Source: Methanococcoides sp. EBM-47 | Lineage (GTDB): Archaea; Halobacteriota; Methanosarcinia; Methanosarcinales; Methanosarcinaceae | Direction: 5' to 3' | NCBI GenBank assembly: GCA_001896725.1 | Contig: MPPA01000001.1 | Span: 62,001-126,000 of the forward strand | Length of the DNA stretch: 64,000 nucleotides | Part shown: positions 1-64,000 of the stretch, piece by piece | Layout: each line of letters opens with the position of its first letter | Numbering within the stretch: position 1 is the stretch's first letter | Position numbers and translations under genes: made by a program | Notes under the pieces: model-generated | What the model was told of the DNA's origin: nothing | The model's input: the letters and a program-made list of their open reading frames with translations, nothing else | Databases searched by the model: none

Positions 1-234
1 TGTGCAGAGTTCGCCACAGCGTCTGTTGTGCTACTGCACAGTTATAGTTCCCTGCCTATCTCAACCACCCATACTCTTGTTGGCTCTGTGATAGGTGTCG
101 GTCTTGCAGGCGGTCTTGCAGCGGTTGATTTAAGTGTGATAGGAAAGATAGCAGTATCTTGGATAATCACAGTGCCTGTGGCAGCGTTGACATCGGCTCT
201 AATATTCACAGGATTTATGGGGATAGGAATTTGA
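1..234 (+). CDS. Inorganic phosphate transporter, PiT family (C-terminal part)
   Basis: This is the 3' end of a gene that begins before the window; 77 codons are visible. The product would be a membrane permease taking up phosphate. The visible part has the PiT-type pattern [12 protein letters not shown], in which the conserved Thr-Thr-His lies near the second PiT signature, followed by two hydrophobic glycine-rich segments that should be the last membrane helices. The stop codon TGA overlaps the proposed TTG start of the next gene, which encodes a DUF47 protein. PiT plus DUF47 is a recurrent gene pair in archaea and bacteria, and this supports the call. Confidence 0.85.
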
Positions 235-932
235 AAAAAAGAGAAAAAAGAGAATATATACGCTCTGTGCTAAGCATCTTTGCAAAATCTCCTTTCAGAC
301 CTCTACATGTACATGCCACCAAAGGAGGGGATGCTGTACGGAAGTTAAGCGAAGAGCTATCTGCTTACTTCGCTTGTGATACCTCCACTGTGCTACAACT
401 CAATAAAGAGATAGATATCCTAGAACATGAGGCAGATGTAATAAAACAGACCATCAGGGCAGAGCTTTCTTCCACTATCATGCTGCCGGTACATGCAGAT
501 GATCTGCTTAATTTCCTTAAACCACAGGATTCCATTTCTGATGAGTGTCAGGATGTAGCCTACTGGCTCACATTACGAAGCTGTCAGGTGCCAAAAGAAC
601 TTGAAGAGGGGTTACGCGAACTAATGTCCAGGACCCTGGCAACAGTGGAGATGTATGAACTACTTGTTGACACACTAGGCGAACTTTTAGAATCCTCTTT
701 TGGAAAAAAGGATGTGAACGAGACCTTAAAGCTTGTTATCAAGGTAGAAGAAATGGAACACCAAGTCGACATTATAGAAAAACAAGTTATGAAACAGATC
801 TTCGAGAAGGAAGAATTGCTTGGTGGTGGAGGTGTTTATTTCTTCCTGGAGCTTACCAAGAGCATAGGTCGTATTGCTGACCATACCGAGAGTGCTGCGG
901 ACAGGTTACGAAGCATGGTATTAAGAAGATGA
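231..932 (+). CDS. DUF47 / PhoU-like phosphate transport regulator
   Basis: A 233-residue, mostly helical, charged protein of the DUF47 family (PhoU-like helical bundle), thought to regulate or assist the PiT permease encoded just upstream. I place the start at TTG 231 because it overlaps the TGA of the permease as TTGA and a GGGGATAGGAA ribosome-binding sequence lies just upstream. The frame stays open further upstream (to 159), but that part overlaps permease coding sequence and reads nothing like the family. Acidic and histidine-containing helices near the C-terminus ([19 protein letters not shown]) match the family's typical end. Confidence 0.85.
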
Positions 933-941
933 GCTACTCGC

Positions 942-2396
942 TCATCTCCTGTGCAGGTTACCATCAGTGTTCAATACACGCAGCATCTCTATTACAGAAT
1001 AAGCAGCCCGGGTGATGCCCATGCTGCGTCTGTCTGTGTCTGTTCCTGCAACATACAGATTCTTTATGGGCGTCCTGATATCTGCAAAGTTCCCATCAAT
1101 GGTAACTGCAGCTTTTTCTGGAATGATGATCTGCTCATGCTTCATTTCTACATGTTCCTCGATACCGGGAACAGCATTATATATTGTTTCATAGGCTTTT
1201 TTGATCTCAGAACTGTCATCCTTTTCCGGATCAATTACAAAAGAAAAACCTACCAGTTGTTTCCCTTCAGGTGCTAGGGATGAATCATAGTTACTGATGG
1301 GCATTGCCCAGTAGGGCTTGTCTTTGAACCAGATCTCAGAACCTATGTAATTGAAAGCTTCCATAATTGTGTTCAGTCCAATCCATATAGTGAGGCTCTT
1401 TGCCTGTACTATACCTTCTAGTTCTTTAACATAGGAAGAGGGTAGGCCTTCCACAAGATATGGCAGGTCCTTTGCAAAACCCGTGTGTATGACCATATCA
1501 GCAAGGTACGTGTCATCTGCCACCACGCCTTTAACCACCCCCTCCTCTGTTAGGATCCTACTCACAGGATTCTCTGCCATGATCTCCACTGACCTGGGCA
1601 GAGAATACAGTATGGAATTAAGAAGTGATTTGAGACCTTTACGCGGATATCCCTGGGAATAGCTTACTTTGTTAGTGGCAAGTCTTCCTAAAGTTGTTAA
1701 AGGGCTTGATACCTTGTTCAGTCGGGTTTGCAATGATGTATGGAGGTTCAGAGGGATCAGGTTCTGCAGTACTTTTTCTTCCTGTCCGTTCTTTTCTTCT
1801 GTTTTTAGGATCTCATCCAACTGTTCTGGTGTTATGCTGTCCCGCACGAACGCACTCCCTTCAAGTACCCTCTGTGCTGATGTATGTTTCATGTCCTTGC
1901 CTGTAAGGAAATAAGATATGGTGTTGGCAAAGTCATAAGTGTCCTGTGAGAGGTTCTTTGGGAGAAAATCATATACAGATTGCTTGGACAAATCCATTCC
2001 GAATGTCCTATATGTAAGTGCTTTGGTAACTGCCTGACTAAGTACCAATCTATCCATCTTGGGCAATATGTCAAAAGTCACGAATTCCTTGATATTGGAA
2101 GGTACTTTCATAAGACGTTTGTCCGTGCGGATGAAGTAATCTCCGTAGTCCTCAAATACAGGCAGGTAATCAAAGTAACTTTCCATGAGCCTTTTCAGCG
2201 GACCTTCGATGAGATGTGTGATTGCATGTGCTCCGGTGTCCACTTGGAACCCATCCACCACATAGCTATTACAGTTGCCTCCCACCTGTTTGTTTCTTTC
2301 CAGTACCAAGACTTTTTTTCCATGCTTTGCGAGCACTAAAGCCGAAAGTAGTCCAGTAACGCCTGCCCCAACAACTATTACATCATATTTTCTCAT
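942..2396 (-). CDS. Phytoene desaturase-like NAD(P)/FAD oxidoreductase
   Basis: 484 residues. The N-terminus carries a classic FAD-binding Rossmann fold: a beta strand, then GAGVTG at residues 11-16, then the acidic strand end LVLER and the GG motif QVGGNCNS. The C-terminus has the second FAD motif (LYVAGTDTD). Overall this is the CrtI / amine oxidase superfamily. In methanogens such proteins act on isoprenoid lipids or carotenoid-like substrates, but the substrate cannot be read from the sequence. It lies 21 bp downstream of purC on the same strand and is probably cotranscribed, although no pathway link between the two is obvious. Confidence 0.75.
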   Translation of the reverse strand: MRKYDVIVVGAGVTGLLSALVLAKHGKKVLVLERNKQVGGNCNSYVVDGFQVDTGAHAITHLIEGPLKRLMESYFDYLPVFEDYGDYFIRTDKRLMKVPSNIKEFVTFDILPKMDRLVLSQAVTKALTYRTFGMDLSKQSVYDFLPKNLSQDTYDFANTISYFLTGKDMKHTSAQRVLEGSAFVRDSITPEQLDEILKTEEKNGQEEKVLQNLIPLNLHTSLQTRLNKVSSPLTTLGRLATNKVSYSQGYPRKGLKSLLNSILYSLPRSVEIMAENPVSRILTEEGVVKGVVADDTYLADMVIHTGFAKDLPYLVEGLPSSYVKELEGIVQAKSLTIWIGLNTIMEAFNYIGSEIWFKDKPYWAMPISNYDSSLAPEGKQLVGFSFVIDPEKDDSSEIKKAYETIYNAVPGIEEHVEMKHEQIIIPEKAAVTIDGNFADIRTPIKNLYVAGTDTDRRSMGITRAAYSVIEMLRVLNTDGNLHRR

Positions 2397-2417
2397 GATA
2401 ACAACCTTTTTGATAGA

Positions 2418-3131
2418 TCACTGGAAAATCTCAGGGACAATACGTTTTGCTACTTCCTCATATGCTTTTGTCAGATCACCTTTGTCAAAGCGGAAGATAT
2501 CCTTGTCCATGGACCTTCCTGTTTCCTTGTCCCAGAAACGGCATGTATCACAGGATATCTCATCAGCTACCATGATCTGCCCATTCTTTCTCCCAAACTC
2601 TAGCTTGAAGTCTGGAAGGACTATGCCGCGCTCATCAAGGTATTTGATGAGGATATCGTTGACCTTGAGGGCAAGCTGTCTTATTATGGCTATTTCTTCG
2701 TATGTGGCGACGCCCAAGACTACAGCAATGTCTTCATTGAGCATGGGATCACCATATTCATCGCTCTTGTAGTCCATGATAATAACAGGATTCTTGAATA
2801 CAGTTCCTTCTTTTATGGGATATTTACGCGTGATGGAGCCTGCAGCGATGTTGCGGGGTATGACCTCTATTTTGATGATGTCCACAGCTTCCACAAGCAT
2901 CTCGTTGTCTGAAAGCATCTTTATATAATGGGTTTTGATGCCTTTACTTTCCAGAAGATCGAAAAGCTTTTTTGATATCTGGGCATTGTAATATCCTTTC
3001 TTAGAAACCTCGCCCTTTTTCTTTCCATCAAAAGCAGTAAGGCTGTCCCTGAACTCAGATATATACCTTGAGGGATCCTCGGTACTGTATATCGTCTTTG
3101 CCTTTCCTGAGTATAACTGTTCTCTTTTCAT
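2418..3131 (-). CDS. purC: Phosphoribosylaminoimidazole-succinocarboxamide synthase (SAICAR synthetase)
   Basis: 237 residues, the usual length for monofunctional PurC. It condenses CAIR with aspartate using ATP in purine synthesis. The N-terminal YSGKAKTIY segment is the ATP-binding signature and [12 protein letters not shown] matches PROSITE-type SAICAR motif 1; LPDFKLEFG corresponds to motif 2. It is the first gene of a minus-strand pair with the CrtI-like oxidoreductase. A second purine gene, purM, sits at 50.7 kb and is not linked. Confidence 0.95.
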
Positions 3132-3272
3132 CGTATCCCTCTATGGAAATGTTCTTTTATTAGATTTTCCTATGCACGTACTACTTATCTTAATAAATAT
3201 ATCAATAAAACATACAAAATGTTATTAGCCTTTACTTTCATTTAGTAGGATATAGCTCTTATGGGTGATCCA

Positions 3273-3695
3273 ATGGAACAAGAATTAATGAGGATTGGTG
3301 TATCGCTGCCTTCGAACCTTCTTACGAAATTCGATGGTATCATTGAGCAAAGAGGATATTCATCACGCTCTGAAGGTATACGGGATGCTATCAGAAGCTA
3401 TATCACACATTACGAATGGATGAGTGATGTCAAAGGCAGGCGTGTTGCCACTATCACTCTGATATATGACCATACAAAGCGTGGATTGACCAGCTCCCTT
3501 ACGGAGATACAGCATGATCATTCCTCTTTGATCAAGACATCTATACATATCCATCTGGACCATGATAACTGTCTGGAAGTAATTATCCTGGATGGAGAGG
3601 GCCAGGAGGTAAAAACAATAGCTGAAAAACTGATGGCGCTCAAGGGTGTCAAATATGTGAAGCTTAATACTGCGCAGCCTGCAGAAAGTCATTGA
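3273..3695 (+). CDS. nikR: Nickel-responsive transcriptional regulator NikR
   Basis: 140 residues from ATG 3273. An N-terminal ribbon-helix-helix DNA-binding domain ([12 protein letters not shown]) is followed by a C-terminal ACT-like nickel domain. The four Ni ligands of Escherichia coli NikR (His76, His87, His89, Cys95) have counterparts here at His81, His92, His94 and Cys100. NikR represses nickel uptake when the metal is plentiful; nickel is needed for F430 and for hydrogenase and CODH. I prefer 3273 over the in-frame ATG at 3261 because GGTGATC, complementary to the 16S rRNA tail, lies between the two. The 3' end overlaps the convergent ArsR gene by 7 bp. Confidence 0.93.
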
Positions 3696-4042
3696 TCGAA
3701 CGTTCTCTTGATATCTTTAAGTAGGGACCTTCCCAGATCCGTGAGGCAATAAATCTGATAGTTCTTGTTCCTCGTGGATCCCACGAGCCCTGCTTCTTTC
3801 AACAGCTTCAGATGGTATGATAGTGCAGAGTGTTTGTAGTCCGTTATCTCCACAAGTACACATACACAGAGCTCCTGCACTTCCAAGGCTTTGAGAATGT
3901 GTATCCTTACAGGATCTGAAAGCACTTTGAACAGTTCCGCCAGCTCTGTCACATTTTCATGCATAGCGTCATGGACCTTCTGTATGGTGACTTTCGGCAG
4001 AATATAAGGCTCAAGCTCCAGTGCCCTATCTTTTCTGTTCAT
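3689..4042 (-). CDS. ArsR/SmtB-family metal-sensing transcriptional repressor
   Basis: 117 residues from ATG 4042 (a GTG at 4048 is an alternative). The centre holds a winged helix-turn-helix ([17 protein letters not shown], then [17 protein letters not shown]). ELCVCVL contains the Cys-x-Cys of the ArsR alpha3 metal site, which in this family binds arsenite, antimonite, lead or cadmium. The target is not evident: the nearest transport gene is the P-type ATPase about 730 bp away on the same strand, with a decayed region in between. It is convergent with nikR and the last codons overlap. Confidence 0.88.
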
Positions 4043-4173
4043 TATCACCGGATGATGTTCTAATATGTTAATAATCTTTTTACTTTATCATTAGTGTAAG
4101 AACATTGTTAGTTCTGTTCGCCGTGGAACAATTTAGAAACATTCAAATATGTTTGGACAATTGTTTAAAATAA

Positions 4174-4719
4174 GGAGTTGGGTGTGAAGCCACCACCAAC
4201 ACCCTGCTGCGAAGACATCACAGAATTGTGCATGACCAACCAACAAAAGATGTCCTGGATAATACAGGGATCAAAGTGCTTCACATACTCCTTAAAAACA
4301 GAAAAATATCTGTTCCTTCCTGAAGTTCGCATGTTTCAATGATATCTGCCTTTCCGCAGATGTCAAGAAAAAAACAGGTATTTTCTCTTTTCAGGAATTT
4401 GTACATATATTATCAAATATTTGTAACAATATGTGTTATTAATACATTGAATAGTAGTACTTGTATTTGAAAAATAACTGCAATTCAGATAATTGGCAAA
4501 ATTCCAAGACATCTGCGGAATATAAGTGATATCATTGAAACATGTAATAAGAAAGATCTTCTGAAAAAATGACCGATTTTAAAAAACCATCTCCCATCCA
4601 TTGATATATTTGCCACACTTAAGGACATGATCTCTGATTGCAGCACTACATTCACTATCGAGAAGTTCAACTTCTGCGTTATCCACCGGTATGTCAAAAT
4701 GCTCTGTTCACTGAAGTGA
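4174..4719 (+). pseudogene. Unassigned decayed plus-strand coding region
   Basis: This fills most of the 730-bp gap between the ArsR gene and the ATPase. One plus-strand frame stays open from 4174 to the TGA at 4717-4719 apart from three internal TGA codons at 4321, 4468 and 4570, with no TAA or TAG, unexpectedly few stops for an A+T-rich stretch. Translations such as DVLDNTGIKVLHILLKNRK and IDIFATLKDMISDC look protein-like. A possible start region has AAGGAG at 4172-4177 before GTG 4184, but that GTG is in another frame (52 codons, to 4342). A strong terminator follows at 4729. I do not recognise the family. It may be a dead gene or an RNA-encoding unit. Confidence 0.3.
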
Positions 4720-4728
4720 AATACCGAT

Positions 4729-4760
4729 GCACAGGTCCTCACGGACCGTGTGCATTTTTA
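4729..4760 (+). terminator. Intrinsic-terminator-like hairpin plus T run
   Basis: GCACA-GGTCC, a TCAC loop, then GGACC-(G)-TGTGC form a ten-pair stem with one bulged G, immediately followed by ATTTTTATT. The T run lies on the plus-strand 3' side only, so it would end transcription from the decayed region at 4174-4719 and not the ATPase, whose stop codon at 4771 is read from the other strand. Confidence 0.55.
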
Positions 4761-4770
4761 TTATTCACAG

Positions 4771-7458
4771 CTACAGATCAGCACCGGCCATTATGGCTTC
4801 ATCCTCTTTACGTCCTCTGGCAACTAGCTTTATGCCCTCAGCGATTAGCAGTGAGAGGAAAGCAGCTCCTATGGGCATCACCCATTCCCCAAGGCTTAAA
4901 GGTGTCAGTTCGAATACCGCCTGGAACAGCGGGATGTAGACCACGGCTAGAATCAACAGCAAAGTAATAAGCATCCCTATCAGCATTAGTCTGTTGGAGA
5001 ACATTCCCATCCTTATGGCAGGCTCATCAAGGGATCTGAAGGCGTTAGGTACGAATAGGGCCATGCTGACTATGGTCACGAAAGTAAGCGTCCTGGCCTT
5101 CTGTATATCCATGAAAGGATCAGCCGCCAGGAACACCAGGAACGACACAATGCTCATGGTAAGTGCGATACTGATCACAAGCACTAAGTTTCGCCTGCTC
5201 AAGATTTCTTCCTTCGGGTCACGGGGTTTCTTGTGCATGATGCTATCTCTCACCGGGTCCATACCCAGAGATATAGCAGGTACGACCTCATTGAACATAT
5301 TGATGAACAGGATCTGGAGAGCCAGCAAGGGTATGTAGTTGGAACCCAGAAGGGTTATTGCAATGAGGATAAGCATCATCTCCGTGAAGTTGCGGGATAC
5401 AAGATATGTGGTGAACTTCTCTATATTCGCGTAGATACCCCTGCCCATTTTCACAGCTTCCACGATAGTGGCGAAATTATCGTCCTGCAGCACCATTACG
5501 CTAGCCTCACGTGCCACATCCGTACCTTTGACACCCATGGAAATGCCAATATCGGCTTTACGCAGGGCGGGAGCATCATTGACCCCATCACCTGTCATAG
5601 CCACCACCTGTCCTCTTTCCTGCAAAGCTCTGATAATCCTGAGCTTCTGTTCCGGCCGTGCTCTTGCATAGATATTGATCGCCTCTACCACGCTCTTGAA
5701 CTCTTCATCATCAAGCTCGTCCAGTTCAGTGCCGGTAATTGCGCCGTCAGCCACAATGTCCCTTATCTTTTCATCGGTGATATCGTCCAGGCACACAGTA
5801 CCCTCAGACAAGCCGATCTCTCTGGCTATGGACTTTGCTGTTTCCTGGTTATCCCCTGTGATCATGACAACCTTGATCCCTGCCTTATGACAGGTCTCAA
5901 TAGCATTCTTTGCTTCCTCCCTGGGTGGGTCCTGCATAGCTACGAGTCCGAGGAAGATCATATCTTTTTCAAGCTCCCCGTTCTTAATGTTCAGAGGTCT
6001 GTACGCCAGAGCAAGCACACGATATGTTCTCTGCGCAAGCTCACGGTTCTTCTCCAACATATCTTCTCTATCCTGCTCCGTAAAAGTCCGCACTCCAAAA
6101 AGACCATATATTCGCGTGCATCTGCCAAGTAACATTTCAGGAGCACCTTTTGTAAAGACCATGAGCTGCTCCTGTATATCATGCAATGTGCTCATCATCT
6201 TTCTTTCAGATGTGAAGATGACTTCCTGCAACCTTGGAAATTCATTCTCCATTTTGTCTTTCCATATCCCTGCTTTAGCTGCAGCCACCAGCAGGGCAAT
6301 TTCCGTAGGGTCCCCGACACCTTTCCATTCATTACCCAATTCTTCCAATGACGCATTGTTACACAGAGCTCCCGCTGTGAGCAACATTTTTAGCCCTTTA
6401 TGGTTCCCAACATCAACAGGAGTTCCATCATCAAACAGTTCTCCTATCGGTTCATATCCCGTTCCGGTAACCTCCAGCTCCTTGTCAGGAATGATGATAC
6501 TCCTCACGACCATCTCGTTGCGGGTAAGGGTGCCGGTCTTATCAGTACAGATAACAGTGGTCGAGCCCAGTGTTTCCACACCCAGCATTTTTCTTATAAT
6601 GGCATTATGCTTTGCCATATGGCTCATCCCACTGGCAAGGGTTATGGTCATAGTAAGGGGCAGACCCTCAGGCACTGCCGCCACAGCCAGCGCAATGGAG
6701 ATCAAAAGCATCTCTGTCACAGGAGCTCCCTTTGATAAACCCGTGACCAAAGTGACCAGGGAACCTATCATGGCTATGATAGCCAGTTTACGGGCAAGCT
6801 TCGCTATCTTCTTTTGCAGAGGGGTTGATTCCTCCTCCTGCTGTACCAGCCCGGCTATTTCCCCAAGCTTCGTTCCCATACCTGTAGAGACAACAAGAGC
6901 ACTGCATTTACCGTGTACTATCTGTGTACCTGCAAAGATCATCTCATCTTTTTCTTTGTTCACAGGCATACTTTCCCCGGTCAGTGCTGCCTCTTCTATC
7001 CGAAGCCCTATCATCTCCATCACAATAGCATCGGCTGGTATCATATCACCGCTTTCAAGCACTAGTATATCCCCGGGAACGACTTCTCTGGAAGGTATTT
7101 CCTTCAGTGTTCCTTCCCTGCGCACTCTTGTGGACGGTTGTACGAACTTCTTTAAGGCCTCTATGGCCTTTTCTGCCCTGTATTCCTGCAGGAACCCCAT
7201 GAATATTACAAAAAGAATTATACCGATTATAGCCCAGAAATTAATGACCTCATGAGCCATCAACGATATTATGGCAGCTGCAGCCAGTACCCACACAATT
7301 ACATTTGTCAGTTGCTTTACCAAGACCTTCCATGGTGTGATCCTGTTCTTTTCTTCAAGCTGGTTAGGTCCGTACCTTATAAGCCTTTTCTTAGCTTCTT
7401 CATTCGATAGTCCCCCTGGTGAACTTTTAAGTTCCAAAAGAACTTCCTCGGTCCTCAT
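4771..7458 (-). CDS. P2-type cation-transporting ATPase (calcium-pump-like)
   Basis: 895 residues, full length. An N-terminal cation ATPase domain is followed by the actuator domain with TGES (residues 160-163), the phosphorylation site CTDKTGT with Asp306, and the hinge motif TGDGVNDAPAL. The fourth membrane helix has AVPEGLP (residues 261-267), the pattern of Ca2+-type P2 pumps, and about ten hydrophobic segments are present. The late helix segment INMFNEVVPA resembles but does not equal the SERCA NxxTD motif, so the ion (Ca2+, or perhaps Mn2+, Na+ or H+) stays open. It is a single gene with its own upstream region. Confidence 0.9.
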   Translation of the reverse strand: MRTEEVLLELKSSPGGLSNEEAKKRLIRYGPNQLEEKNRITPWKVLVKQLTNVIVWVLAAAAIISLMAHEVINFWAIIGIILFVIFMGFLQEYRAEKAIEALKKFVQPSTRVRREGTLKEIPSREVVPGDILVLESGDMIPADAIVMEMIGLRIEEAALTGESMPVNKEKDEMIFAGTQIVHGKCSALVVSTGMGTKLGEIAGLVQQEEESTPLQKKIAKLARKLAIIAMIGSLVTLVTGLSKGAPVTEMLLISIALAVAAVPEGLPLTMTITLASGMSHMAKHNAIIRKMLGVETLGSTTVICTDKTGTLTRNEMVVRSIIIPDKELEVTGTGYEPIGELFDDGTPVDVGNHKGLKMLLTAGALCNNASLEELGNEWKGVGDPTEIALLVAAAKAGIWKDKMENEFPRLQEVIFTSERKMMSTLHDIQEQLMVFTKGAPEMLLGRCTRIYGLFGVRTFTEQDREDMLEKNRELAQRTYRVLALAYRPLNIKNGELEKDMIFLGLVAMQDPPREEAKNAIETCHKAGIKVVMITGDNQETAKSIAREIGLSEGTVCLDDITDEKIRDIVADGAITGTELDELDDEEFKSVVEAINIYARARPEQKLRIIRALQERGQVVAMTGDGVNDAPALRKADIGISMGVKGTDVAREASVMVLQDDNFATIVEAVKMGRGIYANIEKFTTYLVSRNFTEMMLILIAITLLGSNYIPLLALQILFINMFNEVVPAISLGMDPVRDSIMHKKPRDPKEEILSRRNLVLVISIALTMSIVSFLVFLAADPFMDIQKARTLTFVTIVSMALFVPNAFRSLDEPAIRMGMFSNRLMLIGMLITLLLILAVVYIPLFQAVFELTPLSLGEWVMPIGAAFLSLLIAEGIKLVARGRKEDEAIMAGADL

Positions 7459-7768
7459 GCCATTCTCCTGTTAAATGAATATGAAAAATCATTTGAGATA
7501 TAGTTCTCGCTCTGTGTACACACATGGAAAACAAGCTCATTGCAGTCCTAATATATACGCCCAGTCAAACTATCCCAGACCCCTACAATGCTCACCGCTT
7601 TCATCATCGTTCCCAGATGAACGATTTCATGTTCATCTATATCAGATAATAGCAGTTCTGTTCTTTTGTACGTTCATTTTAGCATTTGAGAACAGAGTAA
7701 ACTCCTAGCCACAGAACATATCAGTCTGATCAGATGCATGAAGAGATGTGATAAAAAAAAGACCGGCC
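7459..7768. other. Intergenic region upstream of the cation ATPase
   Basis: About 300 bp without a credible gene. It holds the promoter of the ATPase (minus strand). Short open frames on the plus strand have no ribosome-binding site and no family resemblance. Nothing else is visible except the terminator at its right edge. Confidence 0.5.
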
Positions 7769-7800
7769 AAAAAAGATAATTTATCCCTTTAAAAGGGATA
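7769..7800 (-). terminator. Terminator-like hairpin after the oxygen-defence operon
   Basis: TATCCCTTT and AAAGGGATA form a perfect nine-base inverted repeat at 7782-7800, beginning 13 bp after the stop codon of the disulfide reductase gene. In the minus-strand direction it is followed by runs of six and then eight T. Confidence 0.5.
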
Positions 7801-7813
7801 TGAGAAAGTGTAC

Positions 7814-8089
7814 TTATTTAATATATAGGCCACATCTGCAGGACCCACGCAATTCTATATCGCGGCTCCTGGCTGCACAGGGACAGATGATCTTCTTATC
7901 AACTTCTTTATCCCCCGTCCTCTTCTGGCAGAAGCAATACCATTCTCCATATTGCTTCTTATTGTTGGATATACCCTTTATTGCTGTAACTATTATATCA
8001 TAGTCAGGGTTCAACCTATACCCGGATTGGATTGCATTTTTCTTAGATCTTTCAAAAAACTCCTCTTCAAGTGGTGTGCCTAATTGCAT
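7814..8089 (-). CDS. Ferredoxin:disulfide (thioredoxin) reductase catalytic subunit
   Basis: 91 residues from ATG 8089, chosen because AAAGGAG lies seven bases upstream. Three Cys-x-Cys pairs (CFC, CPC, CRC) with spacings of 14 and 12 residues match the family of ferredoxin:thioredoxin reductase beta subunits, in which a [4Fe-4S] cluster next to a redox-active disulfide moves electrons from ferredoxin to a disulfide partner. The plant spacing is about 16 and 8, so this is the archaeal variant. It is the third gene of the rubrerythrin-fprA unit, 43 bp after fprA, which suggests a job in repairing oxidised thiols after oxygen exposure. No alpha subunit or thioredoxin is adjacent. Confidence 0.85.
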   Translation of the reverse strand: MQLGTPLEEEFFERSKKNAIQSGYRLNPDYDIIVTAIKGISNNKKQYGEWYCFCQKRTGDKEVDKKIICPCAARSRDIELRGSCRCGLYIK

Positions 8090-8132
8090 GATATCACTCC
8101 TTTGTTCCAAGACTATTCCTTTATAATGTGAT

Positions 8133-9335
8133 TTATTCCTTTGCAAGGGAAGCAAGCCGTTTTCCGATCTCCCTGCACTTTGCTCGGTCCTCTTCAAATG
8201 GTCTGAAGTTAACCTGGAGCCCAGGTTCAGAGATCTCAAAACCTGATTCTATGAGTTCTTTCTCAACCCCTTTCACTGCACCGCCACCCCATCCATAAGA
8301 GCCGAAAACAAAGAACTTCTTGTTCTTTGGCCTGAGTCCTTTTATGTAACTAAGGAACCCCGCAACGGTAAAGAACATACCATTGTTCAGCGTAGGGGAG
8401 CCTATGGCAACTACTGACGCATCCATTAGCTCTGTTGTTATCTTGCTCCAGTCGTTATTACGCAGGTTCCTGAGTTTCACATCCACCCCAGCGGATTGCA
8501 CGCCTTCCAGGATCTCTTTTGCCATTATCTCAGTGCTGTTCCACATTGTATCGTACACTATGAGCACCTGTGGTTTTGTCTCAGCATTTGCCCATTTAAC
8601 ATAGGATTCTATTATCCTTTCAGGTTCCTTTCTCCATATCACTCCGTGTGCAGGGACTATCATATCGAACTTAAGCCCCATCTGTTTTACCTTTTCAGCA
8701 TATCCAAGTACCTGTTTACCAAAGGGCATGAGGATGTTAGCATAATATATCTGAGCATCCTCCATAACTCCTTCCACCTGATCTTCGAACCTTTCCGAGG
8801 TTGCTATATGCTGGCCGAACGCATCATTTGAGAAAAGTATCCTGTCTTCCTTGAGATATGTGTGCATGCTGTCAGGCCAATGGAGCATCACAACCTCAAT
8901 GAACTGCATGGTCTTTTTTCCGATGCTGATCTCATCACCGGTCTTAACTACCTGTATGTCCCATTTTTCAAATCCCATCTCACGATAATGCTCGTAAAGC
9001 CCCTTTTTACCTTTAGCAGAGCAAACTAGCTTTGCCTTTGGAGATGCTTCCATCATTGCAGGCAAAGAGCTGGAGTGGTCCATCTCCACATGGTTAGACA
9101 CAATGTAGTCTATCTTTGAAGGGTCCACAATCTGGGAAATCCTGCCCAACATCTCTTCAAAGAAAGGTGCTTTTACAGTATCGATAAGAGTTATCTTTTC
9201 ATCAATTATCAGATATGTATTATAGCTCCCCCCCTTCGGTGTCTCATATCCATGGAAATCCCTCAGGTTCCAGTCAATAGCACCTACCCAGTAAATGCCT
9301 TCGGATATCTGCACAGTTTGTAGATCATTGTCCAA
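8133..9335 (-). CDS. fprA: F420H2 oxidase / flavodiiron protein FprA
   Basis: 400 residues. The N-terminal metallo-beta-lactamase-like domain binds the di-iron centre: H82-x-E84-x-D86-H87, H152 and D171 are visible, with a further His in VPAHG. The C-terminal flavodoxin domain (starting around VLIVYDTMWNSTE) binds FMN. In methanogens FprA takes electrons from reduced F420 and reduces O2 to water. The gene sits between rubrerythrin (14 bp upstream) and the ferredoxin:disulfide reductase, forming a coherent oxygen-stress operon. Confidence 0.93.
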   Translation of the reverse strand: MDNDLQTVQISEGIYWVGAIDWNLRDFHGYETPKGGSYNTYLIIDEKITLIDTVKAPFFEEMLGRISQIVDPSKIDYIVSNHVEMDHSSSLPAMMEASPKAKLVCSAKGKKGLYEHYREMGFEKWDIQVVKTGDEISIGKKTMQFIEVVMLHWPDSMHTYLKEDRILFSNDAFGQHIATSERFEDQVEGVMEDAQIYYANILMPFGKQVLGYAEKVKQMGLKFDMIVPAHGVIWRKEPERIIESYVKWANAETKPQVLIVYDTMWNSTEIMAKEILEGVQSAGVDVKLRNLRNNDWSKITTELMDASVVAIGSPTLNNGMFFTVAGFLSYIKGLRPKNKKFFVFGSYGWGGGAVKGVEKELIESGFEISEPGLQVNFRPFEEDRAKCREIGKRLASLAKE

Positions 9336-9349
9336 TCATATCCCTCCTT

Positions 9350-9841
9350 TTATGTCTGCATCCTGAACTCTGTAGAGGCCTGCAGCATTTCATCTATAAG
9401 CCTGTAATGTTCTCTTTCCGCTGCAGCTATCCTGTCAAAGAACTCTTTTTGTTCAGGATCTGTTGCTCTTCTTCCAAGTTCCATATAGAAATATTCGCTT
9501 TTGTATTCAAAGCGTAAGGCAGCAAGCAGGATGCCTATTTCCTCAAGTTTCTTGTCAGAGAACTCCTGTGTCAGAGAAGGAGTAAAGTCTGGAAAGTGGT
9601 GTTTTACATGTGCAGCTTTCTTATCTCCATTCTTGAATTTCCTAAGCATCTCAGCATGTTTTTTTTCTTCCTCTGCAAGGAATGCATACATTTCACGAGC
9701 GGCTGGATTTGTCATCGAGCCTGATTTTTCAAGATAGTATGCCATACCGTCCTCTTCAAGCTTGATAGCTACATCAATGGCCTCTTCCAATGTATCCAAC
9801 TGGTCAAGTTGCTCAGAAATCTCCTCTAATACATCTTTCAT
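9350..9841 (-). CDS. Rubrerythrin/ferritin-like di-iron protein
   Basis: 163 residues. Two helical pairs carry the di-iron ligands: an early Glu in KLEEDG, then EEEKKHAEM (ExxH), then EYKSEYF, then AAEREHYRLI (ExxH). No rubredoxin-type CxxC domain is present, so this is an erythrin-like peroxidase without the rubredoxin tail. It leads an operon with fprA and the disulfide reductase. GGGAGATG lies upstream of the ATG. A nine-base inverted repeat at 9862-9886 lies just upstream and is likely the operator. Confidence 0.88.
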   Translation of the reverse strand: MKDVLEEISEQLDQLDTLEEAIDVAIKLEEDGMAYYLEKSGSMTNPAAREMYAFLAEEEKKHAEMLRKFKNGDKKAAHVKHHFPDFTPSLTQEFSDKKLEEIGILLAALRFEYKSEYFYMELGRRATDPEQKEFFDRIAAAEREHYRLIDEMLQASTEFRMQT

Positions 9842-9861
9842 TATTAGTCATCTCCCTGATT

Positions 9862-9886
9862 TTATCTATATTGATCGTATAGATAA
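9862..9886 (-). promoter_or_regulatory. Inverted-repeat operator of the rubrerythrin-fprA operon
   Basis: TTATCTATA-N7-TATAGATAA, a perfect nine-base dyad. A TATA-like element (ATATTTATT on the minus strand, near 9905-9915) lies 20-45 bp upstream of it, so the dyad should cover the transcription start, which is the usual place for an archaeal repressor site. The regulator is unknown. Confidence 0.55.
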
Positions 9887-10114
9887 GTATGTATGGCTGA
9901 AGACCAATAAATATTCCCCACACATTCTGACCATAATTACAAATCACATTACTTCTAGAAATATATTTTACATTTTGTACGATCGGCCTATCAATTGAAA
10001 GACAAGTCAGTGAACATATGTTAGAAACCTTTTTATTACCTCGTCTCCATTATGAAGTTTAAATTTATCATGTGGTATCATATTCTTCAATTCTTTTGAT
10101 CATGAGGTAATCTA

Positions 10115-11218
10115 ATGGGCAAAATAAAGATAGCTATTGCTGGAATTGGTAACTGTGCCAGTTCGCTCATTCAGGGTATTGAGTATTATAAAGATAAATC
10201 TCCAAAGGATGCCATTGGGCTGATGCACTGGGACCTGGGCGGTTACAGACCTTTTGATATAGAAGTAGTAGCTGCTTTTGATGTAGATGAAAGAAAAGTT
10301 GGAAAGGACTTATCAGAAGCAGCCTTTGCTCTGCCCAATTGCACCACTGTGTTCTGTTGCAATGTTCCCAGAACAGGGATCACTGTAAAGATGGGAAAGG
10401 TGCTGGATGGAGTTTCAGAACACATGGCAGATTATACAAATTCCCGTAAGTTCATTGTCTCAAAGGCACCTGAATCGGAAAAAGAGCAGATTGTCAAGGA
10501 ATTGAAAGATTCTGGGACTGAGGTCCTTTTGAACTACATGCCAGTAGGATCGGAACTGGCTACCCAGTTCTATGCTGAATGTGCTCTTGAAGCAGGTGTA
10601 GCATTTGTTAACAATATGCCTGTTTTCATCGCAAGCAACCCAACGTGGGCTACCCGTTTTGCTGAAAAGGGTATCCCTATAATAGGGGATGACATCAAAG
10701 CCCAGCTTGGTGCTACAATCACACACCGCACCCTTGTTGATCTTTTCCGCAAAAGAGGCGTCAAACTTGAAAGAACATATCAGCTGAATACAGGTGGTAA
10801 CACTGATTTCCTTAATATGTTAAATCGAAGCAGGCTTGCCTCTAAGAAAGAGTCAAAGACAGAAGCTGTACAGTCTGTCGTAGGGGAACGTCTGGACGAT
10901 GATAACATACATGTGGGTCCAAGCGATTATGTACCCTGGCAGAACGACAATAAAGTATGTTTCCTCAGAATGGAAGGCAAGCTATTCGGTGATGTACCCA
11001 TGAACATTGAGCTGCGCCTCTCAGTGGAAGATTCCCCAAATTCTGCCGGTGTGGTCATTGATGCTATAAGGTGCTGCAAGCTTGCCCTGGACAGAGGTAT
11101 CGGTGGCATACTCTATTCCCCTTCTGCATATTTCATGAAACATCCTCCCAAGCAGTTCACTGATGATGAAGCTTACAATATGACCCTTGAGTTCATTAAA
11201 GGTACCAGGGACAACTAA
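10115..11218 (+). CDS. ino1: Myo-inositol-1-phosphate synthase
   Basis: 367 residues. The N-terminal NAD-binding fold begins IAIAGIGNCASSLIQG, the archaeal/actinobacterial form of inositol-1-phosphate synthase; later conserved stretches include the QLGATITHRTL region and LNTGGNTDFLNML. The enzyme isomerises glucose 6-phosphate to inositol 1-phosphate using an internal NAD redox cycle, giving head groups for archaetidylinositol or compatible solutes. It is the first gene of a plus-strand pair; the next gene starts 4 bp after its stop. Confidence 0.93.
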   Translation: MGKIKIAIAGIGNCASSLIQGIEYYKDKSPKDAIGLMHWDLGGYRPFDIEVVAAFDVDERKVGKDLSEAAFALPNCTTVFCCNVPRTGITVKMGKVLDGVSEHMADYTNSRKFIVSKAPESEKEQIVKELKDSGTEVLLNYMPVGSELATQFYAECALEAGVAFVNNMPVFIASNPTWATRFAEKGIPIIGDDIKAQLGATITHRTLVDLFRKRGVKLERTYQLNTGGNTDFLNMLNRSRLASKKESKTEAVQSVVGERLDDDNIHVGPSDYVPWQNDNKVCFLRMEGKLFGDVPMNIELRLSVEDSPNSAGVVIDAIRCCKLALDRGIGGILYSPSAYFMKHPPKQFTDDEAYNMTLEFIKGTRDN

Positions 11219-11222
11219 ACGC

Positions 11223-12038
11223 ATGTTCCTTGTTCCTGGTAAACGTGATATTTTCGGTGTGGATTTTAGTGGTGAAAAAGATGCTTACAATAAGATCTGG
11301 CTCAGCCAAGGGCGGATAAAAGGTGAAAGGTTACAGCTTGTGAACTGTTATCCTCTAAGCGAAGTAAGTTCAGGCAGGATTGCCAGGGAACATTGCTTTC
11401 ATATTTTACTTGATATTATATGTTCTAATAAAAATTCAATTTTTGGCATGGATTTTCCTTTTGGGATCCCCCTTCCGCTCATGCAGGGGTTCAGCTGGAA
11501 TGAGTTCATAAGGCATTTCCCGGAAATCTATGCCAATGAAGATGAGTTCATAACTATAAACCGCAGACTTTCGGGCAACATTGAGCTCAAAAGGACAACG
11601 GACAGAGAGGTAAAGGCTCCTTTTTGTGTCTATAACCTAAGAATGTACAGGCAGACCTATTTTGGTATACGGGATATCATAAGACCTCTTGTGGTCTCAG
11701 ATGCTGCCAGCATTTTACCCATGCATCCAATTAGAATGGATGTACCATGGCTTATGGAAATATGCCCGGCATCAACTCTGAAAAAGGAGGGAGTGTACTT
11801 ACCCTATAAAGGTAAAAGAACAAAAGAACGAACATCCAGGGAACATATTCTGGACCATCTTGAAAGAAATGCATTGGAGCTACCTAATGAAATAAGAATG
11901 AAGGCTCTACAAAATGTTGGCGGTGATGCCCTGGACAGCATCATAGCAGCGTATTCTGTATTCAATGTCCTGCACACACTGTTCCGGCAAAAAGAAATAT
12001 GCGAACCCTATATATATGAAGGGTTCACTTTTGTTTGA
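11223..12038 (+). CDS. DUF429-like protein (predicted RNase H-fold)
   Basis: 271 residues from ATG 11223; an in-frame upstream start would overlap ino1. The pattern IFGVDFSGEK near the N-terminus, SIFGMDFPFGIP further on, and a C-terminal GGDALDSIIAAY are the acidic landmarks of the DUF429 family, related to RNase H-fold nucleases. The biological role is unknown. It follows ino1 by 4 bp and is probably cotranscribed with it, but a functional link is not evident. Confidence 0.6.
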   Translation: MFLVPGKRDIFGVDFSGEKDAYNKIWLSQGRIKGERLQLVNCYPLSEVSSGRIAREHCFHILLDIICSNKNSIFGMDFPFGIPLPLMQGFSWNEFIRHFPEIYANEDEFITINRRLSGNIELKRTTDREVKAPFCVYNLRMYRQTYFGIRDIIRPLVVSDAASILPMHPIRMDVPWLMEICPASTLKKEGVYLPYKGKRTKERTSREHILDHLERNALELPNEIRMKALQNVGGDALDSIIAAYSVFNVLHTLFRQKEICEPYIYEGFTFV

Positions 12039-12042
12039 AAGC

Positions 12043-12588
12043 TCATTCTTTGGAAATACCCATTATTCTATATAGGTCCTCGGGACTGTTAAGTATTGTA
12101 ATGTTCTCCATACGGGACAACTTTTCAGTGTTCTCTACATCAGTATCTCTCATTTTGAGTTTCAATTCCTTTCCGCTGGGAGCATATGTTATCACTGTTC
12201 CCTTTTGTCGGTCTACAGGAAGAATATAAATGGGTGTCTCGCCTTTAGCTGTTTGTGCAACGGCATTTGTCACAAGTGTATCAGCAATACCATGGACTAT
12301 CTTTGCCACAGTGTTAGCCGTAGCAGGTGCAATTATCAGCATATCATAATGCCCAATCTGCAAAGGTCCTGCAATGAATGGGGAATTTGGGCCAGCATCT
12401 GTTTTGAAGTTAGGGAAATCCCTCTGTATGTCGTCCCACATATGGTACCACTTCATAACCGTTTCCCCTTCTTTAGAAAGGAACACCATGAATTCAATAT
12501 TTGTTTTTTCCTTAATGTAGACCATTGCATCATAAGTCTCTTTTATAAGATCTCCTGAACCTGTTATTCCCCATGCTATCCTTTTCAT
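12043..12588 (-). CDS. afpA: Archaeoflavoprotein AfpA
   Basis: 181 residues. The Rossmann-like flavoprotein fold starts with RIAWGITGSGDLI and contains the conserved LIIAPATANTVAKIVHGIADTL region that binds FMN in this family. AfpA was described from Archaeoglobus and Methanosarcina as an FMN protein that accepts electrons from ferredoxin. Here it is the last of eight co-oriented redox genes, 16 bp after the FAD/NAD reductase, so an electron carrier function inside that locus is likely. It is convergent with the DUF429-like gene. Confidence 0.88.
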   Translation of the reverse strand: MKRIAWGITGSGDLIKETYDAMVYIKEKTNIEFMVFLSKEGETVMKWYHMWDDIQRDFPNFKTDAGPNSPFIAGPLQIGHYDMLIIAPATANTVAKIVHGIADTLVTNAVAQTAKGETPIYILPVDRQKGTVITYAPSGKELKLKMRDTDVENTEKLSRMENITILNSPEDLYRIMGISKE

Positions 12589-12604
12589 ATCATCTCTCCA
12601 CTTA

Positions 12605-13303
12605 TCAGTACCCTGCCAATTCTTCTTTCTTTATCATATCCTTTGGGATGTTCATTGCAGACAACATTTCTTCCATGGACCTGACCATTTCAGGCGGGCC
12701 ACATATCAGGAAATGCCTGTCCCTATAATCTGGTATTTCACGGACCACCATGTTCTCGCATATACGTTCTCGGCAACCTGTCCAGCTTTCCGATGCACGG
12801 GTCAGGGTGTACACCACTTTTAAATTACTGTTGTTGCGCATCATCTCGTCAAGTTCTTCCCTGAAGGCAAGGTCGCTCTCGGTCTTATTGCTGTATATCA
12901 CCATAATATCAGTATCGAGACGCATGTCAGTACAATATCTGCATATGCTTATCATGGGAGTGATACCTATCCCTCCGCTCAGCAATGCCACTTTTGCATA
13001 CTCCCCTTCGAAGATCATCTTCCCGAAAGGTCCGCTAATTACGGCACTGTCCCCTACTTTCATATTGTCAAGGACTTCTGAGAACGGGTGGCCGGTAAGT
13101 TTTTTAGTGAACTCTATATGGTCTTTCTCGGTAGGACTGCTGGAAAGACTAAAGGCCTTTGTAACTACTTTCCCTTCCACTGTAAGGCTCACAAGTATGT
13201 ATTGGCCGGGTTTAAAATCAAAATCTTCAGGCCGCCTGAATCTGAAGCTCTTTACATCATGCGTCCTTTTTATGATATCGATCGTTTTTTCTTCGAACTT
13301 CAA
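12605..13303 (-). CDS. Ferredoxin-NAD(P)+ reductase-type FAD oxidoreductase
   Basis: 232 residues of the FNR superfamily. FKPGQYI and TKAFSLSSSP mark the FAD domain, the latter being a variant of the RxYS motif with Lys and Phe. SGGIGITPM and LICGPPEMV mark the NAD(P) domain. There is no C-terminal [2Fe-2S] domain, so the iron-sulfur partner must be a separate protein: the ferredoxin and iron-sulfur flavoprotein genes just upstream are obvious candidates. Its start overlaps the stop of the iron-sulfur flavoprotein gene by 4 bp, which indicates translational coupling. Confidence 0.85.
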   Translation of the reverse strand: MKFEEKTIDIIKRTHDVKSFRFRRPEDFDFKPGQYILVSLTVEGKVVTKAFSLSSSPTEKDHIEFTKKLTGHPFSEVLDNMKVGDSAVISGPFGKMIFEGEYAKVALLSGGIGITPMISICRYCTDMRLDTDIMVIYSNKTESDLAFREELDEMMRNNSNLKVVYTLTRASESWTGCRERICENMVVREIPDYRDRHFLICGPPEMVRSMEEMLSAMNIPKDMIKKEELAGY

Positions 13304-13938
13304 TGTACCCCTTCCCGCTGAGCCATTTTGATCAGTTGGGCGGCCCTGATCAGTTTATTTACCGTTCGATGAAGGCTTCTTATACCCTCACTATCCTCAG
13401 ATACTCCTTCCGCTCCCCTATCCTGAGACCAGAAAGTCCCTCCAAGATTTGAACCAAATGAGCCTCCGGCAATGGGTAGCATCTCACTGATCGTATAAAA
13501 GTTCAATATATTCTGTATAGCGGGCTCCTGTCCTCCCATCCTGTCACCTCCCACCGCTGTTGCAGCACCCACTTTATATTTAAAGGCCTTTGGATCACGG
13601 GCCACAACCGCTCTGCATCTGTCCATTATGGTCTTCGTCTGTGCACTTAGTGTGCCCTGATACACAGGAGTGCCTATGATCCAGGCATCAGCCCACAGCA
13701 TTTTTTCATATAATGGCACTATATCGTCCTTGTGGATACACCCTTGCTGCTTGCGCACACAATAATCACAGTGGATACAGAACTTTAGGTCTTTTCCACT
13801 GGCAGAGAAAAAATCTGTTTCAACATTGAATTTCTCTTGGGCATATTTCAGAGCCTCGTTTACTACATATTCCGTGGCTTTCTTCCTAGGACTTCCCGAT
13901 ATTCCAAGCAATCTGATAGTAGCATCACCTGTCATCAA
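13300..13938 (-). CDS. isf: Iron-sulfur flavoprotein (NADPH-dependent FMN reductase family)
   Basis: 212 residues. The flavodoxin-like core begins GISGSPRK and includes WIIGTPVYQGTLSAQTK, the FMN-binding loop. The compact cysteine motif CIHCDYCVRKQQGC (spacing 2, 2, 6) matches the [4Fe-4S] site of Methanosarcina Isf, which takes electrons from ferredoxin and can reduce O2 and H2O2 in vitro. It overlaps the downstream FNR-type gene by 4 bp and follows the ferredoxin by 32 bp. An alternative start is one codon later (13935). Confidence 0.88.
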   Translation of the reverse strand: MMTGDATIRLLGISGSPRKKATEYVVNEALKYAQEKFNVETDFFSASGKDLKFCIHCDYCVRKQQGCIHKDDIVPLYEKMLWADAWIIGTPVYQGTLSAQTKTIMDRCRAVVARDPKAFKYKVGAATAVGGDRMGGQEPAIQNILNFYTISEMLPIAGGSFGSNLGGTFWSQDRGAEGVSEDSEGIRSLHRTVNKLIRAAQLIKMAQREGVH

Positions 13939-13970
13939 GACACTCCTTTGTATATCCTATTTATCCATGC

Positions 13971-14162
13971 TCATTCGATGGTTATTGCTCCCATGGGGCA
14001 CGCATCTATACACAATCCACAGTCTATACAATTGTCCGGATGTGCGACCACAGATTTTAGATTCCCTTTTCCATCATCTTCCAGTTCAAAGACGTCCTCT
14101 GGACACACTTCCTTACATGCTCCTATTCCATCACATACGTCCGGATCTACTTTTGCTGTCAT
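13971..14162 (-). CDS. Small ferredoxin with one incomplete cluster motif
   Basis: 63 residues, a two-cluster bacterial-type ferredoxin. The C-terminal motif CIDCGLCIDACP is a complete [4Fe-4S] site. The N-terminal motif reads CDGIGACKEVCP: the second cysteine of CxxCxxC is replaced by Ile, so this site has three cysteines plus one from the other motif and is expected to hold a [3Fe-4S] cluster or a differently ligated cubane. It lies between the cytochrome c and Isf genes and is the natural electron donor or acceptor of the locus. Confidence 0.9.
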   Translation of the reverse strand: MTAKVDPDVCDGIGACKEVCPEDVFELEDDGKGNLKSVVAHPDNCIDCGLCIDACPMGAITIE

Positions 14163-14222
14163 TTTTCTTACCTCCTGTTACATACTGCCAAGCTGTGATT
14201 TACAGCCCGGAATAAATCTCGA

Positions 14223-15626
14223 TCAGATTTTCCTTCTTTCCATGTAATAATGTGCTGCGCAGAGCAAGATAGTTGCAGTCCCTAGTATCCCAACTCCTGG
14301 AGTTGCTGGTATTGTCGTTTCCGTTGATGTCTCCCCATCCTCATAGATGTTTACAGACATCTCTGCTATACTAAGGACAGGTACTTCATGTACTTTTTCT
14401 CCGAAAAGATGGTCAATTAGATCTTGCGGTGCTGAGCGATACTTAAGTGTTGCATCCAATGCAAGTGGATATGTCACATCATCAGGTATTCTGAAGGTAT
14501 GTTTTTCTGAAACTGTTCCTCTGGGGGGAATTCTGTTATCTTCAAGTATTGATTGAGCAAGCCAGAAACTAAGGGTCGGCTGTCCCTGAGCATCACCAAG
14601 AACGGTATTATAAATCTTTGCATCACCAACAGTTCCATTAGCATTAACATCTCCAGTATTGTATACTTGTCTGCCACTGGCATCCTTTACTCTTACAGCC
14701 AGCCACATCTGCCTGATCTCAGAAACTCCTGTGGGTATTTTGTGCCCAGCTCCTGAATTGGTAATAGATATGTTCAGACTGATGTTATCTCCTCTCTGGC
14801 CCATCTGCAGTGAATCAATGGAAAGAGTTGCTGCCTTTTCAAGGCGCTCTGCAGCCATTTTTCCATATCCCTTTTCTCCAAGGACCTCTGGTATAAAGGC
14901 ATTGCCACCCACTATTTCATGAGTGGAGATATGTTCTCTTTTTTTTGCACCGGAGCCCGCTCTACCAGGATTTGCTACAAATTTGGTTATGCCCGAGGTC
15001 ATGTGACAGTCCTGGCATACAACACCTTCTTTGGCATAGGGTCCTTCCTTCCAAACAGTGTATGTATCATCAACAACAAGACCATTTAGAGGATGTGTCA
15101 CATAATGGCACATGCCACAGTATTCCGAAGTGGTATACAATTCCAGGTATTTTGAGCCATGATATGCAGACTTTGAATCATCAAAGGGCCCCCACTTGAC
15201 GTTACCCGGACTGACAACAAAAGGTGCATTACCTGTACCGTTGCTACCGGATATAACATGACAAATATCACATTGTACACCCTCTCTTGCAATGGAACTA
15301 AGACCTGATCCGTCTATTGGCGGTATCTCGCCCGATACAACACCTATGGGAGTATGGCATCGGGAGCAAAATTCATCCACTATGCCCTGTGTATCACTGC
15401 TTGCAGCTAGAACCTCCTTCTGATAGAATGGGTCCTCGTAAGCGTTGTAATGCATGGTGCCTTTCCACTGTTCATAGGTAATGGCATGACATTGTGCACA
15501 CTTATTACTGCTGGCGAACATATCAGAGGATAGATTTCCATGTGCATTGGGCAGTGCTGCAAGTGTATTGGAAGTTATCATGTACACTGTTACCATTACT
15601 AACATTATCACGTATGTGGTTCTCAT
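14223..15626 (-). CDS. Exported five-haem c-type cytochrome with membrane/sorting tail
   Basis: 467 residues. An N-terminal signal peptide (residues 1 to about 25, ending near NTLAALPNA) is followed by five CxxCH haem sites at C43, C87, C119, C170 and C204. Residues 260-420 are rich in beta strand and lack haem sites. The C-terminus has a Thr-rich linker, then PGVGILGT, a hydrophobic helix and YMERRK, like the PGF-CTERM signals processed by archaeosortase. The architecture resembles, but I cannot prove identity with, the Methanosarcina cytochrome MmcA. No rnf genes are adjacent; instead a ferredoxin and flavoproteins follow. It probably has its own promoter. Confidence 0.85.
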   Translation of the reverse strand: MRTTYVIMLVMVTVYMITSNTLAALPNAHGNLSSDMFASSNKCAQCHAITYEQWKGTMHYNAYEDPFYQKEVLAASSDTQGIVDEFCSRCHTPIGVVSGEIPPIDGSGLSSIAREGVQCDICHVISGSNGTGNAPFVVSPGNVKWGPFDDSKSAYHGSKYLELYTTSEYCGMCHYVTHPLNGLVVDDTYTVWKEGPYAKEGVVCQDCHMTSGITKFVANPGRAGSGAKKREHISTHEIVGGNAFIPEVLGEKGYGKMAAERLEKAATLSIDSLQMGQRGDNISLNISITNSGAGHKIPTGVSEIRQMWLAVRVKDASGRQVYNTGDVNANGTVGDAKIYNTVLGDAQGQPTLSFWLAQSILEDNRIPPRGTVSEKHTFRIPDDVTYPLALDATLKYRSAPQDLIDHLFGEKVHEVPVLSIAEMSVNIYEDGETSTETTIPATPGVGILGTATILLCAAHYYMERRKI

Positions 15627-15663
15627 AGCTCTAATACATCGTACCCCCTCAACAATACGTGTG

Positions 15664-15676
15664 GTATAATAAAATA
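15664..15676 (-). promoter_or_regulatory. Probable TATA element of the cytochrome gene
   Basis: On the minus strand the sequence reads ATTTTATTATACC about 40-50 bp before the ATG at 15626, inside a 104-bp gap that also holds a hairpin. This suggests that the cytochrome and downstream genes can be transcribed separately from the DUF2180-AhpD genes. Confidence 0.35.
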
Positions 15677-15698
15677 TGATCTATCAGATCTCAATGGA

Positions 15699-15719
15699 AG
15701 GCCATCTGAATGATGGCCT
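15699..15719 (-). terminator. Hairpin between the AhpD-like gene and the cytochrome
   Basis: AGGCCATC-TGAAT-GATGGCCT is a perfect eight-pair stem with a five-base loop, 11 bp after the stop codon of the AhpD-like gene. No T run follows, so it may be an RNA processing or attenuation structure and not a full terminator. Confidence 0.4.
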
Positions 15720-15730
15720 CCTGGGAAGAT

Positions 15731-16096
15731 TCATTTCAGCAGTCTCAGAGCATCCCTGCATGCTGCAACGGCAGGCGCACCGGAAGTAATAGATATCACA
15801 TCCATCGTTTCCATAATCTCTTCCTTGGTAGCACCATTCTCTAGTGCACTCTTCATCTGGGATATCACACATTTTTCGCATTGTTTGGACGCTACTATGG
15901 CAAGTGCCATAAGTATCTTGACCTTCGCAGGTAGTGCTCCATCTTGTAATAATCTGCGGTTACACCTGTTATATTTAGTCAGGAACTCTGGTTCCAGCTC
16001 TCCAAGGGTTTCAAGTATCTGTGGGGTAAACCCGAGTTTCTCGGACATCGATCTTAAAAGTTCTTTATCCTTTAACATATCGTAGTGTTGGGTCAT
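15731..16096 (-). CDS. AhpD-like / carboxymuconolactone decarboxylase family protein
   Basis: 121 residues, all helical. The redox-active pair is visible in [11 protein letters not shown] as Cys-x-x-Cys with the [11 protein letters not shown] segment after it, the standard core of AhpD-like proteins. Family members act as thiol peroxidase partners or reduce peroxiredoxin adaptors; others are decarboxylases without the Cys pair. The neighbours (DUF2180 zinc proteins, iron-sulfur flavoprotein, multihaem cytochrome) favour a redox function. It starts 24 bp after the stop of the second DUF2180 gene. Confidence 0.82.
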
Positions 16097-16120
16097 TTCT
16101 TTCTCTCCTGCATGGTCCGA

Positions 16121-16342
16121 TCAATCAAATCCATCTTCTATTATCTGGCTGATGCAATAATTACACACAAGTCTTGGCAGACCTTTTGGCAATCTCTTAA
16201 CATCGGGGGGTGTTCCTACGGTCACCGGGAGTTCCAGTTCCTTTGTATGGTGCATACACAAACCCTTACCGCAAGTGATACAGATGCATACTGCATTAGA
16301 ATCCTTTTCAGTCTCCATACAATCATAACATTTCATCATCAT
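16121..16342 (-). CDS. DUF2180 small zinc-ribbon-like protein, copy 2
   Basis: 73 residues with ten cysteines or histidines arranged as KCYDC, CICITCGKGLCMHH and CNYC, a pattern expected to bind two zinc ions. This is the DUF2180 family, known mainly from methanogens and of unknown function. The start could be any of three successive ATG codons after AGGTGAT. It follows the first copy by 5 bp, and the two are diverged tandem paralogues sharing the KCYxC / CGxGxC framework. Confidence 0.8.
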   Translation of the reverse strand: MMMKCYDCMETEKDSNAVCICITCGKGLCMHHTKELELPVTVGTPPDVKRLPKGLPRLVCNYCISQIIEDGFD

Positions 16343-16347
16343 ATCAC

Positions 16348-16593
16348 CTAGTAGTTTTCCTTCACAGCTTTATGACAGGGTATGCAGAGCACTTTTTTCC
16401 AGCGGTTTATATCATTAAGTTTACATTCCACTCCCATACCGCACCTTAGCTTGATACTATATTCTCCTTCCCAGATGGGGGTTTCTTCTCTGACGAGATG
16501 GTCCTTGCAAACTCCTCTCCCACAAATTATACAAGCAGCAACTGTGTCTGCATCTTTTTCGGCTTTAGCACATTCGTAGCATTTCATAGGCAT
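16348..16593 (-). CDS. DUF2180 small zinc-ribbon-like protein, copy 1
   Basis: 81 residues from ATG 16593 (GAAAGAGTG precedes it; the frame is open further upstream but without a ribosome-binding site). Motifs KCYECAKAEKD, CIICGRGVCKDH and CIPCH are those of DUF2180. Its C-terminal part is longer than in copy 2, with an extra Cys-containing segment (KLRCGMGVECK). As the first gene of the eight-gene redox unit it may be a sensor or a partner protein. No function is known for the family. Confidence 0.78.
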   Translation of the reverse strand: MPMKCYECAKAEKDADTVAACIICGRGVCKDHLVREETPIWEGEYSIKLRCGMGVECKLNDINRWKKVLCIPCHKAVKENY

Positions 16594-16762
16594 CACTCTT
16601 TCTTTTTCTTGTTCAAGATAAAAACATACCAATCAATCCTCTTGTTTGGATCATCACATTTTCTCCCAGAAAAAGGGTTTTCCCATTTCACCCCCAAGCG
16701 AATTGAACATTATTCTTTATGTCAATTGATATATTTGTATTGGTTAATTTTCAGGAGAACAG

Positions 16763-16783
16763 TTGTCTAATTATAATTGACAA
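16763..16783. promoter_or_regulatory. Near-perfect dyad in the mer/DUF2180 intergenic region
   Basis: TTGTC-T-AATTATAATT-GACAA: outer arms TTGTC/GACAA flank the palindrome AATTATAATT, with one extra T on the left. It lies about 90 bp upstream of the mer TATA box and about 170 bp upstream of the DUF2180 gene, so it could serve either unit. Confidence 0.4.
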
Positions 16784-16852
16784 TGCAAGATGATATGTAT
16801 CTTCGGTGAGTGTATTAGCTGCAAGTGCAAATATAATGTTAAACCAACAAAC

Positions 16853-17888
<1,036 letters not shown>

Positions 17889-17905
17889 ATGGGAGGATCT
17901 GGAGG

Positions 17906-18937
17906 ATGGTTCATCCAAAGATCTTAGAGGTCATTGAACATGATGTCTGCACTGCTTGCGGGGCATGCGCATCTGCATGCCCTGTAGGTGCTATTGTTGT
18001 AAACAAGCGGGCAGAAATACGTGATCCTGATAACCTTGAACTGTATGAGAAAGGTGCAACTCTTAACGTATGTGAAGGTTGTTTCACGTGTGGAAGGGTT
18101 TGTCCAGTGATAGATGGATATTATGATGATGAATTTGCCAACGTGATGTCATTTTTTGGTGCAAGGAGCACTATTCCCGGCCAGGACGGAGGTGTAACTT
18201 CCCATATACTTAAAGAACTGCTCAGGAAAGGAGAGATCGACTGTGTTGTTGGTATTTCCAGGAATGAGAAATGGGAAACAGAGCTTATCCTCATGACAAA
18301 ACCCGAAGATGTGGATAAGACCACAGGTACCAAGTATACTTATGATTCGGTGTTGCAAGCCCTTAAAGAGCCTTTCGAAAAATATGACCGCATAGCCGTT
18401 GTAGGTGTTCCCTGTCAAGCCCATGGAGCCCGTCTCATATCTGAGAATGTCAATGATAAGATCGTTCTAATTGTGGGACTTTTATGTATGGAAAGTTTCC
18501 ACCATGATACCATGAACGAAAAGATAGTTCCTGAGATAATGAAGCTGGATGTCGAAGACGTTGTGAAAATGGATTTCGCAAAAGGTAAGTTCTGGAACTA
18601 TACTAAGGATGGTCAGGAGCACAGCGTCAAGATCGCTGAGATAGCACATCTTGCAAGACATCCATGCCATAGTTGTTGTGATTATACTTCTGTGTTCGCA
18701 GATATATCCATTGGCTCGGTAGGTACTCCAGATGGCTGGAACTGCGTGTTGATTCGCACTGACGCAGGACAGGAATATTTTGACAAGGTGAAGGATACAC
18801 TGGAGATCATGGAAAATCCCGCACCTCCAGGATTGGACCTTGTGAAGAAACTTGCAAAACAGAAACATAATAACAATTCGGGCCACTATCTTGAAGTCTG
18901 TGAGAAGTTCTCATTCGATGAATGTGGTATACGTTAA
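17906..18937 (+). CDS. fpoF: F420H2 dehydrogenase input subunit FpoF
   Basis: 343 residues of the FrhB/FpoF family. Two iron-sulfur motifs open the protein: CTACGACASACPVG and CEGCFTCGRVCP. The FAD/F420 domain follows, including VGVPCQAHG and HPCHSCCDYT. The protein takes electrons from F420H2 into the Fpo proton-pumping complex. FrhB has the same domains, but the position directly after mer is the one found for fpoF in Methanosarcina, while frhB would be in an frhADGB operon. Confidence 0.88.
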   Translation: MVHPKILEVIEHDVCTACGACASACPVGAIVVNKRAEIRDPDNLELYEKGATLNVCEGCFTCGRVCPVIDGYYDDEFANVMSFFGARSTIPGQDGGVTSHILKELLRKGEIDCVVGISRNEKWETELILMTKPEDVDKTTGTKYTYDSVLQALKEPFEKYDRIAVVGVPCQAHGARLISENVNDKIVLIVGLLCMESFHHDTMNEKIVPEIMKLDVEDVVKMDFAKGKFWNYTKDGQEHSVKIAEIAHLARHPCHSCCDYTSVFADISIGSVGTPDGWNCVLIRTDAGQEYFDKVKDTLEIMENPAPPGLDLVKKLAKQKHNNNSGHYLEVCEKFSFDECGIR

Positions 18938-18949
18938 CGGTTGTTATCT

Positions 18950-19468
18950 ATGCATATGAGAAGAGCGTTCTATATAGGACGCTTCCAACCATTCCATCTT
19001 GGACACTATTCCATTATCTGTACCATTGCAAAGGAAATAGATGAGCTGGTAATAGGCATAGGCAGTGCCCAGAAAAGTCATGATCCTGAAAATCCGTTCA
19101 CTGCAGGTGAAAGGGTTATGATGATACGGCACGCTTTAGAAGATACTGATGTGAAACATTATGCAATACCCATTGAAGACCTACAGCGTAACTCTGTCTG
19201 GGTATCTCATATCATTTCCATGTCCCCCCTCTTTGACGTAGTATACTCCAATAATCCCCTTGTGATACAGCTTTTCAAGGAGGCAAATATGGATGTGCGC
19301 CAACCCCCCATGTTCAACAGAAAAGGCTACTCAGGAACAGAGATCCGTAAAAAGATGATCGAGGGAGATGATTGGCGCCAGCTCGTCCCCACCGCTGTAG
19401 CGGAAGTCATAGATGAGATCGACGGTGTCACCAGGCTTAGAAATGTATCTCAGAAGGATATGGAATAG
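18950..19468 (+). CDS. nadM: Nicotinamide-nucleotide adenylyltransferase
   Basis: 172 residues from ATG 18950 (TTG 18941 and ATG 18956 are alternatives). The nucleotidyltransferase motifs GRFQPFHLGHYS near the N-terminus (HxGH) and GYSGTEIRKKM (the ISSTxxR-like motif) identify the archaeal NMN adenylyltransferase, which makes NAD from NMN and ATP. The gene starts 12 bp after fpoF and is probably in the mer-fpoF transcript. Confidence 0.93.
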   Translation: MHMRRAFYIGRFQPFHLGHYSIICTIAKEIDELVIGIGSAQKSHDPENPFTAGERVMMIRHALEDTDVKHYAIPIEDLQRNSVWVSHIISMSPLFDVVYSNNPLVIQLFKEANMDVRQPPMFNRKGYSGTEIRKKMIEGDDWRQLVPTAVAEVIDEIDGVTRLRNVSQKDME

Positions 19469-19605
19469 CATGATAAACACCAAAACACATGTTTACCAAG
19501 ATCCTAAATTCTGCAATTCTACCTGAAAATTGTATTTTGTGATCATCCAAACCTTAGTTTTACAAGGTCTTCATTGTCCTGTGACACTCTTGGCAGACAC
19601 ATCTT

Positions 19606-19614
19606 TTATAAACA
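19606..19614 (+). promoter_or_regulatory. TATA element upstream of the small Cys protein
   Basis: TTTTATAAA lies about 53-61 bp before the ATG at 19667, with AGGAGGT directly before that start. This indicates that the small gene has its own promoter. Confidence 0.45.
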
Positions 19615-19666
19615 GATATCTCCAATTACATACTGGGAGTTCATTCTATCTGCAGGAGGTAACAAT

Positions 19667-19876
19667 ATGGCAAAGCAGGAAAATCCACCGGTTTTCTGTG
19701 AAAAGTACTGTATCATATGTAAAGGGGCAAGAGCAGGTAACAGTATCTGCAAAGCTATACAGAACTTGGAACTAAAGATCTTTGGCAAGGATGGGTGTAT
19801 CTGGGGCAAAGCTAGAACAAAATTTTATGGAGTCACACCTGACCAGAAAATACCGGAAATATCTAAGAAAAAATGA
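19667..19876 (+). CDS. Small conserved cysteine-containing protein of methanogens
   Basis: 69 residues from ATG 19667, which has a near-perfect ribosome-binding site (GGAGGT). Five cysteines are arranged as CEKYCIIC, then SICKA, then GCIWG; such a set could hold a metal or an iron-sulfur cluster. I recognise it only as a conserved hypothetical protein seen in Methanosarcinales and assign no function. It has its own TATA element and ends about 30 bp before the convergent tRNA-Gly gene. Confidence 0.65.
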   Translation: MAKQENPPVFCEKYCIICKGARAGNSICKAIQNLELKIFGKDGCIWGKARTKFYGVTPDQKIPEISKKK

Positions 19877-19906
19877 GACCATATCTTATATTTAATTTTG
19901 GACTTA

Positions 19907-19978
19907 TGCGGCTGCCGGGATTCGAACCCGGGTTCTAGGCTTGGGAAGCCCAGGTCATAGCCACTAAACCACAGCCGC
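19907..19978 (-). tRNA. tRNA-Gly (anticodon CCC)
   Basis: The minus strand folds into a full cloverleaf: acceptor GCGGCTG/CAGCCGC, D arm, anticodon stem TGGGC/GCCTA with loop TTCCCAA (anticodon CCC), and T arm CCGGG-TTCGAAT-CCCGG. The discriminator base is A and CCA is not encoded. No intron is present. Confidence 0.95.
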
Positions 19979-20047
19979 ATATGGGTACAACGCTATCTAT
20001 AATGCTTCTTCGATTATAGAGTTTATGGTGAAACAACTGGAATTATT

Positions 20048-21022
20048 TTATGTATTTTGACCCAACTCCTGCAATAGTATGGACATGAGGCGATCTCTTA
20101 TAATATCTCTTTCTGCATAGACGGTTTTGAACTCCACTGAGATCTTAACCCCATCACTGTCACTATTAAGATAAAAGGTAGCATATGCATCCTTTAGCTC
20201 ATCCCCTTTTTCCCGTACTTTTTCAAGCCTGTCAATTATATCCATTGGCACACTTTTCAGGTATAGATCAAAGCTTGAAAAGAACTTTCCAGTACCATAG
20301 TTGCGAATAGGCTTTTCAAGGAATACCTTGTTAGGAATCCTGGTATAATCTGCATACCTTGAAAAGAACTTCCCATTACTATGGTTGCGGATAGGCCTTT
20401 CAATAAATACTTTGTTGAGCATTTTGGTATAGTCTGTATACGTATTCAACGATGCATCCACCACTACATAGAACATTCCAATATGTTTGACCTGTCCCTC
20501 CTCATTACCCACTTTTATATAATCTCCTATCTTGAAAGGTTTTTTTGTCAGCAGCATGAACCATATAATATAAGAAAGTACCACATCCCGGATAGCAAAG
20601 GCAAAGCCTGTTGCTGTCAGACCTAAAAATAGGGCTACGTTCTGTATACCAATGCCCATGTACAGGAAAACAACAACTGTAGCCAGCAAATATATCAAAA
20701 AAGTATATAATTTGCTTAGCAGGATCCTTTCTTCTGGTTGCCCGATATCCCCAAATGCACCTATAGTAAAGTTGATAGTGAGTCTTATGAAGAGTGTGGC
20801 TCCGCCAAAAGAGACTAAAACCACAGTTATACCTTCCAGTATCTTCATCAATGTTTCAGGAACAGGTATGATCTCCTGTCTTCCTGCAAGATGGATAGCA
20901 ATGATCGGAAGCATCACTATCAAAAAGAAAACGACAGCCTTGTTAAGCTGCTCAAGATCAAATTTCATCTTTATTTTCTTGAACTTTTCTTTAACAGATT
21001 TGATAATTGAATCTTTTACCAT
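20048..21022 (-). CDS. MscS-family mechanosensitive channel with internal duplication
   Basis: 324 residues. Several N-terminal hydrophobic helices lead into the pore helix region (LGLTATGFAFAIRDVV) and the cytoplasmic beta domain (KIGDYIKVGNEEGQVKHIG), which identify a small-conductance mechanosensitive channel. Within the soluble domain a 28-residue stretch centred on IPNKVFLEKPIRN occurs twice in a row (encoded by 20277-20360 and 20361-20444). Other MscS proteins have this once. The reading frame is kept. Confidence 0.88.
   Translation of the reverse strand: MVKDSIIKSVKEKFKKIKMKFDLEQLNKAVVFFLIVMLPIIAIHLAGRQEIIPVPETLMKILEGITVVLVSFGGATLFIRLTINFTIGAFGDIGQPEERILLSKLYTFLIYLLATVVVFLYMGIGIQNVALFLGLTATGFAFAIRDVVLSYIIWFMLLTKKPFKIGDYIKVGNEEGQVKHIGMFYVVVDASLNTYTDYTKMLNKVFIERPIRNHSNGKFFSRYADYTRIPNKVFLEKPIRNYGTGKFFSSFDLYLKSVPMDIIDRLEKVREKGDELKDAYATFYLNSDSDGVKISVEFKTVYAERDIIRDRLMSILLQELGQNT
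20277..20444 (-). repeat. Tandem duplication of 84 bp inside the MscS gene
   Basis: Two adjacent 84-bp units, 20277-20360 and 20361-20444, both beginning GAAAAGAACTT on the plus strand. By hand count they agree at about 66 of 84 positions, so the duplication is not recent. Both units encode a version of NKVF(I/L)E(R/K)PIRN. Confidence 0.85.
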
Positions 21023-21494
21023 TGGTATACACTTGATCTTAGTATATCGTTTTATTCTATTTATAGAGAGTTTTGATAAATTTTCCCTCTTCAGTATTAC
21101 GTCATATTAAAATATAAATATTGGTAAATAAAATTAATGAGCATGAATGCTTTAACTTATCTCGTTCATAATTCGGATACATTTTATTCGCTCCATTATG
21201 CATCCACATGGAAGATCTGGGATAGCAACAGCAGTTGGGCTGTGCACCTGATCGCTGTTACACACTATTGACACAGTGCTAGGTATATCTGCCTTGTGTG
21301 CAGTTCTGCAATTGTGTTCATAATTATAGTTCATAATTATAAAATATACATGTGCTCTTTAGCTTATTGACCTTGCTTTCAGGGAATTGAATAAAAGCGG
21401 AACTTTCATTCATATATGTGGCTGCAATATTTTATACAGGGTGTAGTATTTTGCTTACAGTAAACGTTTTTAACTAGTATGCTCAATATGTTGT
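21023..21494. other. Intergenic region without recognisable genes
   Basis: About 470 bp, A+T-rich, separating the MscS gene from the pyrophosphatase-like gene. It should contain promoters for both divergent genes. A 60-codon minus-strand frame at 21152-21334 has no ribosome-binding site and no family resemblance. I see no RNA gene. Confidence 0.4.
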
Positions 21495-21905
21495 ATGAAG
21501 ATCGTGATCGAGACCCCTAAATACAGTTTTTTTAAATATAATAGGTCAGACGATCGCTATGTAAAGGTGTTCTTCTCCCCGGTCCCAACCATATTCAATT
21601 ATGGTTACATAGAGGGTATAAAAGGCCCCGATGGGATGGAAGTAGATGCGGTTGTCCTAGGTCCGCGAATATCACAGGGTACAGTTCTGGAGTTCCCTAA
21701 TTTCCAGGGGATTATAAGGTTTGTGGATGATTCATTAAAAGATGATAAATATCTGTTCTATATAGATGGTTTTAGTTCTTCACAGGTCCTATCTTTATAT
21801 TTTAAAATATATGCTATCTTCAAGACCTTTGTATATCTCATATCTGAACAAAGGATGTCAGAATGTAAGTTCTTAGGCATAGAAGAGCTCATCGGTAACA
21901 TTTGA
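21495..21905 (+). CDS. Inorganic pyrophosphatase-like protein with altered active site
   Basis: 136 residues, shorter than the 160-180 of soluble type-I pyrophosphatases. The segment NYGYIEGIKGPDGMEVDAVVLGP aligns with the family core NYGFIPGTxxxDGDPxD, and KDDKYLF resembles the later acidic-lysine site. In DGMEVD the middle aspartate of the DxDPxD signature is Met, so one metal ligand is lost. It may be a regulatory or structural paralogue or have another phosphate substrate. Confidence 0.6.
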   Translation: MKIVIETPKYSFFKYNRSDDRYVKVFFSPVPTIFNYGYIEGIKGPDGMEVDAVVLGPRISQGTVLEFPNFQGIIRFVDDSLKDDKYLFYIDGFSSSQVLSLYFKIYAIFKTFVYLISEQRMSECKFLGIEELIGNI

Positions 21906-22083
21906 TCCAAGCTCTGTGGAAATGTTTGTTAATACCCCAGCATCAACAATGGTCGCACAGTACATGGAGTTCATGGATTAGATGCCGGTTTTATTTGAAA
22001 TCTTGATTTCCATTTTTTTGATGATGTCATTTATTCACTAGAAAAGTTTATACTAAACCAAAGACATTTTTTGTTTGAGGGGA

Positions 22084-24051
22084 ATGATGGGCCTTACCGA
22101 TGATTGTAAGAACGCTGAAATCAACTGTATCTGTAAAATATCGGAAATAGTAGCAACCAACAATAATTTTAAATATGTGATCCAGCGAGCAGCTGAAACA
22201 ATACCATCCGGTTTTCAGTATCCTTCCATCACTTGTATCAGGATAACTGTAAATAATAGGACATTCAAGACCTCTAATTTCAAGATCACCCCTTGGAAAA
22301 TTTCTTGCTCATGCACTGGCCCGAATTCACTATTTATATCTATTGAGGCTTTTTACCTTGAAGAACGGCCTAAGGCGGACGATGGGCCATTTCTTTCAAG
22401 AGAGAAAACAATGCTCATTTCAATATGTAACTATTTAAAAACTTTCTATGAAAGAGAAGAAGCACTAAGAGCTCATTATGATAGTGAGCAAAAATGCAAA
22501 GCTTTTATGGATAATGCCCTTGATGGGATGATGGTGCTGGATTTCAAAGGGAAGGTCTTGCTATTCAACACGGCTTTGGCCAAGATGTTTGAGGTCGATG
22601 ATCCAGAGGCCTCCATAAACCACAGTATCCTTGACTATCTTTGTGAAGAATATAAACTTAAGGCTATAAAAGACCAGTTGAATGTGTTGCGTGGGAAAGG
22701 AGGTTATCTCAGTACATATAAAGTGCGGTCAAGGAAAGGACGTGAATTTTGGGTAGAGGGTCTGGGAACGAAGATCATCTATAATGGCAATCTGGCCAAT
22801 ATAGTCATTATACGTGATATCACTGAAAGAATGGCTGCAGAAGAAAAATTAAAAATCTATCGCCAGAACATAAACAAGCTTGTAAAAGAGCGCATCGTCA
22901 ATACATCTTCTTCAAATGAAAAACTAAAAGAGAATATGAAAATATGGAAGCACATGAATCAAGTTTTATCTCACGAAAAAAACAAATTATATAAATATCT
23001 TAATAGTGTTGGTGTAATAGTAATAGTCCTTGGACCAGAAGGACATGTATCTTTCATGAACAAGAGGGGTTCTGAACTCCTTGGTTACAATAAAGATGGG
23101 ATAGTTGGACAGAATTGGATAGAGATCTTTGTTCCCGATCATTATCGTGATCATGCAAAAGATATATTTCTAGAGTGCCTCAGCGGCAATTGTGTGAACG
23201 AATGCGAATATCCCGTGCTAAGATACAATGGCGAGAATAGGATGATATTATGGACAAATGTCCCCTTGATAGATGAAAATCAGAGTGTCATAGGGATGAT
23301 CAGCACTGGCGAGGATATTACAGATCTTAGGGATTCTCAGGAAACACTTCAGCAATATGTTGATGATCTGAAAAAGAGCAATGAATTTAAGATGCTTTTT
23401 ATTGACATTTTGCGTCATGATCTGCTTAATCCCGCCACTATTATCAAGGGCTATTCTGAGATTCTGCTGGAAAGGATAAAAATGGACGAGGAAAAGGCTC
23501 TTGTGGAAAAGATCTATGAGCAAAACGAGAACCTTATACAGATCATTAATACTGCTTCGACATTAGGCAAACTTGAAAGTATTGATATGGTTAGTTTTGA
23601 GAAGATCGACCTGCTTGATATGCTGAGGAAGGTTTGTAGTGGTTATGTCCCACTACTGAAAGAAAAGAACATGACAGTACAGTATCCTGCAAAGGACAAG
23701 TGTCTGGCCGATGTTAACCCTATGATCAAAGAAGCCTTTTCTAATCTGATATCTAATGCTATTAAGTTCAGCCCTCATGGAGGTAAGCTTGTTTTAGATA
23801 TAGAGGACTTGGAATCTTCATGGAAAATAACGTTCACTGATTTCGGTATGGGAGTCAGTGATGAAAACAAGGATGCAATATTTAGAAGATTTAAACAGGT
23901 TTCCGCAGAAGGGACTAAAGGAAGTGGACTGGGACTTGCTATTGTAAAGAAAATAATCGAACTTCATCATGGTGAGGTGGGAATATATGATAATCCTTTG
24001 GGACAAGGTGCTGTTTTCTGGATAGAACTGAAAAAAACACAATCAGTTTAA
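22084..24051 (+). CDS. Cytosolic PAS-domain sensor histidine kinase
   Basis: About 655 residues; the start is ATG 22084 or 22087, just after GAGGGGA. No membrane segment is visible, so the signal is intracellular. An N-terminal region of about 130 residues is followed by two PAS domains (around FMDNALDGMMVLDFKG and VIVLGPEGHVSFMNKRG), a coiled-coil linker, then the HisKA domain with phospho-accepting His in DILRHDLLNP and the ATPase domain with N box (NLISNAIKFS) and G boxes (GSGLGLAIVKKI). No response regulator is adjacent, which is common in methanogens. Confidence 0.9.
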   Translation: MMGLTDDCKNAEINCICKISEIVATNNNFKYVIQRAAETIPSGFQYPSITCIRITVNNRTFKTSNFKITPWKISCSCTGPNSLFISIEAFYLEERPKADDGPFLSREKTMLISICNYLKTFYEREEALRAHYDSEQKCKAFMDNALDGMMVLDFKGKVLLFNTALAKMFEVDDPEASINHSILDYLCEEYKLKAIKDQLNVLRGKGGYLSTYKVRSRKGREFWVEGLGTKIIYNGNLANIVIIRDITERMAAEEKLKIYRQNINKLVKERIVNTSSSNEKLKENMKIWKHMNQVLSHEKNKLYKYLNSVGVIVIVLGPEGHVSFMNKRGSELLGYNKDGIVGQNWIEIFVPDHYRDHAKDIFLECLSGNCVNECEYPVLRYNGENRMILWTNVPLIDENQSVIGMISTGEDITDLRDSQETLQQYVDDLKKSNEFKMLFIDILRHDLLNPATIIKGYSEILLERIKMDEEKALVEKIYEQNENLIQIINTASTLGKLESIDMVSFEKIDLLDMLRKVCSGYVPLLKEKNMTVQYPAKDKCLADVNPMIKEAFSNLISNAIKFSPHGGKLVLDIEDLESSWKITFTDFGMGVSDENKDAIFRRFKQVSAEGTKGSGLGLAIVKKIIELHHGEVGIYDNPLGQGAVFWIELKKTQSV

Positions 24052-24239
24052 TGTGAAGCTTCCTCTCACCTGAAGATAGTCCCGCGGGTATCTCCACTTT
24101 TGGACCTTTCAGGTCTATGGTAAAAAAGAAAGAATTAAAGGATCAAAGTGAACATCAAATTAGAACATAAGGTTCAAAGGTCAATTGGATATCCCATTGA
24201 AGAAAAAATAAAAGAAAAAAGGTAGAGAGGTATATTTAC

Positions 24240-25454
<1,215 letters not shown>

Positions 25455-25459
25455 TCATG

Positions 25460-25785
25460 TCATGTTCTGTCACAGTTTCCACATTGCACGAATGCCTTCT
25501 TCATCTTTTTGCCCATCCCCGGACCACCACCCATACTGGTTTGATCAGCTGGTCGATCATAAAAAAGTTATTCACACTAATAAAAGCGTGAAGAGAACTA
25601 TCCCTGTGCACAGCTGAGAGAGATGTGCTCACCTTGCATTCACCGTTGAAATATATAAAGGGATCAGGAACAATAACATCTGCACCTACCATTTCTCCAA
25701 TGCGTTCATTGATAAGATCACCATCAATACACATTATAAGAGCTTTGGTATTGCCATCTTTTTTATGACTGCCATTATACCGCTT
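25460..25785 (-). pseudogene. Decayed flavodoxin / NADPH-dependent FMN reductase-like gene
   Basis: Read on the minus strand, the region gives YNGSHKKDGNTKALIMC, reminiscent of the GSPRKDGNT FMN loop, then GADVIVPDPFIYFNGECKV, reminiscent of the ADxIIxGTPVYFGG segment, and near the end a frame change turns VRGWAKR-stop into GMGKKMKKAFVQCGNC, a plausible C-terminus. No intact start is present and at least one frameshift is needed. The best reading is a dead relative of the Isf-type flavoproteins such as the one at 13.3 kb. Confidence 0.4.
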
Positions 25786-25903
25786 TCAAGACATTAGGTC
25801 CACTTATCAATTTAAACAATCATCTATATATCACTAAGTATCTACTTTATATCAATTGTTAATAAATGCCAGATATACGGCAAAAAACAAATGCTGTGGA
25901 TTC

Positions 25904-26182
25904 TTATACTTCCACAGCTTTGCCAAAGACACTAAGAAATTCATCACATTGTGTGATAAGAGTCTCTGCAGCTTCCCTTACAATTGTTATAGGATCAGTA
26001 CCATCTGTCTTAATATACAGTATAGGTTCACTTATGGATACGTGCTTCATATCATAAGAAGCGGTGCGTACCCTTGTATCTTCCAGTAATACAGATTTCA
26101 GCATATTGAGAAGAGTATGCGTCTCACCTTTTATCTCAAGGTGCATCTCATCTTCGGTCTTGTTTATGATCTTCAGTTCCAT
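25904..26182 (-). CDS. rpoL: DNA-directed RNA polymerase subunit L (Rpo11)
   Basis: 92 residues from ATG 26182, preceded by GGGTGA; the in-frame GTG at 26191 is less likely. The sequence has the RpoL pattern: an amino-terminal strand MELKIINK, then HTLLNMLKSVLLED in the dimerisation helix, then the MKHVSISEPILYIKTD strand region. It pairs with RpoD in the polymerase platform. The gene follows csl4, an arrangement common in archaea. Confidence 0.93.
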   Translation of the reverse strand: MELKIINKTEDEMHLEIKGETHTLLNMLKSVLLEDTRVRTASYDMKHVSISEPILYIKTDGTDPITIVREAAETLITQCDEFLSVFGKAVEV

Positions 26183-26213
26183 GGAATTCACCCATATAAG
26201 TTAGATCTTTATT

Positions 26214-26945
26214 TTATACGATGCCAGTCCCATAATCTGAGGAGAGTTTACGTCCCTCTACCCTTCCACATTCCGAGCATTTCAGTTTGTTATCTTCCTT
26301 GATCATAACACCACGACAGTTAGAGCATTGAGCCTTCATCACACCAAGTTCCTTCTCTGCTGTACTAAGCCGCATATTCTCAGTGTTCAGAACTTTCGCC
26401 TTGATTATATCTCCTACAGCGAATTCCTCATCTATTCTCTTGCAATATGAGTCTTTAACATTGGATACATGCACTGCAGCTGTACCTACTTTCTGGAACT
26501 CACGTTCACCTTCACCTTTTATAGCAGCGATCTCAACAAGTGCAACACTTTCTCTAAGGGAGGCTATACTGCCCACTACGATATCTCCCACGGCAATGGT
26601 TGGTGGATACTTGGTACTGGGAGAAACAGATATGATACGAGCTTTCCGATCTATCTTCAAGACACCTGTAGAGGCAGCATGGATATCTGCAACATGAGTG
26701 AAAGTCCCGATCCCGGGATTGAATTCTTCAGTAGTACCAATAATATCTCCAGGCATCACAAAGGTCATTTCCTCTTCATCCATAATATCCTCTTCTATTA
26801 CTTTCTCTGGAGGTTTTACAATGCCACTTCTTGGAACTTTCACCATTTTAGCAGCTACCTCCACTTTCATTTCCTTGGCCACCGTTCGTTCTGTTCCTTT
26901 CGGTGATCGTACACTTTCTGATCCCTCACCAGAGCCTTTGATCAT
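26214..26945 (-). CDS. csl4: Exosome RNA-binding subunit Csl4
   Basis: Up to 243 residues. The family core begins at FVMPGDIIGTTEEFNPG, continues into an S1 RNA-binding domain and ends with a zinc ribbon (CSNCRGVM and CSECGR). Csl4 caps the archaeal RNA exosome and recruits RNA or DnaG. The first 54 residues are lysine- and glutamate-rich and not part of the family core; a second good start is the ATG at 26783 after GAGGATATT, which would give the usual length. rpoL follows. Confidence 0.9.
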   Translation of the reverse strand: MIKGSGEGSESVRSPKGTERTVAKEMKVEVAAKMVKVPRSGIVKPPEKVIEEDIMDEEEMTFVMPGDIIGTTEEFNPGIGTFTHVADIHAASTGVLKIDRKARIISVSPSTKYPPTIAVGDIVVGSIASLRESVALVEIAAIKGEGEREFQKVGTAAVHVSNVKDSYCKRIDEEFAVGDIIKAKVLNTENMRLSTAEKELGVMKAQCSNCRGVMIKEDNKLKCSECGRVEGRKLSSDYGTGIV

Positions 26946-27078
26946 CCTGCGTGAAATCTTTTTCCTGTTCTTTATGCGAATAAGAATCCCTCATGATGAA
27001 ATTAGATCTATATGATCGAGCGTCAGTTTGCAGAACATATATTCTCCGCTATATAAAGCAGTTGCAAACATCGACAGG

Positions 27079-27681
27079 TTACATGTTGCCATCACACCGG
27101 ACTATCCGGTAGATTTCAACCTTAACCAGTTCTACATCCTTTTTATGAAATTTAAATGTTCGTTTTATCGGAAAACCAGTTTCATACCAGTCACTGATCA
27201 TCGCAGGCTCTATGAAACTTTTAACGAATCTGTAACTTCCGCAGTTGTGGACGGAATATATCACATCTGCAACTCTTAGGGCTGTTGAAAGAAAAGGCCT
27301 GTCATTGCCCTTACACTGTGCTCCAAAGGGCGGGTTCATTACTACGGTGTCAGCATGTTCGGTCACATCTGATATGTCACATTGCATGAACTCAACTTCG
27401 ACCCCCATCATAGATGCATTCTCTCTTGCTATTTCAAGGGCACTTGGATCAAGGTCGAACCCTATTACTTTTTCTGCACCCAGGAGCTTTGCACCAATGG
27501 CAAGGATGCCGGTGCCACATCCCAGATCATATACTGTACCCTGTAAGTCCCCGTGCATGAATGCAAAATGTAATATCTCGGCAGCTATGGGAGCTGGCGT
27601 AGCATATTGTTCAAGGTTCACATCAGGTTTTTCGAACCCTTTCACTTTTTCCAGCATTATCTCAAGCTTTCTTTGCTTCAT
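27079..27681 (-). CDS. METTL5-like N6-adenine RNA methyltransferase
   Basis: 200 residues. The Rossmann SAM-binding motif is [14 protein letters not shown], and the catalytic motif MNPPFGAQ is the NPPF of N6-adenine methyltransferases. The N-terminus with [15 protein letters not shown] is typical of the METTL5 group, whose eukaryotic member modifies an adenine of 18S rRNA. An rRNA or tRNA target is inferred. It is 13 bp downstream of dph2 on the same strand. Confidence 0.85.
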
Positions 27682-27694
27682 CTAATGACCTGCT

Positions 27695-28687
27695 TCAAGC
27701 TGTGATCTCATCGAATACCAGATCTTCCCATTTCCTCTCGCCCAGTACTATCTCAAGTTCATGTGGGGTGAGCATCGGTGCATTGAAACGGCCAACCTCG
27801 TCAATAGCAAGTCTCGGACATGCAGTATTTACAAAAGCATCCACCTTGAACTGGAGCAACTGATCAGGGGTCACAAGGTCCATTATTATGATCCGGGCAT
27901 CTTTAGCGTGCTTACGTATCATATCCTGCAATTGCAAGGCAAGTGCCATACGTTCCTGCCCAGGCTTGGAACATACGATTATTCCAAAAAGAACAGCATC
28001 CAATGATCTTCCGATCACCGCACTGCGCTGCTTAAGCATTTTTGATATGTCCAGTTCTCTTACCTCATTTACAAATGGATCGGCTATGAGCACTCTTTTT
28101 CCTGTAGATAACGCCACTCCCATGGGGTGGAAATAGCCACTCCCTATGTAGAGGTATTCATCGCATAGCTCGTTCCTTGCCGAGGAAAAATTACATCCCA
28201 GCACCTGTCCGGGATATGCTATTTTTGCATCACCCCTCTTAATGACGCAAACCTTGCCTCGGGCTTGTAGTATTTCACTTGCTTCCTGAAGTTTGTGCAC
28301 ATGCTGGACTGTGGTGACAAGCCCTATCTTCTGTCCCTTCAGCATTTCCAAAGACTTGTTCACCACTTCAGCTACTGCAGCATTGGATCGTACCTCAATA
28401 AAATATACGTTCTTAACATAGCCGCTGTCATCAAGAGGAGCATGCCCGAAATGGAATAGTAGGTCTGTCCTGCGTGCAAGACCGATATCTATATCACATG
28501 CCCCGAAACATGGATCGCCAGATATCAATATCTGCGCACCGGTAGCCTTTTCGACCTCACATGCTATACCTGCAGCTCTGCGCTTAAAGCCCTCGGGGAA
28601 CTGTAAGCCTACAGTCTTTGCGTCCGTATCCCTTATTATGTCAATGACCCTTGCTATCTGGAAATCAAATGCTTCACTACCTGCCAA
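27695..28687 (-). CDS. dph2: Diphthamide biosynthesis enzyme Dph2
   Basis: 330 residues from TTG 28687. I choose this start because GGAGGAG lies four bases before it and because the frame upstream (to ATG 28726) lies within the 3' part of the hpt gene. The protein transfers the aminocarboxypropyl group of SAM to a His of elongation factor 2 by non-canonical radical SAM chemistry. Three well-separated cysteines ([16 protein letters not shown] and [10 protein letters not shown] regions) should hold the [4Fe-4S] cluster. It overlaps hpt by 11 bp, so translation is probably coupled. Confidence 0.88.
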
Positions 28688-29246
28688 ACTGCTCCTCCAG
28701 TATATGCACTCCATGCTCATCGACATCTATACGTACAAGTGTTACCACTTCTATGCCTTCTTTTCTAAGGCTTGTGACCCCTTCACCGCGCTCAATAACA
28801 ACAAAGATACCTGCAATTATAGCACCAATGTTCTTAAGTGCTCTTACCAGTGACAACAATGTGTCACCTGTGCTGATCACATCATCAATAATGAGCACTC
28901 TGTCGTCTTTTTTTATTCCATTGATGTACAATTCACCTTTTGAATAGCCTGTACTCTGGGAAAGGACCTCTTCTCCTTCCAGTTCATATTTCCTTTTGCG
29001 TACAATAGCAAGAGGTATATCGGTCATTAAAGAAACTGTGGTGGCCAGAGGTATACCCATGGCCTCAATAGTAAGTATTCTGTTCACATCGAGGGGGGCC
29101 CTTTCAACAATATATTCAGCGACCTTTTTCAGAAGTTCCGGCTCCAGCGCGGGAACACCATCAGATATGGGATGAATGAAATAATAGTAATCTCCCCTTT
29201 TCACAACAGGGACATCATTAAAGGACTCGCGTAATATCTCTAGCAT
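28677..29246 (-). CDS. hpt: Hypoxanthine/guanine phosphoribosyltransferase (archaeal type)
   Basis: 189 residues of the PRTase fold. The PRPP-binding motif [13 protein letters not shown] is intact and the N-terminal [11 protein letters not shown] loop fits the archaeal Hpt group, which is closer in sequence to adenine phosphoribosyltransferases. It salvages hypoxanthine or guanine. It is the first gene of a minus-strand unit with dph2 and the METTL5-like methyltransferase. Confidence 0.85.
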
Positions 29247-29369
29247 TGAAATACTCCTTACTTAGATCGTCACATATATGTATATACCTATAAAAGAGAG
29301 CTTGCGAATAATTTGGATCTTTTTTGAGACAGTATCATTTTGCACGTAATTATAGGATGTTGCATCCTT

Positions 29370-30287
29370 TCAACATTCAAACGCATCCATAACAATCCTG
29401 GCCAAAGCCGTACTTTTTCCCACGTCCTTCATTATAGTATCGGCAATAAGTATCTTACATTTCGTATTCTTCAGAACAGATATCCCATATTCATCCCTTT
29501 CATCCAGTATCATTATGTCAAGAATATCTTTATAACAATCCACAACACCGGCAGAAGATACCTCCAAACCTCTTGCAGCCATCAGCTTTCCGGCCGGTCC
29601 GCTTACAGGTTCCTTTCCAATTATGGGGCTTACTGCGATAACGGTTTTCTTTTTCAGCAGTTCTTTCATTCCTTGCAAGGCCAGTATAGGTCCAATGCTT
29701 GTGATAGGATTACTGGGCCCTATCAGCACACATTCCTCATTTTCCAATGCTTGCAGAACAGCTGGTGCAATGGAAGCCTTTTCGATGCCTTCCTGCACAA
29801 CTTCCAAGACATCGGGTTTACCATGCTCCCTCACCCAGAATTCCTGAAAATGTATTTTTCCGGCGGGTGTTGTCAACATCGTCCTTACCACATCATCGGA
29901 CATGGGTAGTACCTTTGCCCGGATACCCAGGACCCTTGCAAGTTCCTGTGTTGCTTCGGTAAGAGAACGGCCCGCTCTTAAAAGGTCGGAACGTATGATA
30001 TTTGTGGCACGGTCCTGGTCGCCCAGTCTCATTATCTCATCGTGCCCCAGAGATCCGAGGGCTTCGTATGTCATGAAAGTATCATTTTTGATACCCCACC
30101 ACTTAGTAGTATCAAGTTTCCCAGCAAACATATACAGAACTGTATCAATATCAGGCGTTACTAAATTTCCAGATACCCACATATCCTCTGCAGTATTCAC
30201 AACAACATTGATCTCTTCTTCAGGGAGTATGTTCCTGAGCCCATCAAGCAGCTTGGGAGTTCCGGTCCCTCCGGAAAGTACTAGCAT
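29370..30287 (-). CDS. cofD: 2-phospho-L-lactate transferase (F420 biosynthesis)
   Basis: 305 residues. The opening LSGGTGTPKLLDGL and the segment VVVNTAEDMWVSG, with IGPSNPITSIGPIL further on, are the conserved nucleotide-binding and catalytic parts of CofD. It joins the phospholactyl moiety to Fo to give F420-0. The next step, CofE, is encoded at 45.5 kb. The gene stands alone between hpt (divergent promoter region at 29247-29369) and the plus-strand HD gene. Confidence 0.95.
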   Translation of the reverse strand: MLVLSGGTGTPKLLDGLRNILPEEEINVVVNTAEDMWVSGNLVTPDIDTVLYMFAGKLDTTKWWGIKNDTFMTYEALGSLGHDEIMRLGDQDRATNIIRSDLLRAGRSLTEATQELARVLGIRAKVLPMSDDVVRTMLTTPAGKIHFQEFWVREHGKPDVLEVVQEGIEKASIAPAVLQALENEECVLIGPSNPITSIGPILALQGMKELLKKKTVIAVSPIIGKEPVSGPAGKLMAARGLEVSSAGVVDCYKDILDIMILDERDEYGISVLKNTKCKILIADTIMKDVGKSTALARIVMDAFEC

Positions 30288-30367
30288 ATAAATCTCCGAT
30301 CAATTATTAACAGAAATCAGTTATGATAGAGGAACAGCATTATAGGATGAGGGGATATTTAAATCAT

Positions 30368-31567
30368 ATGAAGGTCGTTCGTGATCCTATTCACGGTTAC
30401 ATCGAACTCGATGAGCTTATGCTTTCCCTTATCGATACCCCTCCCATGCAGCGCCTGCGCAGGATAAGGCAGCTAGGCCTTTCAAACCTTGTTTATCCGG
30501 GTGCCAATCATACACGTTTCGAACATTCTCTGGGCGTCATGCATCTTGCAACCACACTGACAAGACAAATAGATTCAGTATCGCAGCAGGAAAAGGATGA
30601 ACTGAGGGTTGCAGCTTTGCTCCACGATATAGGTCATGGCCCTCTGTCCCATGTAACTGAGGGCTTTATATCCAAATATACACGCCAAAAGCATGAAGAT
30701 GTGCTTCATCTGTTGCGTAAGGGCGAGATAGCAGAAATATTGGATAAACATGGCCTAAGTCCCACAAACATCCAAAGACATATCAAAGGAGCAACAGATC
30801 TTGGTAAGGTCCTTAGTAGTGAAATAGATGTAGATCGCATGGACTATCTGGTGCGAGACTCGCATTATACTGGTGTTGCATTTGGACTGGTCGACCATGT
30901 GAGGCTCATCCATGAGATGCAGTTCTATGAAGGCAAACTGGTAGTAGGTACGGGAGGTGTGAAGGCGGCTGAGTCCTTGCTTGTATCTAGGTTCCTTATG
31001 CACCCATCTGTTTATTACCACCATGTATCGCGGATCGCAGAAACAATGTGTATCCGTGCAATTGAAGAACTTATTAAAGACAGTACTATCGATCCCATGG
31101 AACTAAGGCAGATGGATGATGCACATTTGCTGCATATCATGCGCTTGGATAAGGGATACGGTGGTGATCTGGCGCGGCGCCTCGAGGAGCGCAGGCTTTA
31201 CAAAAGAGCTCTATATGTAGGTTTTAACGAGGTCACAGAAAGTGTTTTAAAACACAGGAGCAACATACGCAGATTAGAGGCTGAGATCTCAGGTATGGTA
31301 GGTATTGAACCTACTGATGTGCTTATTGATATACCCTGTTCGCCGGAAATACCTGAACTAAAGGCACTTGTGAAACTCAATGGCAAGATGGTTAGACTGG
31401 ATGAGGCTTCTTATGTAGTTGCTATCCTTGAAAAGGCACACTGGGATAACTGGAAAATGGGTGTCTATACTCCTAAAGAATTCCGTGAGGATGTGGGAAA
31501 GGTTGCAAAGGAGTTCTTTGAAGTTAAAAAGACCACAAAACAGTTCAGGCTCACGGAGCTGCAATAA
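30368..31567 (+). CDS. HD-domain phosphohydrolase (dNTPase-like)
   Basis: 399 residues from ATG 30368, the usual start for this family (KVVRDPIHGYIEL); an upstream in-frame ATG at 30323 is possible. The metal-binding HD motif is LLHDIGHGPLSH, with His in NHTRFEHSLG before it and the later EIDVDRMDYLVRD. Relatives hydrolyse dGTP or other nucleotides; the true substrate is unknown. The stop overlaps the start of the LpdD-like gene by one base, so it is part of a three-gene unit ending with ubiX. Confidence 0.85.
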   Translation: MKVVRDPIHGYIELDELMLSLIDTPPMQRLRRIRQLGLSNLVYPGANHTRFEHSLGVMHLATTLTRQIDSVSQQEKDELRVAALLHDIGHGPLSHVTEGFISKYTRQKHEDVLHLLRKGEIAEILDKHGLSPTNIQRHIKGATDLGKVLSSEIDVDRMDYLVRDSHYTGVAFGLVDHVRLIHEMQFYEGKLVVGTGGVKAAESLLVSRFLMHPSVYYHHVSRIAETMCIRAIEELIKDSTIDPMELRQMDDAHLLHIMRLDKGYGGDLARRLEERRLYKRALYVGFNEVTESVLKHRSNIRRLEAEISGMVGIEPTDVLIDIPCSPEIPELKALVKLNGKMVRLDEASYVVAILEKAHWDNWKMGVYTPKEFREDVGKVAKEFFEVKKTTKQFRLTELQ

Positions 31568-31917
31568 TGATCGAAATAAAAAAAGAAGTTGGAAGGGTAC
31601 ATCTTATCCTGAGGGGAGAATCTATAGGAAAGGATATGTTCTTTGTACTGTCAGGCGGCATGCGGCACATAGGTGCTGTTGCCATGGGAATTTATGATAC
31701 TGAAAGTGGTCGGGCTTCATCTTCAGTGATCAGTTCTCCTGGACACAGAGAAGATGAGATCGCTCTGCACGGAGCACGGAAGATAAGTACTGTAACGCAG
31801 AGCACTGTGGTATTTATGGTCGGCATCCATGTAGACAATATAACAGCTGATGAGATCATGGATATTGTAAAAGTTTCAGAGGTAATGGTAGACGAGCTTA
31901 TTGAGACCATAAGGTGA
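31567..31917 (+). CDS. LpdD-like / PAC4-fold small protein next to ubiX
   Basis: 116 residues. I recognise it by context and general pattern (GGMRHIGAVAMG, SPGHREDEIA) as the small protein often encoded beside ubiX or ubiD genes and annotated as a prenylated-flavin chaperone (LpdD-like). It starts at the stop of the HD gene and ends 4 bp before ubiX. A part in handing prenyl-FMN to a UbiD-type decarboxylase is inferred. Confidence 0.6.
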   Translation: MIEIKKEVGRVHLILRGESIGKDMFFVLSGGMRHIGAVAMGIYDTESGRASSSVISSPGHREDEIALHGARKISTVTQSTVVFMVGIHVDNITADEIMDIVKVSEVMVDELIETIR

Positions 31918-31921
31918 AAAA

Positions 31922-32473
31922 ATGGAGATCGTAGTTGGAATAAGTGGAGCCTCCGGATCTATTTATGGCATAAGGTTGCTTGAGATACTTTCTAAGATGG
32001 ATATTGTCACACATCTTGTTATAACCAGATCGGCAAGGCAGATAATTGAGATAGAAACTGATTATTCAGTTGTTGAGGTAGAGGATATGGCAAGCTATGT
32101 CTATGAGGAAAACGAGTTTACTGCACCCATAGCCAGCGGGTCCTACAGATTCCATGGTATGATCGTAGCCCCATGCAGCATGAAGACCGTTGGGTCCATT
32201 GCAAATGGCATGTCCGACAATCTACTGGAAAGAACTGCTGATGTATGCCTCAAGGAGAGGCGCAGGCTTGTTGTTGTGCCGCGCGAGACACCTTTGAACG
32301 AGATACACCTTGAGAATATGATCAAGCTTACCAGGGCAGGAGCTATTGTAATGCCTGCATGCCCTGGCCTATACTCAAAGCCAAAGAGCATTGACGATCT
32401 TGTAAATACCATTGCAGGACGTGCTTTGGACCTTGCGGGAATAGATAACGACATATATAAAAGATGGAGATAA
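31922..32473 (+). CDS. ubiX: Flavin prenyltransferase UbiX
   Basis: 183 residues. The N-terminal GISGASGSIYGIRLLE is the FMN-binding signature, followed by IVAPCSMKTVGSIANG and the C-terminal arginine-rich region VVPRETPLNEIHLENM. UbiX adds a prenyl group to FMN; the product is the cofactor of UbiD decarboxylases. In archaea this cofactor is needed by the trans-anhydromevalonate 5-phosphate decarboxylase of the modified mevalonate pathway, so the likely role is membrane lipid synthesis. No UbiD gene is in the window. Confidence 0.93.
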   Translation: MEIVVGISGASGSIYGIRLLEILSKMDIVTHLVITRSARQIIEIETDYSVVEVEDMASYVYEENEFTAPIASGSYRFHGMIVAPCSMKTVGSIANGMSDNLLERTADVCLKERRRLVVVPRETPLNEIHLENMIKLTRAGAIVMPACPGLYSKPKSIDDLVNTIAGRALDLAGIDNDIYKRWR

Positions 32474-32596
32474 GCCTTGCTATCATGAACCTTTTTTTCA
32501 TACTTTTATCATTTTTCCCTTTTGGTTTGTATTTTTTGACCGATTTCTTACGGAAGGTTTTTAATCTATAAAGTCTATTGCAGTGCTTACCCTCTT

Positions 32597-32671
32597 GGGA
32601 TAGTAGGGTAGCCTGGTCCATCCTCGAGCGTTTGGGACGCTTGGACTGCGGTTCGAATCCGCGCTATCCCA
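32597..32671 (+). tRNA. tRNA-Pro (anticodon TGG)
   Basis: Complete cloverleaf: acceptor GGGATAG/CTATCCC, D arm, anticodon stem GAGCG/CGCTT with loop TTTGGGA (anticodon TGG), and T arm TGCGG-TTCGAAT-CCGCG (outer pair mismatched). Discriminator A, no encoded CCA and no intron. TTTTTAATCTATAAAG about 35-40 bp upstream is a plausible promoter element. Confidence 0.94.
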
Positions 32672-32843
32672 TCAGATTTTTCTCATGATCATGTTGATCT
32701 ACAAACCCTGTTATCTATTATTTTTCTCTTATCTCCTTTAGTTTCCCTTTACTGATATGTTTTTAAATGTTCGTCGGCTTTTGACCGAGGATATCACATT
32801 TATATTTTCCTAATGCACATAATGATAGTTGGAGAATTGTTCA

Positions 32844-34667
32844 ATGAATGTTGATCTCTCTTCTCTTCCAGATCTTCCGGGAGTGTATCTCATGAAAGAT
32901 ACCTACGGAGAAGTAATCTATGTGGGTAAGGCACTCTCGCTGCGAAAAAGGGTCCGTCAGTACTTTCAGTCATCAAAGAACCTCACGCCAAAGACTAGAA
33001 CGCTTGTGAGCCATATAGAGGATCTTGAATATATAGTCACAGATACGGAAGTCAATGCCCTTGTTCTTGAAGCTAACCTTATCAAAAAGTACAGGCCACG
33101 ATATAATGTCCGACTAAAGGACGATAAAAGGTATCCTTATGTTAAGGTCACAGTAAACTCCAGATATCCCCGGATCTTCCTTACACGTCGGAGGCTCATG
33201 GATGGAGCCCTGTATTTCGGACCCTATACAAATTCAAGTGCTATAAAAAAGACATTGGATATCATATCCCAAGTTTTCAGGATACGCAGATGCAGACAGC
33301 CTCTTAATGAAAAGAAGACAAGACCATGCCTGGACTACCATATCAAAAGATGCTATGCACCATGTGCCGGGAAGATAGATCAAAAGGAATACCTAGAAAA
33401 TGTTCAGGAAGCTATCAAATTCCTTAAAGGGGAGACTTCTGGATTGGTTAAAGAACTGGAAGAAAGGATGCAAGACCTTGCATCAAAACAGGAGTATGAA
33501 GCTGCTGCTCAGGTAAGGGACCAGCTTGAAGCTGTCAAAGTACTCTCACAACAACAGATAGCTACTTCTGGAACGGATGACAGGGATATAATAGCAGCTG
33601 TCAAGGATGGGGACACAGTCTACGTTCAGATATTCTACGTAAGACATGGTAATATGGTGGGGAGAGCTGATCTTGCTATGGGCTATACAGAGGAAATTAG
33701 ACTTCCGGATGTTATATCTCATTTTATGAAGCAGTATTATCTTGATGCACCTATCCCTACAGAAATATTGGTGCAATGCGATATACCTGATCATGATCTT
33801 ATCACCTCATGGTTCAAACAGAGGTCAGGACGAGAAGTTCACATAATTGTGCCACAAAGGGGTGACAAAAAGAAGATGCTCGACATGGCTTTGATGAATG
33901 CAGAAATGACCATGCAGGCAAACCGGCTAAAAGCTGTGGCAGCCAGTGGATCGATGGAATCTCTCAAAGACCTGCAATCATTACTGTCACTACCCTCATT
34001 ACCATTATATATAGAAGGATTTGACATATCCAACATTTCAGGGACAGATGCTGTCGGATCAGTAGTGGTTTTCGAGAGTGGTAAACCTTCTAACAATAAA
34101 TATAGACAGCATAATATCAGGACAGTTAAAGGCATTGATGATTTTGCAATGATAGGGGAAGTTGTCAGACGTCGTTATTCCCGGCTAAAAGAAGAGAAAA
34201 TACCTTATCCTGATCTGATTCTCATAGATGGAGGACCTGGACAGTTATCTGCGGCAAAAGATTCACTTGATGAACTGGGGCTGGAGATTCCTATCATTGG
34301 CCTTGCCAAAAGGTTCGAACACATAATCACTATTAAAAAAGGCCAAGGTGAAGTTATAGTTCTGCCTCATAGTTCTCCTGCTCTGAAACTCCTTATGCAC
34401 GTAAGAGATGAGGCGCACAGGTTCGCAGTGTCCTCTCACAGACGCAGGAGATCGGCCAGGCTCACGCATTCCATACTTGATGGCATAAGTGGCATAGGAG
34501 AAGCAAAAAAAAGATCTCTTTTCACCCATTTTGGCTCCGTGGAAAAGATCGGCCAGGCCACAATGGAAGAACTATGCCAGATCGAAGGGATAAATAAAAC
34601 GCTTGCGATGCGAATATTGGAAAAGTTCCAGGAACATGGCCCATGGAGTGAGGCTGACAAAATGTGA
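32844..34667 (+). CDS. uvrC: Excinuclease ABC subunit C
   Basis: 607 residues from ATG 32844, with GGAGAA eight bases upstream. The N-terminal GIY-YIG nuclease (LPGVYLMKD, VIYVGKA) is followed by a cysteine-containing segment (CLDYHIKRCYAPC), a UvrB-interacting UVR helix pair near residues 200-235, the RNase H-like second nuclease (YIEGFDISN, LILIDGGPGQL) and C-terminal helix-hairpin-helix motifs. UvrC makes both incisions in nucleotide excision repair. uvrA and uvrB are not in the window; methanogens acquired this system from bacteria. Confidence 0.97.
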   Translation: MNVDLSSLPDLPGVYLMKDTYGEVIYVGKALSLRKRVRQYFQSSKNLTPKTRTLVSHIEDLEYIVTDTEVNALVLEANLIKKYRPRYNVRLKDDKRYPYVKVTVNSRYPRIFLTRRRLMDGALYFGPYTNSSAIKKTLDIISQVFRIRRCRQPLNEKKTRPCLDYHIKRCYAPCAGKIDQKEYLENVQEAIKFLKGETSGLVKELEERMQDLASKQEYEAAAQVRDQLEAVKVLSQQQIATSGTDDRDIIAAVKDGDTVYVQIFYVRHGNMVGRADLAMGYTEEIRLPDVISHFMKQYYLDAPIPTEILVQCDIPDHDLITSWFKQRSGREVHIIVPQRGDKKKMLDMALMNAEMTMQANRLKAVAASGSMESLKDLQSLLSLPSLPLYIEGFDISNISGTDAVGSVVVFESGKPSNNKYRQHNIRTVKGIDDFAMIGEVVRRRYSRLKEEKIPYPDLILIDGGPGQLSAAKDSLDELGLEIPIIGLAKRFEHIITIKKGQGEVIVLPHSSPALKLLMHVRDEAHRFAVSSHRRRRSARLTHSILDGISGIGEAKKRSLFTHFGSVEKIGQATMEELCQIEGINKTLAMRILEKFQEHGPWSEADKM

Positions 34668-34784
34668 AGCCTACAAGGTTATTTATATATACAAATCAAT
34701 AATAAATATAATAATGTAGCCACTAAGAACACAGTATTGAACAGTGATAATTAGTAAGGTTTAAACGATACTGAGGGATGTAAA

Positions 34785-35519
34785 ATGGGGAACGAACTTA
34801 ATTTTTTTGGGCACATCAGGACACCAGACATCAGAATGCTGCATGATATAGATGATGTCCTCTACGATACCGAGTGGAGCCGGACAGCAAAGAACACTGA
34901 GCTCTATTATATGTACAGGGATCTGTACAGAAATGAAAAAGAACATGAAGCCATTAGGTCTCAGCATCTGAGATATGATATCACTGTCATACCACCTCAA
35001 ATGCTTGGGAAGGAGTATGTTAAAACTGCCGGGCATTATCATCCTACTGTGCCAGGAGCTTCTGTTTCTTATGCAGAGCTCTATCAGGTCCTCGAAGGCA
35101 AAGCTAATTATTTATTACAGAGAAAATCAGCAAAGGGTATTGAGGACGTGGTGGTCGTTGATGCAGAAGCTGGAGATATAGTAATGGTACCTCCTGGATA
35201 TGGCCACATTACCATAAATTCTTCCTCTGAGACGCTTAAGATGGCAAATTGGGTATGTAGTGAGTTCTCTTCCATGTACGATCCCATTAAAGAGCGTTCA
35301 GGAGCTGCATACTACCTTCTTGGAACTGGGTATGTGGCCAACCCGAAGTATAGTGACATACCACCTATACGCTATCTTAAGCCTATAGACCCTTCTATAC
35401 TGGAGCTTGCTAAGGGTGAGGACATGTATAATCTTGTAAATAGTCTCGATAAGCTGGATTTTCTGAAAAGACCGCATTTATATGATGCAATGTTCTCAAA
35501 TATACTTTCAAGTGAATAA
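34785..35519 (+). CDS. pgiA: Cupin-type phosphoglucose isomerase
   Basis: 244 residues. The cupin metal site is visible in TAGHYHPTVPGASVSYAE (His-x-His and Glu) and the second motif PPGYGHITIN (His). This is the archaeal glucose-6-phosphate isomerase, unrelated to the bacterial enzyme and acting in gluconeogenesis or glycogen turnover. It has its own A+T-rich upstream region (34668-34784). The NrpR gene follows 78 bp later. Confidence 0.9.
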   Translation: MGNELNFFGHIRTPDIRMLHDIDDVLYDTEWSRTAKNTELYYMYRDLYRNEKEHEAIRSQHLRYDITVIPPQMLGKEYVKTAGHYHPTVPGASVSYAELYQVLEGKANYLLQRKSAKGIEDVVVVDAEAGDIVMVPPGYGHITINSSSETLKMANWVCSEFSSMYDPIKERSGAAYYLLGTGYVANPKYSDIPPIRYLKPIDPSILELAKGEDMYNLVNSLDKLDFLKRPHLYDAMFSNILSSE

Positions 35520-35597
35520 AAGAAAAGCAGAAAGATGTTACACATCTGCATCTATATGCATATCATAAGAAAGGGAATAAGGTATTGAGGTCAGCCG

Positions 35598-36353
35598 GTG
35601 CAAAAAAAGTACTGCATCCAGTTCGCATCAGCAAAGATAGAAGATCTAATGTTCAGAACAACTTTTGACCCAGTTACACGGGAAGGCGAGGTAGTAGTCA
35701 ACCTATCCATTATCGATAAGGAAGATCTTGATGATGTGCTGGGAATATTCAAAATGGCTGCCAATAGTGGTCTGACAGTAAGCCCCTACATAAGAGTGCT
35801 CCATGAAGGTGATGATGTTGAAGGGATCTCCGTGGGTCCCGGTGAAGTTGGCCTTATCACGATGTGTAGCATCACTATAGACGGTATCCTGCTCAAGAAA
35901 GGTGTGTTCGTAAAACACAGGTTTGGCGGATTGGCAGAGATCAAGGATGGAACACCCCTTAGGTTCACTAATGTGCTCGCATATCACAGCACCACTATCG
36001 ATCCACTGGAAGTGCTCATGTTCCAAGAGATCACATCGGTCATTGAAGTGCTTAAAACTGGTTCTGGAAAAATACTGGCAAATCTCAGGGAAGCTCCCAT
36101 GGCTGCAAGAGATGATATCGATCGAATCCTTTCAGACATGGTGGATGTCGATATCACAGGTGTCCTTGAGGTGGGAGAGCCAAATGTACACATTCTGAAC
36201 GTGCCTATGGAAAGGGACCGCCTTGGTATCGTTGCGATAGGAGGTACTAATCCCATGGCCATTGTTCAGGAATACGGTATAGGCATAAGAGTGAGGACCA
36301 TGTTCAATGTAGTTGATTTTAAGGAACTGTACCATATCAGTGAATATATGTGA
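35598..36353 (+). CDS. NrpR-domain protein without helix-turn-helix (NrpRII type)
   Basis: 251 residues from GTG 35598, preceded by GAGGT. The whole protein is one DUF128/NrpR effector domain, with the segments PYIRVLHEGDDVEGI and AIGGTNPMAIVQEYGI that bind 2-oxoglutarate-type effectors in NrpR. No DNA-binding domain is present. In Methanosarcina two NrpR proteins exist, one with a helix-turn-helix (NrpRI) and one without (NrpRII), and both are needed to repress nitrogen-fixation genes. This is the second type. Confidence 0.82.
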   Translation: MQKKYCIQFASAKIEDLMFRTTFDPVTREGEVVVNLSIIDKEDLDDVLGIFKMAANSGLTVSPYIRVLHEGDDVEGISVGPGEVGLITMCSITIDGILLKKGVFVKHRFGGLAEIKDGTPLRFTNVLAYHSTTIDPLEVLMFQEITSVIEVLKTGSGKILANLREAPMAARDDIDRILSDMVDVDITGVLEVGEPNVHILNVPMERDRLGIVAIGGTNPMAIVQEYGIGIRVRTMFNVVDFKELYHISEYM

Positions 36354-36364
36354 CAGACGATCGT

Positions 36365-37774
36365 TCATTGTTTCGAGATCTGTTTACCAATGGTCAAATC
36401 AAGCTTGCGTATGAACTCATCTTTGGATTTTTGAGGGATAGTTGCCCCGGCTGCTATATCATGCCCACCCCCGGCCCCTCCTACCTCTGCAGATACAATG
36501 GCTAATGCTTCCGAAAGGTTCAGCCCTTTCCTTACAAGGTCCTGTGTACCTCTCGCTGAGACCTTCACACCTCCTTCAGCGTCTGCAAATGCGATTATTG
36601 GATAGTCCCTGTCAGCAACAACTGATGTGCTCATGCCCGCAACGATACCGATTATCGTTTCCTTTATATTTGGGCCAGCATCAAAATATTGGAGGTTGTT
36701 AAGCTTTGTGATCCCATTCTCCCTTACAAAGGAAAGACCATTCACAAGGTTTGATCGATGCTCAGTAAGTAATTTACTTGCCTTCTCATACGCCTCCCTC
36801 CGATCTCCCATGCATACAGCCATCCCTATTTCGGCATTATCATATCTTCCTGTTGCATTCAGCAAAGTTGAATACTCGGTAGCATCCCTCATTTCAGTGC
36901 CTTCCTTTTCATTCAGCAATGTATATACTTCTCCTATGAGTCTCTCCAGTTTGCTGGATCCCTGTCCTGAAGAAAGGCCATGCTGCAAAAGGGCAGAGAC
37001 AATTCTTTGTTTCTCATTCTGTTCCAGATCTATCCATCTTCGCCAGCGAGCATCATCTCCAAAGCGGAGCCCTATACGATGAAGGAACTCTATACATGCA
37101 TCCTCATCGCCGGTCAGACCCGGTAGATACGGATCTGATGCAAACTGCAGCAGTTTGAAAACAGGCCTTGTTTGCTTGCCAAAGAGCATGATATCTTTTT
37201 CAAATGATAATACCCCTTTAGAAACGCCCTCTTTGAGGATCTCTCTATTGAGGCTTATAAGATGACCATTACGCCTGTTCTGCATATCTCCAATCGCACC
37301 AACTATTGCGAGACCTGCAAGATCGTGGTTATCTCCAAGTTCGTTAGCCAACAAATACGTTGTTCCGGAACCACTTATATCTGTAGATCCGTTCGCGCCG
37401 AAAAGATGAGGATTGAGATGATGGTTTGTCAGTTTTTCCGTGTCTCCTTGTGGACGATGGTGATCAGATATCACAACATTTAACCCGGATGTTACTATAG
37501 GTTCAAGCATTCCACTTCCCAGATCAGTGAATATAACACACTCGGGGTTCTGATCTGCTAACTTTAAGATCGTATTTTCATCAAGTTGTTTGACAAAATC
37601 GACAGATTTTTCAATACCTGCACGTTCAAGCGCCTTGCAAATAATAGCTGCAGACGTTATTCCATCTGCATCAATATGCGACACTACCTTTACTTCACTG
37701 CTCTTAAGTATGATGTCAGCACATTTTCTTGCACATGTTCTCATTTGGTCCAGACTGTCTGATATTTCTGCCAT
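36365..37774 (-). CDS. RecJ-like single-strand-specific exonuclease (DHH family)
   Basis: 469 residues. Motifs of the DHH superfamily are in order: SHIDADGITSA (motif I), IFTDLGSG (II), ISDHHRPQ (III, DHH), AIVGAIGDM (IV) and a C-terminal DHHA1 domain with GGAGGGHDIAAG. Archaeal proteins of this length include GAN, the nuclease bound to the GINS-CMG replication complex. A role at the replication fork or in recombination is therefore likely. It starts directly after the stop of the PD-(D/E)XK nuclease gene. Confidence 0.88.
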   Translation of the reverse strand: MAEISDSLDQMRTCARKCADIILKSSEVKVVSHIDADGITSAAIICKALERAGIEKSVDFVKQLDENTILKLADQNPECVIFTDLGSGMLEPIVTSGLNVVISDHHRPQGDTEKLTNHHLNPHLFGANGSTDISGSGTTYLLANELGDNHDLAGLAIVGAIGDMQNRRNGHLISLNREILKEGVSKGVLSFEKDIMLFGKQTRPVFKLLQFASDPYLPGLTGDEDACIEFLHRIGLRFGDDARWRRWIDLEQNEKQRIVSALLQHGLSSGQGSSKLERLIGEVYTLLNEKEGTEMRDATEYSTLLNATGRYDNAEIGMAVCMGDRREAYEKASKLLTEHRSNLVNGLSFVRENGITKLNNLQYFDAGPNIKETIIGIVAGMSTSVVADRDYPIIAFADAEGGVKVSARGTQDLVRKGLNLSEALAIVSAEVGGAGGGHDIAAGATIPQKSKDEFIRKLDLTIGKQISKQ

Positions 37775-38272
37775 TTATCTAAGCACTCTCCCTGCTTTCC
37801 ACTTTGCCGGATCTATACGATATCTGTTTCCTTCTCTTTCTATCATGGCATACTCTTTCAGATCAGATATAGATAACTTCTTTTCTCCTTCAGTATTAAA
37901 AAGAGCATCCAGTTCCGTCCAAGGTATGATATATGCTTCACGTAGATTACCCGTTCCCATCCTCAGTTCCACCGCCAGAAAACCGACACGCCCCGAAAGC
38001 CTGAGAAAATCTGAGATACGTGCTATCTGATGAGTGCCTTTTTTATCCACAGTGAAGTGCTGAGAATAATACAGGGCTTTTGCTCCTTTTTCTACTGAAA
38101 TGCTTTTGCATTCTATGCCTATGTAATAGTCCGGATCAAGTGAATCCACAAGCACATCTAGGAACTGAGGAGTAAAACGATGCTGTTTTATTCTATGTGC
38201 TATCCCTTTTATCCCATTCTCAGTGAAAAACGAATTAAATGATTGTACCAGTACTCTCTCAAACTCCGTCAT
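37775..38272 (-). CDS. PD-(D/E)XK nuclease, Holliday-junction-resolvase-like
   Basis: 165 residues. A nuclease core is suggested by the Asp in FLDVLVDS and the Glu-x-Lys of YIGIECKSIS, the arrangement of the Hjc-type PD-(D/E)XK fold, with AKALYYSQHF and a helix following. The N-terminal region differs from true Hjc, which has KGSxxERE. Coupling with the RecJ-like nuclease (adjacent stop and start codons) supports a DNA repair or recombination function. The exact activity is uncertain. Confidence 0.6.
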   Translation of the reverse strand: MTEFERVLVQSFNSFFTENGIKGIAHRIKQHRFTPQFLDVLVDSLDPDYYIGIECKSISVEKGAKALYYSQHFTVDKKGTHQIARISDFLRLSGRVGFLAVELRMGTGNLREAYIIPWTELDALFNTEGEKKLSISDLKEYAMIEREGNRYRIDPAKWKAGRVLR

Positions 38273-38350
38273 GGATCACCTATCGATATATATAATGAAC
38301 TGATCTCCCAATGCGTTAAATTGATGTAGGTTACCTGCTTATTTAAGCAC

Positions 38351-38545
38351 ATGAACAAAAAGACCCTTGAAATACTGGCTTCCATTGGTTCAGTGCTGGT
38401 CCTCATCGCCCTTATTATTATTACTCACTCTGCTTTCTCTGCCGATCCGAACCCTTTGATGGAAAGTTATGGATTCATTGCTTCCTTGGTGATATTTATA
38501 CTTCTTATTTCCGGTATAGGTATTAAATTGACGGATGTAGAGTGA
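38351..38545 (+). CDS. Small membrane protein of unknown function
   Basis: 64 residues with two hydrophobic helices (about residues 9-26 and 42-58) joined by a short polar loop with PNPLMESYG. No ribosome-binding site is visible, so the mRNA may be leaderless; TATTTAAG lies just upstream. I do not recognise the family. The codons and the clear two-helix pattern favour a real gene. Confidence 0.55.
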   Translation: MNKKTLEILASIGSVLVLIALIIITHSAFSADPNPLMESYGFIASLVIFILLISGIGIKLTDVE

Positions 38546-38723
38546 AAGTATTAAGCCTTTTTGACCTTTTTCCATTTTTGTGGATCGATAGTGAATAACA
38601 ATAAAACTCAATTTTCAGAAATAAGGTCCATTTTCAAGGATTAAAATTCTAAATTAAAAATTCTAAAGATGATTTAAAAGTGGAGAAAATGCAGGTCATC
38701 AAAACCGGCATATGACTTTAAAA

Positions 38724-39122
38724 TCAGTTGCTCTTGATCAGAAATGAGATGAAATCCGGGCTTAACCTAGTTTCTCTGGACATCTTATCAGCAATATCAT
38801 CTTCCTGCATTCCGTCCAGACGGTACTGTTTTATGCGGTCGTAAACACTTGGTGAAACCTCAGAATACTCGTTGATGTCCTTGCGGTGTCCCCACACATC
38901 CCCCTCAAGCAACTCTATACCTTGCATCTTAAGGTACATCTTTGCAGAGTTAGATATAGTTCTTTTGTAAGAACTTGGGATATGAAGTGCCTTAACATCG
39001 GGACATTTCATTATAAGCGAGAAGATGTCCGTATTAGATGGCCTGAATGCAAGGTGCACTATCTCTTCATTTGGACTTAACGTGTTAATTTCTTCTTTGG
39101 AACTGACAACTCTTATTTTCAT
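38724..39122 (-). CDS. DUF1699-family protein (possible methanogenesis regulator)
   Basis: 132 residues. The pattern EEIVHLAFRPSNTDIFSLIMKCP, the central IPSSYKRTISNSAK and a C-terminal helical part with EDDIADKMSRETRLSPDF fit the DUF1699 family of Methanosarcinales. I recall that a related protein, MreA of Methanosarcina acetivorans, regulates methanogenesis genes, but am not certain of the family link. The C-terminal helices could be a DNA-binding motif. It is monocistronic, with a long A+T-rich upstream region. Confidence 0.65.
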   Translation of the reverse strand: MKIRVVSSKEEINTLSPNEEIVHLAFRPSNTDIFSLIMKCPDVKALHIPSSYKRTISNSAKMYLKMQGIELLEGDVWGHRKDINEYSEVSPSVYDRIKQYRLDGMQEDDIADKMSRETRLSPDFISFLIKSN

Positions 39123-39591
39123 ATCTTAGACCTCTGTGGATTGTAAAATATTGTTCCTTTTCAAGCAAAATACTTTGTAATCCTGTTTCGTTGTATCTAC
39201 AACTTTCTATTTAAAGTTTATTAAACTATATTTATACGGATGAGTTACATTATAAAAAAGTAAAATATATGCACAAATGTTAAAATAAACATTAAAAATT
39301 TATAAACATCATGTAGACCAAATACGTAGCTATAGCCAACAGAATATATAATGATGAATAGTTTTAGATCCAATATATCTTTCTAAAAGAACTAATCTGT
39401 TTTATTATATAAACTTTGTTAAAAGTAATTATGTACGTGTACACCTCTTTTCTTATATCTTGAAATTTAAGTTTGTTTTAGTTCATGTTCACGGGAAACA
39501 TCAAAGATGCAAGGTACCGTCTTAATGATGAAGATCTAAAAAATCCAACTTTTTGTTCATAACCAGTTAGCAAGCATTGAAAAAAGCATAG
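39123..39591. other. A+T-rich intergenic region
   Basis: About 470 bp very rich in A and T, with no ribosome-binding site and no convincing gene. It should carry the promoter of the DUF1699 gene at its left side and the 3' end of the elp3 transcript at its right. A 25-codon plus-strand frame at 39485-39562 reads smoothly but lacks a ribosome-binding site. Possible role as a long leader or an RNA gene cannot be judged. Confidence 0.4.
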
Positions 39592-41232
39592 CTAAAACCA
39601 TTTGGACATATAGACGCCATCCAAAATATATCCCTGTCTGCGATAATATTCCCTTGCTCCAATACCGCTTATTATCGATATTTTACCAAAACCTGCATCC
39701 TTTGCTACTTCTTCTGCATAGGCCAGCAATTCTGTTCCGTATCCTCGGTGCTGCCAATCATACTTTTTCGCATTTTCACCTACAGGTACCATGGAGCCAT
39801 ATACGTGCAGTTCTCTTACAAGAGCTGAATTCTGGAGCTCAGGCCTGTGAGGATCATGAGGGAACCTTAATCTCAGGAAGCCTATCAGAATATCTGATCG
39901 GACATCATCAAAAGATATGAAATATTCTGTGCCTCTGCAACAATCATATTTCTCTACGTTGAGTTTAATGCTCTCTGGAGCAGGAATAACTCCATTAAGA
40001 ATATTATGACCTACCTCCCTGCAGCGAATACATCGACACGAGCCCCCATGTTCTTTCAACCTGCTTTTAGCAAGTTGCCTGATATTGCTTTTACAAGTAC
40101 CTGCAAGTATCTGGTTAGCAGGAATATCCCTCTGTATTCTCTGCAACCTTACCCACTTGGGCAGAAATGCCTTTATTTGAGAGAGCAGACCAACAGCATT
40201 TTCGTCTGTAAGAGCTTCATATTCCCCATTCTGCCACATTCTCTGAAGTTCTGTTCCTTCAGTGACCAGTGTAGGATATATTTTCAGGTAATCAGGCATG
40301 AACCTGCTGTCTCTGAACAGCCTTTTGAAATTACGTATATCTCCGTTAATGTCCATGCCCGGAAGATGTGGCATCATATGAAAACCCACTTTAAGTGCAC
40401 TATCTCTCAGGGCCCTGTTGGCTTCTGCTGTATCAGCAACAGTATGCCCGCGATTGATCCTGGAAAGCACGAAATCATAAGTGCTTTGCACCCCTATCTC
40501 AACTTTGGTGGCACCTAATTTCAACAATATATCTATATGCTCCTCTTTAGCCCAATCTGGCCGTGTTTCAAATGTCATACCCACATTGCGGACCCTTGCA
40601 ATCTCATTTGCCTTCTGCACCTCTTCAAGAGTAAGATAAGGGTATTCCTTCCCAATGACATGGGCATGTTCCCTCCATTCAGTACCAAAGAAGTCATTCA
40701 TAGCTTCAAGACATCTTTTTACGTACCATTCCTGATAGTCCAATGTGCGGGCTGAGTATGTCCCGCCCATTATGATCAATTCAGCTTTCTCTATGTCGTG
40801 TCCAATATGTTTCAATTGTTCAAGACGAGTAGTGGTTATCCTGTAGGGATCATAATTGCATTGAATGGCACGCATTGTAGAGGGTTCCCTTCCCATATAA
40901 CTTTGTGGAGAAGCAAAAGAAGAAGCAGGACCTCCGGGACAGGGAATACATGTTCCATGCGGACATGGAGCAGGCGAAGTCATCGCAGCTATTACTGCGA
41001 CACCTGAGATAGTACGCACAGGCTTTTTCCGAAGGAACTCTCTTACTAAAAGCTGCTCTTCCTCGCTCCCACTGATGATAATATCTGCATTTGTAGGCAG
41101 GGAAGAAAGTTTATAATATTTGCTTACCAATTTCTTTGCCTTGACCAACTGGTCAGGATTTTGTATTTCCCCGCTAAGTACTTTATTCAGAAGTTCGCGG
41201 CAGGCCAGAGCGAATTCACTGTTCATATCCAT
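39592..41232 (-). CDS. elp3: Elp3-type tRNA uridine-34 modification enzyme
   Basis: 546 residues from ATG 41232 (the frame is open upstream inside the RFC gene but that part is not Elp3). The radical SAM domain has a cysteine set CPHGTCIPCPGG, then MGGTYSARTLDYQEWYV and the HMMPHLPGMDINGD region. The C-terminal GNAT acetyltransferase part has QHRGYGTELLAYAEEVA and GIGAREYYRRQGY. It forms the carboxymethyl group on wobble uridines. It follows the second RFC small subunit by 13 bp. Confidence 0.93.
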   Translation of the reverse strand: MDMNSEFALACRELLNKVLSGEIQNPDQLVKAKKLVSKYYKLSSLPTNADIIISGSEEEQLLVREFLRKKPVRTISGVAVIAAMTSPAPCPHGTCIPCPGGPASSFASPQSYMGREPSTMRAIQCNYDPYRITTTRLEQLKHIGHDIEKAELIIMGGTYSARTLDYQEWYVKRCLEAMNDFFGTEWREHAHVIGKEYPYLTLEEVQKANEIARVRNVGMTFETRPDWAKEEHIDILLKLGATKVEIGVQSTYDFVLSRINRGHTVADTAEANRALRDSALKVGFHMMPHLPGMDINGDIRNFKRLFRDSRFMPDYLKIYPTLVTEGTELQRMWQNGEYEALTDENAVGLLSQIKAFLPKWVRLQRIQRDIPANQILAGTCKSNIRQLAKSRLKEHGGSCRCIRCREVGHNILNGVIPAPESIKLNVEKYDCCRGTEYFISFDDVRSDILIGFLRLRFPHDPHRPELQNSALVRELHVYGSMVPVGENAKKYDWQHRGYGTELLAYAEEVAKDAGFGKISIISGIGAREYYRRQGYILDGVYMSKWF

Positions 41233-41245
41233 AATTATATTTGTA

Positions 41246-42256
41246 TCAGTTGCAGAAATCTGCCGCCAATGCTTCAAGTTGTATCCTGTCATTAGCAGCC
41301 TGCAACATTTTAAAATTAGCATCAGCGACCTTAATGGTCCACCTTGCTATCCTGTGTTCAGGCTCTCCAGACGCCACCATAGTCCTATGAAAACGCTCGA
41401 GTATCTCAGAACCAGTAAAACCATTATCTATCAGCATCCGATCAATGATCTTTCTGGCCTCTATAATATTGCCGGCCATGAAAGCCTCGAAGAGCAACTG
41501 TATCTCAGGTATCTCTTCCCTGATAACAGCATCATATATAGCCTGAGTTCCTATTGGTCCGCCATCGGAGAGAATCACTGCTACCTGTAGTGTATCAAGC
41601 GAACTTGCCACGTTGCCTCTTGAGTGATATAACAATGCCTGTATACCATCCTCTGTGACAAGAACACCTTCTGCTTCAGATATGCGTTTTATGAAATTTT
41701 CTAGTTTTTCATCTGACACATGTCTGAAAAAAAGCTGTAATCCTCTTGAGCGTAAGGGCGATATCAATCTTGAAGGCTGGGTAGTAGAAAGAATGAACCT
41801 GCACGTTGCTGTGTATTTTTCCATCATGCGTCTTAATGCATGCTGTGCATTCACGTCAAGAGTTTCGGAGCTGTCTATGAATATGATCTTATAGTCTGAA
41901 TCTATTGGTGCCATACTTGCATATTCGTTTATTATTTCCTTGAAAACAGATATCACACTTTTCTGGACCTTCCTAGGGTCATCAGTACCAAGTATGCGTG
42001 TAAATCTCTTGTCCCGCACCAGATAACTTTTACCTTTGTCAAAGAAATCAGATGAGTTGAAGTAAGTGAAATTCCTTTCAAAGCCTTCACCATACAGTTC
42101 GTATGCCAAGGCAAAAGCAGCAGTGGCTTTTCCGGAATTGGCAGGCCCATATAATAACAAGTGTGGAACATTGCGGGATAATGCAAGTCTGTGCAGAGTG
42201 TTCGCAGACTCTTCATTACCTACAAGTTCCTCAAGCCTTGAAGGCCTGTACTTCAC
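41246..42256 (-). CDS. Replication factor C small subunit paralogue with degenerate ATPase motifs
   Basis: 336 residues from GTG 42256. The AAA+ fold of RFC small subunits is clear: RPSRLEELVGNE, LLLYGPANSGKATAA, IIFIDSSETLD and the sensor region FILSTTQPSRLISPLRSRG (with the SRG arginine finger-like end). Walker A has GKA instead of GKT and Walker B has DSSE instead of DEAD, so this subunit probably does not hydrolyse ATP. Methanosarcina has such a second small subunit. The reading frame carries family-like residues DIWT upstream of the GTG; a CTG at 42292 is discussed as a start. Confidence 0.8.
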   Translation of the reverse strand: MKYRPSRLEELVGNEESANTLHRLALSRNVPHLLLYGPANSGKATAAFALAYELYGEGFERNFTYFNSSDFFDKGKSYLVRDKRFTRILGTDDPRKVQKSVISVFKEIINEYASMAPIDSDYKIIFIDSSETLDVNAQHALRRMMEKYTATCRFILSTTQPSRLISPLRSRGLQLFFRHVSDEKLENFIKRISEAEGVLVTEDGIQALLYHSRGNVASSLDTLQVAVILSDGGPIGTQAIYDAVIREEIPEIQLLFEAFMAGNIIEARKIIDRMLIDNGFTGSEILERFHRTMVASGEPEHRIARWTIKVADANFKMLQAANDRIQLEALAADFCN

Positions 42257-42288
42257 GGTCCAGATGTCTTTCGTACTTGCTTGCGCTA

Positions 42289-44001
42289 TCAGATCTGACC
42301 CTCACTTTTATCTTTCAATACTTCGTTTATCAGCTTCCCGTATACCGGCCTTGCTATTACGACGCCTATGAATACACCTATTATGGTAGTAATGGCAAAT
42401 CCTTTCAGGGAACCGAAACCCATCAGCACCAAAGGGCTCATGGCAATAACGGTAGTTGCTGCTGCAGCTAGTATTATGCTAAATGCCTTCGTTATCCTGG
42501 AAAGGTACACCTTTGTGGGGGGCAGTTTGCCTTCATATAGTACTTCGTCAGTGATGATAACGAGATGGTCGATGCCTGTACCGATGGCAGCGATAATACC
42601 TGCAATACTTGGCAGATCAAGTTGCCATCCGATTGCTGCGGCAAATCCTAATATCATTATCACTTCACTGAAAGATGTACCTACCATGGGTATGAGGATT
42701 TCCTTTTGGTGATATTTCCTGTATACCACAAAGGCTACTGCGAACAAAGCTATCATACCTGCGATGGCAGATTGTTTCTTGAATTGAGTGCCGAGTGCCG
42801 CATCTACATGTCCTGCACCTATTATCTCCAAATTGACAGGAAGGGCTCCGGCCCTTAGATGGACCTGGAGCTGTTGTGCCTGTGACTTACCCTCGTCTCC
42901 AGTGCCTGTGGAAGATTGCCAGGAATATATCGGACCTATTTCCAATTGCTGGGCTGCAGAGTTGCTCAGAGGTGCACTATACACTTCATTCCCATCAAGT
43001 AACATTATCAGATTATGTTCCATTGGATTGATGGTAGCCCCTACCTCAATAGCTGCTTTTTGCAAGGCTAGTGCCCCCGCCTCATTGAGAGTGAAGGGCG
43101 TAGACCACATTCCATCCTCCTCATTATAACCAACTATCCCAACACTCTCTATATCTTCACCATATAACACATGCTTTGTCTCATTGCCCGTGGTCTGGAT
43201 ACGTATCTCAAATTTACCGGGCTTTTCTGCGATCTCTCTTGCCGTTGCCAGATCAATGCCTGCAAAGTCTATAAGGATGTACTCCTCCCCCACAGTCTTT
43301 ACAGGTATATCCTTAAGTCCAAGTGAATTCATCTTTTCACTTAGGATTTTTTTGGTGAGCTCTAATGTTTCAGGTCTCACCCCATCTTTATATCTGGGAC
43401 TGCCATCAACATTCTTTATAATTGATCCACCAACTGCTCCCATCAGAGCTTCGATCTGTTGCTCTGTGACAGAAGCCCTTATCTCATATTCCACTCCATC
43501 AGCCATGATCAGCGGAACGATTTCAGCCTTCAATGAACTGGTGAGGTAGGAATCAATAAGTGCCTCCTTAGAGGTGGTCAATCTGACCTGCGTGAGCTCA
43601 TTTTGTTTACTGATAGTATATTCACCTAGCCCTAGCAGGTCCATCTGAGCATTTGTAACAGTAGCTGGAGTAGTAAAAGTTATAGCCTGGGCTTGGGTCT
43701 GTTCGTCTCTATTGATCGAAGATGTTGAACCTGTGATCTCAATAGTATCACCTATTACTGGTTCCACAAGGGTCTTGAGAAGTACCTTCGTATCTGCATC
43801 TACATGCACCAGTGCACCCTGAAGCTTGACCTGTAACCATGAACCCCCTTCCAGATCTAAACCGTATTTTAGATTAGTCGTAAATCCCTCTTCAGAGTTG
43901 TAGCTTGGATGGATGAAAGCTATTGATACCAGAAGAGCAATTATGAACACTATGACCCTGAGGTCCTTCAATATACTCTTTGGTTCATCATTTTCTCTCA
44001 T
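42289..44001 (-). CDS. secD: Protein-export membrane protein SecD
   Basis: 570 residues from ATG 44001, preceded by AAGGAGGAG. An N-terminal helix, the conserved LKYGLDLEGGSWL motif, a large extracellular P1 domain (residues about 60-380) and five C-terminal helices with the GIDHLVIITDE motif identify SecD. With SecF it forms the RND-like complex that helps pull proteins through SecYE. secF is directly upstream and overlaps by 4 bp (ATGA). Confidence 0.95.
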   Translation of the reverse strand: MRENDEPKSILKDLRVIVFIIALLVSIAFIHPSYNSEEGFTTNLKYGLDLEGGSWLQVKLQGALVHVDADTKVLLKTLVEPVIGDTIEITGSTSSINRDEQTQAQAITFTTPATVTNAQMDLLGLGEYTISKQNELTQVRLTTSKEALIDSYLTSSLKAEIVPLIMADGVEYEIRASVTEQQIEALMGAVGGSIIKNVDGSPRYKDGVRPETLELTKKILSEKMNSLGLKDIPVKTVGEEYILIDFAGIDLATAREIAEKPGKFEIRIQTTGNETKHVLYGEDIESVGIVGYNEEDGMWSTPFTLNEAGALALQKAAIEVGATINPMEHNLIMLLDGNEVYSAPLSNSAAQQLEIGPIYSWQSSTGTGDEGKSQAQQLQVHLRAGALPVNLEIIGAGHVDAALGTQFKKQSAIAGMIALFAVAFVVYRKYHQKEILIPMVGTSFSEVIMILGFAAAIGWQLDLPSIAGIIAAIGTGIDHLVIITDEVLYEGKLPPTKVYLSRITKAFSIILAAAATTVIAMSPLVLMGFGSLKGFAITTIIGVFIGVVIARPVYGKLINEVLKDKSEGQI

Positions 44002-44909
44002 GCTCTTCTCCTCCTTGCCATTTTTGTTCCTTCTTTTTGAACGTACCAGCGCAGAATGGAAACGTTCGTCAACCAAGTGTTCATAATATCAGCTATAAGC
44101 CCAAAGATGAGCACAATAGATATATCTGAAAGCAGATTGATCTGGGAAAAAGAAGGTATGATTAGATAAGAATATGTGGAGACCAGATACATGGCAAAAA
44201 GAGCTACAAGAGTAGTTGTAGTCATTGTTATACCTGTACCCATAGCATTGGTAATATTTTCCCCCACCTCTCCCCTTCTTTTAAGTACTCTGGTGGTAAG
44301 CAGAATGTCACTGTCCACAGAGTAGCCGATCAGCATCAACAACGCTGCCACAGTACCAAGGGATAATTCTACGCCAACTACGTTCATAAAGGCGATAGCT
44401 ATTACAATGTCACAAAATGCAGATAATATGACACCTGCAGAAGGTACAAAGGTCCTGAAGATTATGAACACTATTAGTGACATCCCTATAAAGGAAAAGA
44501 AGACTGCTTTTAGCGCCTGTTTCTGAAGGTCTTTTCCATAAACAGGACCTATTTGCCGGATTTCCACACTCCCATAAGTATCGGTAACATCCTTATTAAG
44601 GGTCTGCTGCTCCTCGGTGGACATGGGACCAAACTGCATGACCGTCCTTGAGCCTGTCTGCCGTACATCTGTTAGAGGATAAGTGGAATATTTTTCTTTA
44701 AGTGAATCTGCTGGCATATCCGTGTTAAGGGATACCATTGTACCGCCTTTGAATTCCATGCCTAGTTTCACCGGTGCTCCAGTCGTGGCTGAGGTGAAGG
44801 CAATGATTAATACGGCTATAAGGAAGGTAGCAACAGGCAAGATCAGCAATTGCCGGTCACTGTGCTTCCTTACGAAAGAATCCAGTTGTTCCGTAAGAGA
44901 TAGATTCAT
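43998..44909 (-). CDS. secF: Protein-export membrane protein SecF
   Basis: 303 residues from ATG 44909, with GGAG nine bases upstream; the frame runs on to 44966 but the extra part does not look like SecF. Six membrane helices, the GMEFKGGTMV motif after the first and GYSVDSDILLTTR in the fourth are diagnostic. It overlaps secD by 4 bp. Its upstream region is shared with the divergent dCMP deaminase gene. Confidence 0.93.
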   Translation of the reverse strand: MNLSLTEQLDSFVRKHSDRQLLILPVATFLIAVLIIAFTSATTGAPVKLGMEFKGGTMVSLNTDMPADSLKEKYSTYPLTDVRQTGSRTVMQFGPMSTEEQQTLNKDVTDTYGSVEIRQIGPVYGKDLQKQALKAVFFSFIGMSLIVFIIFRTFVPSAGVILSAFCDIVIAIAFMNVVGVELSLGTVAALLMLIGYSVDSDILLTTRVLKRRGEVGENITNAMGTGITMTTTTLVALFAMYLVSTYSYLIIPSFSQINLLSDISIVLIFGLIADIMNTWLTNVSILRWYVQKEGTKMARRRRA

Positions 44910-45008
44910 CTTCTCATGCTCCAAGAGTGATGGAAACGCATATGATAAATATTTTGTAACCAACATACACTACAACTTATATATACTACTTGCTATTTTT
45001 ATAAGCCG

Positions 45009-45470
45009 ATGAAAGAGAGGCCCGGATTAGATGAATATTTCCTTGAGATCGCTACTGTAGTGGCAAAAAGGTCAACATGCCTTAGAAATCAGGTCGGTGC
45101 TGTTATCGTCAAAAATAAAAGGATACTTTCAACAGGTTATAATGGTGCTCCAAGGAACATGGACCATTGTCTTGATATTGGATGCATCAGGCAGCAAAAT
45201 AACATAGAATCAGGCACACGTCATGAGAAATGCAGGGCGGTACATGCAGAACAGAATGCTATCATACAGGCGGCACTATACGGCGTGAGCATAGATTCAG
45301 CAACCTTGTATTGTACACATCAGCCATGCATCCTATGTGCCAAGATGATCATTAACTCAAATATTAAAAGGGTTGTTTTCTTGCAATCATATCCGGATAA
45401 GGATTCCATTGAGTTCTTTGCTGAAGCAAAGGTAGAATTGGTGAATATGCCCTTATCTTCGGTCCCTTAG
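45009..45470 (+). CDS. Deoxycytidylate (dCMP) deaminase family protein
   Basis: 153 residues. The zinc site of cytidine-type deaminases is complete: HAEQNAI (His and Glu) and the HQPCILCAK pair of cysteines; the insert with [10 protein letters not shown] is typical of dCMP deaminase. It makes dUMP for thymidylate synthesis. The 3' end overlaps the convergent cofE gene by 18 bp. Confidence 0.9.
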
Positions 45471-46250
45471 ATATTTAAGACTCTTTTTGATCAGATCTTC
45501 TTCATCCGATCTGTACATTTCCTTTACGGATGTATCATCTTTTGATCTTAAACTAAGGCCACGTATGATCACTACAGGGCATCCATCGCTGCCTTCTCCC
45601 ATAAGCAGGTTAGCAGCTCCTGCTATCTCATCAGCGATGGCTTCTTCCGTGATCTTGAGCTCTTTGCCGAACATATCTTTTTGTCCCCTCCAGTCTTTAA
45701 GGGGATGGATACGATAGACACCTACGGCAACGCCTGTTTGACCTCTCTTAAAAGCTCTGCCGTTTGTATCGGTAATTATCACACTGATCTGCTTACCGGT
45801 GTAACTTTCTATCCTCTTTCCAATATATTCAGCGCTTGCATCCGAATCCGCTGGGAGTTCCAGGAGCATTTCACCTTCGACATTAGATTCATCGATGCCT
45901 GCATTGATGCAGATATGACCATTCTTCATTTCCACAAGCAACACAGGTGAGGAGATAAGGTATTCCCTGCTCCTATCAAGGACTGCCTGTATGAACTCTG
46001 GAGTGAATTGAATATGTTTGGAAATTTCTATAGCCTCTGCTCCTGGAGTAATATCATCTGGTGAAAATGTCCTTCCTTCGGCTTTTCCAACAATAGTGGA
46101 AGCTATAATTATAATATCCTCATCAAGGATATCTGTTCTTTCACAAATGATCTGTGCAAGATCATGCCCTTTTCTGACCAAAGGTATATTCTCCACTGCA
46201 AAAGCCTCAAATCTCAAGATTACACCTGATGCTAACAGGTCATTAGACAT
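45453..46250 (-). CDS. cofE: F420-0:gamma-glutamyl ligase
   Basis: 265 residues. The N-terminal [19 protein letters not shown] and the segment [20 protein letters not shown], with [12 protein letters not shown] near the C-terminus, are characteristic of CofE. The enzyme adds one or more glutamates to F420-0 with GTP. Together with cofD at 29.4 kb, two of the last F420 steps are in this window. The gene is preceded by hsp20 on the same strand but separated by a terminator-like hairpin. Confidence 0.93.
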
Positions 46251-46360
46251 AAATAAGTCTATCTACATATAAACAGACGCGGCGATGATGATAGTTACCC
46301 CGACCGAGCAAAATATGACGAGGTTATGTTCCTGATGCCGTAATTATAAAAATAATATAT

Positions 46361-46394
46361 AAAAAAGCATAGCACGTCCATTGTATATGGACGT
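46361..46394 (-). terminator. Terminator-like hairpin after hsp20
   Basis: ACGTCCAT-TGTAT-ATGGACGT (46374-46394) is a perfect eight-pair hairpin 21 bp after the hsp20 stop codon; on the minus strand it is followed by a run of six T at 46361-46366. It separates hsp20 from cofE. Confidence 0.6.
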
Positions 46395-46415
46395 ACCCTC
46401 CAATTCATGCATATC

Positions 46416-46877
46416 TCATTCGATAAGTATCTTCTGCTTTTCCTCTATCTCTTCCTTAGGTATGTTTATGGTCAGAACGCCATCCTCCAGTTTGGCTTTT
46501 GCCCCTTCTGCCACAACGTTCGCTGGCAGGCTGATGGTCCGGGCAAACCGTGAAAAAGCACGCTCACGCATCACATACCCTTCCTTCTCTTCTTCCTTTT
46601 CACGATGCATCTTTGCATTGATAGAGAGTATATTGTTCTTAATATCTATCTCTACATCTTTCTTGTCCACTCCGGGCATGTCCGCCTTAATGACCATTTC
46701 TTTATCCTTCTCCTGCACGTCCATCATGGGTGAAAGTGTGTCTAAAACCTTCATTTCAACTGAAGGTGACAGTTCACTGAACAGCTGGCTCAGACGTTCC
46801 TGCATCCTGCTTATTTCTTCAAAGGGATCCCATTTAGACATACCCGAAGGTGTCCATCTTGTAAGACCTTGTTTCAT
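46416..46877 (-). CDS. hsp20: Small heat-shock protein (Hsp20 / alpha-crystallin family)
   Basis: 153 residues from ATG 46877, with AAAGGAG seven bases upstream. The alpha-crystallin domain occupies residues about 45-145 and ends with EDGVLTINIPK, followed by the C-terminal tail KQKILIE with the I-x-I/V-type oligomer anchor. It is a chaperone that holds unfolding proteins under heat or oxygen stress. Monocistronic with its own terminator-like hairpin. Confidence 0.93.
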   Translation of the reverse strand: MKQGLTRWTPSGMSKWDPFEEISRMQERLSQLFSELSPSVEMKVLDTLSPMMDVQEKDKEMVIKADMPGVDKKDVEIDIKNNILSINAKMHREKEEEKEGYVMRERAFSRFARTISLPANVVAEGAKAKLEDGVLTINIPKEEIEEKQKILIE

Positions 46878-46993
46878 ACGATCCACTCCTTTAAGTATCG
46901 GGATCACATCATTTTCTGTATGATCCCAATAAAATGTATTATCAAGCAGTTATATAAACATGACTTTTGCTAAAAAAAGGTGGCATTGTATCT

Positions 46994-48193
46994 TCAGATA
47001 TGTTTTTGCAGCATGATCTTTACCAGATCAGCAGCATACACAGTACCATAGGACCCAGCCCTTACATCAACTTCATTAAATGCTGTAGCATTGTCAGGAT
47101 CTTTCTCATTCGTTGAGTAGATAGCAAAGGGTATAGGGTCAGAGGTGTGTGTCCTCAGGTGTACTGGGGTCGGATGATCAGGCATTACCAGTATGGTCAG
47201 ATCTTCGGTCATAGTGCTTGAACCACGTAATATAGTGCCAACTACCTGCTCATCAAAATCCTCTATGGCCTGGATCTTGGCCTCTATATCCCCCACATGC
47301 CCTGCCTCATCAGGAGCTTCCACATGTACAACAACGAAATCATGATCCTTCAGAGCTCGCAGCGCATACTCGGCCTTTCCTTTGTAATTGGTATCCAGGT
47401 AACCTGTTGCTCCGGGCACATCGATAATATCGAAACCTGCGTATTTCCCTATTCCTTTTACAAGATCCACTGCAGAGATGATAGCTCCTGTTTTTCCATA
47501 CAGGTCTTTGAACAGAGGAAATGCAGGCGCACCTCCCTGTCCCCATAACCAGATCGAATTACCTGGCCTTTTGCCTGCTGTTATCCTTTTAATGTTCACA
47601 GGATGGTTCTCAAGGATGGGCATGGAAGCATCTATCAGTTCACATAATAGTTTGCTGTCCTTCCCTTTGGGCATATGATCATATTTTTTTTCACCAATCA
47701 CGTCATGAGGAGGCGTGCATATGGTTTCAGCACCAATATTGTTCTTTGTTACCATCAGATGTCTATAGCTGATACCTGGATAGAAGCTTACCTCATTCTT
47801 GCTTAACTCTGCATCTACAGCTTGTATGAGCTCCCTGGCCTCATCACTGGAAATGTGCCCGGAACTGTAGTCAACGATCTTTCCGTTCTCTATGGTTATC
47901 AGATTACATCTGAAGGCCACATCATCGGCATCCAGTCCGATACCCATGCTTGCAGCCTCAAGGGGGGCCCTGCCCGAATAGTACTTTTTAGGATCATATC
48001 CTACAATGGACATGTTCGCAACATCACTTCCTGGGTGCATACCTTCCGGAATGGTCTGTGCCAGCCCCGCTTTTCCATGGGCAGCAATATGATCCATGTT
48101 AGGCGTTTTGGCCTTCTGGAGTACAGTACTTCCTCCCAGTTCATCAATGGGTTCATCCGCCATACCGTCTCCGATCAGTATTACATATTTCAT
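46994..48193 (-). CDS. apgM: 2,3-bisphosphoglycerate-independent phosphoglycerate mutase, archaeal type
   Basis: 399 residues from ATG 48193 (AGGTGTG just upstream). The alkaline-phosphatase-like metal sites are in ILIGDGMAD at the N-terminus, the serine nucleophile in [12 protein letters not shown] and the later [13 protein letters not shown] and [17 protein letters not shown]. This is the ApgM family, which interconverts 3- and 2-phosphoglycerate in gluconeogenesis. It is divergent from the S-layer-like gene. Confidence 0.95.
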
Positions 48194-48296
48194 GGTACAC
48201 ACCTGGGATCTCAAAACCGACAGACTAATCAACTAATAGAAGAAACAAGCATCTAATCACATGTAGTGTCCTTCAACTTCTAAGATAGTGGTTCCT

Positions 48297-49229
48297 ATGA
48301 GATATATACGTTTTGTGTTCATCTGTGCAATAATAATGTTGTCTCTGTTATCTGTACCAGCGTATTGCTCAATCGAAGAGAAAGCGATGATCTATTACTC
48401 CAAGGAAACTCTGAAAGCAGGTGATAGTGCTCACTTGGAACAGGGTTATTCTTTCAAGCTCATGGATGCCAATGAACGCTCAGGAGACATATTGGTACAA
48501 ATCTACTACAATGATAAAGAAATAGAAGCTGGCTACTCTATAGGGAACGAAAAAAAGCCATTAGAGTACATGATCACCATAGAAGAAAAAGGTAAGGCCA
48601 AAGGGGAAACTGATTATGTTGTTATTAGGATCAGGCCAGTAGACTTTGATAATAAGAATGATGGACTCTATGTTGAAATGGAGATCGAACAGTTCCTTGA
48701 CCCTGAACAGGAAGACAATGATTTCCTTTTGCTGGATACTTCAAAGTCTGTAATAGTAGGAGAAAGCCTTTTTCTGGAAGAAGGGTACTCCTTGGAAGCA
48801 AGCGATATGAAAGATAGCTCGGTAGTTCTTAAACTGAGCAAGGATGACAGGCTCCTGAAAGAAGAAAAACTTGAGATCGATGATATATTCAGCTACTCCA
48901 AAAATGTGGATGATAGTGCAAGGACCATATTCATAGCAAGGATAGGTACATTTTTTAGGTCTTCTGCCAGCTCTATTGTGATCCTCAAAGATGTTATCCA
49001 AAGACCCGACATGGAAGAAGATGATACTGAAAGGTTATCAGAAAACGAAAGCAATAACAACGAACTTTTGATACCGGTCCATGATGCTGACTATAATGTG
49101 GAGAACAACAACACCATAGCAGATGAACAGAACGGCAGTAAGACCAATGATGTGAGAACAGATCATTTCATACCGATATTATTCTTTGTCATCGTAGCAA
49201 TAGGGGTTGTGATCTTTAAATTGAGCTAA
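48297..49229 (+). CDS. Membrane-anchored surface protein with two S-layer-like repeats
   Basis: 310 residues from ATG 48297. A signal peptide (about residues 1-25, ending VPAYC) is followed by two related beta-rich domains, each starting with a pattern like L-x-x-G-x-S-x-x-L-E-x-GYS (KAGDSAHLEQGYSFKL and VGESLFLEEGYSLEA). An acidic, Asn-rich linker of about 50 residues leads to a C-terminal membrane helix. The repeats resemble the small S-layer-associated domain of Methanosarcina surface proteins. It is probably an envelope protein anchored in the cytoplasmic membrane. Confidence 0.65.
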   Translation: MRYIRFVFICAIIMLSLLSVPAYCSIEEKAMIYYSKETLKAGDSAHLEQGYSFKLMDANERSGDILVQIYYNDKEIEAGYSIGNEKKPLEYMITIEEKGKAKGETDYVVIRIRPVDFDNKNDGLYVEMEIEQFLDPEQEDNDFLLLDTSKSVIVGESLFLEEGYSLEASDMKDSSVVLKLSKDDRLLKEEKLEIDDIFSYSKNVDDSARTIFIARIGTFFRSSASSIVILKDVIQRPDMEEDDTERLSENESNNNELLIPVHDADYNVENNNTIADEQNGSKTNDVRTDHFIPILFFVIVAIGVVIFKLS

Positions 49230-49325
49230 AAATATAAAATATTACGACCTCCCTGTAATGGGTTCATAATCTTTATATCGCACCATCTTCTTTATAGTGC
49301 AATCCATAACCGCAGAAAATGTGAT

Positions 49326-50723
49326 ATGAATATGAGAATCGTAATGAAATTTGGTGGTACTTCAGTAGCAAATGGAGAAAAGATCCGCCATGTTGCTGCA
49401 CTCCTGAAAGGCTTCCATGAAAAGGGTGACGAACTTATTGCAGTTACATCAGCACTTGGGGGTATTACAGATAGTCTTCTGAGTACAGCAAAGGATGTTT
49501 CAAAGAACGGTAAGGTTTTTCAGGTCAAGGAGTTCATAGCAGACATCACTAAAAAACATTATGATGCCATACATGCTGCAATTGAGGACGAGTATATTAT
49601 CTCTGAAACCATCGAAGTAATAAATCTGAGGTTAGATGAGCTGGAAAAGGCCTTAATAGGTATATGTTATCTGGGAGAGCTTACACCACGTTCCATTGAT
49701 TATATTTCCTCTTATGGGGAACGGCTGGTTGCACCCATAATAAGTGGTTCCATTAAGTCCCTGGGTGTTGATTCTAAATGGTTTACCGGTGGAGAGGCGG
49801 GTATTATCACTGATAGCAATTATGGAAATGCACTTCCCCTTGAAAAAAGCTATGAGCTTATCAAAGAAAGATTGTCCCCTTTATTGGACTCTTCAATAGT
49901 AACTGTTGTGACTGGTTTCATTGCAGAGGATGAAGCAGGTATCATCAGTACCCTTGGCAGGAGCGGATCCGATTTCTCAGCTTCGATCATTGGAGCAGCT
50001 GTTCAAGCAGATGAGATCTGGTTATGGAAAGAAGTACACGGAATAATGACATCTGACCCAAGGATAGTACCCGAGGCAAAAACACTGGCTCAGGTATCTT
50101 ATATTGAGGCTATGGAACTATCATATTTTGGTGCAAAGGTGCTTCACCCAAGAACTATTGAACCAGCTATAAAACACAGGATACCGGTAAGGGTCAAAAA
50201 TACTTTTGAACCTGAGTTTGAAGGCACTCTTATAGTGGCTGACCAGGTACCAAGTCAGGACGTGGTAAAAGCGGTGACCCTGATCAAGAAGGTTGCTCTT
50301 ATAAACATATGTGGGGCTGGCATGATGGGCACTATCGGTACAGCTGCCCGGGTTTTTACATGTCTTGCCAATGCAGGAGTGAACATAATCATGATAAGTC
50401 AGGGTTCATCCGAGGCTAATATGTCCCTGGTGATCGACGAGGACCAGCTGGAAGCAGCAGTAAATGCTGTGCGCCGCGAATTCAAAAGAAATGTAGTGGG
50501 TGACATCGTCTTTGACAGTGATATCTGTGTGGTAGCTGTTGTAGGTGCCGGTATGGATGGTACTCCTGGAGTCTCTGGAAGAGTGTTCAGTACTCTGGGA
50601 AGAGAAAAAATAAATGTTATAATGATCAGCCAAGGCTCATCACAGCATAATATATCCTTTGTTGTGAGCTCAAGGGATGCTATTAATGCAGTAAGGGCAT
50701 TACATCGTGAATTCTATAATTAA
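49326..50723 (+). CDS. lysC: Aspartate kinase
   Basis: 465 residues; the second ATG at 49332 is an alternative start. The kinase domain begins VMKFGGTSVANGEKIR, continues with STLGRSGSDFSASIIGAA, and the C-terminus holds two ACT domains (INICGAGMMGTIGTAARVF and VAVVGAGMDGTPGVSGRVF), the layout of feedback-controlled aspartate kinases. It makes aspartyl phosphate for lysine, threonine and methionine synthesis. The purM start lies 16 bp after its stop. Confidence 0.95.
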   Translation: MNMRIVMKFGGTSVANGEKIRHVAALLKGFHEKGDELIAVTSALGGITDSLLSTAKDVSKNGKVFQVKEFIADITKKHYDAIHAAIEDEYIISETIEVINLRLDELEKALIGICYLGELTPRSIDYISSYGERLVAPIISGSIKSLGVDSKWFTGGEAGIITDSNYGNALPLEKSYELIKERLSPLLDSSIVTVVTGFIAEDEAGIISTLGRSGSDFSASIIGAAVQADEIWLWKEVHGIMTSDPRIVPEAKTLAQVSYIEAMELSYFGAKVLHPRTIEPAIKHRIPVRVKNTFEPEFEGTLIVADQVPSQDVVKAVTLIKKVALINICGAGMMGTIGTAARVFTCLANAGVNIIMISQGSSEANMSLVIDEDQLEAAVNAVRREFKRNVVGDIVFDSDICVVAVVGAGMDGTPGVSGRVFSTLGREKINVIMISQGSSQHNISFVVSSRDAINAVRALHREFYN

Positions 50724-50739
50724 TGACAGGGGTAATCCA

Positions 50740-51741
50740 ATGAATGATAAGCATCTCACGTATGCAGGATCCGGTGTGGATATCAAAAAAGAAGAGAGTA
50801 CGATCAAGGCTCTTACTGGTAAAATGACATACATGCGCAAAGGCCTGGGCGCTCCGCTGACAAACATCGGCCATTATGCAGGTCTGCTTGATTTCGGAGA
50901 ATATGCCCTTGCAATGACAACAGATGGGGTTGGCTCCAAGGTCCTGATCGCAAACGCAATAAAAAAATGGGATACAGTGGGAATAGACTGTATTGCTATG
51001 AACGTCAATGACATACTGGCCATTGGTGCAGAGCCCATAGCTTTTGTAGACTACCTTGCACTTGAATCCCATGACGATTCTTTTGCAGCTCAGATAGGAG
51101 AGGGATTAAGGAAAGGAGCTGAATTTTCCCGTATGTCCATAGTAGGAGGTGAAACAGCCACCCTTCCAGATATCATAAAAGGCTTTGATCTTGCAGGCAC
51201 CTGTCTTGGTGCTGTGAAAAAGGACAAGATCATCACCGGTGAAAAAGTACAGGTTGGCGATGTAATTGTAGGCATACCCAGCAGTGGGATACATAGTAAT
51301 GGTTATTCCCTGGTACGTAAGATCATTGAAAGATCTGGATATTCTTATAACGATCCTTTCCCTTACAGTGATTCCAAGACCATTGGTGAGGAATTGCTCA
51401 TTCCCACCAGGATATATATGGAAGTACTCGATGTGATAGACCAATGTAATGTTCATGGTCTGGCCCATATCACCGGAAGTGGTCTTTTGAAACTTCAGAG
51501 GATCACAAAGCTGGGGTTTGATATTTTCGACCCCATCGAACCCAACGATATTTTTAAGTTCTTGCAGAGAGAAGGTAATGTGGACGAACTTGAAATGTAC
51601 AGGACGTTCAACATGGGAATGGGTTTCGTGATCATATTGCCCCATAAAGACGCTATGAAAGCAGTAGAACTTACGGGCGGTAAAATAGTAGGCAATATAG
51701 TAGAATCTGGTATAAGGGTGAAGGAACTTACAATCGTTTGA
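50740..51741 (+). CDS. purM: Phosphoribosylformylglycinamidine cyclo-ligase (AIR synthetase)
   Basis: 333 residues from ATG 50740 (the frame also opens at 50707, inside lysC). TYAGSGVDIKKEE at the N-terminus, TDGVGSKVLIA and GGETATLPDII are the PurM signatures. The enzyme closes the imidazole ring in purine synthesis. It lies downstream of lysC, with the DUF1894-like gene following 13 bp later. Confidence 0.95.
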   Translation: MNDKHLTYAGSGVDIKKEESTIKALTGKMTYMRKGLGAPLTNIGHYAGLLDFGEYALAMTTDGVGSKVLIANAIKKWDTVGIDCIAMNVNDILAIGAEPIAFVDYLALESHDDSFAAQIGEGLRKGAEFSRMSIVGGETATLPDIIKGFDLAGTCLGAVKKDKIITGEKVQVGDVIVGIPSSGIHSNGYSLVRKIIERSGYSYNDPFPYSDSKTIGEELLIPTRIYMEVLDVIDQCNVHGLAHITGSGLLKLQRITKLGFDIFDPIEPNDIFKFLQREGNVDELEMYRTFNMGMGFVIILPHKDAMKAVELTGGKIVGNIVESGIRVKELTIV

Positions 51742-51754
51742 AGTATGTGTTAAT

Positions 51755-52042
51755 ATGTCGCGATCATCGTGTACAAAAGATATACCTTATGAAATATTGG
51801 TTCGTGGAGTTACTCTTTCACAGAGTGAGAAATACATAAAGGAGAATTCTGATAGAGTATTCCATGTGCCTGGAGGGTATAAAATAAAGGGCATGAACCT
51901 TATTGGATCAGATAAGATACCCGTAGGTGTAAAGGGCAAAGATTTGATATTCCAGTTCATAAAACCCTGTTTTGGATTATTCGTACTTAAGATCGTGGAT
52001 GCTCAGGATGAGATCGACAAGCTTAAAAAAGAATTTCCATAA
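51755..52042 (+). CDS. DUF1894-like small protein of methanogens
   Basis: 95 residues. The order of features (short N-terminal strand, a helix SQSEKYIKEN, a VPGGYKIKGMNLIGSDKIPVGV loop and FIKPCFGLFVLKI) fits what I remember of the DUF1894 family, found in methanogens and without known function. The match is from memory and moderate. It follows purM by 13 bp and is convergent with the next gene. Confidence 0.5.
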   Translation: MSRSSCTKDIPYEILVRGVTLSQSEKYIKENSDRVFHVPGGYKIKGMNLIGSDKIPVGVKGKDLIFQFIKPCFGLFVLKIVDAQDEIDKLKKEFP

Positions 52043-52044
52043 TA

Positions 52045-52617
52045 TCATATCTTACATCTTGAAGACATCTTTACTATGGTTTGCAGAAAACCCTTAGATG
52101 GGAACTCATGAATAGAACAGGCTATGGCCTTACCCTCTCCTACATCTTTCACAGCCATCAATGGACGGTCTTGTGAGTCCCTTAATACTATATTTGTATT
52201 TGTATCTGTAACCATGAGGTGACCGTCATATTCCACTTCAGTCACATGTTTGTCAATGATACTGAATTTTTCGTACTCTTTTATCCTTTGCAATATAGTA
52301 GAACCATGCTCCTGCACATATTTCAGTTCAATGGGTAGCCAGTCATAGTCATATTCCGGTACCATTGGTCCGAACATGAGCACTGTTCCTCCATTTTTGA
52401 GGAACTTTTCGATCTTGTTCTTGTTCCTTACAACGCCCTTGAGAGTGGAAGTATATACTGGATTGGCAAAACCTGTAGGGAGAACAAGACATCTGCAAGG
52501 AGGCAGAAAAGGTGTACCGAGAGAGTCAGCTGACACTCGCTGGCTTTTTATATTATACTCCAAAAATAATTTCTCAAATAGCACAGGAGTATCCCAGAGA
52601 AGCATCACATCTGTCAT
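52045..52617 (-). CDS. Conserved hypothetical protein with amidotransferase-like fold
   Basis: 190 residues. The alternation of strands and helices, with the segments RCLVLPTGFANP and GGTVLMFGPMVPEYDYDWLP, resembles class-I glutamine-amidotransferase-like domains (the ThuA or BPL-type flavodoxin-like layout), but the catalytic Cys-His-Glu triad is not recognisable. No closer family is recognised. It is a single gene, convergent with the DUF1894-like gene. Confidence 0.4.
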   Translation of the reverse strand: MTDVMLLWDTPVLFEKLFLEYNIKSQRVSADSLGTPFLPPCRCLVLPTGFANPVYTSTLKGVVRNKNKIEKFLKNGGTVLMFGPMVPEYDYDWLPIELKYVQEHGSTILQRIKEYEKFSIIDKHVTEVEYDGHLMVTDTNTNIVLRDSQDRPLMAVKDVGEGKAIACSIHEFPSKGFLQTIVKMSSRCKI

Positions 52618-52702
52618 GGAAACAGCATTATTGTATCCTTATATTAATCTTTCTAAGTAACTAGCTACATTTAAATAACAGCAGATTAAATCCTTCTTAT
52701 AA

Positions 52703-52800
52703 GGAGAATATTGGAGAATATTTCCTTGCATGTGAACGGGTGGGTCCACCCAATTTTCATTCGGTTAGGACCCTGAGGTCTGTGCAACATCAAAAGACCA
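52703..52800 (+). promoter_or_regulatory. Structured leader upstream of the unassigned 347-residue protein
   Basis: Two tandem copies of GGAGAATATT (52703-52722) are followed by a short GC-rich stretch that can form two hairpins: GGGTCC pairing with GGACCC across about 20 bases, and GGTCT pairing with AGACC across 13 bases, the second ending shortly before the ribosome-binding site. A cis-acting RNA element is possible. Confidence 0.35.
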
Positions 52801-52816
52801 TTATGGGGTGTACGAA

Positions 52817-53860
52817 ATGACCGGTTACAGGCAGATCCAGTGTATCGACCAGGCAGGATTTGGTATCGAGGCATTCCGAATGGTCATACCCGATGACTGG
52901 ACATGTTATGGTGGGATCACGTGGGTCAATGATCTCCATATGCCTGCATATATTAACTTTGCAGTGGTCAGCCCCGATGGGCTAATGGCATTTGAAGGTT
53001 TTCCCATACTGAAGTTCACGTGGTCGAGCAACCCTATGGCAGTGATGAACCAGCAGTTCTGGCAGAGTCAGAGTACAAAAGTTGCTGCACCCATACAACC
53101 TGATGAAGCGCTCCTTAAATACATAATAGCTCCTTTCAGGCAAAAGATGCAGCCTTACAGGATAGTTCTCAGAGGTCCGGCACATCCCGATGATCCGATG
53201 GTTGCAGATGCATCGGCACCCCGTATGCCAGCAGCCAGCGTGAGATTTGGAAAAGTACGGATAGCTTATGAAATTGCAAAAAATCTTATTGAAGAGGAAT
53301 TCTATGCCGGGGCCTTATACGAACAGGTTCCTATGATGGCCGGGGATTTCATCCTCTGGCAGATGCATACCGGCTCTATCCGTGCCCCTGAGGGGCATCT
53401 TGATGAAAATCTGCCCCTTTTCAGAATGATGAAGGCTTCTCTTCGGCCAAATGAGGTATGGGTCCGGCAGTTAACGGACCTGATAACAGGATCGTATCAG
53501 CAGCAGATCGCAAATATCCGGCAGATAGGTGTTTTTTCAAGACAGTACAGCCAGATGCAGGACCATTTAAGAGAGCAGAGAATGCGTAGCTGGGAAGAGT
53601 CGAACAGGCGATTCGAAGCCGACAGGGCAGCATATAATGCACAGATAGATCGGGAAAGCCCTTCTGAAAGGTTCAGTCGCGAGGCCATCCTTGGCCTTGA
53701 AAGACGCTGGGACCCTTATGAAGAAAAGGAGATCGATGTTGAGGGTGGACATGTGGATGTCTGGACAAATGCCCTGGGTGACAGGATACTCTCTGACAGT
53801 TACAATTACAATCCTAGCGAACACCTTATGGGTAATTGGAAGAGAATGGAAACACTTTAG
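52817..53860 (+). CDS. Unassigned protein, bacterial-like in appearance
   Basis: 347 residues from ATG 52817 (GGGGTG upstream; GTG 52808 also possible). No signal peptide or membrane helix is seen. The N-terminal half has many Trp, Met and Pro residues (VIPDDWTCYGGITWVN); the middle has a helical Arg/Gln/Glu-rich segment (about residues 240-290); the C-terminus ends with EHLMGNWKRME after a beta-rich part with HVDVWTNALGDRILSDSYNYNP. That C-terminal pattern reminds me of bacterial hypothetical proteins ending in NPN..NW. Its codons look richer in G and C than those of its neighbours. No function is assigned. Confidence 0.6.
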   Translation: MTGYRQIQCIDQAGFGIEAFRMVIPDDWTCYGGITWVNDLHMPAYINFAVVSPDGLMAFEGFPILKFTWSSNPMAVMNQQFWQSQSTKVAAPIQPDEALLKYIIAPFRQKMQPYRIVLRGPAHPDDPMVADASAPRMPAASVRFGKVRIAYEIAKNLIEEEFYAGALYEQVPMMAGDFILWQMHTGSIRAPEGHLDENLPLFRMMKASLRPNEVWVRQLTDLITGSYQQQIANIRQIGVFSRQYSQMQDHLREQRMRSWEESNRRFEADRAAYNAQIDRESPSERFSREAILGLERRWDPYEEKEIDVEGGHVDVWTNALGDRILSDSYNYNPSEHLMGNWKRMETL

Positions 53861-53884
53861 TGCATCTGATCAAAATGATCGTTC

Positions 53885-53920
53885 AAAAAAGAATGGAAAC
53901 TGGTATGGTTATACCAGTTT
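53885..53920 (-). terminator. Terminator of the mtr operon overlapping the mtrH stop
   Basis: AAACTGGTAT-GGTT-ATACCAGTTT (53897-53920) is a perfect ten-pair hairpin whose loop contains the TAA stop of mtrH. On the minus strand it is followed by CCATTC and six T. The last coding triplets of mtrH are thus part of the stem. Confidence 0.7.
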
Positions 53921-54865
53921 GAATATGGGGTGGTTGGGGTCCTTGACCTCGAGACCAAGTTCTTTTGCTGTCTCTGCGAGCATGATGTCTACCATGGCTG
54001 TTGCAGGGAAGACCTTATCAGTGTTCTCGATAGGACCGAAAAGCTGGAAGTTTGATCCAAGCACCTGTGGCACAAGGTTTGTACCTATGTCCGCTGGCAT
54101 ATAGATTGCCTGTCTCTCTTCCTTTGTTTCGAACTTCTTCCTGTAGTTCTTCATCCAGTCCCATGCAGATGCCATGTTGTGGTATCCACCGCCCACGGGC
54201 AGCCCAAGGTGTCCCTTGACCGCTATGACAGCTCTCATTGATGCACCAGAACCTGCCCCAAGTGGGGTTGCTGCCACATCTACCAATGGCTTTGTGATCC
54301 CACATTCCTTTGCAATATCAAGCATACCCTTTGACTGGCCAGTACCACCGGTCTCAAGGATCTCAAGTTTTCCCTTGACGCTTGGATCAGTTGCATTGAA
54401 AGCAAGGACAATGGAACAATTGATGTCACTTTCCCTTACCGCTTCGATCTCATCTGGATGGATACTTGCATTGATAGAGTTATAGATGGCCCTGTCGGCT
54501 ACACCAATCTCAGTAACATATTTTGCAGCTGCTGCACGAACATCTCCTGCTGAGGAGTCGATGAGGAATGGAGTCTTATCATCGAGCTCAACGAACCAGT
54601 TGATATATTTTGTAATTGCTTCAGGCGTTTCCCCTACGATCTGGTTCACATAGGGATTACCTGTGGTTGCACCCATCTCCTGGATGTTGTGCCACAGTTT
54701 CTCGGCAGCTGCCTTGTCAAATATACCTTTATCTTCATCGGACACGATCTTGTGCCTTGCATAGAACATTGTACCTATGAGTACTGTTGGGTATTCTCCT
54801 GGCTGGCCACCGAACTTAACGTTGCCTACCTCGTATACCTCTTGCTTTTTATCAAATCTGAACAT
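53909..54865 (-). CDS. mtrH: Methyl-H4SPT:coenzyme M methyltransferase subunit H
   Basis: 318 residues, a TIM barrel. MtrH transfers the methyl group from methyl-tetrahydrosarcinapterin to the cobalamin of MtrA; here the segment DSSAGDVRAAAAKYV and VDVAATPLGAGSGASM are conserved. It is the last gene of the complex, 12 bp after mtrG, and ends inside the terminator hairpin. Confidence 0.97.
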   Translation of the reverse strand: MFRFDKKQEVYEVGNVKFGGQPGEYPTVLIGTMFYARHKIVSDEDKGIFDKAAAEKLWHNIQEMGATTGNPYVNQIVGETPEAITKYINWFVELDDKTPFLIDSSAGDVRAAAAKYVTEIGVADRAIYNSINASIHPDEIEAVRESDINCSIVLAFNATDPSVKGKLEILETGGTGQSKGMLDIAKECGITKPLVDVAATPLGAGSGASMRAVIAVKGHLGLPVGGGYHNMASAWDWMKNYRKKFETKEERQAIYMPADIGTNLVPQVLGSNFQLFGPIENTDKVFPATAMVDIMLAETAKELGLEVKDPNHPIFKLV

Positions 54866-54877
54866 TTGTACACCTCT

Positions 54878-55108
54878 TTATCCAAATAACCAGGGTTTTA
54901 TCGACAGGTAAACAAGGAATATTAGTATTCCGACAACGGCCCCATACAGTATTCCAATGTCCCTTCCAACTTTCTTACCTATTCTCTGTGCAATTTCACT
55001 GTGGACGAACTCGACCTTCTCATCTATCTTGTTAAGCCTTTCCAGCACTTCAGCGAAATCCTTTGGGTCAGTGACCACGCTTGGTATCCTATCGTTTCTC
55101 TCGGTCAT
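54878..55108 (-). CDS. mtrG: Mtr complex subunit G
   Basis: 76 residues with one C-terminal membrane helix (IGILYGAVVGILIFLVYLSI) and a helical N-terminus. The start ATG overlaps the stop of mtrF by one base (TAATG). MtrG is a small anchoring subunit between MtrH and the membrane part. Confidence 0.93.
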   Translation of the reverse strand: MTERNDRIPSVVTDPKDFAEVLERLNKIDEKVEFVHSEIAQRIGKKVGRDIGILYGAVVGILIFLVYLSIKPWLFG

Positions 55109-55341
55109 TAATAGATCACCTGCCAGATGATCAATGGAATAACTACTGCCATAAGGATGGCAAATATAAAGCCAGCGGCAAAACCAACTATTCCCGTTGC
55201 GCTCACACCGGAATCAAGCTTCTGGTTCCTTGCAATGAGCTGTGCACGTGTCCTTATATCTGCTACAACATTATCTATAGGTCCCATCTGCGGTGTGATC
55301 ACCATCGGAACCCCTTTATCATATTCTAACTGTTCAGCCAT
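55108..55341 (-). CDS. mtrF: Mtr complex subunit F
   Basis: 77 residues from ATG 55341. One C-terminal membrane helix ([20 protein letters not shown]) follows a short cytoplasmic domain resembling the tail of MtrA, as expected for MtrF. It follows mtrA by one base. Confidence 0.92.
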
Positions 55342-55342
55342 T

Positions 55343-56068
55343 TTAGTTACCTCCCAGCAGCAGACCAAGTATTGTCAGGGTAATGCCCATGCCGATCATT
55401 ATACCCTCTACCTTACCAGCATGTACACCTGCATGGAACTTGTTGAGGTTACCGATACCCATCATCTCTTTATTGATACTGAGTATGCGGCTTCTGACAG
55501 TTGCCAGCTCTGCAGCCATTGGCTTCAGGCCGCCTGCCTCTTCCTTCTCTTCTCCTCCTGCCTCTCCTATCTGAAGGAGCATAGGTTCAGCATCATAGGC
55601 CCCTGGGTCCTTTGCAGCATACTCTTTGATCTTTGCTACTATTGCATTGACGTCCTCTGTTCCTATGAAGTCGACACATTCGACCTGTTTCTGGAACCTT
55701 TCTATAGCTTCTGCCGTCAGGTTCTCTATGTACGGAATGGCACCTACAGCCCCAACGATCCTGTTATCTGTGACACCGTTCTGGTGCATCTTCAGTATTG
55801 CATCACCGGTAACGTGTCCTTTGACCTCTGAACCGGTTACAATGAGATATCTTATATTGGGGTTGGAGATTATATGCACAACTACTTTTTCTATGCCAAG
55901 GTTCTCTGTCTTACAAGGACCGGTTATACAGGCTCCCGCATCAAGCTGAGGACCTCCTGGCAGATGTGAACCCAAGGTAATGACAGCAACACAGTTCTTT
56001 ACATCTCCTACTTCATATTCACCTTTAAGTACAGGCCACTGTGGTGCTGGTTCTCTTTTATCTACCAT
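55343..56068 (-). CDS. mtrA: Mtr complex corrinoid subunit A
   Basis: 241 residues. The cytoplasmic N-terminal domain binds the corrinoid factor; His85 in SEVKGHVTG is the counterpart of the cobalt-ligating His84 of the Methanothermobacter protein. A single C-terminal membrane helix ([17 protein letters not shown]) anchors it. It carries the methyl group between MtrH and coenzyme M, with Na+ export by the membrane subunits. Confidence 0.97.
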
Positions 56069-56069
56069 C

Positions 56070-56393
56070 TCACATCACTCCCATAGTTCTTAGCACATAC
56101 ATTACGATCAGCAGCAGACCTGCCACTCCGAGACCTACGATTATACCGTAGAACGAGTTCCCATATATACCGGCAAGGTAGGATGTGTGCTCACGCCCCG
56201 GGAACGAGTTCAAAAGTGGTCTGTCAGGTGCAAGGGAGTTCACCAGATCATCTGCTATCATGTCAAGCTCATCAAGTTTTGCCAGTATGGGGTCCATTGA
56301 ATACTGTATAATGTCAGAGCGTTCCTCTGCCAGTAAAGAGGTCAATGGATCAAGCACCAGATGCGCTTCAGGTGCAACGTGTACCATGCTCAT
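56070..56393 (-). CDS. mtrB: Mtr complex subunit B
   Basis: 107 residues with a helical N-terminal region and one C-terminal membrane helix (FYGIIVGLGVAGLLLIVMYVL). Its ATG overlaps the stop of mtrC by 4 bp. Confidence 0.94.
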   Translation of the reverse strand: MSMVHVAPEAHLVLDPLTSLLAEERSDIIQYSMDPILAKLDELDMIADDLVNSLAPDRPLLNSFPGREHTSYLAGIYGNSFYGIIVGLGVAGLLLIVMYVLRTMGVM

Positions 56394-57217
56394 TCTAACT
56401 CCTCCTCAGATGGCAACAATCCTGTTCCTACCACCTTATAAGCATCTCTCTTGACCCGTGAATAGAATCCCATGAATCCAAAATACCATATAAAAATACC
56501 TACAAGGATGGTTACCATACCAGCCGATGCATTTTGTGCTGACAATGCAACTATGCCTGCTATGACCATTGCAATAGCACCCTTCTCCAGTGCACTGTAA
56601 AGAGTACGGTCCTGCTTCTCATCCGGGCCAAGATTTGCATTGAACGGATGCAAGAGAGCCATACCACCTGCAATGAAGATCACTGCAATGTAGCCTGTAG
56701 TAATTACGTTATCAAGCACTACATCGAAAACGAAAGTACCTGTCATTGCAACAGAAAGACCGATGATCAATATAGTCCCCGATGCAGCTATCTCTGTCAT
56801 GGTTTGTTCCATCACAGGAATGTTCATTTTCAAGACCTTGTTGGAAAATATACCTATCACGAGACCGATTATGGATGCTACAACAAGAGCTATCACAGGA
56901 CCTGCTATATCTAGGCCGATGCCTTCTCCCACTGCAAGTCCGAACATGGCTGCAACAACGCCCATGCCCAGGGCCAGCATTCCTATAGAAGGTACGCCAG
57001 TACCAAGACCATAGCTTGCCACCCTTCTAACAGCATCAGCACCCCATATAGTGGCGCATATGGCACCCAGGGCACCCATAAAAGAGAAAACCCCTCCGGC
57101 TACGTTGCTCAGGAAAAATGCTGCATATATTCCTACAAGGCCTCCGATTATACCGAAAGCTATTAGCTGATTCTCTGGGATAGCTGCGTGAGCTTCCCCG
57201 CTTCCTCCGGCGGACAT
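56390..57217 (-). CDS. mtrC: Mtr complex integral membrane subunit C
   Basis: 275 residues with about seven to eight membrane helices. The glycine- and alanine-rich helices and the position between mtrD and mtrB identify MtrC, part of the Na+-translocating membrane module with MtrD and MtrE. Confidence 0.96.
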   Translation of the reverse strand: MSAGGSGEAHAAIPENQLIAFGIIGGLVGIYAAFFLSNVAGGVFSFMGALGAICATIWGADAVRRVASYGLGTGVPSIGMLALGMGVVAAMFGLAVGEGIGLDIAGPVIALVVASIIGLVIGIFSNKVLKMNIPVMEQTMTEIAASGTILIIGLSVAMTGTFVFDVVLDNVITTGYIAVIFIAGGMALLHPFNANLGPDEKQDRTLYSALEKGAIAMVIAGIVALSAQNASAGMVTILVGIFIWYFGFMGFYSRVKRDAYKVVGTGLLPSEEELE

Positions 57218-57218
57218 C

Positions 57219-57971
57219 TTACATACCTCCTAAGGTAACAACAGCCAGGATAGCACAAAGGAAGGTGACCACAAGTGATGTGAGCGCAGCCCTTGGCCAT
57301 CTCTTGAACTTAGGGTCATGGAAACCTTCGATGGTCCCACCAATGTTGTATGAAGGAATAACAGCATTCATGAAGAATATGCCTACTGCAAATATACTGG
57401 CAAGGCCTACCAGTTCATGGCCTGTTGTGCTCATAATATCCTTGACAGTCAATCCTGCAGCAACTTCTCCGATCTTCAGCAATGCATAATAAACAAGACC
57501 TCCGCCCATTCCGCCAAACCCGGCTCCGATGGCACCGCTTATGAAGGAAACGGTTGTAAGTGCATGGCCTTCAGTACCCTGAGAGATGTAGAGGTCCTGC
57601 CTGTCCTTAGTGATGGGGTCGTATTTGACCTTTGCTGATGCAGCAGGACAGCCGACACCATAGAAGTAGACCCAGTTAGCTACTATCATGGTTACTGTTA
57701 TCATTATCATAGCGCCCACAGTTCCTGAGGCCAGTACCAATAAAATATTATCAGTAACACCCATCATAGCACCTGCTGTTACCAGACCGGTAAGACCTGC
57801 GCCTGCAGCCAGTTGCACAGTACCTGTTCCTATACCACAGGCCTGGGCCATTGCTGCTGGTGCGCCACCTACGGGCACGAAGTGCACACTAACAGATATA
57901 AGTACTCCGCCAAGGGTTATAAGCAACAAATAAATTATGTTCTCTGCAATTAATCCTGCTATATCGATCAT
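57219..57971 (-). CDS. mtrD: Mtr complex integral membrane subunit D
   Basis: 250 residues, about six membrane helices with glycine-rich loops (GGAPAAMAQACGIGTGTVQLAAGAG near the N-terminus is characteristic). The start overlaps the stop of mtrE by 4 bp; mtrC follows after one base. Part of the sodium pump. Confidence 0.96.
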   Translation of the reverse strand: MIDIAGLIAENIIYLLLITLGGVLISVSVHFVPVGGAPAAMAQACGIGTGTVQLAAGAGLTGLVTAGAMMGVTDNILLVLASGTVGAMIMITVTMIVANWVYFYGVGCPAASAKVKYDPITKDRQDLYISQGTEGHALTTVSFISGAIGAGFGGMGGGLVYYALLKIGEVAAGLTVKDIMSTTGHELVGLASIFAVGIFFMNAVIPSYNIGGTIEGFHDPKFKRWPRAALTSLVVTFLCAILAVVTLGGM

Positions 57972-58873
57972 GCTGCTTCCTCTTTATCTTCTTTGTACGG
58001 ACCGAATGCTTTCCTTGCGCTGACTTCCATTTTCCTGTTATATACGACCAGAACAAGTATAATTAGCGTCCCTACGATAACAGATTCCCATCCGGCTGCC
58101 ACACTTTTTGCCGGATCGAATACCACTGTGATCCATGAGCTGAGGAAAACGGTCATACCAAATGCAATACCTGTCACAGGCCCACCGAACTTGGCACAGA
58201 ACCAGGAGTTGTCCATGCTGCTCCTTAACCCAGACTCTGCCTTCCTTACGATCTTACCGGAGTTTGCGGTGTTGAGACCGGAACCGAACTCTTCGTCCTG
58301 GAACTCGCGTTCAGCACCATAGTGGACATCACCTGTGGATGAGCCGATGGCACCAACTGTGATACCCCATATGAACGCCAGTAGCGGAAGAGGGAAAGGA
58401 TGAGCAAAAACAGTTACCATTATATAAGATACTACAAGAATAGTGAATGTTGTTATGAACGAATATCCCATTATAGGGGGGGTGTGCGATCGAAGCACAT
58501 CAAGATAAACCATCTGTTTGAACCGTTTCTGACTTGAACATCTGCCCATGTATGCAGTTGTTGCGTATGTTCCGTGTACCATGGCTGCGACCAGTGATCC
58601 TATGGTCAGTGCAAGCACTGCAGAAAGATTGAAGTTCAACATAACATAAGCTACAGTTCCACCGATAGCGCACATGAGAGCGTTCGATGGTGGTTCTCCG
58701 GAAATGGCTTTATTATAAATCCTATGTGGATACGACATCTGGGGCGCAAGTTGCACTTGTGAGTTAGGGTTGCTCTGAGATCCGATATCGGATTCCAGGT
58801 CCTCTGATGCACCTGCTATTGTGGCAGCAGCACCCATGAGTGCTAACGCGCCCATACCTATGAGCGGGTCCAT
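57968..58873 (-). CDS. mtrE: Mtr complex integral membrane subunit E
   Basis: 301 residues, about six to seven membrane helices. MtrE opens the operon mtrEDCBAFGH, whose order here is the canonical one. It is thought to contain the Na+ path together with MtrD. The gene has a long upstream region with an operator-like element and a TATA box. Confidence 0.96.
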   Translation of the reverse strand: MDPLIGMGALALMGAAATIAGASEDLESDIGSQSNPNSQVQLAPQMSYPHRIYNKAISGEPPSNALMCAIGGTVAYVMLNFNLSAVLALTIGSLVAAMVHGTYATTAYMGRCSSQKRFKQMVYLDVLRSHTPPIMGYSFITTFTILVVSYIMVTVFAHPFPLPLLAFIWGITVGAIGSSTGDVHYGAEREFQDEEFGSGLNTANSGKIVRKAESGLRSSMDNSWFCAKFGGPVTGIAFGMTVFLSSWITVVFDPAKSVAAGWESVIVGTLIILVLVVYNRKMEVSARKAFGPYKEDKEEAA

Positions 58874-59269
58874 ATATTTTCCTCCTACATATTGTCTTCT
58901 GATTGTGAATTAGTCCTATTATACAGATAATATTGGTCCATCATAATAAATTGGCATAAATGATGGTAGTATATTACCATTCGCTGAAATTGAAGATACT
59001 GTGTCATTATAAATCTTTCGAAGAAAAACCCGCATTGCATAGACGTATTTTCATAACCCAAATTTTTATAAATATATTACCACTAGAGTATAGAAATTTA
59101 TACTAAAGTATAAATAGCCCATGCTTTTTCGACTAAATTATTTATAATTTTAAAACTTTAAAATAGAATGCTTTAAAACGGGTTTTAGCCTGCATGTTAT
59201 ACACAAACCTCGGGTCCAGCCCTATGGCAACCACAAGCCACTTATTATGAAAAAATCTCATGATAGTAT
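58874..59269. other. Divergent upstream region of mtr
   Basis: About 400 bp, A+T-rich. On the minus strand it holds the mtr promoter (TATA near 59066-59078) and a leader that would be about 165 bases long; on the plus strand the start of the sugar isomerase gene. A cluster of three AGTATA-type half-sites lies just upstream of the mtr TATA box. Confidence 0.6.
59066..59112 (-). promoter_or_regulatory. mtr promoter with triple AGTATA operator
   Basis: On the plus strand AGTATA (59087-59092), six bases, TATACT (59099-59104), two bases, AGTATA (59107-59112): two overlapping inverted repeats sharing the middle arm. Immediately downstream in the mtr direction is ATTTATAAA, a good TATA box (59066-59078). 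A site just upstream of TATA is the position of an archaeal activator. Confidence 0.5.
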
Positions 59270-60082
59270 ATGATAATTGGAGCATCTTCCTTTGCAGGTT
59301 CTCTGTCTGAGCTGTCGTATGAAGTAAGTTCTGTGGAACTATACATGCCTAAACTTCATGTATATGATGGGCGAAAGCTGGACCGTGGTGTGCTGGAACA
59401 GATTCTTGATGAGCTCTCCACCTTAGATCTCATGACCTCTATACACGCTCCTTATTTCGCTGATTCCCCTACATATCCAGTTGAACTGCGCATAGATACT
59501 TCCAATATGAGACCAGATGATTTCAGGCTCATGCACGGATCAATTGAACTTGCATCTATCTTGGGCTCAAAAGTTGTTGTCCTGCATCCTGGCAGGATCA
59601 ATGATGACCGTGAAACTGCCTTCGCTAACATGGTAGCTAATCTGAAGCAGCTTACAGCACAGGCGACCGATTATGGAGTGATACTGGGTCTTGAAAATAA
59701 GGAAGGTACGGATCCCATGAACCTTTGCTGCTCTGCAGAAGAGCTTATTACAGCTGTGGAAGCTGTGAACTCGGATAATCTGAAGATCACGCTGGATCTC
59801 GGACATGCAAACCTCACATGTGGGGGAGACACCAGCAAATTGAGGACATTTGTCACAACTGTCTCACCCCATGTAGTGCACATGCATCTGCATGACAATG
59901 GGGGCAAGTGGACCAGTACTTACAATGGAGATGAGCATCTTTCTCCCGGTAGTGGGAATACGGACTATACTGCATTAAGACATGTTCATAATTATAGAGG
60001 AATCTACAATCTTGAGGTGTTCTCCATGCCTGATGTGCGTTCAGGTAAAGCAACTTTAGTACAGTGTCTGGGTAAAGGCTGA
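59270..60082 (+). CDS. Sugar phosphate isomerase/epimerase family protein (AP-endonuclease-2 fold)
   Basis: 270 residues, a TIM barrel. The metal ligands of this fold are in order: SIHAPYF (His), VVLHPGR (His), GLENKEG (Glu), TLDLGHANL (Asp/His), VVHMHLHDN (His) and the final YNLEVFS (Glu). Family members include endonuclease IV and xylose isomerase-like enzymes; the substrate is not known. It is convergent with the universal stress protein gene and overlaps its end by 27 bp. Confidence 0.8.
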   Translation: MIIGASSFAGSLSELSYEVSSVELYMPKLHVYDGRKLDRGVLEQILDELSTLDLMTSIHAPYFADSPTYPVELRIDTSNMRPDDFRLMHGSIELASILGSKVVVLHPGRINDDRETAFANMVANLKQLTAQATDYGVILGLENKEGTDPMNLCCSAEELITAVEAVNSDNLKITLDLGHANLTCGGDTSKLRTFVTTVSPHVVHMHLHDNGGKWTSTYNGDEHLSPGSGNTDYTALRHVHNYRGIYNLEVFSMPDVRSGKATLVQCLGKG

Positions 60083-60508
60083 GCTTTTATCGATCTGGGA
60101 AAGCACATAATTGGGCGGTACGACCAATATCAGTCTTTCTGAAAGTTCCAATACCTTGGTAGTTACAGAGCCCATTATTTTTTTTAAACCATTATTTCTA
60201 CCATGGTTCCCCATAACCACTAGGTCAACTTCATAGCGATTTGCCACATCAGCTATTTGTGCAGGTGCATTCCCTTCTTCCACGATTTTCTTTATTCTGG
60301 AACTATCAAATCCCATCTCGACCAGTATATTTTCGATAGCTGATAAAATAATATCAGCTCCCTCATTCTGCCATGATTTCATGCCCGTGCCCTTATCTGC
60401 AAGCACATGAAGAACTATGAACTCCGTCTCCTCATTTCCGATCTTCTTAGTGATGCGTGCAGCATTTTCTGAGTATATCGAGCCATCAGTGGGTAATAAG
60501 ATCTTCAT
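60056..60508 (-). CDS. Universal stress protein (UspA family)
   Basis: 150 residues from ATG 60508. The fold starts with KILLPTDGSIYSENA, and the nucleotide-binding G-x2-G-x9-G-x(S/T) motif is present as MGNHGRNNGLKKIMGSVTTK. It probably binds ATP and acts in stress adaptation. The frame is open further upstream but without a ribosome-binding site. Confidence 0.88.
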   Translation of the reverse strand: MKILLPTDGSIYSENAARITKKIGNEETEFIVLHVLADKGTGMKSWQNEGADIILSAIENILVEMGFDSSRIKKIVEEGNAPAQIADVANRYEVDLVVMGNHGRNNGLKKIMGSVTTKVLELSERLILVVPPNYVLSQIDKSSAFTQTLY

Positions 60509-60603
60509 CATACCTTCATTAGAGTTAAATATATTAAAGTGCTTTGAATTGATGTTGTAATATATTGGCTGCAATACATCTTTGAACTTTCAGGTGAAAT
60601 GAT

Positions 60604-61071
60604 ATGAAATATCAGAAGTTCAGAAAAATGGATGGCAAAAAGTATCTTGATGTCACACGGTTCCTGAAAAGGACAACACATCTTACTGCAAGGGAATGGG
60701 TGATAGCTCACCTCTGCGCAGACTTTAAAGATGCATCTAATCGTTCCGAGATGACATGGATCGGCTCTAATCTCAAGCAACTTGTTCCCTTTATGGATGA
60801 GGATTACACACGTCAGGAAGTTTCAAACGCGAGGGCATCGTTCAAGAAAAAAGTTCAGCGCAGTGGAACCACCTTCTTTTACGCCTATTATGCAGGTCTC
60901 ATCACACAGGAAGAAATGATCGGCATGATACATAAAATGGTGCAGGATTTGAAAAAGCTCATTGAGACAGAAGGTGGAGATATCCCGACAGAACATGCGA
61001 CAGAAGTGCAAATGCTTGTAGCAGACGTGCTCAGAAAGATCAATGAATCGATGGAAGAGGATTATTACTAA
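60604..61071 (+). CDS. DUF5806-like archaeal protein
   Basis: 155 residues, helical. It shares the pattern of a family present in haloarchaea and methanogens (KYQKFRKMDGKKY, LTAREWVIAHLCADF, LVPFMDEDYTRQEV). No function is known. The ribosome-binding site AGGTGA precedes the ATG. The 3' end overlaps the convergent small gene by 4 bp. Confidence 0.68.
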   Translation: MKYQKFRKMDGKKYLDVTRFLKRTTHLTAREWVIAHLCADFKDASNRSEMTWIGSNLKQLVPFMDEDYTRQEVSNARASFKKKVQRSGTTFFYAYYAGLITQEEMIGMIHKMVQDLKKLIETEGGDIPTEHATEVQMLVADVLRKINESMEEDYY

Positions 61072-61340
61072 ACGGATAGATCCTGCTTTTCCATATACTT
61101 TTTATAAGGATCGATCATATGTCTTTCAATGCATTTAATATAACGGGCCTGCACCTTTGAGATATAAAGCTTATTGGGTCCGATATGCATGACAATATCA
61201 GAATCCTTGGGACCTTTCATCCCAACTGGCATTATCATAGGCCCTCTGCATGTAGTGCATAACCTGAGATCTCCTTTATGTTCCAGTATGAAAGCTTTGA
61301 CCTCGGGTTCAATATCCAAGTTCCTTTGAGTAATTTTCAT
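61068..61340 (-). CDS. Small conserved archaeal protein with a CxxC site
   Basis: 90 residues. The only cysteine motif is LRLCTTCRGPM; a middle segment with DIVMHIGPNKLYISKVQARYIK suggests a small alpha-beta domain. I do not know a function. It is monocistronic and convergent with the DUF5806-like gene. Confidence 0.5.
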   Translation of the reverse strand: MKITQRNLDIEPEVKAFILEHKGDLRLCTTCRGPMIMPVGMKGPKDSDIVMHIGPNKLYISKVQARYIKCIERHMIDPYKKYMEKQDLSV

Positions 61341-61439
61341 GTGTAACTTGCATTAAGTAGTAATATATATGTATTTTACTGTAACCTGCCTAAGGATATA
61401 CTTAAATATGCGGACATAGAATTTTGTAATGTAGATATT

Positions 61440-61868
61440 ATGACCAGGGTTATGATATCAGTAATGTTGATCACAGCCATATGTCTTTGTGGTTGCATCG
61501 AAGAAAAAAAGACAGGAAATCCAGTATTTATTGATCCTGGCTATCCGAATACTTATTTTGCTCATCCCGTCATGGGCTGGTATCTTAATAAGACAGCTTA
61601 TATATACGAAACCCAGGGTGAGCCAGCAGCTTTCCTGTATTATACCTCGGACCCTCTTCTAAGCACACGGGAAGGTAAGCTTAGATTAAGGGTCCGTACA
61701 CTAGAGAACGATCCCGCTAACCTTGAGGTCCTGAGAGGACTTGACATAGACATACTTACGGTATCTGCAGACGGCACTATTATCGTATGCTATGCCCCTA
61801 TTAGCAGTCTAAAGGATTTAGGAGCCTTTGACTTTGTAAAAGATGTAAGTTCTGAAAAGCAGGATTGA
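61440..61868 (+). CDS. Small lipoprotein
   Basis: 142 residues. The N-terminus has a signal sequence ending in a lipobox-like ICLCGC, so Cys19 should be lipid-modified and the protein attached to the outer face of the membrane. The mature part has a YYTSDPLLSTREGKL segment and resembles no family I know. It is preceded by an A+T-rich promoter region. Confidence 0.6.
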   Translation: MTRVMISVMLITAICLCGCIEEKKTGNPVFIDPGYPNTYFAHPVMGWYLNKTAYIYETQGEPAAFLYYTSDPLLSTREGKLRLRVRTLENDPANLEVLRGLDIDILTVSADGTIIVCYAPISSLKDLGAFDFVKDVSSEKQD

Positions 61869-61924
61869 GCTATCAGAAAGGATCATCAGGGGATTTAAAT
61901 CTGATGAAGTACTAACTAAAACAC

Positions 61925-62215
61925 ATGTTGATGCGCGACAAGAACAAACTGGTCATATGGCCAGCCTGCATAGATAAGAACAGATCAAGGAGCCAGGGGC
62001 GTATCATTTCAAAAAGATCGTCTGTTGGAGAACCTACCCTTGATGAGATCGAAAAAGCCGCATTGAAACTTGGTCTGAATCCCGAAGTTGAAAAAGACAA
62101 ATCCTACCCCCGGTCATGGTGGGAAAAGAGTGGCAGGGTCCTTATAGATAACATAGCTCCTAAAACCCATCTTTCAAGAAAGATAGCCGCAGCTATTAAA
62201 GAAACACGCTCATGA
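61925..62215 (+). CDS. srp19: Signal recognition particle 19 kDa protein
   Basis: 96 residues; the ATG at 61931 is an equally likely start. The pattern VIWPACIDKNRSRSQGRIISK and the C-terminal SRKIAAAIKE correspond to SRP19, which binds 7S RNA so that SRP54 can join. Archaeal SRP19 proteins have this length. Confidence 0.93.
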   Translation: MLMRDKNKLVIWPACIDKNRSRSQGRIISKRSSVGEPTLDEIEKAALKLGLNPEVEKDKSYPRSWWEKSGRVLIDNIAPKTHLSRKIAAAIKETRS

Positions 62216-62259
62216 CAAACAAAAGGCCCGGTCAGAAAAAAGGAACAATAAAAAAGGGG

Positions 62260-62433
62260 TCACGGCCAAAGGCCATACAGACCATTGAGCATCAGAACAG
62301 CAAAGCCTATGGCTACACCAAAAGCCAGCACGGTCTTTGGATCTATCTGAACTGCTTTTTTGTCTGCTTCATAGTATCGCATCAGTCCGGCCGATGACAT
62401 CAACCCGCTACCACTTGAGCTTTTCTTGGACAT
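62260..62433 (-). CDS. secG: Preprotein translocase subunit Sec61-beta (SecG)
   Basis: 57 residues from ATG 62433, preceded by AGGAG. A Ser/Gly-rich N-terminus (KKSSSGSG) is followed by GLMRYYEADKKAVQIDP and one membrane helix at residues 37-55. It is the third subunit of the SecYEG translocon. The gene lies antisense to a plus-strand frame that starts at the srp19 stop; the protein match decides for the minus strand. Confidence 0.9.
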   Translation of the reverse strand: MSKKSSSGSGLMSSAGLMRYYEADKKAVQIDPKTVLAFGVAIGFAVLMLNGLYGLWP

Positions 62434-62523
62434 ATTTTCTCCTGATAATAAATGAGTTACATTTACATTTGTTTTATGCAATGAATTGTATTCAATCATT
62501 TAAAGCCTTATGGTGTTCATAGA

Positions 62524-63543
62524 TCATATGAATAGTTCATCCAGCAGGAATGGTGGATAATATATCCCTCTTTCTGTGATAAGCCCAGTGATATTCTCCA
62601 TAGGTGTTGCATCGAATGCCGGGTTATATACCTTCACATCCTTTGGGGCCATTATCTTTCCATTACAGAAACGCAGTTCGTTCTCATCCCTTAATTCTAT
62701 GGTCACTGATTCTTCCCATCCTTCAAGATCAAAGGTGGACAAAGGTGCAGCTACATAAAAAGGTATACCATGTTCTTTTGCAAGCACGGAGTGGGTATAT
62801 GTTCCAATTTTGTTAAAAACCACGTCCTCTGTTATCCTGTCAGCTCCCACTATGACCTTGTTAATGACTCCCTTTCTCATCAAGTGCCCTGACATAGAAT
62901 CCGCTATCAGAGTTACAGGGATATTGTCCTGCATCAGTTCCCAGGCAGTGATCCTGCTCCCCTGGTTAAGTGGCCGGGTCTCGCATGCTACCACTTGTAT
63001 TTGTTTACCGTCTTCAACTGCTGAGCGTATCACGCCAAGAGCCGTGCCCCAGTCCACACAAGCCATTCTGCCTGCATTGCAATGCGTAAGTACTACATCA
63101 CCATCTTCCAGCAATTTTGCACCGAATTCCCCCATTTTTCTGTTCTTTGTCACATCTTCGTCCGCCATCATTTTTGCCTCCGAGAGTGCTGTATTTTTTA
63201 TTCCTTTCAGATCATACGCATCATTGATGGCATGTAATACCCTATCAACCCCCCATGCAAGATTAACAGCGGTGGGCCTTGTACCCTTTATGGCTCTTGC
63301 AGCTATTTGCATGTCTTTTAGTAGTCCATCCATGTCCTTGGCACTACTAAGCCTGGCTGCAAGAGCCATACCATATCCACCTGCTGCTCCAAGAGCCGGA
63401 GCTCCACGTACCCTAAGTGACATGATGGCCTCGCATAAGGCTGCAAGGGTCTTACATTCTATCACTTTATACTCTGCTGGAAGCAGGGTCTGATCGATCA
63501 GCATTATTGAATCTGATTCATCATTCCAGTCTATTGTTCTCAT
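62524..63543 (-). CDS. mtnA: MtnA-family S-methyl-5-thioribose-1-phosphate isomerase
   Basis: 339 residues from ATG 63543. RVRGAPALGAAGGYG and VLTHCNAGRMACVDWGTALG, with the metal- or substrate-binding Cys in TRPLNQGSRITAWEL and VGADRIT, are the signatures of the eIF2B-alpha-like isomerases. The enzyme acts in methionine salvage; some archaeal members are instead ribose-1,5-bisphosphate isomerases linked to AMP degradation. No RuBisCO gene is in the window. secG lies 91 bp further down on the same strand. Confidence 0.88.
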   Translation of the reverse strand: MRTIDWNDESDSIMLIDQTLLPAEYKVIECKTLAALCEAIMSLRVRGAPALGAAGGYGMALAARLSSAKDMDGLLKDMQIAARAIKGTRPTAVNLAWGVDRVLHAINDAYDLKGIKNTALSEAKMMADEDVTKNRKMGEFGAKLLEDGDVVLTHCNAGRMACVDWGTALGVIRSAVEDGKQIQVVACETRPLNQGSRITAWELMQDNIPVTLIADSMSGHLMRKGVINKVIVGADRITEDVVFNKIGTYTHSVLAKEHGIPFYVAAPLSTFDLEGWEESVTIELRDENELRFCNGKIMAPKDVKVYNPAFDATPMENITGLITERGIYYPPFLLDELFI

Positions 63544-63896
63544 GGTATCTGCTCTGTAAAAGAGCAAAGGAGGATAAAAATATAGAGGTCGGGGCATTAG
63601 CAGATAAATCCGATGATCGTGCCAGCAAGCTGCTTAAGAAAAGCAATTTATTGGAGCAAGATACTCTTTTCGGAAAGTCTGCTCCGTGTTTCGTCTCTGC
63701 ATAACCACTTGTTTGAACAAATATGTAACCTTGATATACCTGCTAGGATTTTACACTAAAAGTTTTAATTTCTATAATAGAAAGTGATATTTTATAGACC
63801 GGTTTATTTTTACCTGTTAGATAAAAATAAGATCAAGAATATCTTTCCTACAAAGTAGAATATAAGAAGATCAAAATAAGGATTGGAACAACAGGA
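63544..63896. other. Intergenic region
   Basis: About 350 bp divergent between the mtnA gene and the partial plus-strand gene. A stretch at 63566-63704 begins with AAAGGAGG and then reads for 41 codons as a plausible charged peptide (IEVGALADKSDDRASKLLKK), but without a standard start codon. I do not call it a gene. The rest is A+T-rich. Confidence 0.35.
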
Positions 63897-64000
63897 GTGG
63901 TAATAACGATTGAAGAAGCAGACAAAGCAAAAAAAAGTGAAGCTTTAAAACAAAAAGAAGAAGAGGCTGCCGTTAAAGCCCAAGAACGGGCTATTACAGA
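63897..64000 (+). CDS. Start of a charged, coiled-coil-like protein (partial)
   Basis: At least 34 codons from GTG 63897, running off the window. The visible part is rich in Lys, Glu and Ala (EEADKAKKSEALKQKEEEAA) with the heptad-like spacing of a coiled coil. The frame is open before the GTG for about 20 codons (63831 on) and reads protein-like, so the real start may be a rare codon upstream. No family is assigned. Confidence 0.5.
   Translation, partial: MVITIEEADKAKKSEALKQKEEEAAVKAQERAIT

What the first reader, a model, noticed from the sequence alone, without database searches (positions are those of the whole stretch)
12043..16593. Eight-gene redox locus joining soluble flavoproteins to an exported multihaem cytochrome
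Eight co-oriented genes are packed with gaps of -4 to 104 bp: two DUF2180 zinc proteins, an AhpD-like thiol protein, a five-haem cytochrome c with signal peptide and tail anchor, a two-cluster ferredoxin with one altered site, an iron-sulfur flavoprotein, an FNR-type reductase and an archaeoflavoprotein. Known biochemistry: AfpA and Isf take electrons from ferredoxin; FNR enzymes link NAD(P)H or FAD to ferredoxin; multihaem cytochromes of methanogens can move electrons outside the cell. Inference: this is a self-contained route between the cytosolic ferredoxin/NAD(P) pool and an outer-surface cytochrome, or a detoxifying system in which electrons reach O2, peroxide or an extracellular acceptor. 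I know of no description of this complete set.
Basis: partly seen in the sequence, partly recalled or inferred. Interest (0 to 1): 0.8.

Follow-up and report, generated by a model that had tools for sequence, protein, structure and literature searches.

The report
Methanogen oxygen-defence operon with pentahaem cytochrome
These eight genes are a methanogen's version of an already described oxygen-stress gene cluster, and the five-haem surface cytochrome inside it keeps turning up beside oxygen-detoxifying genes across several archaeal lineages, so it more likely helps protect these anaerobes from oxygen than wires them to the outside world.

Summary
All eight genes are real and lie where claimed (minus strand, 16593→12043; gaps -4 to 104 bp). 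The order is conserved across Methanosarcinaceae: DUF2180-DUF2180-AhpD-like lies upstream of the cytochrome in 26 of 27 family loci. It is the orthologue of the M. acetivorans MA4664/MA3734-3743 cluster, published as a putative oxidative-stress operon. The AhpD-like protein is MdrA: its four cysteines match. Relatives add superoxide reductase, rubrerythrin and F420H2 oxidase; the window's own rubrerythrin + F420H2-oxidase pair lies at 8133-9841.

The alternative, detoxification, is supported.

Not found described in the held literature: the pentahaem cytochrome sits in separately arranged oxygen-defence islands in Methanosarcinaceae, ANME-1/Methanolliviera and Methanoperedens. Its only convincing full-length fold match is Thermochromatium tepidum pentahaem c552. 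Four, not five, non-motif histidines are invariant, so one haem may be open for catalysis. Best reading: oxygen/peroxide defence operon whose cytochrome acts outside the membrane; its activity is untested.

The parts
16348..16593 (-). DUF2180 zinc-ribbon-like protein a (81 aa), first gene
   Evidence: PF09947 E 1.6e-20; conserved first position in relatives
16121..16342 (-). DUF2180 protein b (73 aa)
   Evidence: PF09947 E 2.2e-19; conserved
15731..16096 (-). AhpD/CMD-fold protein, orthologue of MdrA (protein disulfide reductase)
   Evidence: PF02627; Cys 45, 73, 76, 113 = M. acetivorans 39, 67, 70, 107 plus a constant offset of 6
15696..15721 (-). hairpin in the AhpD-cytochrome gap (11-bp stem), possible RNA processing or attenuation site
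   Evidence: conserved in 5 genus members; 2 pairs with two-sided changes, one of them in the 11-bp stem
14223..15626 (-). pentahaem cytochrome c: signal peptide, 5 CXXCH, beta-rich GHKIPTG domain, PGF-CTERM-like tail
   Evidence: 105-homologue alignment; AF2 model pLDDT 84.5; fold match 5ze8
13971..14162 (-). ferredoxin with a Cys-deficient first cluster site
   Evidence: present only in some genera
13300..13938 (-). iron-sulfur flavoprotein (Isf-like)
   Evidence: PF03358 E 1.6e-30; compact CX2CX2CX6C motif
12605..13303 (-). FNR-type FAD/NAD(P)H reductase without Fe-S domain
   Evidence: PF00970, PF00175; missing from Methanosarcina clusters
12043..12588 (-). archaeoflavoprotein AfpA
   Evidence: TIGR02699 270 bits, cut-off 192; homologues in 149 of 150 genomes of the order
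9350..9841 (-). rubrerythrin-like protein, further member of the conserved unit
   Evidence: PF02915 E 1.4e-12; conserved next to the oxidase
8133..9335 (-). F420H2 oxidase (flavodiiron protein FprA/FpaA)
   Evidence: PF19583 ODP + Flavodoxin_1; 57% identical to the M. acetivorans protein
16728..16744 (-). conserved promoter-like block ACCAATACAAATATATC (BRE/TATA) upstream of the first gene
   Evidence: conserved in 11 Methanomethylovorans/Methanolobus upstream regions

Best explanation
The locus is the Methanomethylovorans form of the Methanosarcinaceae oxygen-defence cluster. In the cytosol, Isf, AfpA, the FNR-like protein and the odd ferredoxin move electrons from ferredoxin/NAD(P)H to O2 and H2O2, with the nearby rubrerythrin and F420H2 oxidase. 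MdrA resets oxidised protein thiols, and the DUF2180 zinc proteins are accessory. The pentahaem cytochrome is a separate, exported arm: held on the outer face by a PGF-CTERM-type tail, it probably takes electrons from the methanophenazine pool or another carrier and reduces an oxidant (peroxide, superoxide, O2 or NO) before it enters the cell. Shown here: gene identities, synteny, repeated association with oxygen-defence genes, fold, histidine pattern. Inferred: co-regulation, electron donors, the oxidant, and the cytochrome's activity.
For: Gene order conserved in 26 of 27 Methanosarcinaceae loci for DUF2180-DUF2180-MdrA-cytochrome. The orthologous MA4664/MA3734-3743 is published as a putative oxidative-stress operon that includes an FpaA homologue; L143 matches it in order and in MdrA cysteines. 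SOR directly upstream of the cytochrome in Methanosarcina, g4, g13 and G037; rubrerythrin inserted before AfpA in g3, g4, g6, g7 and g14. ANME-1/Methanolliviera loci place the cytochrome among Fur, rubrerythrin, SOR, catalase, peroxiredoxin and ferritin; Methanoperedens places a divergent flavodiiron gene beside it. The arrangements fall in separate parts of the cytochrome tree. PGF-CTERM-type tail and archaeosortase. MA3739 deletions show no EET phenotype.
Against: No O2- or peroxide-response data for the cytochrome gene were found. Most bacterial relatives are not next to oxygen genes. Neighbours with no obvious oxygen role (mer, frhB, ino1) are equally syntenic in the family, so order alone within the family proves little. 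MsvR does not bind the tested promoters of the M. acetivorans cluster. The hairpin may split the transcript. MA3739 is upregulated with AQDS. No electron donor for the cytochrome is encoded in the locus, and no NapC/NirT family member is found in the genome.
Confidence: 0.72

Rival explanations
1. Extracellular electron transfer: the soluble flavoproteins and the cytochrome form one chain from ferredoxin/NAD(P)H to an outside acceptor.
For: The cytochrome is exported and anchored; MA3739 is up 4.1-fold with AQDS and up 80% in the mmcA mutant; flavoproteins and ferredoxin are co-oriented with it.
Against: No membrane-crossing partner in the locus; the soluble set persists without the cytochrome; MA3739 deletion has no effect on AQDS reduction, DIET or Fe(0) use; the neighbours are oxygen-detoxification genes.
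Confidence: 0.1
2. The cytochrome is a nitrite, hydroxylamine or NO reductase (nitrosative defence), like relatives in the c554/NrfA/pentahaem c552 class.
For: Pfam Cytochrome_C554 and weak NrfA/NrfH hits; only convincing full-length fold match is T. tepidum pentahaem c552; four invariant distal-type His for five haems leaves room for an open haem.
Against: No CXXCK site; no nitrogen-oxide genes seen beside it; archaeal neighbours are superoxide and peroxide genes. Not exclusive of the best reading.
Confidence: 0.15
3. The cytochrome is a bystander: linkage is an ancestral accident and it has no role in oxygen defence.
For: Non-oxygen neighbours (mer, frhB, ino1) are equally conserved in the family; bacterial relatives are mostly elsewhere.
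Against: Different oxygen-defence genes flank it in different arrangements in ANME-1, Methanoperedens and Methanosarcinaceae. Where SOR is single-copy it is often the adjacent gene.
Confidence: 0.12

Closest known systems
M. acetivorans oxidative-stress cluster MA4664/MA3734-3743 (Isom et al. 2013, PMC3729527; Lessner & Ferry 2007, not held, from memory)
   Same: Same genes in the same order: DUF2180 pair, MdrA, pentahaem cytochrome, Isf, AfpA, rubrerythrin, F420H2 oxidase (L143)
   Different: The window adds a ferredoxin and an FNR-like reductase, lacks SOR at this place, and its rubrerythrin-oxidase pair is separated by two divergent genes
Thermochromatium tepidum pentahaem cytochrome c552 (PDB 5ze8)
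   Same: Full-length fold match, E 1.7e-19, TM 0.57/0.68; five haems plus a C-terminal domain with an HxxPTG motif
   Different: 18% identity; bacterial; its gene context was not examined here
ExtKL / MccSep multihaem cytochrome c selenoprotein (PDB 9wt8, 9wt9)
   Same: Similar architecture with GHxIPxG in the C-terminal domain
   Different: Weak score far below the NCBIfam cut-off; the selenocysteine position (U325) corresponds to Val301 here
MmcA (MA0658), the M. acetivorans EET cytochrome
   Same: Exported multihaem c-type cytochrome of the same family of methanogens
   Different: Seven haems, linked to Rnf, required for Fe(0) and DIET electron uptake; the pentahaem MA3739 is not

Membership tests
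Methanosarcinaceae oxidative-stress cluster (MA4664/MA3734-3743) | DUF2180 pair, MdrA, pentahaem cytochrome, Isf and AfpA in this order | tested here: met
Methanosarcinaceae oxidative-stress cluster (MA4664/MA3734-3743) | F420H2 oxidase (FpaA) and rubrerythrin at the end | tested here: met
   Present at 8133-9841 but separated by two divergent genes
Methanosarcinaceae oxidative-stress cluster (MA4664/MA3734-3743) | Superoxide reductase in the cluster (not a defining feature across genera) | tested here: not met
   No SOR in the locus; two SOR genes elsewhere in the genome. Genus-level variation, seen in other genera too
Methanosarcinaceae oxidative-stress cluster (MA4664/MA3734-3743) | Induction by oxygen or peroxide | not testable with these tools
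   No expression data held
MdrA protein disulfide reductase | Cys 39/67/70/107 pattern with CXXC | tested here: met
   Window Cys 45/73/76/113, constant offset 6
MdrA protein disulfide reductase | Fe-S-controlled disulfide reductase activity | not testable with these tools
   needs purified protein
Iron-sulfur flavoprotein (Isf) | FMN_red fold with compact CX2CX2CX4-7C motif | tested here: met
Archaeoflavoprotein AfpA | TIGR02699 above cut-off | tested here: met
   270 bits against 192
ExtKL/MccSep cytochrome selenoprotein | Selenocysteine and score above the NF040886 cut-off | tested here: not met
   45.7 against 250 bits; Val at the Sec position
Extracellular electron transfer conduit | Exported, surface-anchored multihaem cytochrome | tested here: met
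   Signal peptide, PGF-CTERM-type tail, archaeosortase in the genome; the window's own tail itself hits no model
Extracellular electron transfer conduit | Membrane-crossing electron donor encoded with it | tested here: not met
   None in the locus; no NapC/NirT family member in the genome
Extracellular electron transfer conduit | Loss abolishes reduction of, or uptake from, outside partners | not tested
   Published for the orthologue MA3739: no effect on Fe(0) use, AQDS reduction or DIET

The most novel reading that the evidence does not exclude
The archaeal pentahaem c552-like cytochrome is a surface-bound enzyme that destroys peroxide, superoxide or O2 outside the cell, fed from the membrane carrier pool: an unrecognised extracytoplasmic arm of oxygen defence in methanogens, ANME-1 and Methanoperedens.
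Probability: 0.4. Interest if true: 0.75.

Novelty: new member of a known kind. Interest (0 to 1): 0.45.

Why it matters
How strict anaerobes such as methanogens and methane-oxidising archaea survive oxygen is an open question with consequences for methane emissions. The cytochrome in this locus has, in the papers found, been tested only for wiring cells to outside partners, with negative results. The comparative evidence points to a different and directly testable job, using a deletion strain of M. acetivorans that already exists. If right, it would also warn against reading every exported multihaem cytochrome in an archaeal genome as evidence for extracellular electron transfer.

Tried and rejected
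MsvR-box search (TTCGN7-9CGAA) in 8000-17500: no match, in line with the published lack of binding. Sigma-70 and terminator scans: no more than chance (archaeal promoters are not covered). NapC/NirT donor in the own genome: none. Full text of Lessner & Ferry 2007 is not held. Literature on MccSep and on DUF2180 with Methanosarcina: nothing relevant. Haem geometry could not be measured: the predicted model gives no coordinates here and no haems. A genome-wide CXXCH scan was too unspecific to count cytochromes. Selenoprotein reading rejected: Val at the Sec position. AfpA as a marker of the system rejected: homologues in 149 of 150 genomes of the order.
Full report
OBSERVATION. All eight ORFs are at the stated coordinates on the minus strand with gaps of 5, 24, 104, 60, 32, -4 and 16 bp. 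The cytochrome has five CXXCH motifs, a signal peptide (by eye) and a tail that aligns with PGF-CTERM tails of relatives; two relatives pass the Pfam cut-off, the window's own 'TPGVGIL...' tail does not. The genome encodes the matching archaeosortase. The ferredoxin does lack one cysteine of its first cluster, and the same site is I, V or S in its orthologues, so this is a conserved feature and not an error; a [3Fe-4S] cluster there would be an inference.

SYNTENY. The window's genome is probably a Methanomethylovorans: a same-genus genome (G005) has a 2,428,904-bp contig, which I recall as the M. hollandica chromosome, and named Methanomethylovorans contigs in the public collection match same-genus genomes G001 and G004 (L064/L047 and L117/L039). 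Of 60 genomes searched, 33 encode the cytochrome. In 26 of 27 Methanosarcinaceae loci the order DUF2180-DUF2180-MdrA-cytochrome is kept; the exception is a short contig with a second copy (L011). Isf and AfpA follow in 24 of the 25 loci that extend that far. Ferredoxin is present in 13 of them, FNR is missing from Methanosarcina-type clusters, and a rubrerythrin gene is inserted before AfpA in several genera. Mer, FrhB-like and ino1 neighbours are about as conserved, so order within the family is weak evidence of shared function on its own.

IDENTITY WITH A PUBLISHED CLUSTER. G149 (5,751,492-bp contig, I infer M. acetivorans C2A) carries DUF2180-DUF2180-MdrA-SOR-cytochrome-Isf-AfpA-rubrerythrin-F420H2 oxidase (L143). 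Its AhpD-like protein has Cys 39, 67, 70 and 107, the residues I recall for MdrA (Lessner & Ferry 2007; text not held); the window protein has the same four with a constant offset of 6. Isom et al. 2013 call MA4664/MA3734-3743 a putative oxidative-stress operon and name MA3743 as an FpaA homologue; MsvR did not bind its tested promoters. In the window the F420H2 oxidase and rubrerythrin lie at 8133-9841, past a divergent pair of genes, so the unit is larger than the finding.

THE CYTOCHROME IN OTHER LINEAGES. A scan of public genomes found more than 500 relatives; the best 80 come from archaea and many bacterial phyla. In ANME-1/Methanolliviera/Methanophagales loci the cytochrome is followed directly by a desulfoferrodoxin-type SOR and surrounded by Fur, a rubrerythrin half, catalase, peroxiredoxin and ferritin, often with a NapC/NirT-type pentahaem protein. 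In Methanoperedens a flavodiiron gene lies divergently beside it. In Methanosarcina, g4, g13 and G037 SOR is directly upstream, and there it is the only SOR of the genome. With one SOR among roughly 2,000-4,000 genes, adjacency by chance is about 0.05-0.1% per independent event (rough estimate, mine). The cytochrome tree puts the SOR-downstream, flavodiiron-divergent and SOR-upstream arrangements in separate places; the SOR-downstream group is one side of a branch at 99 support, while the SOR-upstream loci need three changes. Bacterial relatives mostly lack such neighbours, with exceptions (L122, L136, L137, L140, L141), so the association is an archaeal pattern, not a rule of the whole family.

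STRUCTURE. AlphaFold2 gives a confident model (mean pLDDT 84.5). The only convincing full-length match in the PDB is the pentahaem c552 of T. tepidum. Among 105 homologues nine histidines are invariant apart from gaps: five from CXXCH and H59, H156, H236, H295; H232 (96/105) and H178 (91/105) are not invariant. Five haems and four invariant extra histidines leave room for one open or variable haem, as needed for an enzyme, but this is not proof.

MECHANISM. I take the cytosolic proteins as the ferredoxin/NAD(P)H-driven branch (Isf reduces O2 and H2O2 in published work, recalled; the paper is listed among the references seen), with MdrA as thiol repair. The cytochrome is a separate outside arm. 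No gene here links it to the cytosolic pool, no NapC/NirT donor is in the genome, and the soluble set, or part of it, exists without the cytochrome in L144, L146, L147, L152 and L154. This argues against a single chain. Published MA3739 deletions have no EET defect although the gene responds to AQDS and to loss of mmcA. AQDS and redox-cycling conditions could themselves be a stress signal; that is speculation.

REGULATION. A BRE/TATA-like block upstream of the first gene (16728-16744) is conserved in 11 upstream regions of two genera. The 104-bp gap before the cytochrome holds an 11-bp hairpin conserved in five members of the genus with a few compensatory changes; it may mark a processing or attenuation point, so a single eight-gene transcript should not be assumed.

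VERDICT. Real, well conserved and largely known as an oxidative-stress cluster. The EET interpretation is unlikely. The new element is the repeated link between this pentahaem cytochrome and oxygen defence across archaea, which gives a clear experiment.

Noticed in passing
window 15696-15721: Conserved hairpin between the MdrA and cytochrome genes with compensatory changes in the genus.
   Followed up: partly
L102:4726-10379, L107, L111, L116: ANME-1 oxygen-defence islands: Fur, NapC/NirT-type pentahaem protein, rubrerythrin half, pentahaem cytochrome, SOR, catalase, peroxiredoxin, ferritin.
   Followed up: partly
L051:10082-13316 (cytochrome orientation); L062 likewise: TusA-like, DsrE-like, NifS-like and an IscU-thioredoxin-reductase-like fusion gene directly follow the cytochrome in genus g4 and family f2 (identified by eye, not by HMM).
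   Followed up: no
L108:5250-5765: Desulfoferrodoxin (SOR) with a lipoprotein-type signal (MTSGC) near the cytochrome in Methanolliviera: a possible exported SOR.
   Followed up: no
L039 (G004) and L040 (G017): The cytochrome gene is split into two overlapping frames in two draft genomes; frameshift or sequencing error not resolved.
   Followed up: no
L156:1093-2580: Second multihaem cytochrome gene in the window's own genome (495 aa, at least five CXXCH); family not determined.
   Followed up: no
L157:1871-2712; L158:2358-2825: The own genome's two SOR genes: one sits beside a DsrE-like gene resembling the one in the ANME-1 islands, the other has the extra cysteines of methanoferrodoxin.
   Followed up: no
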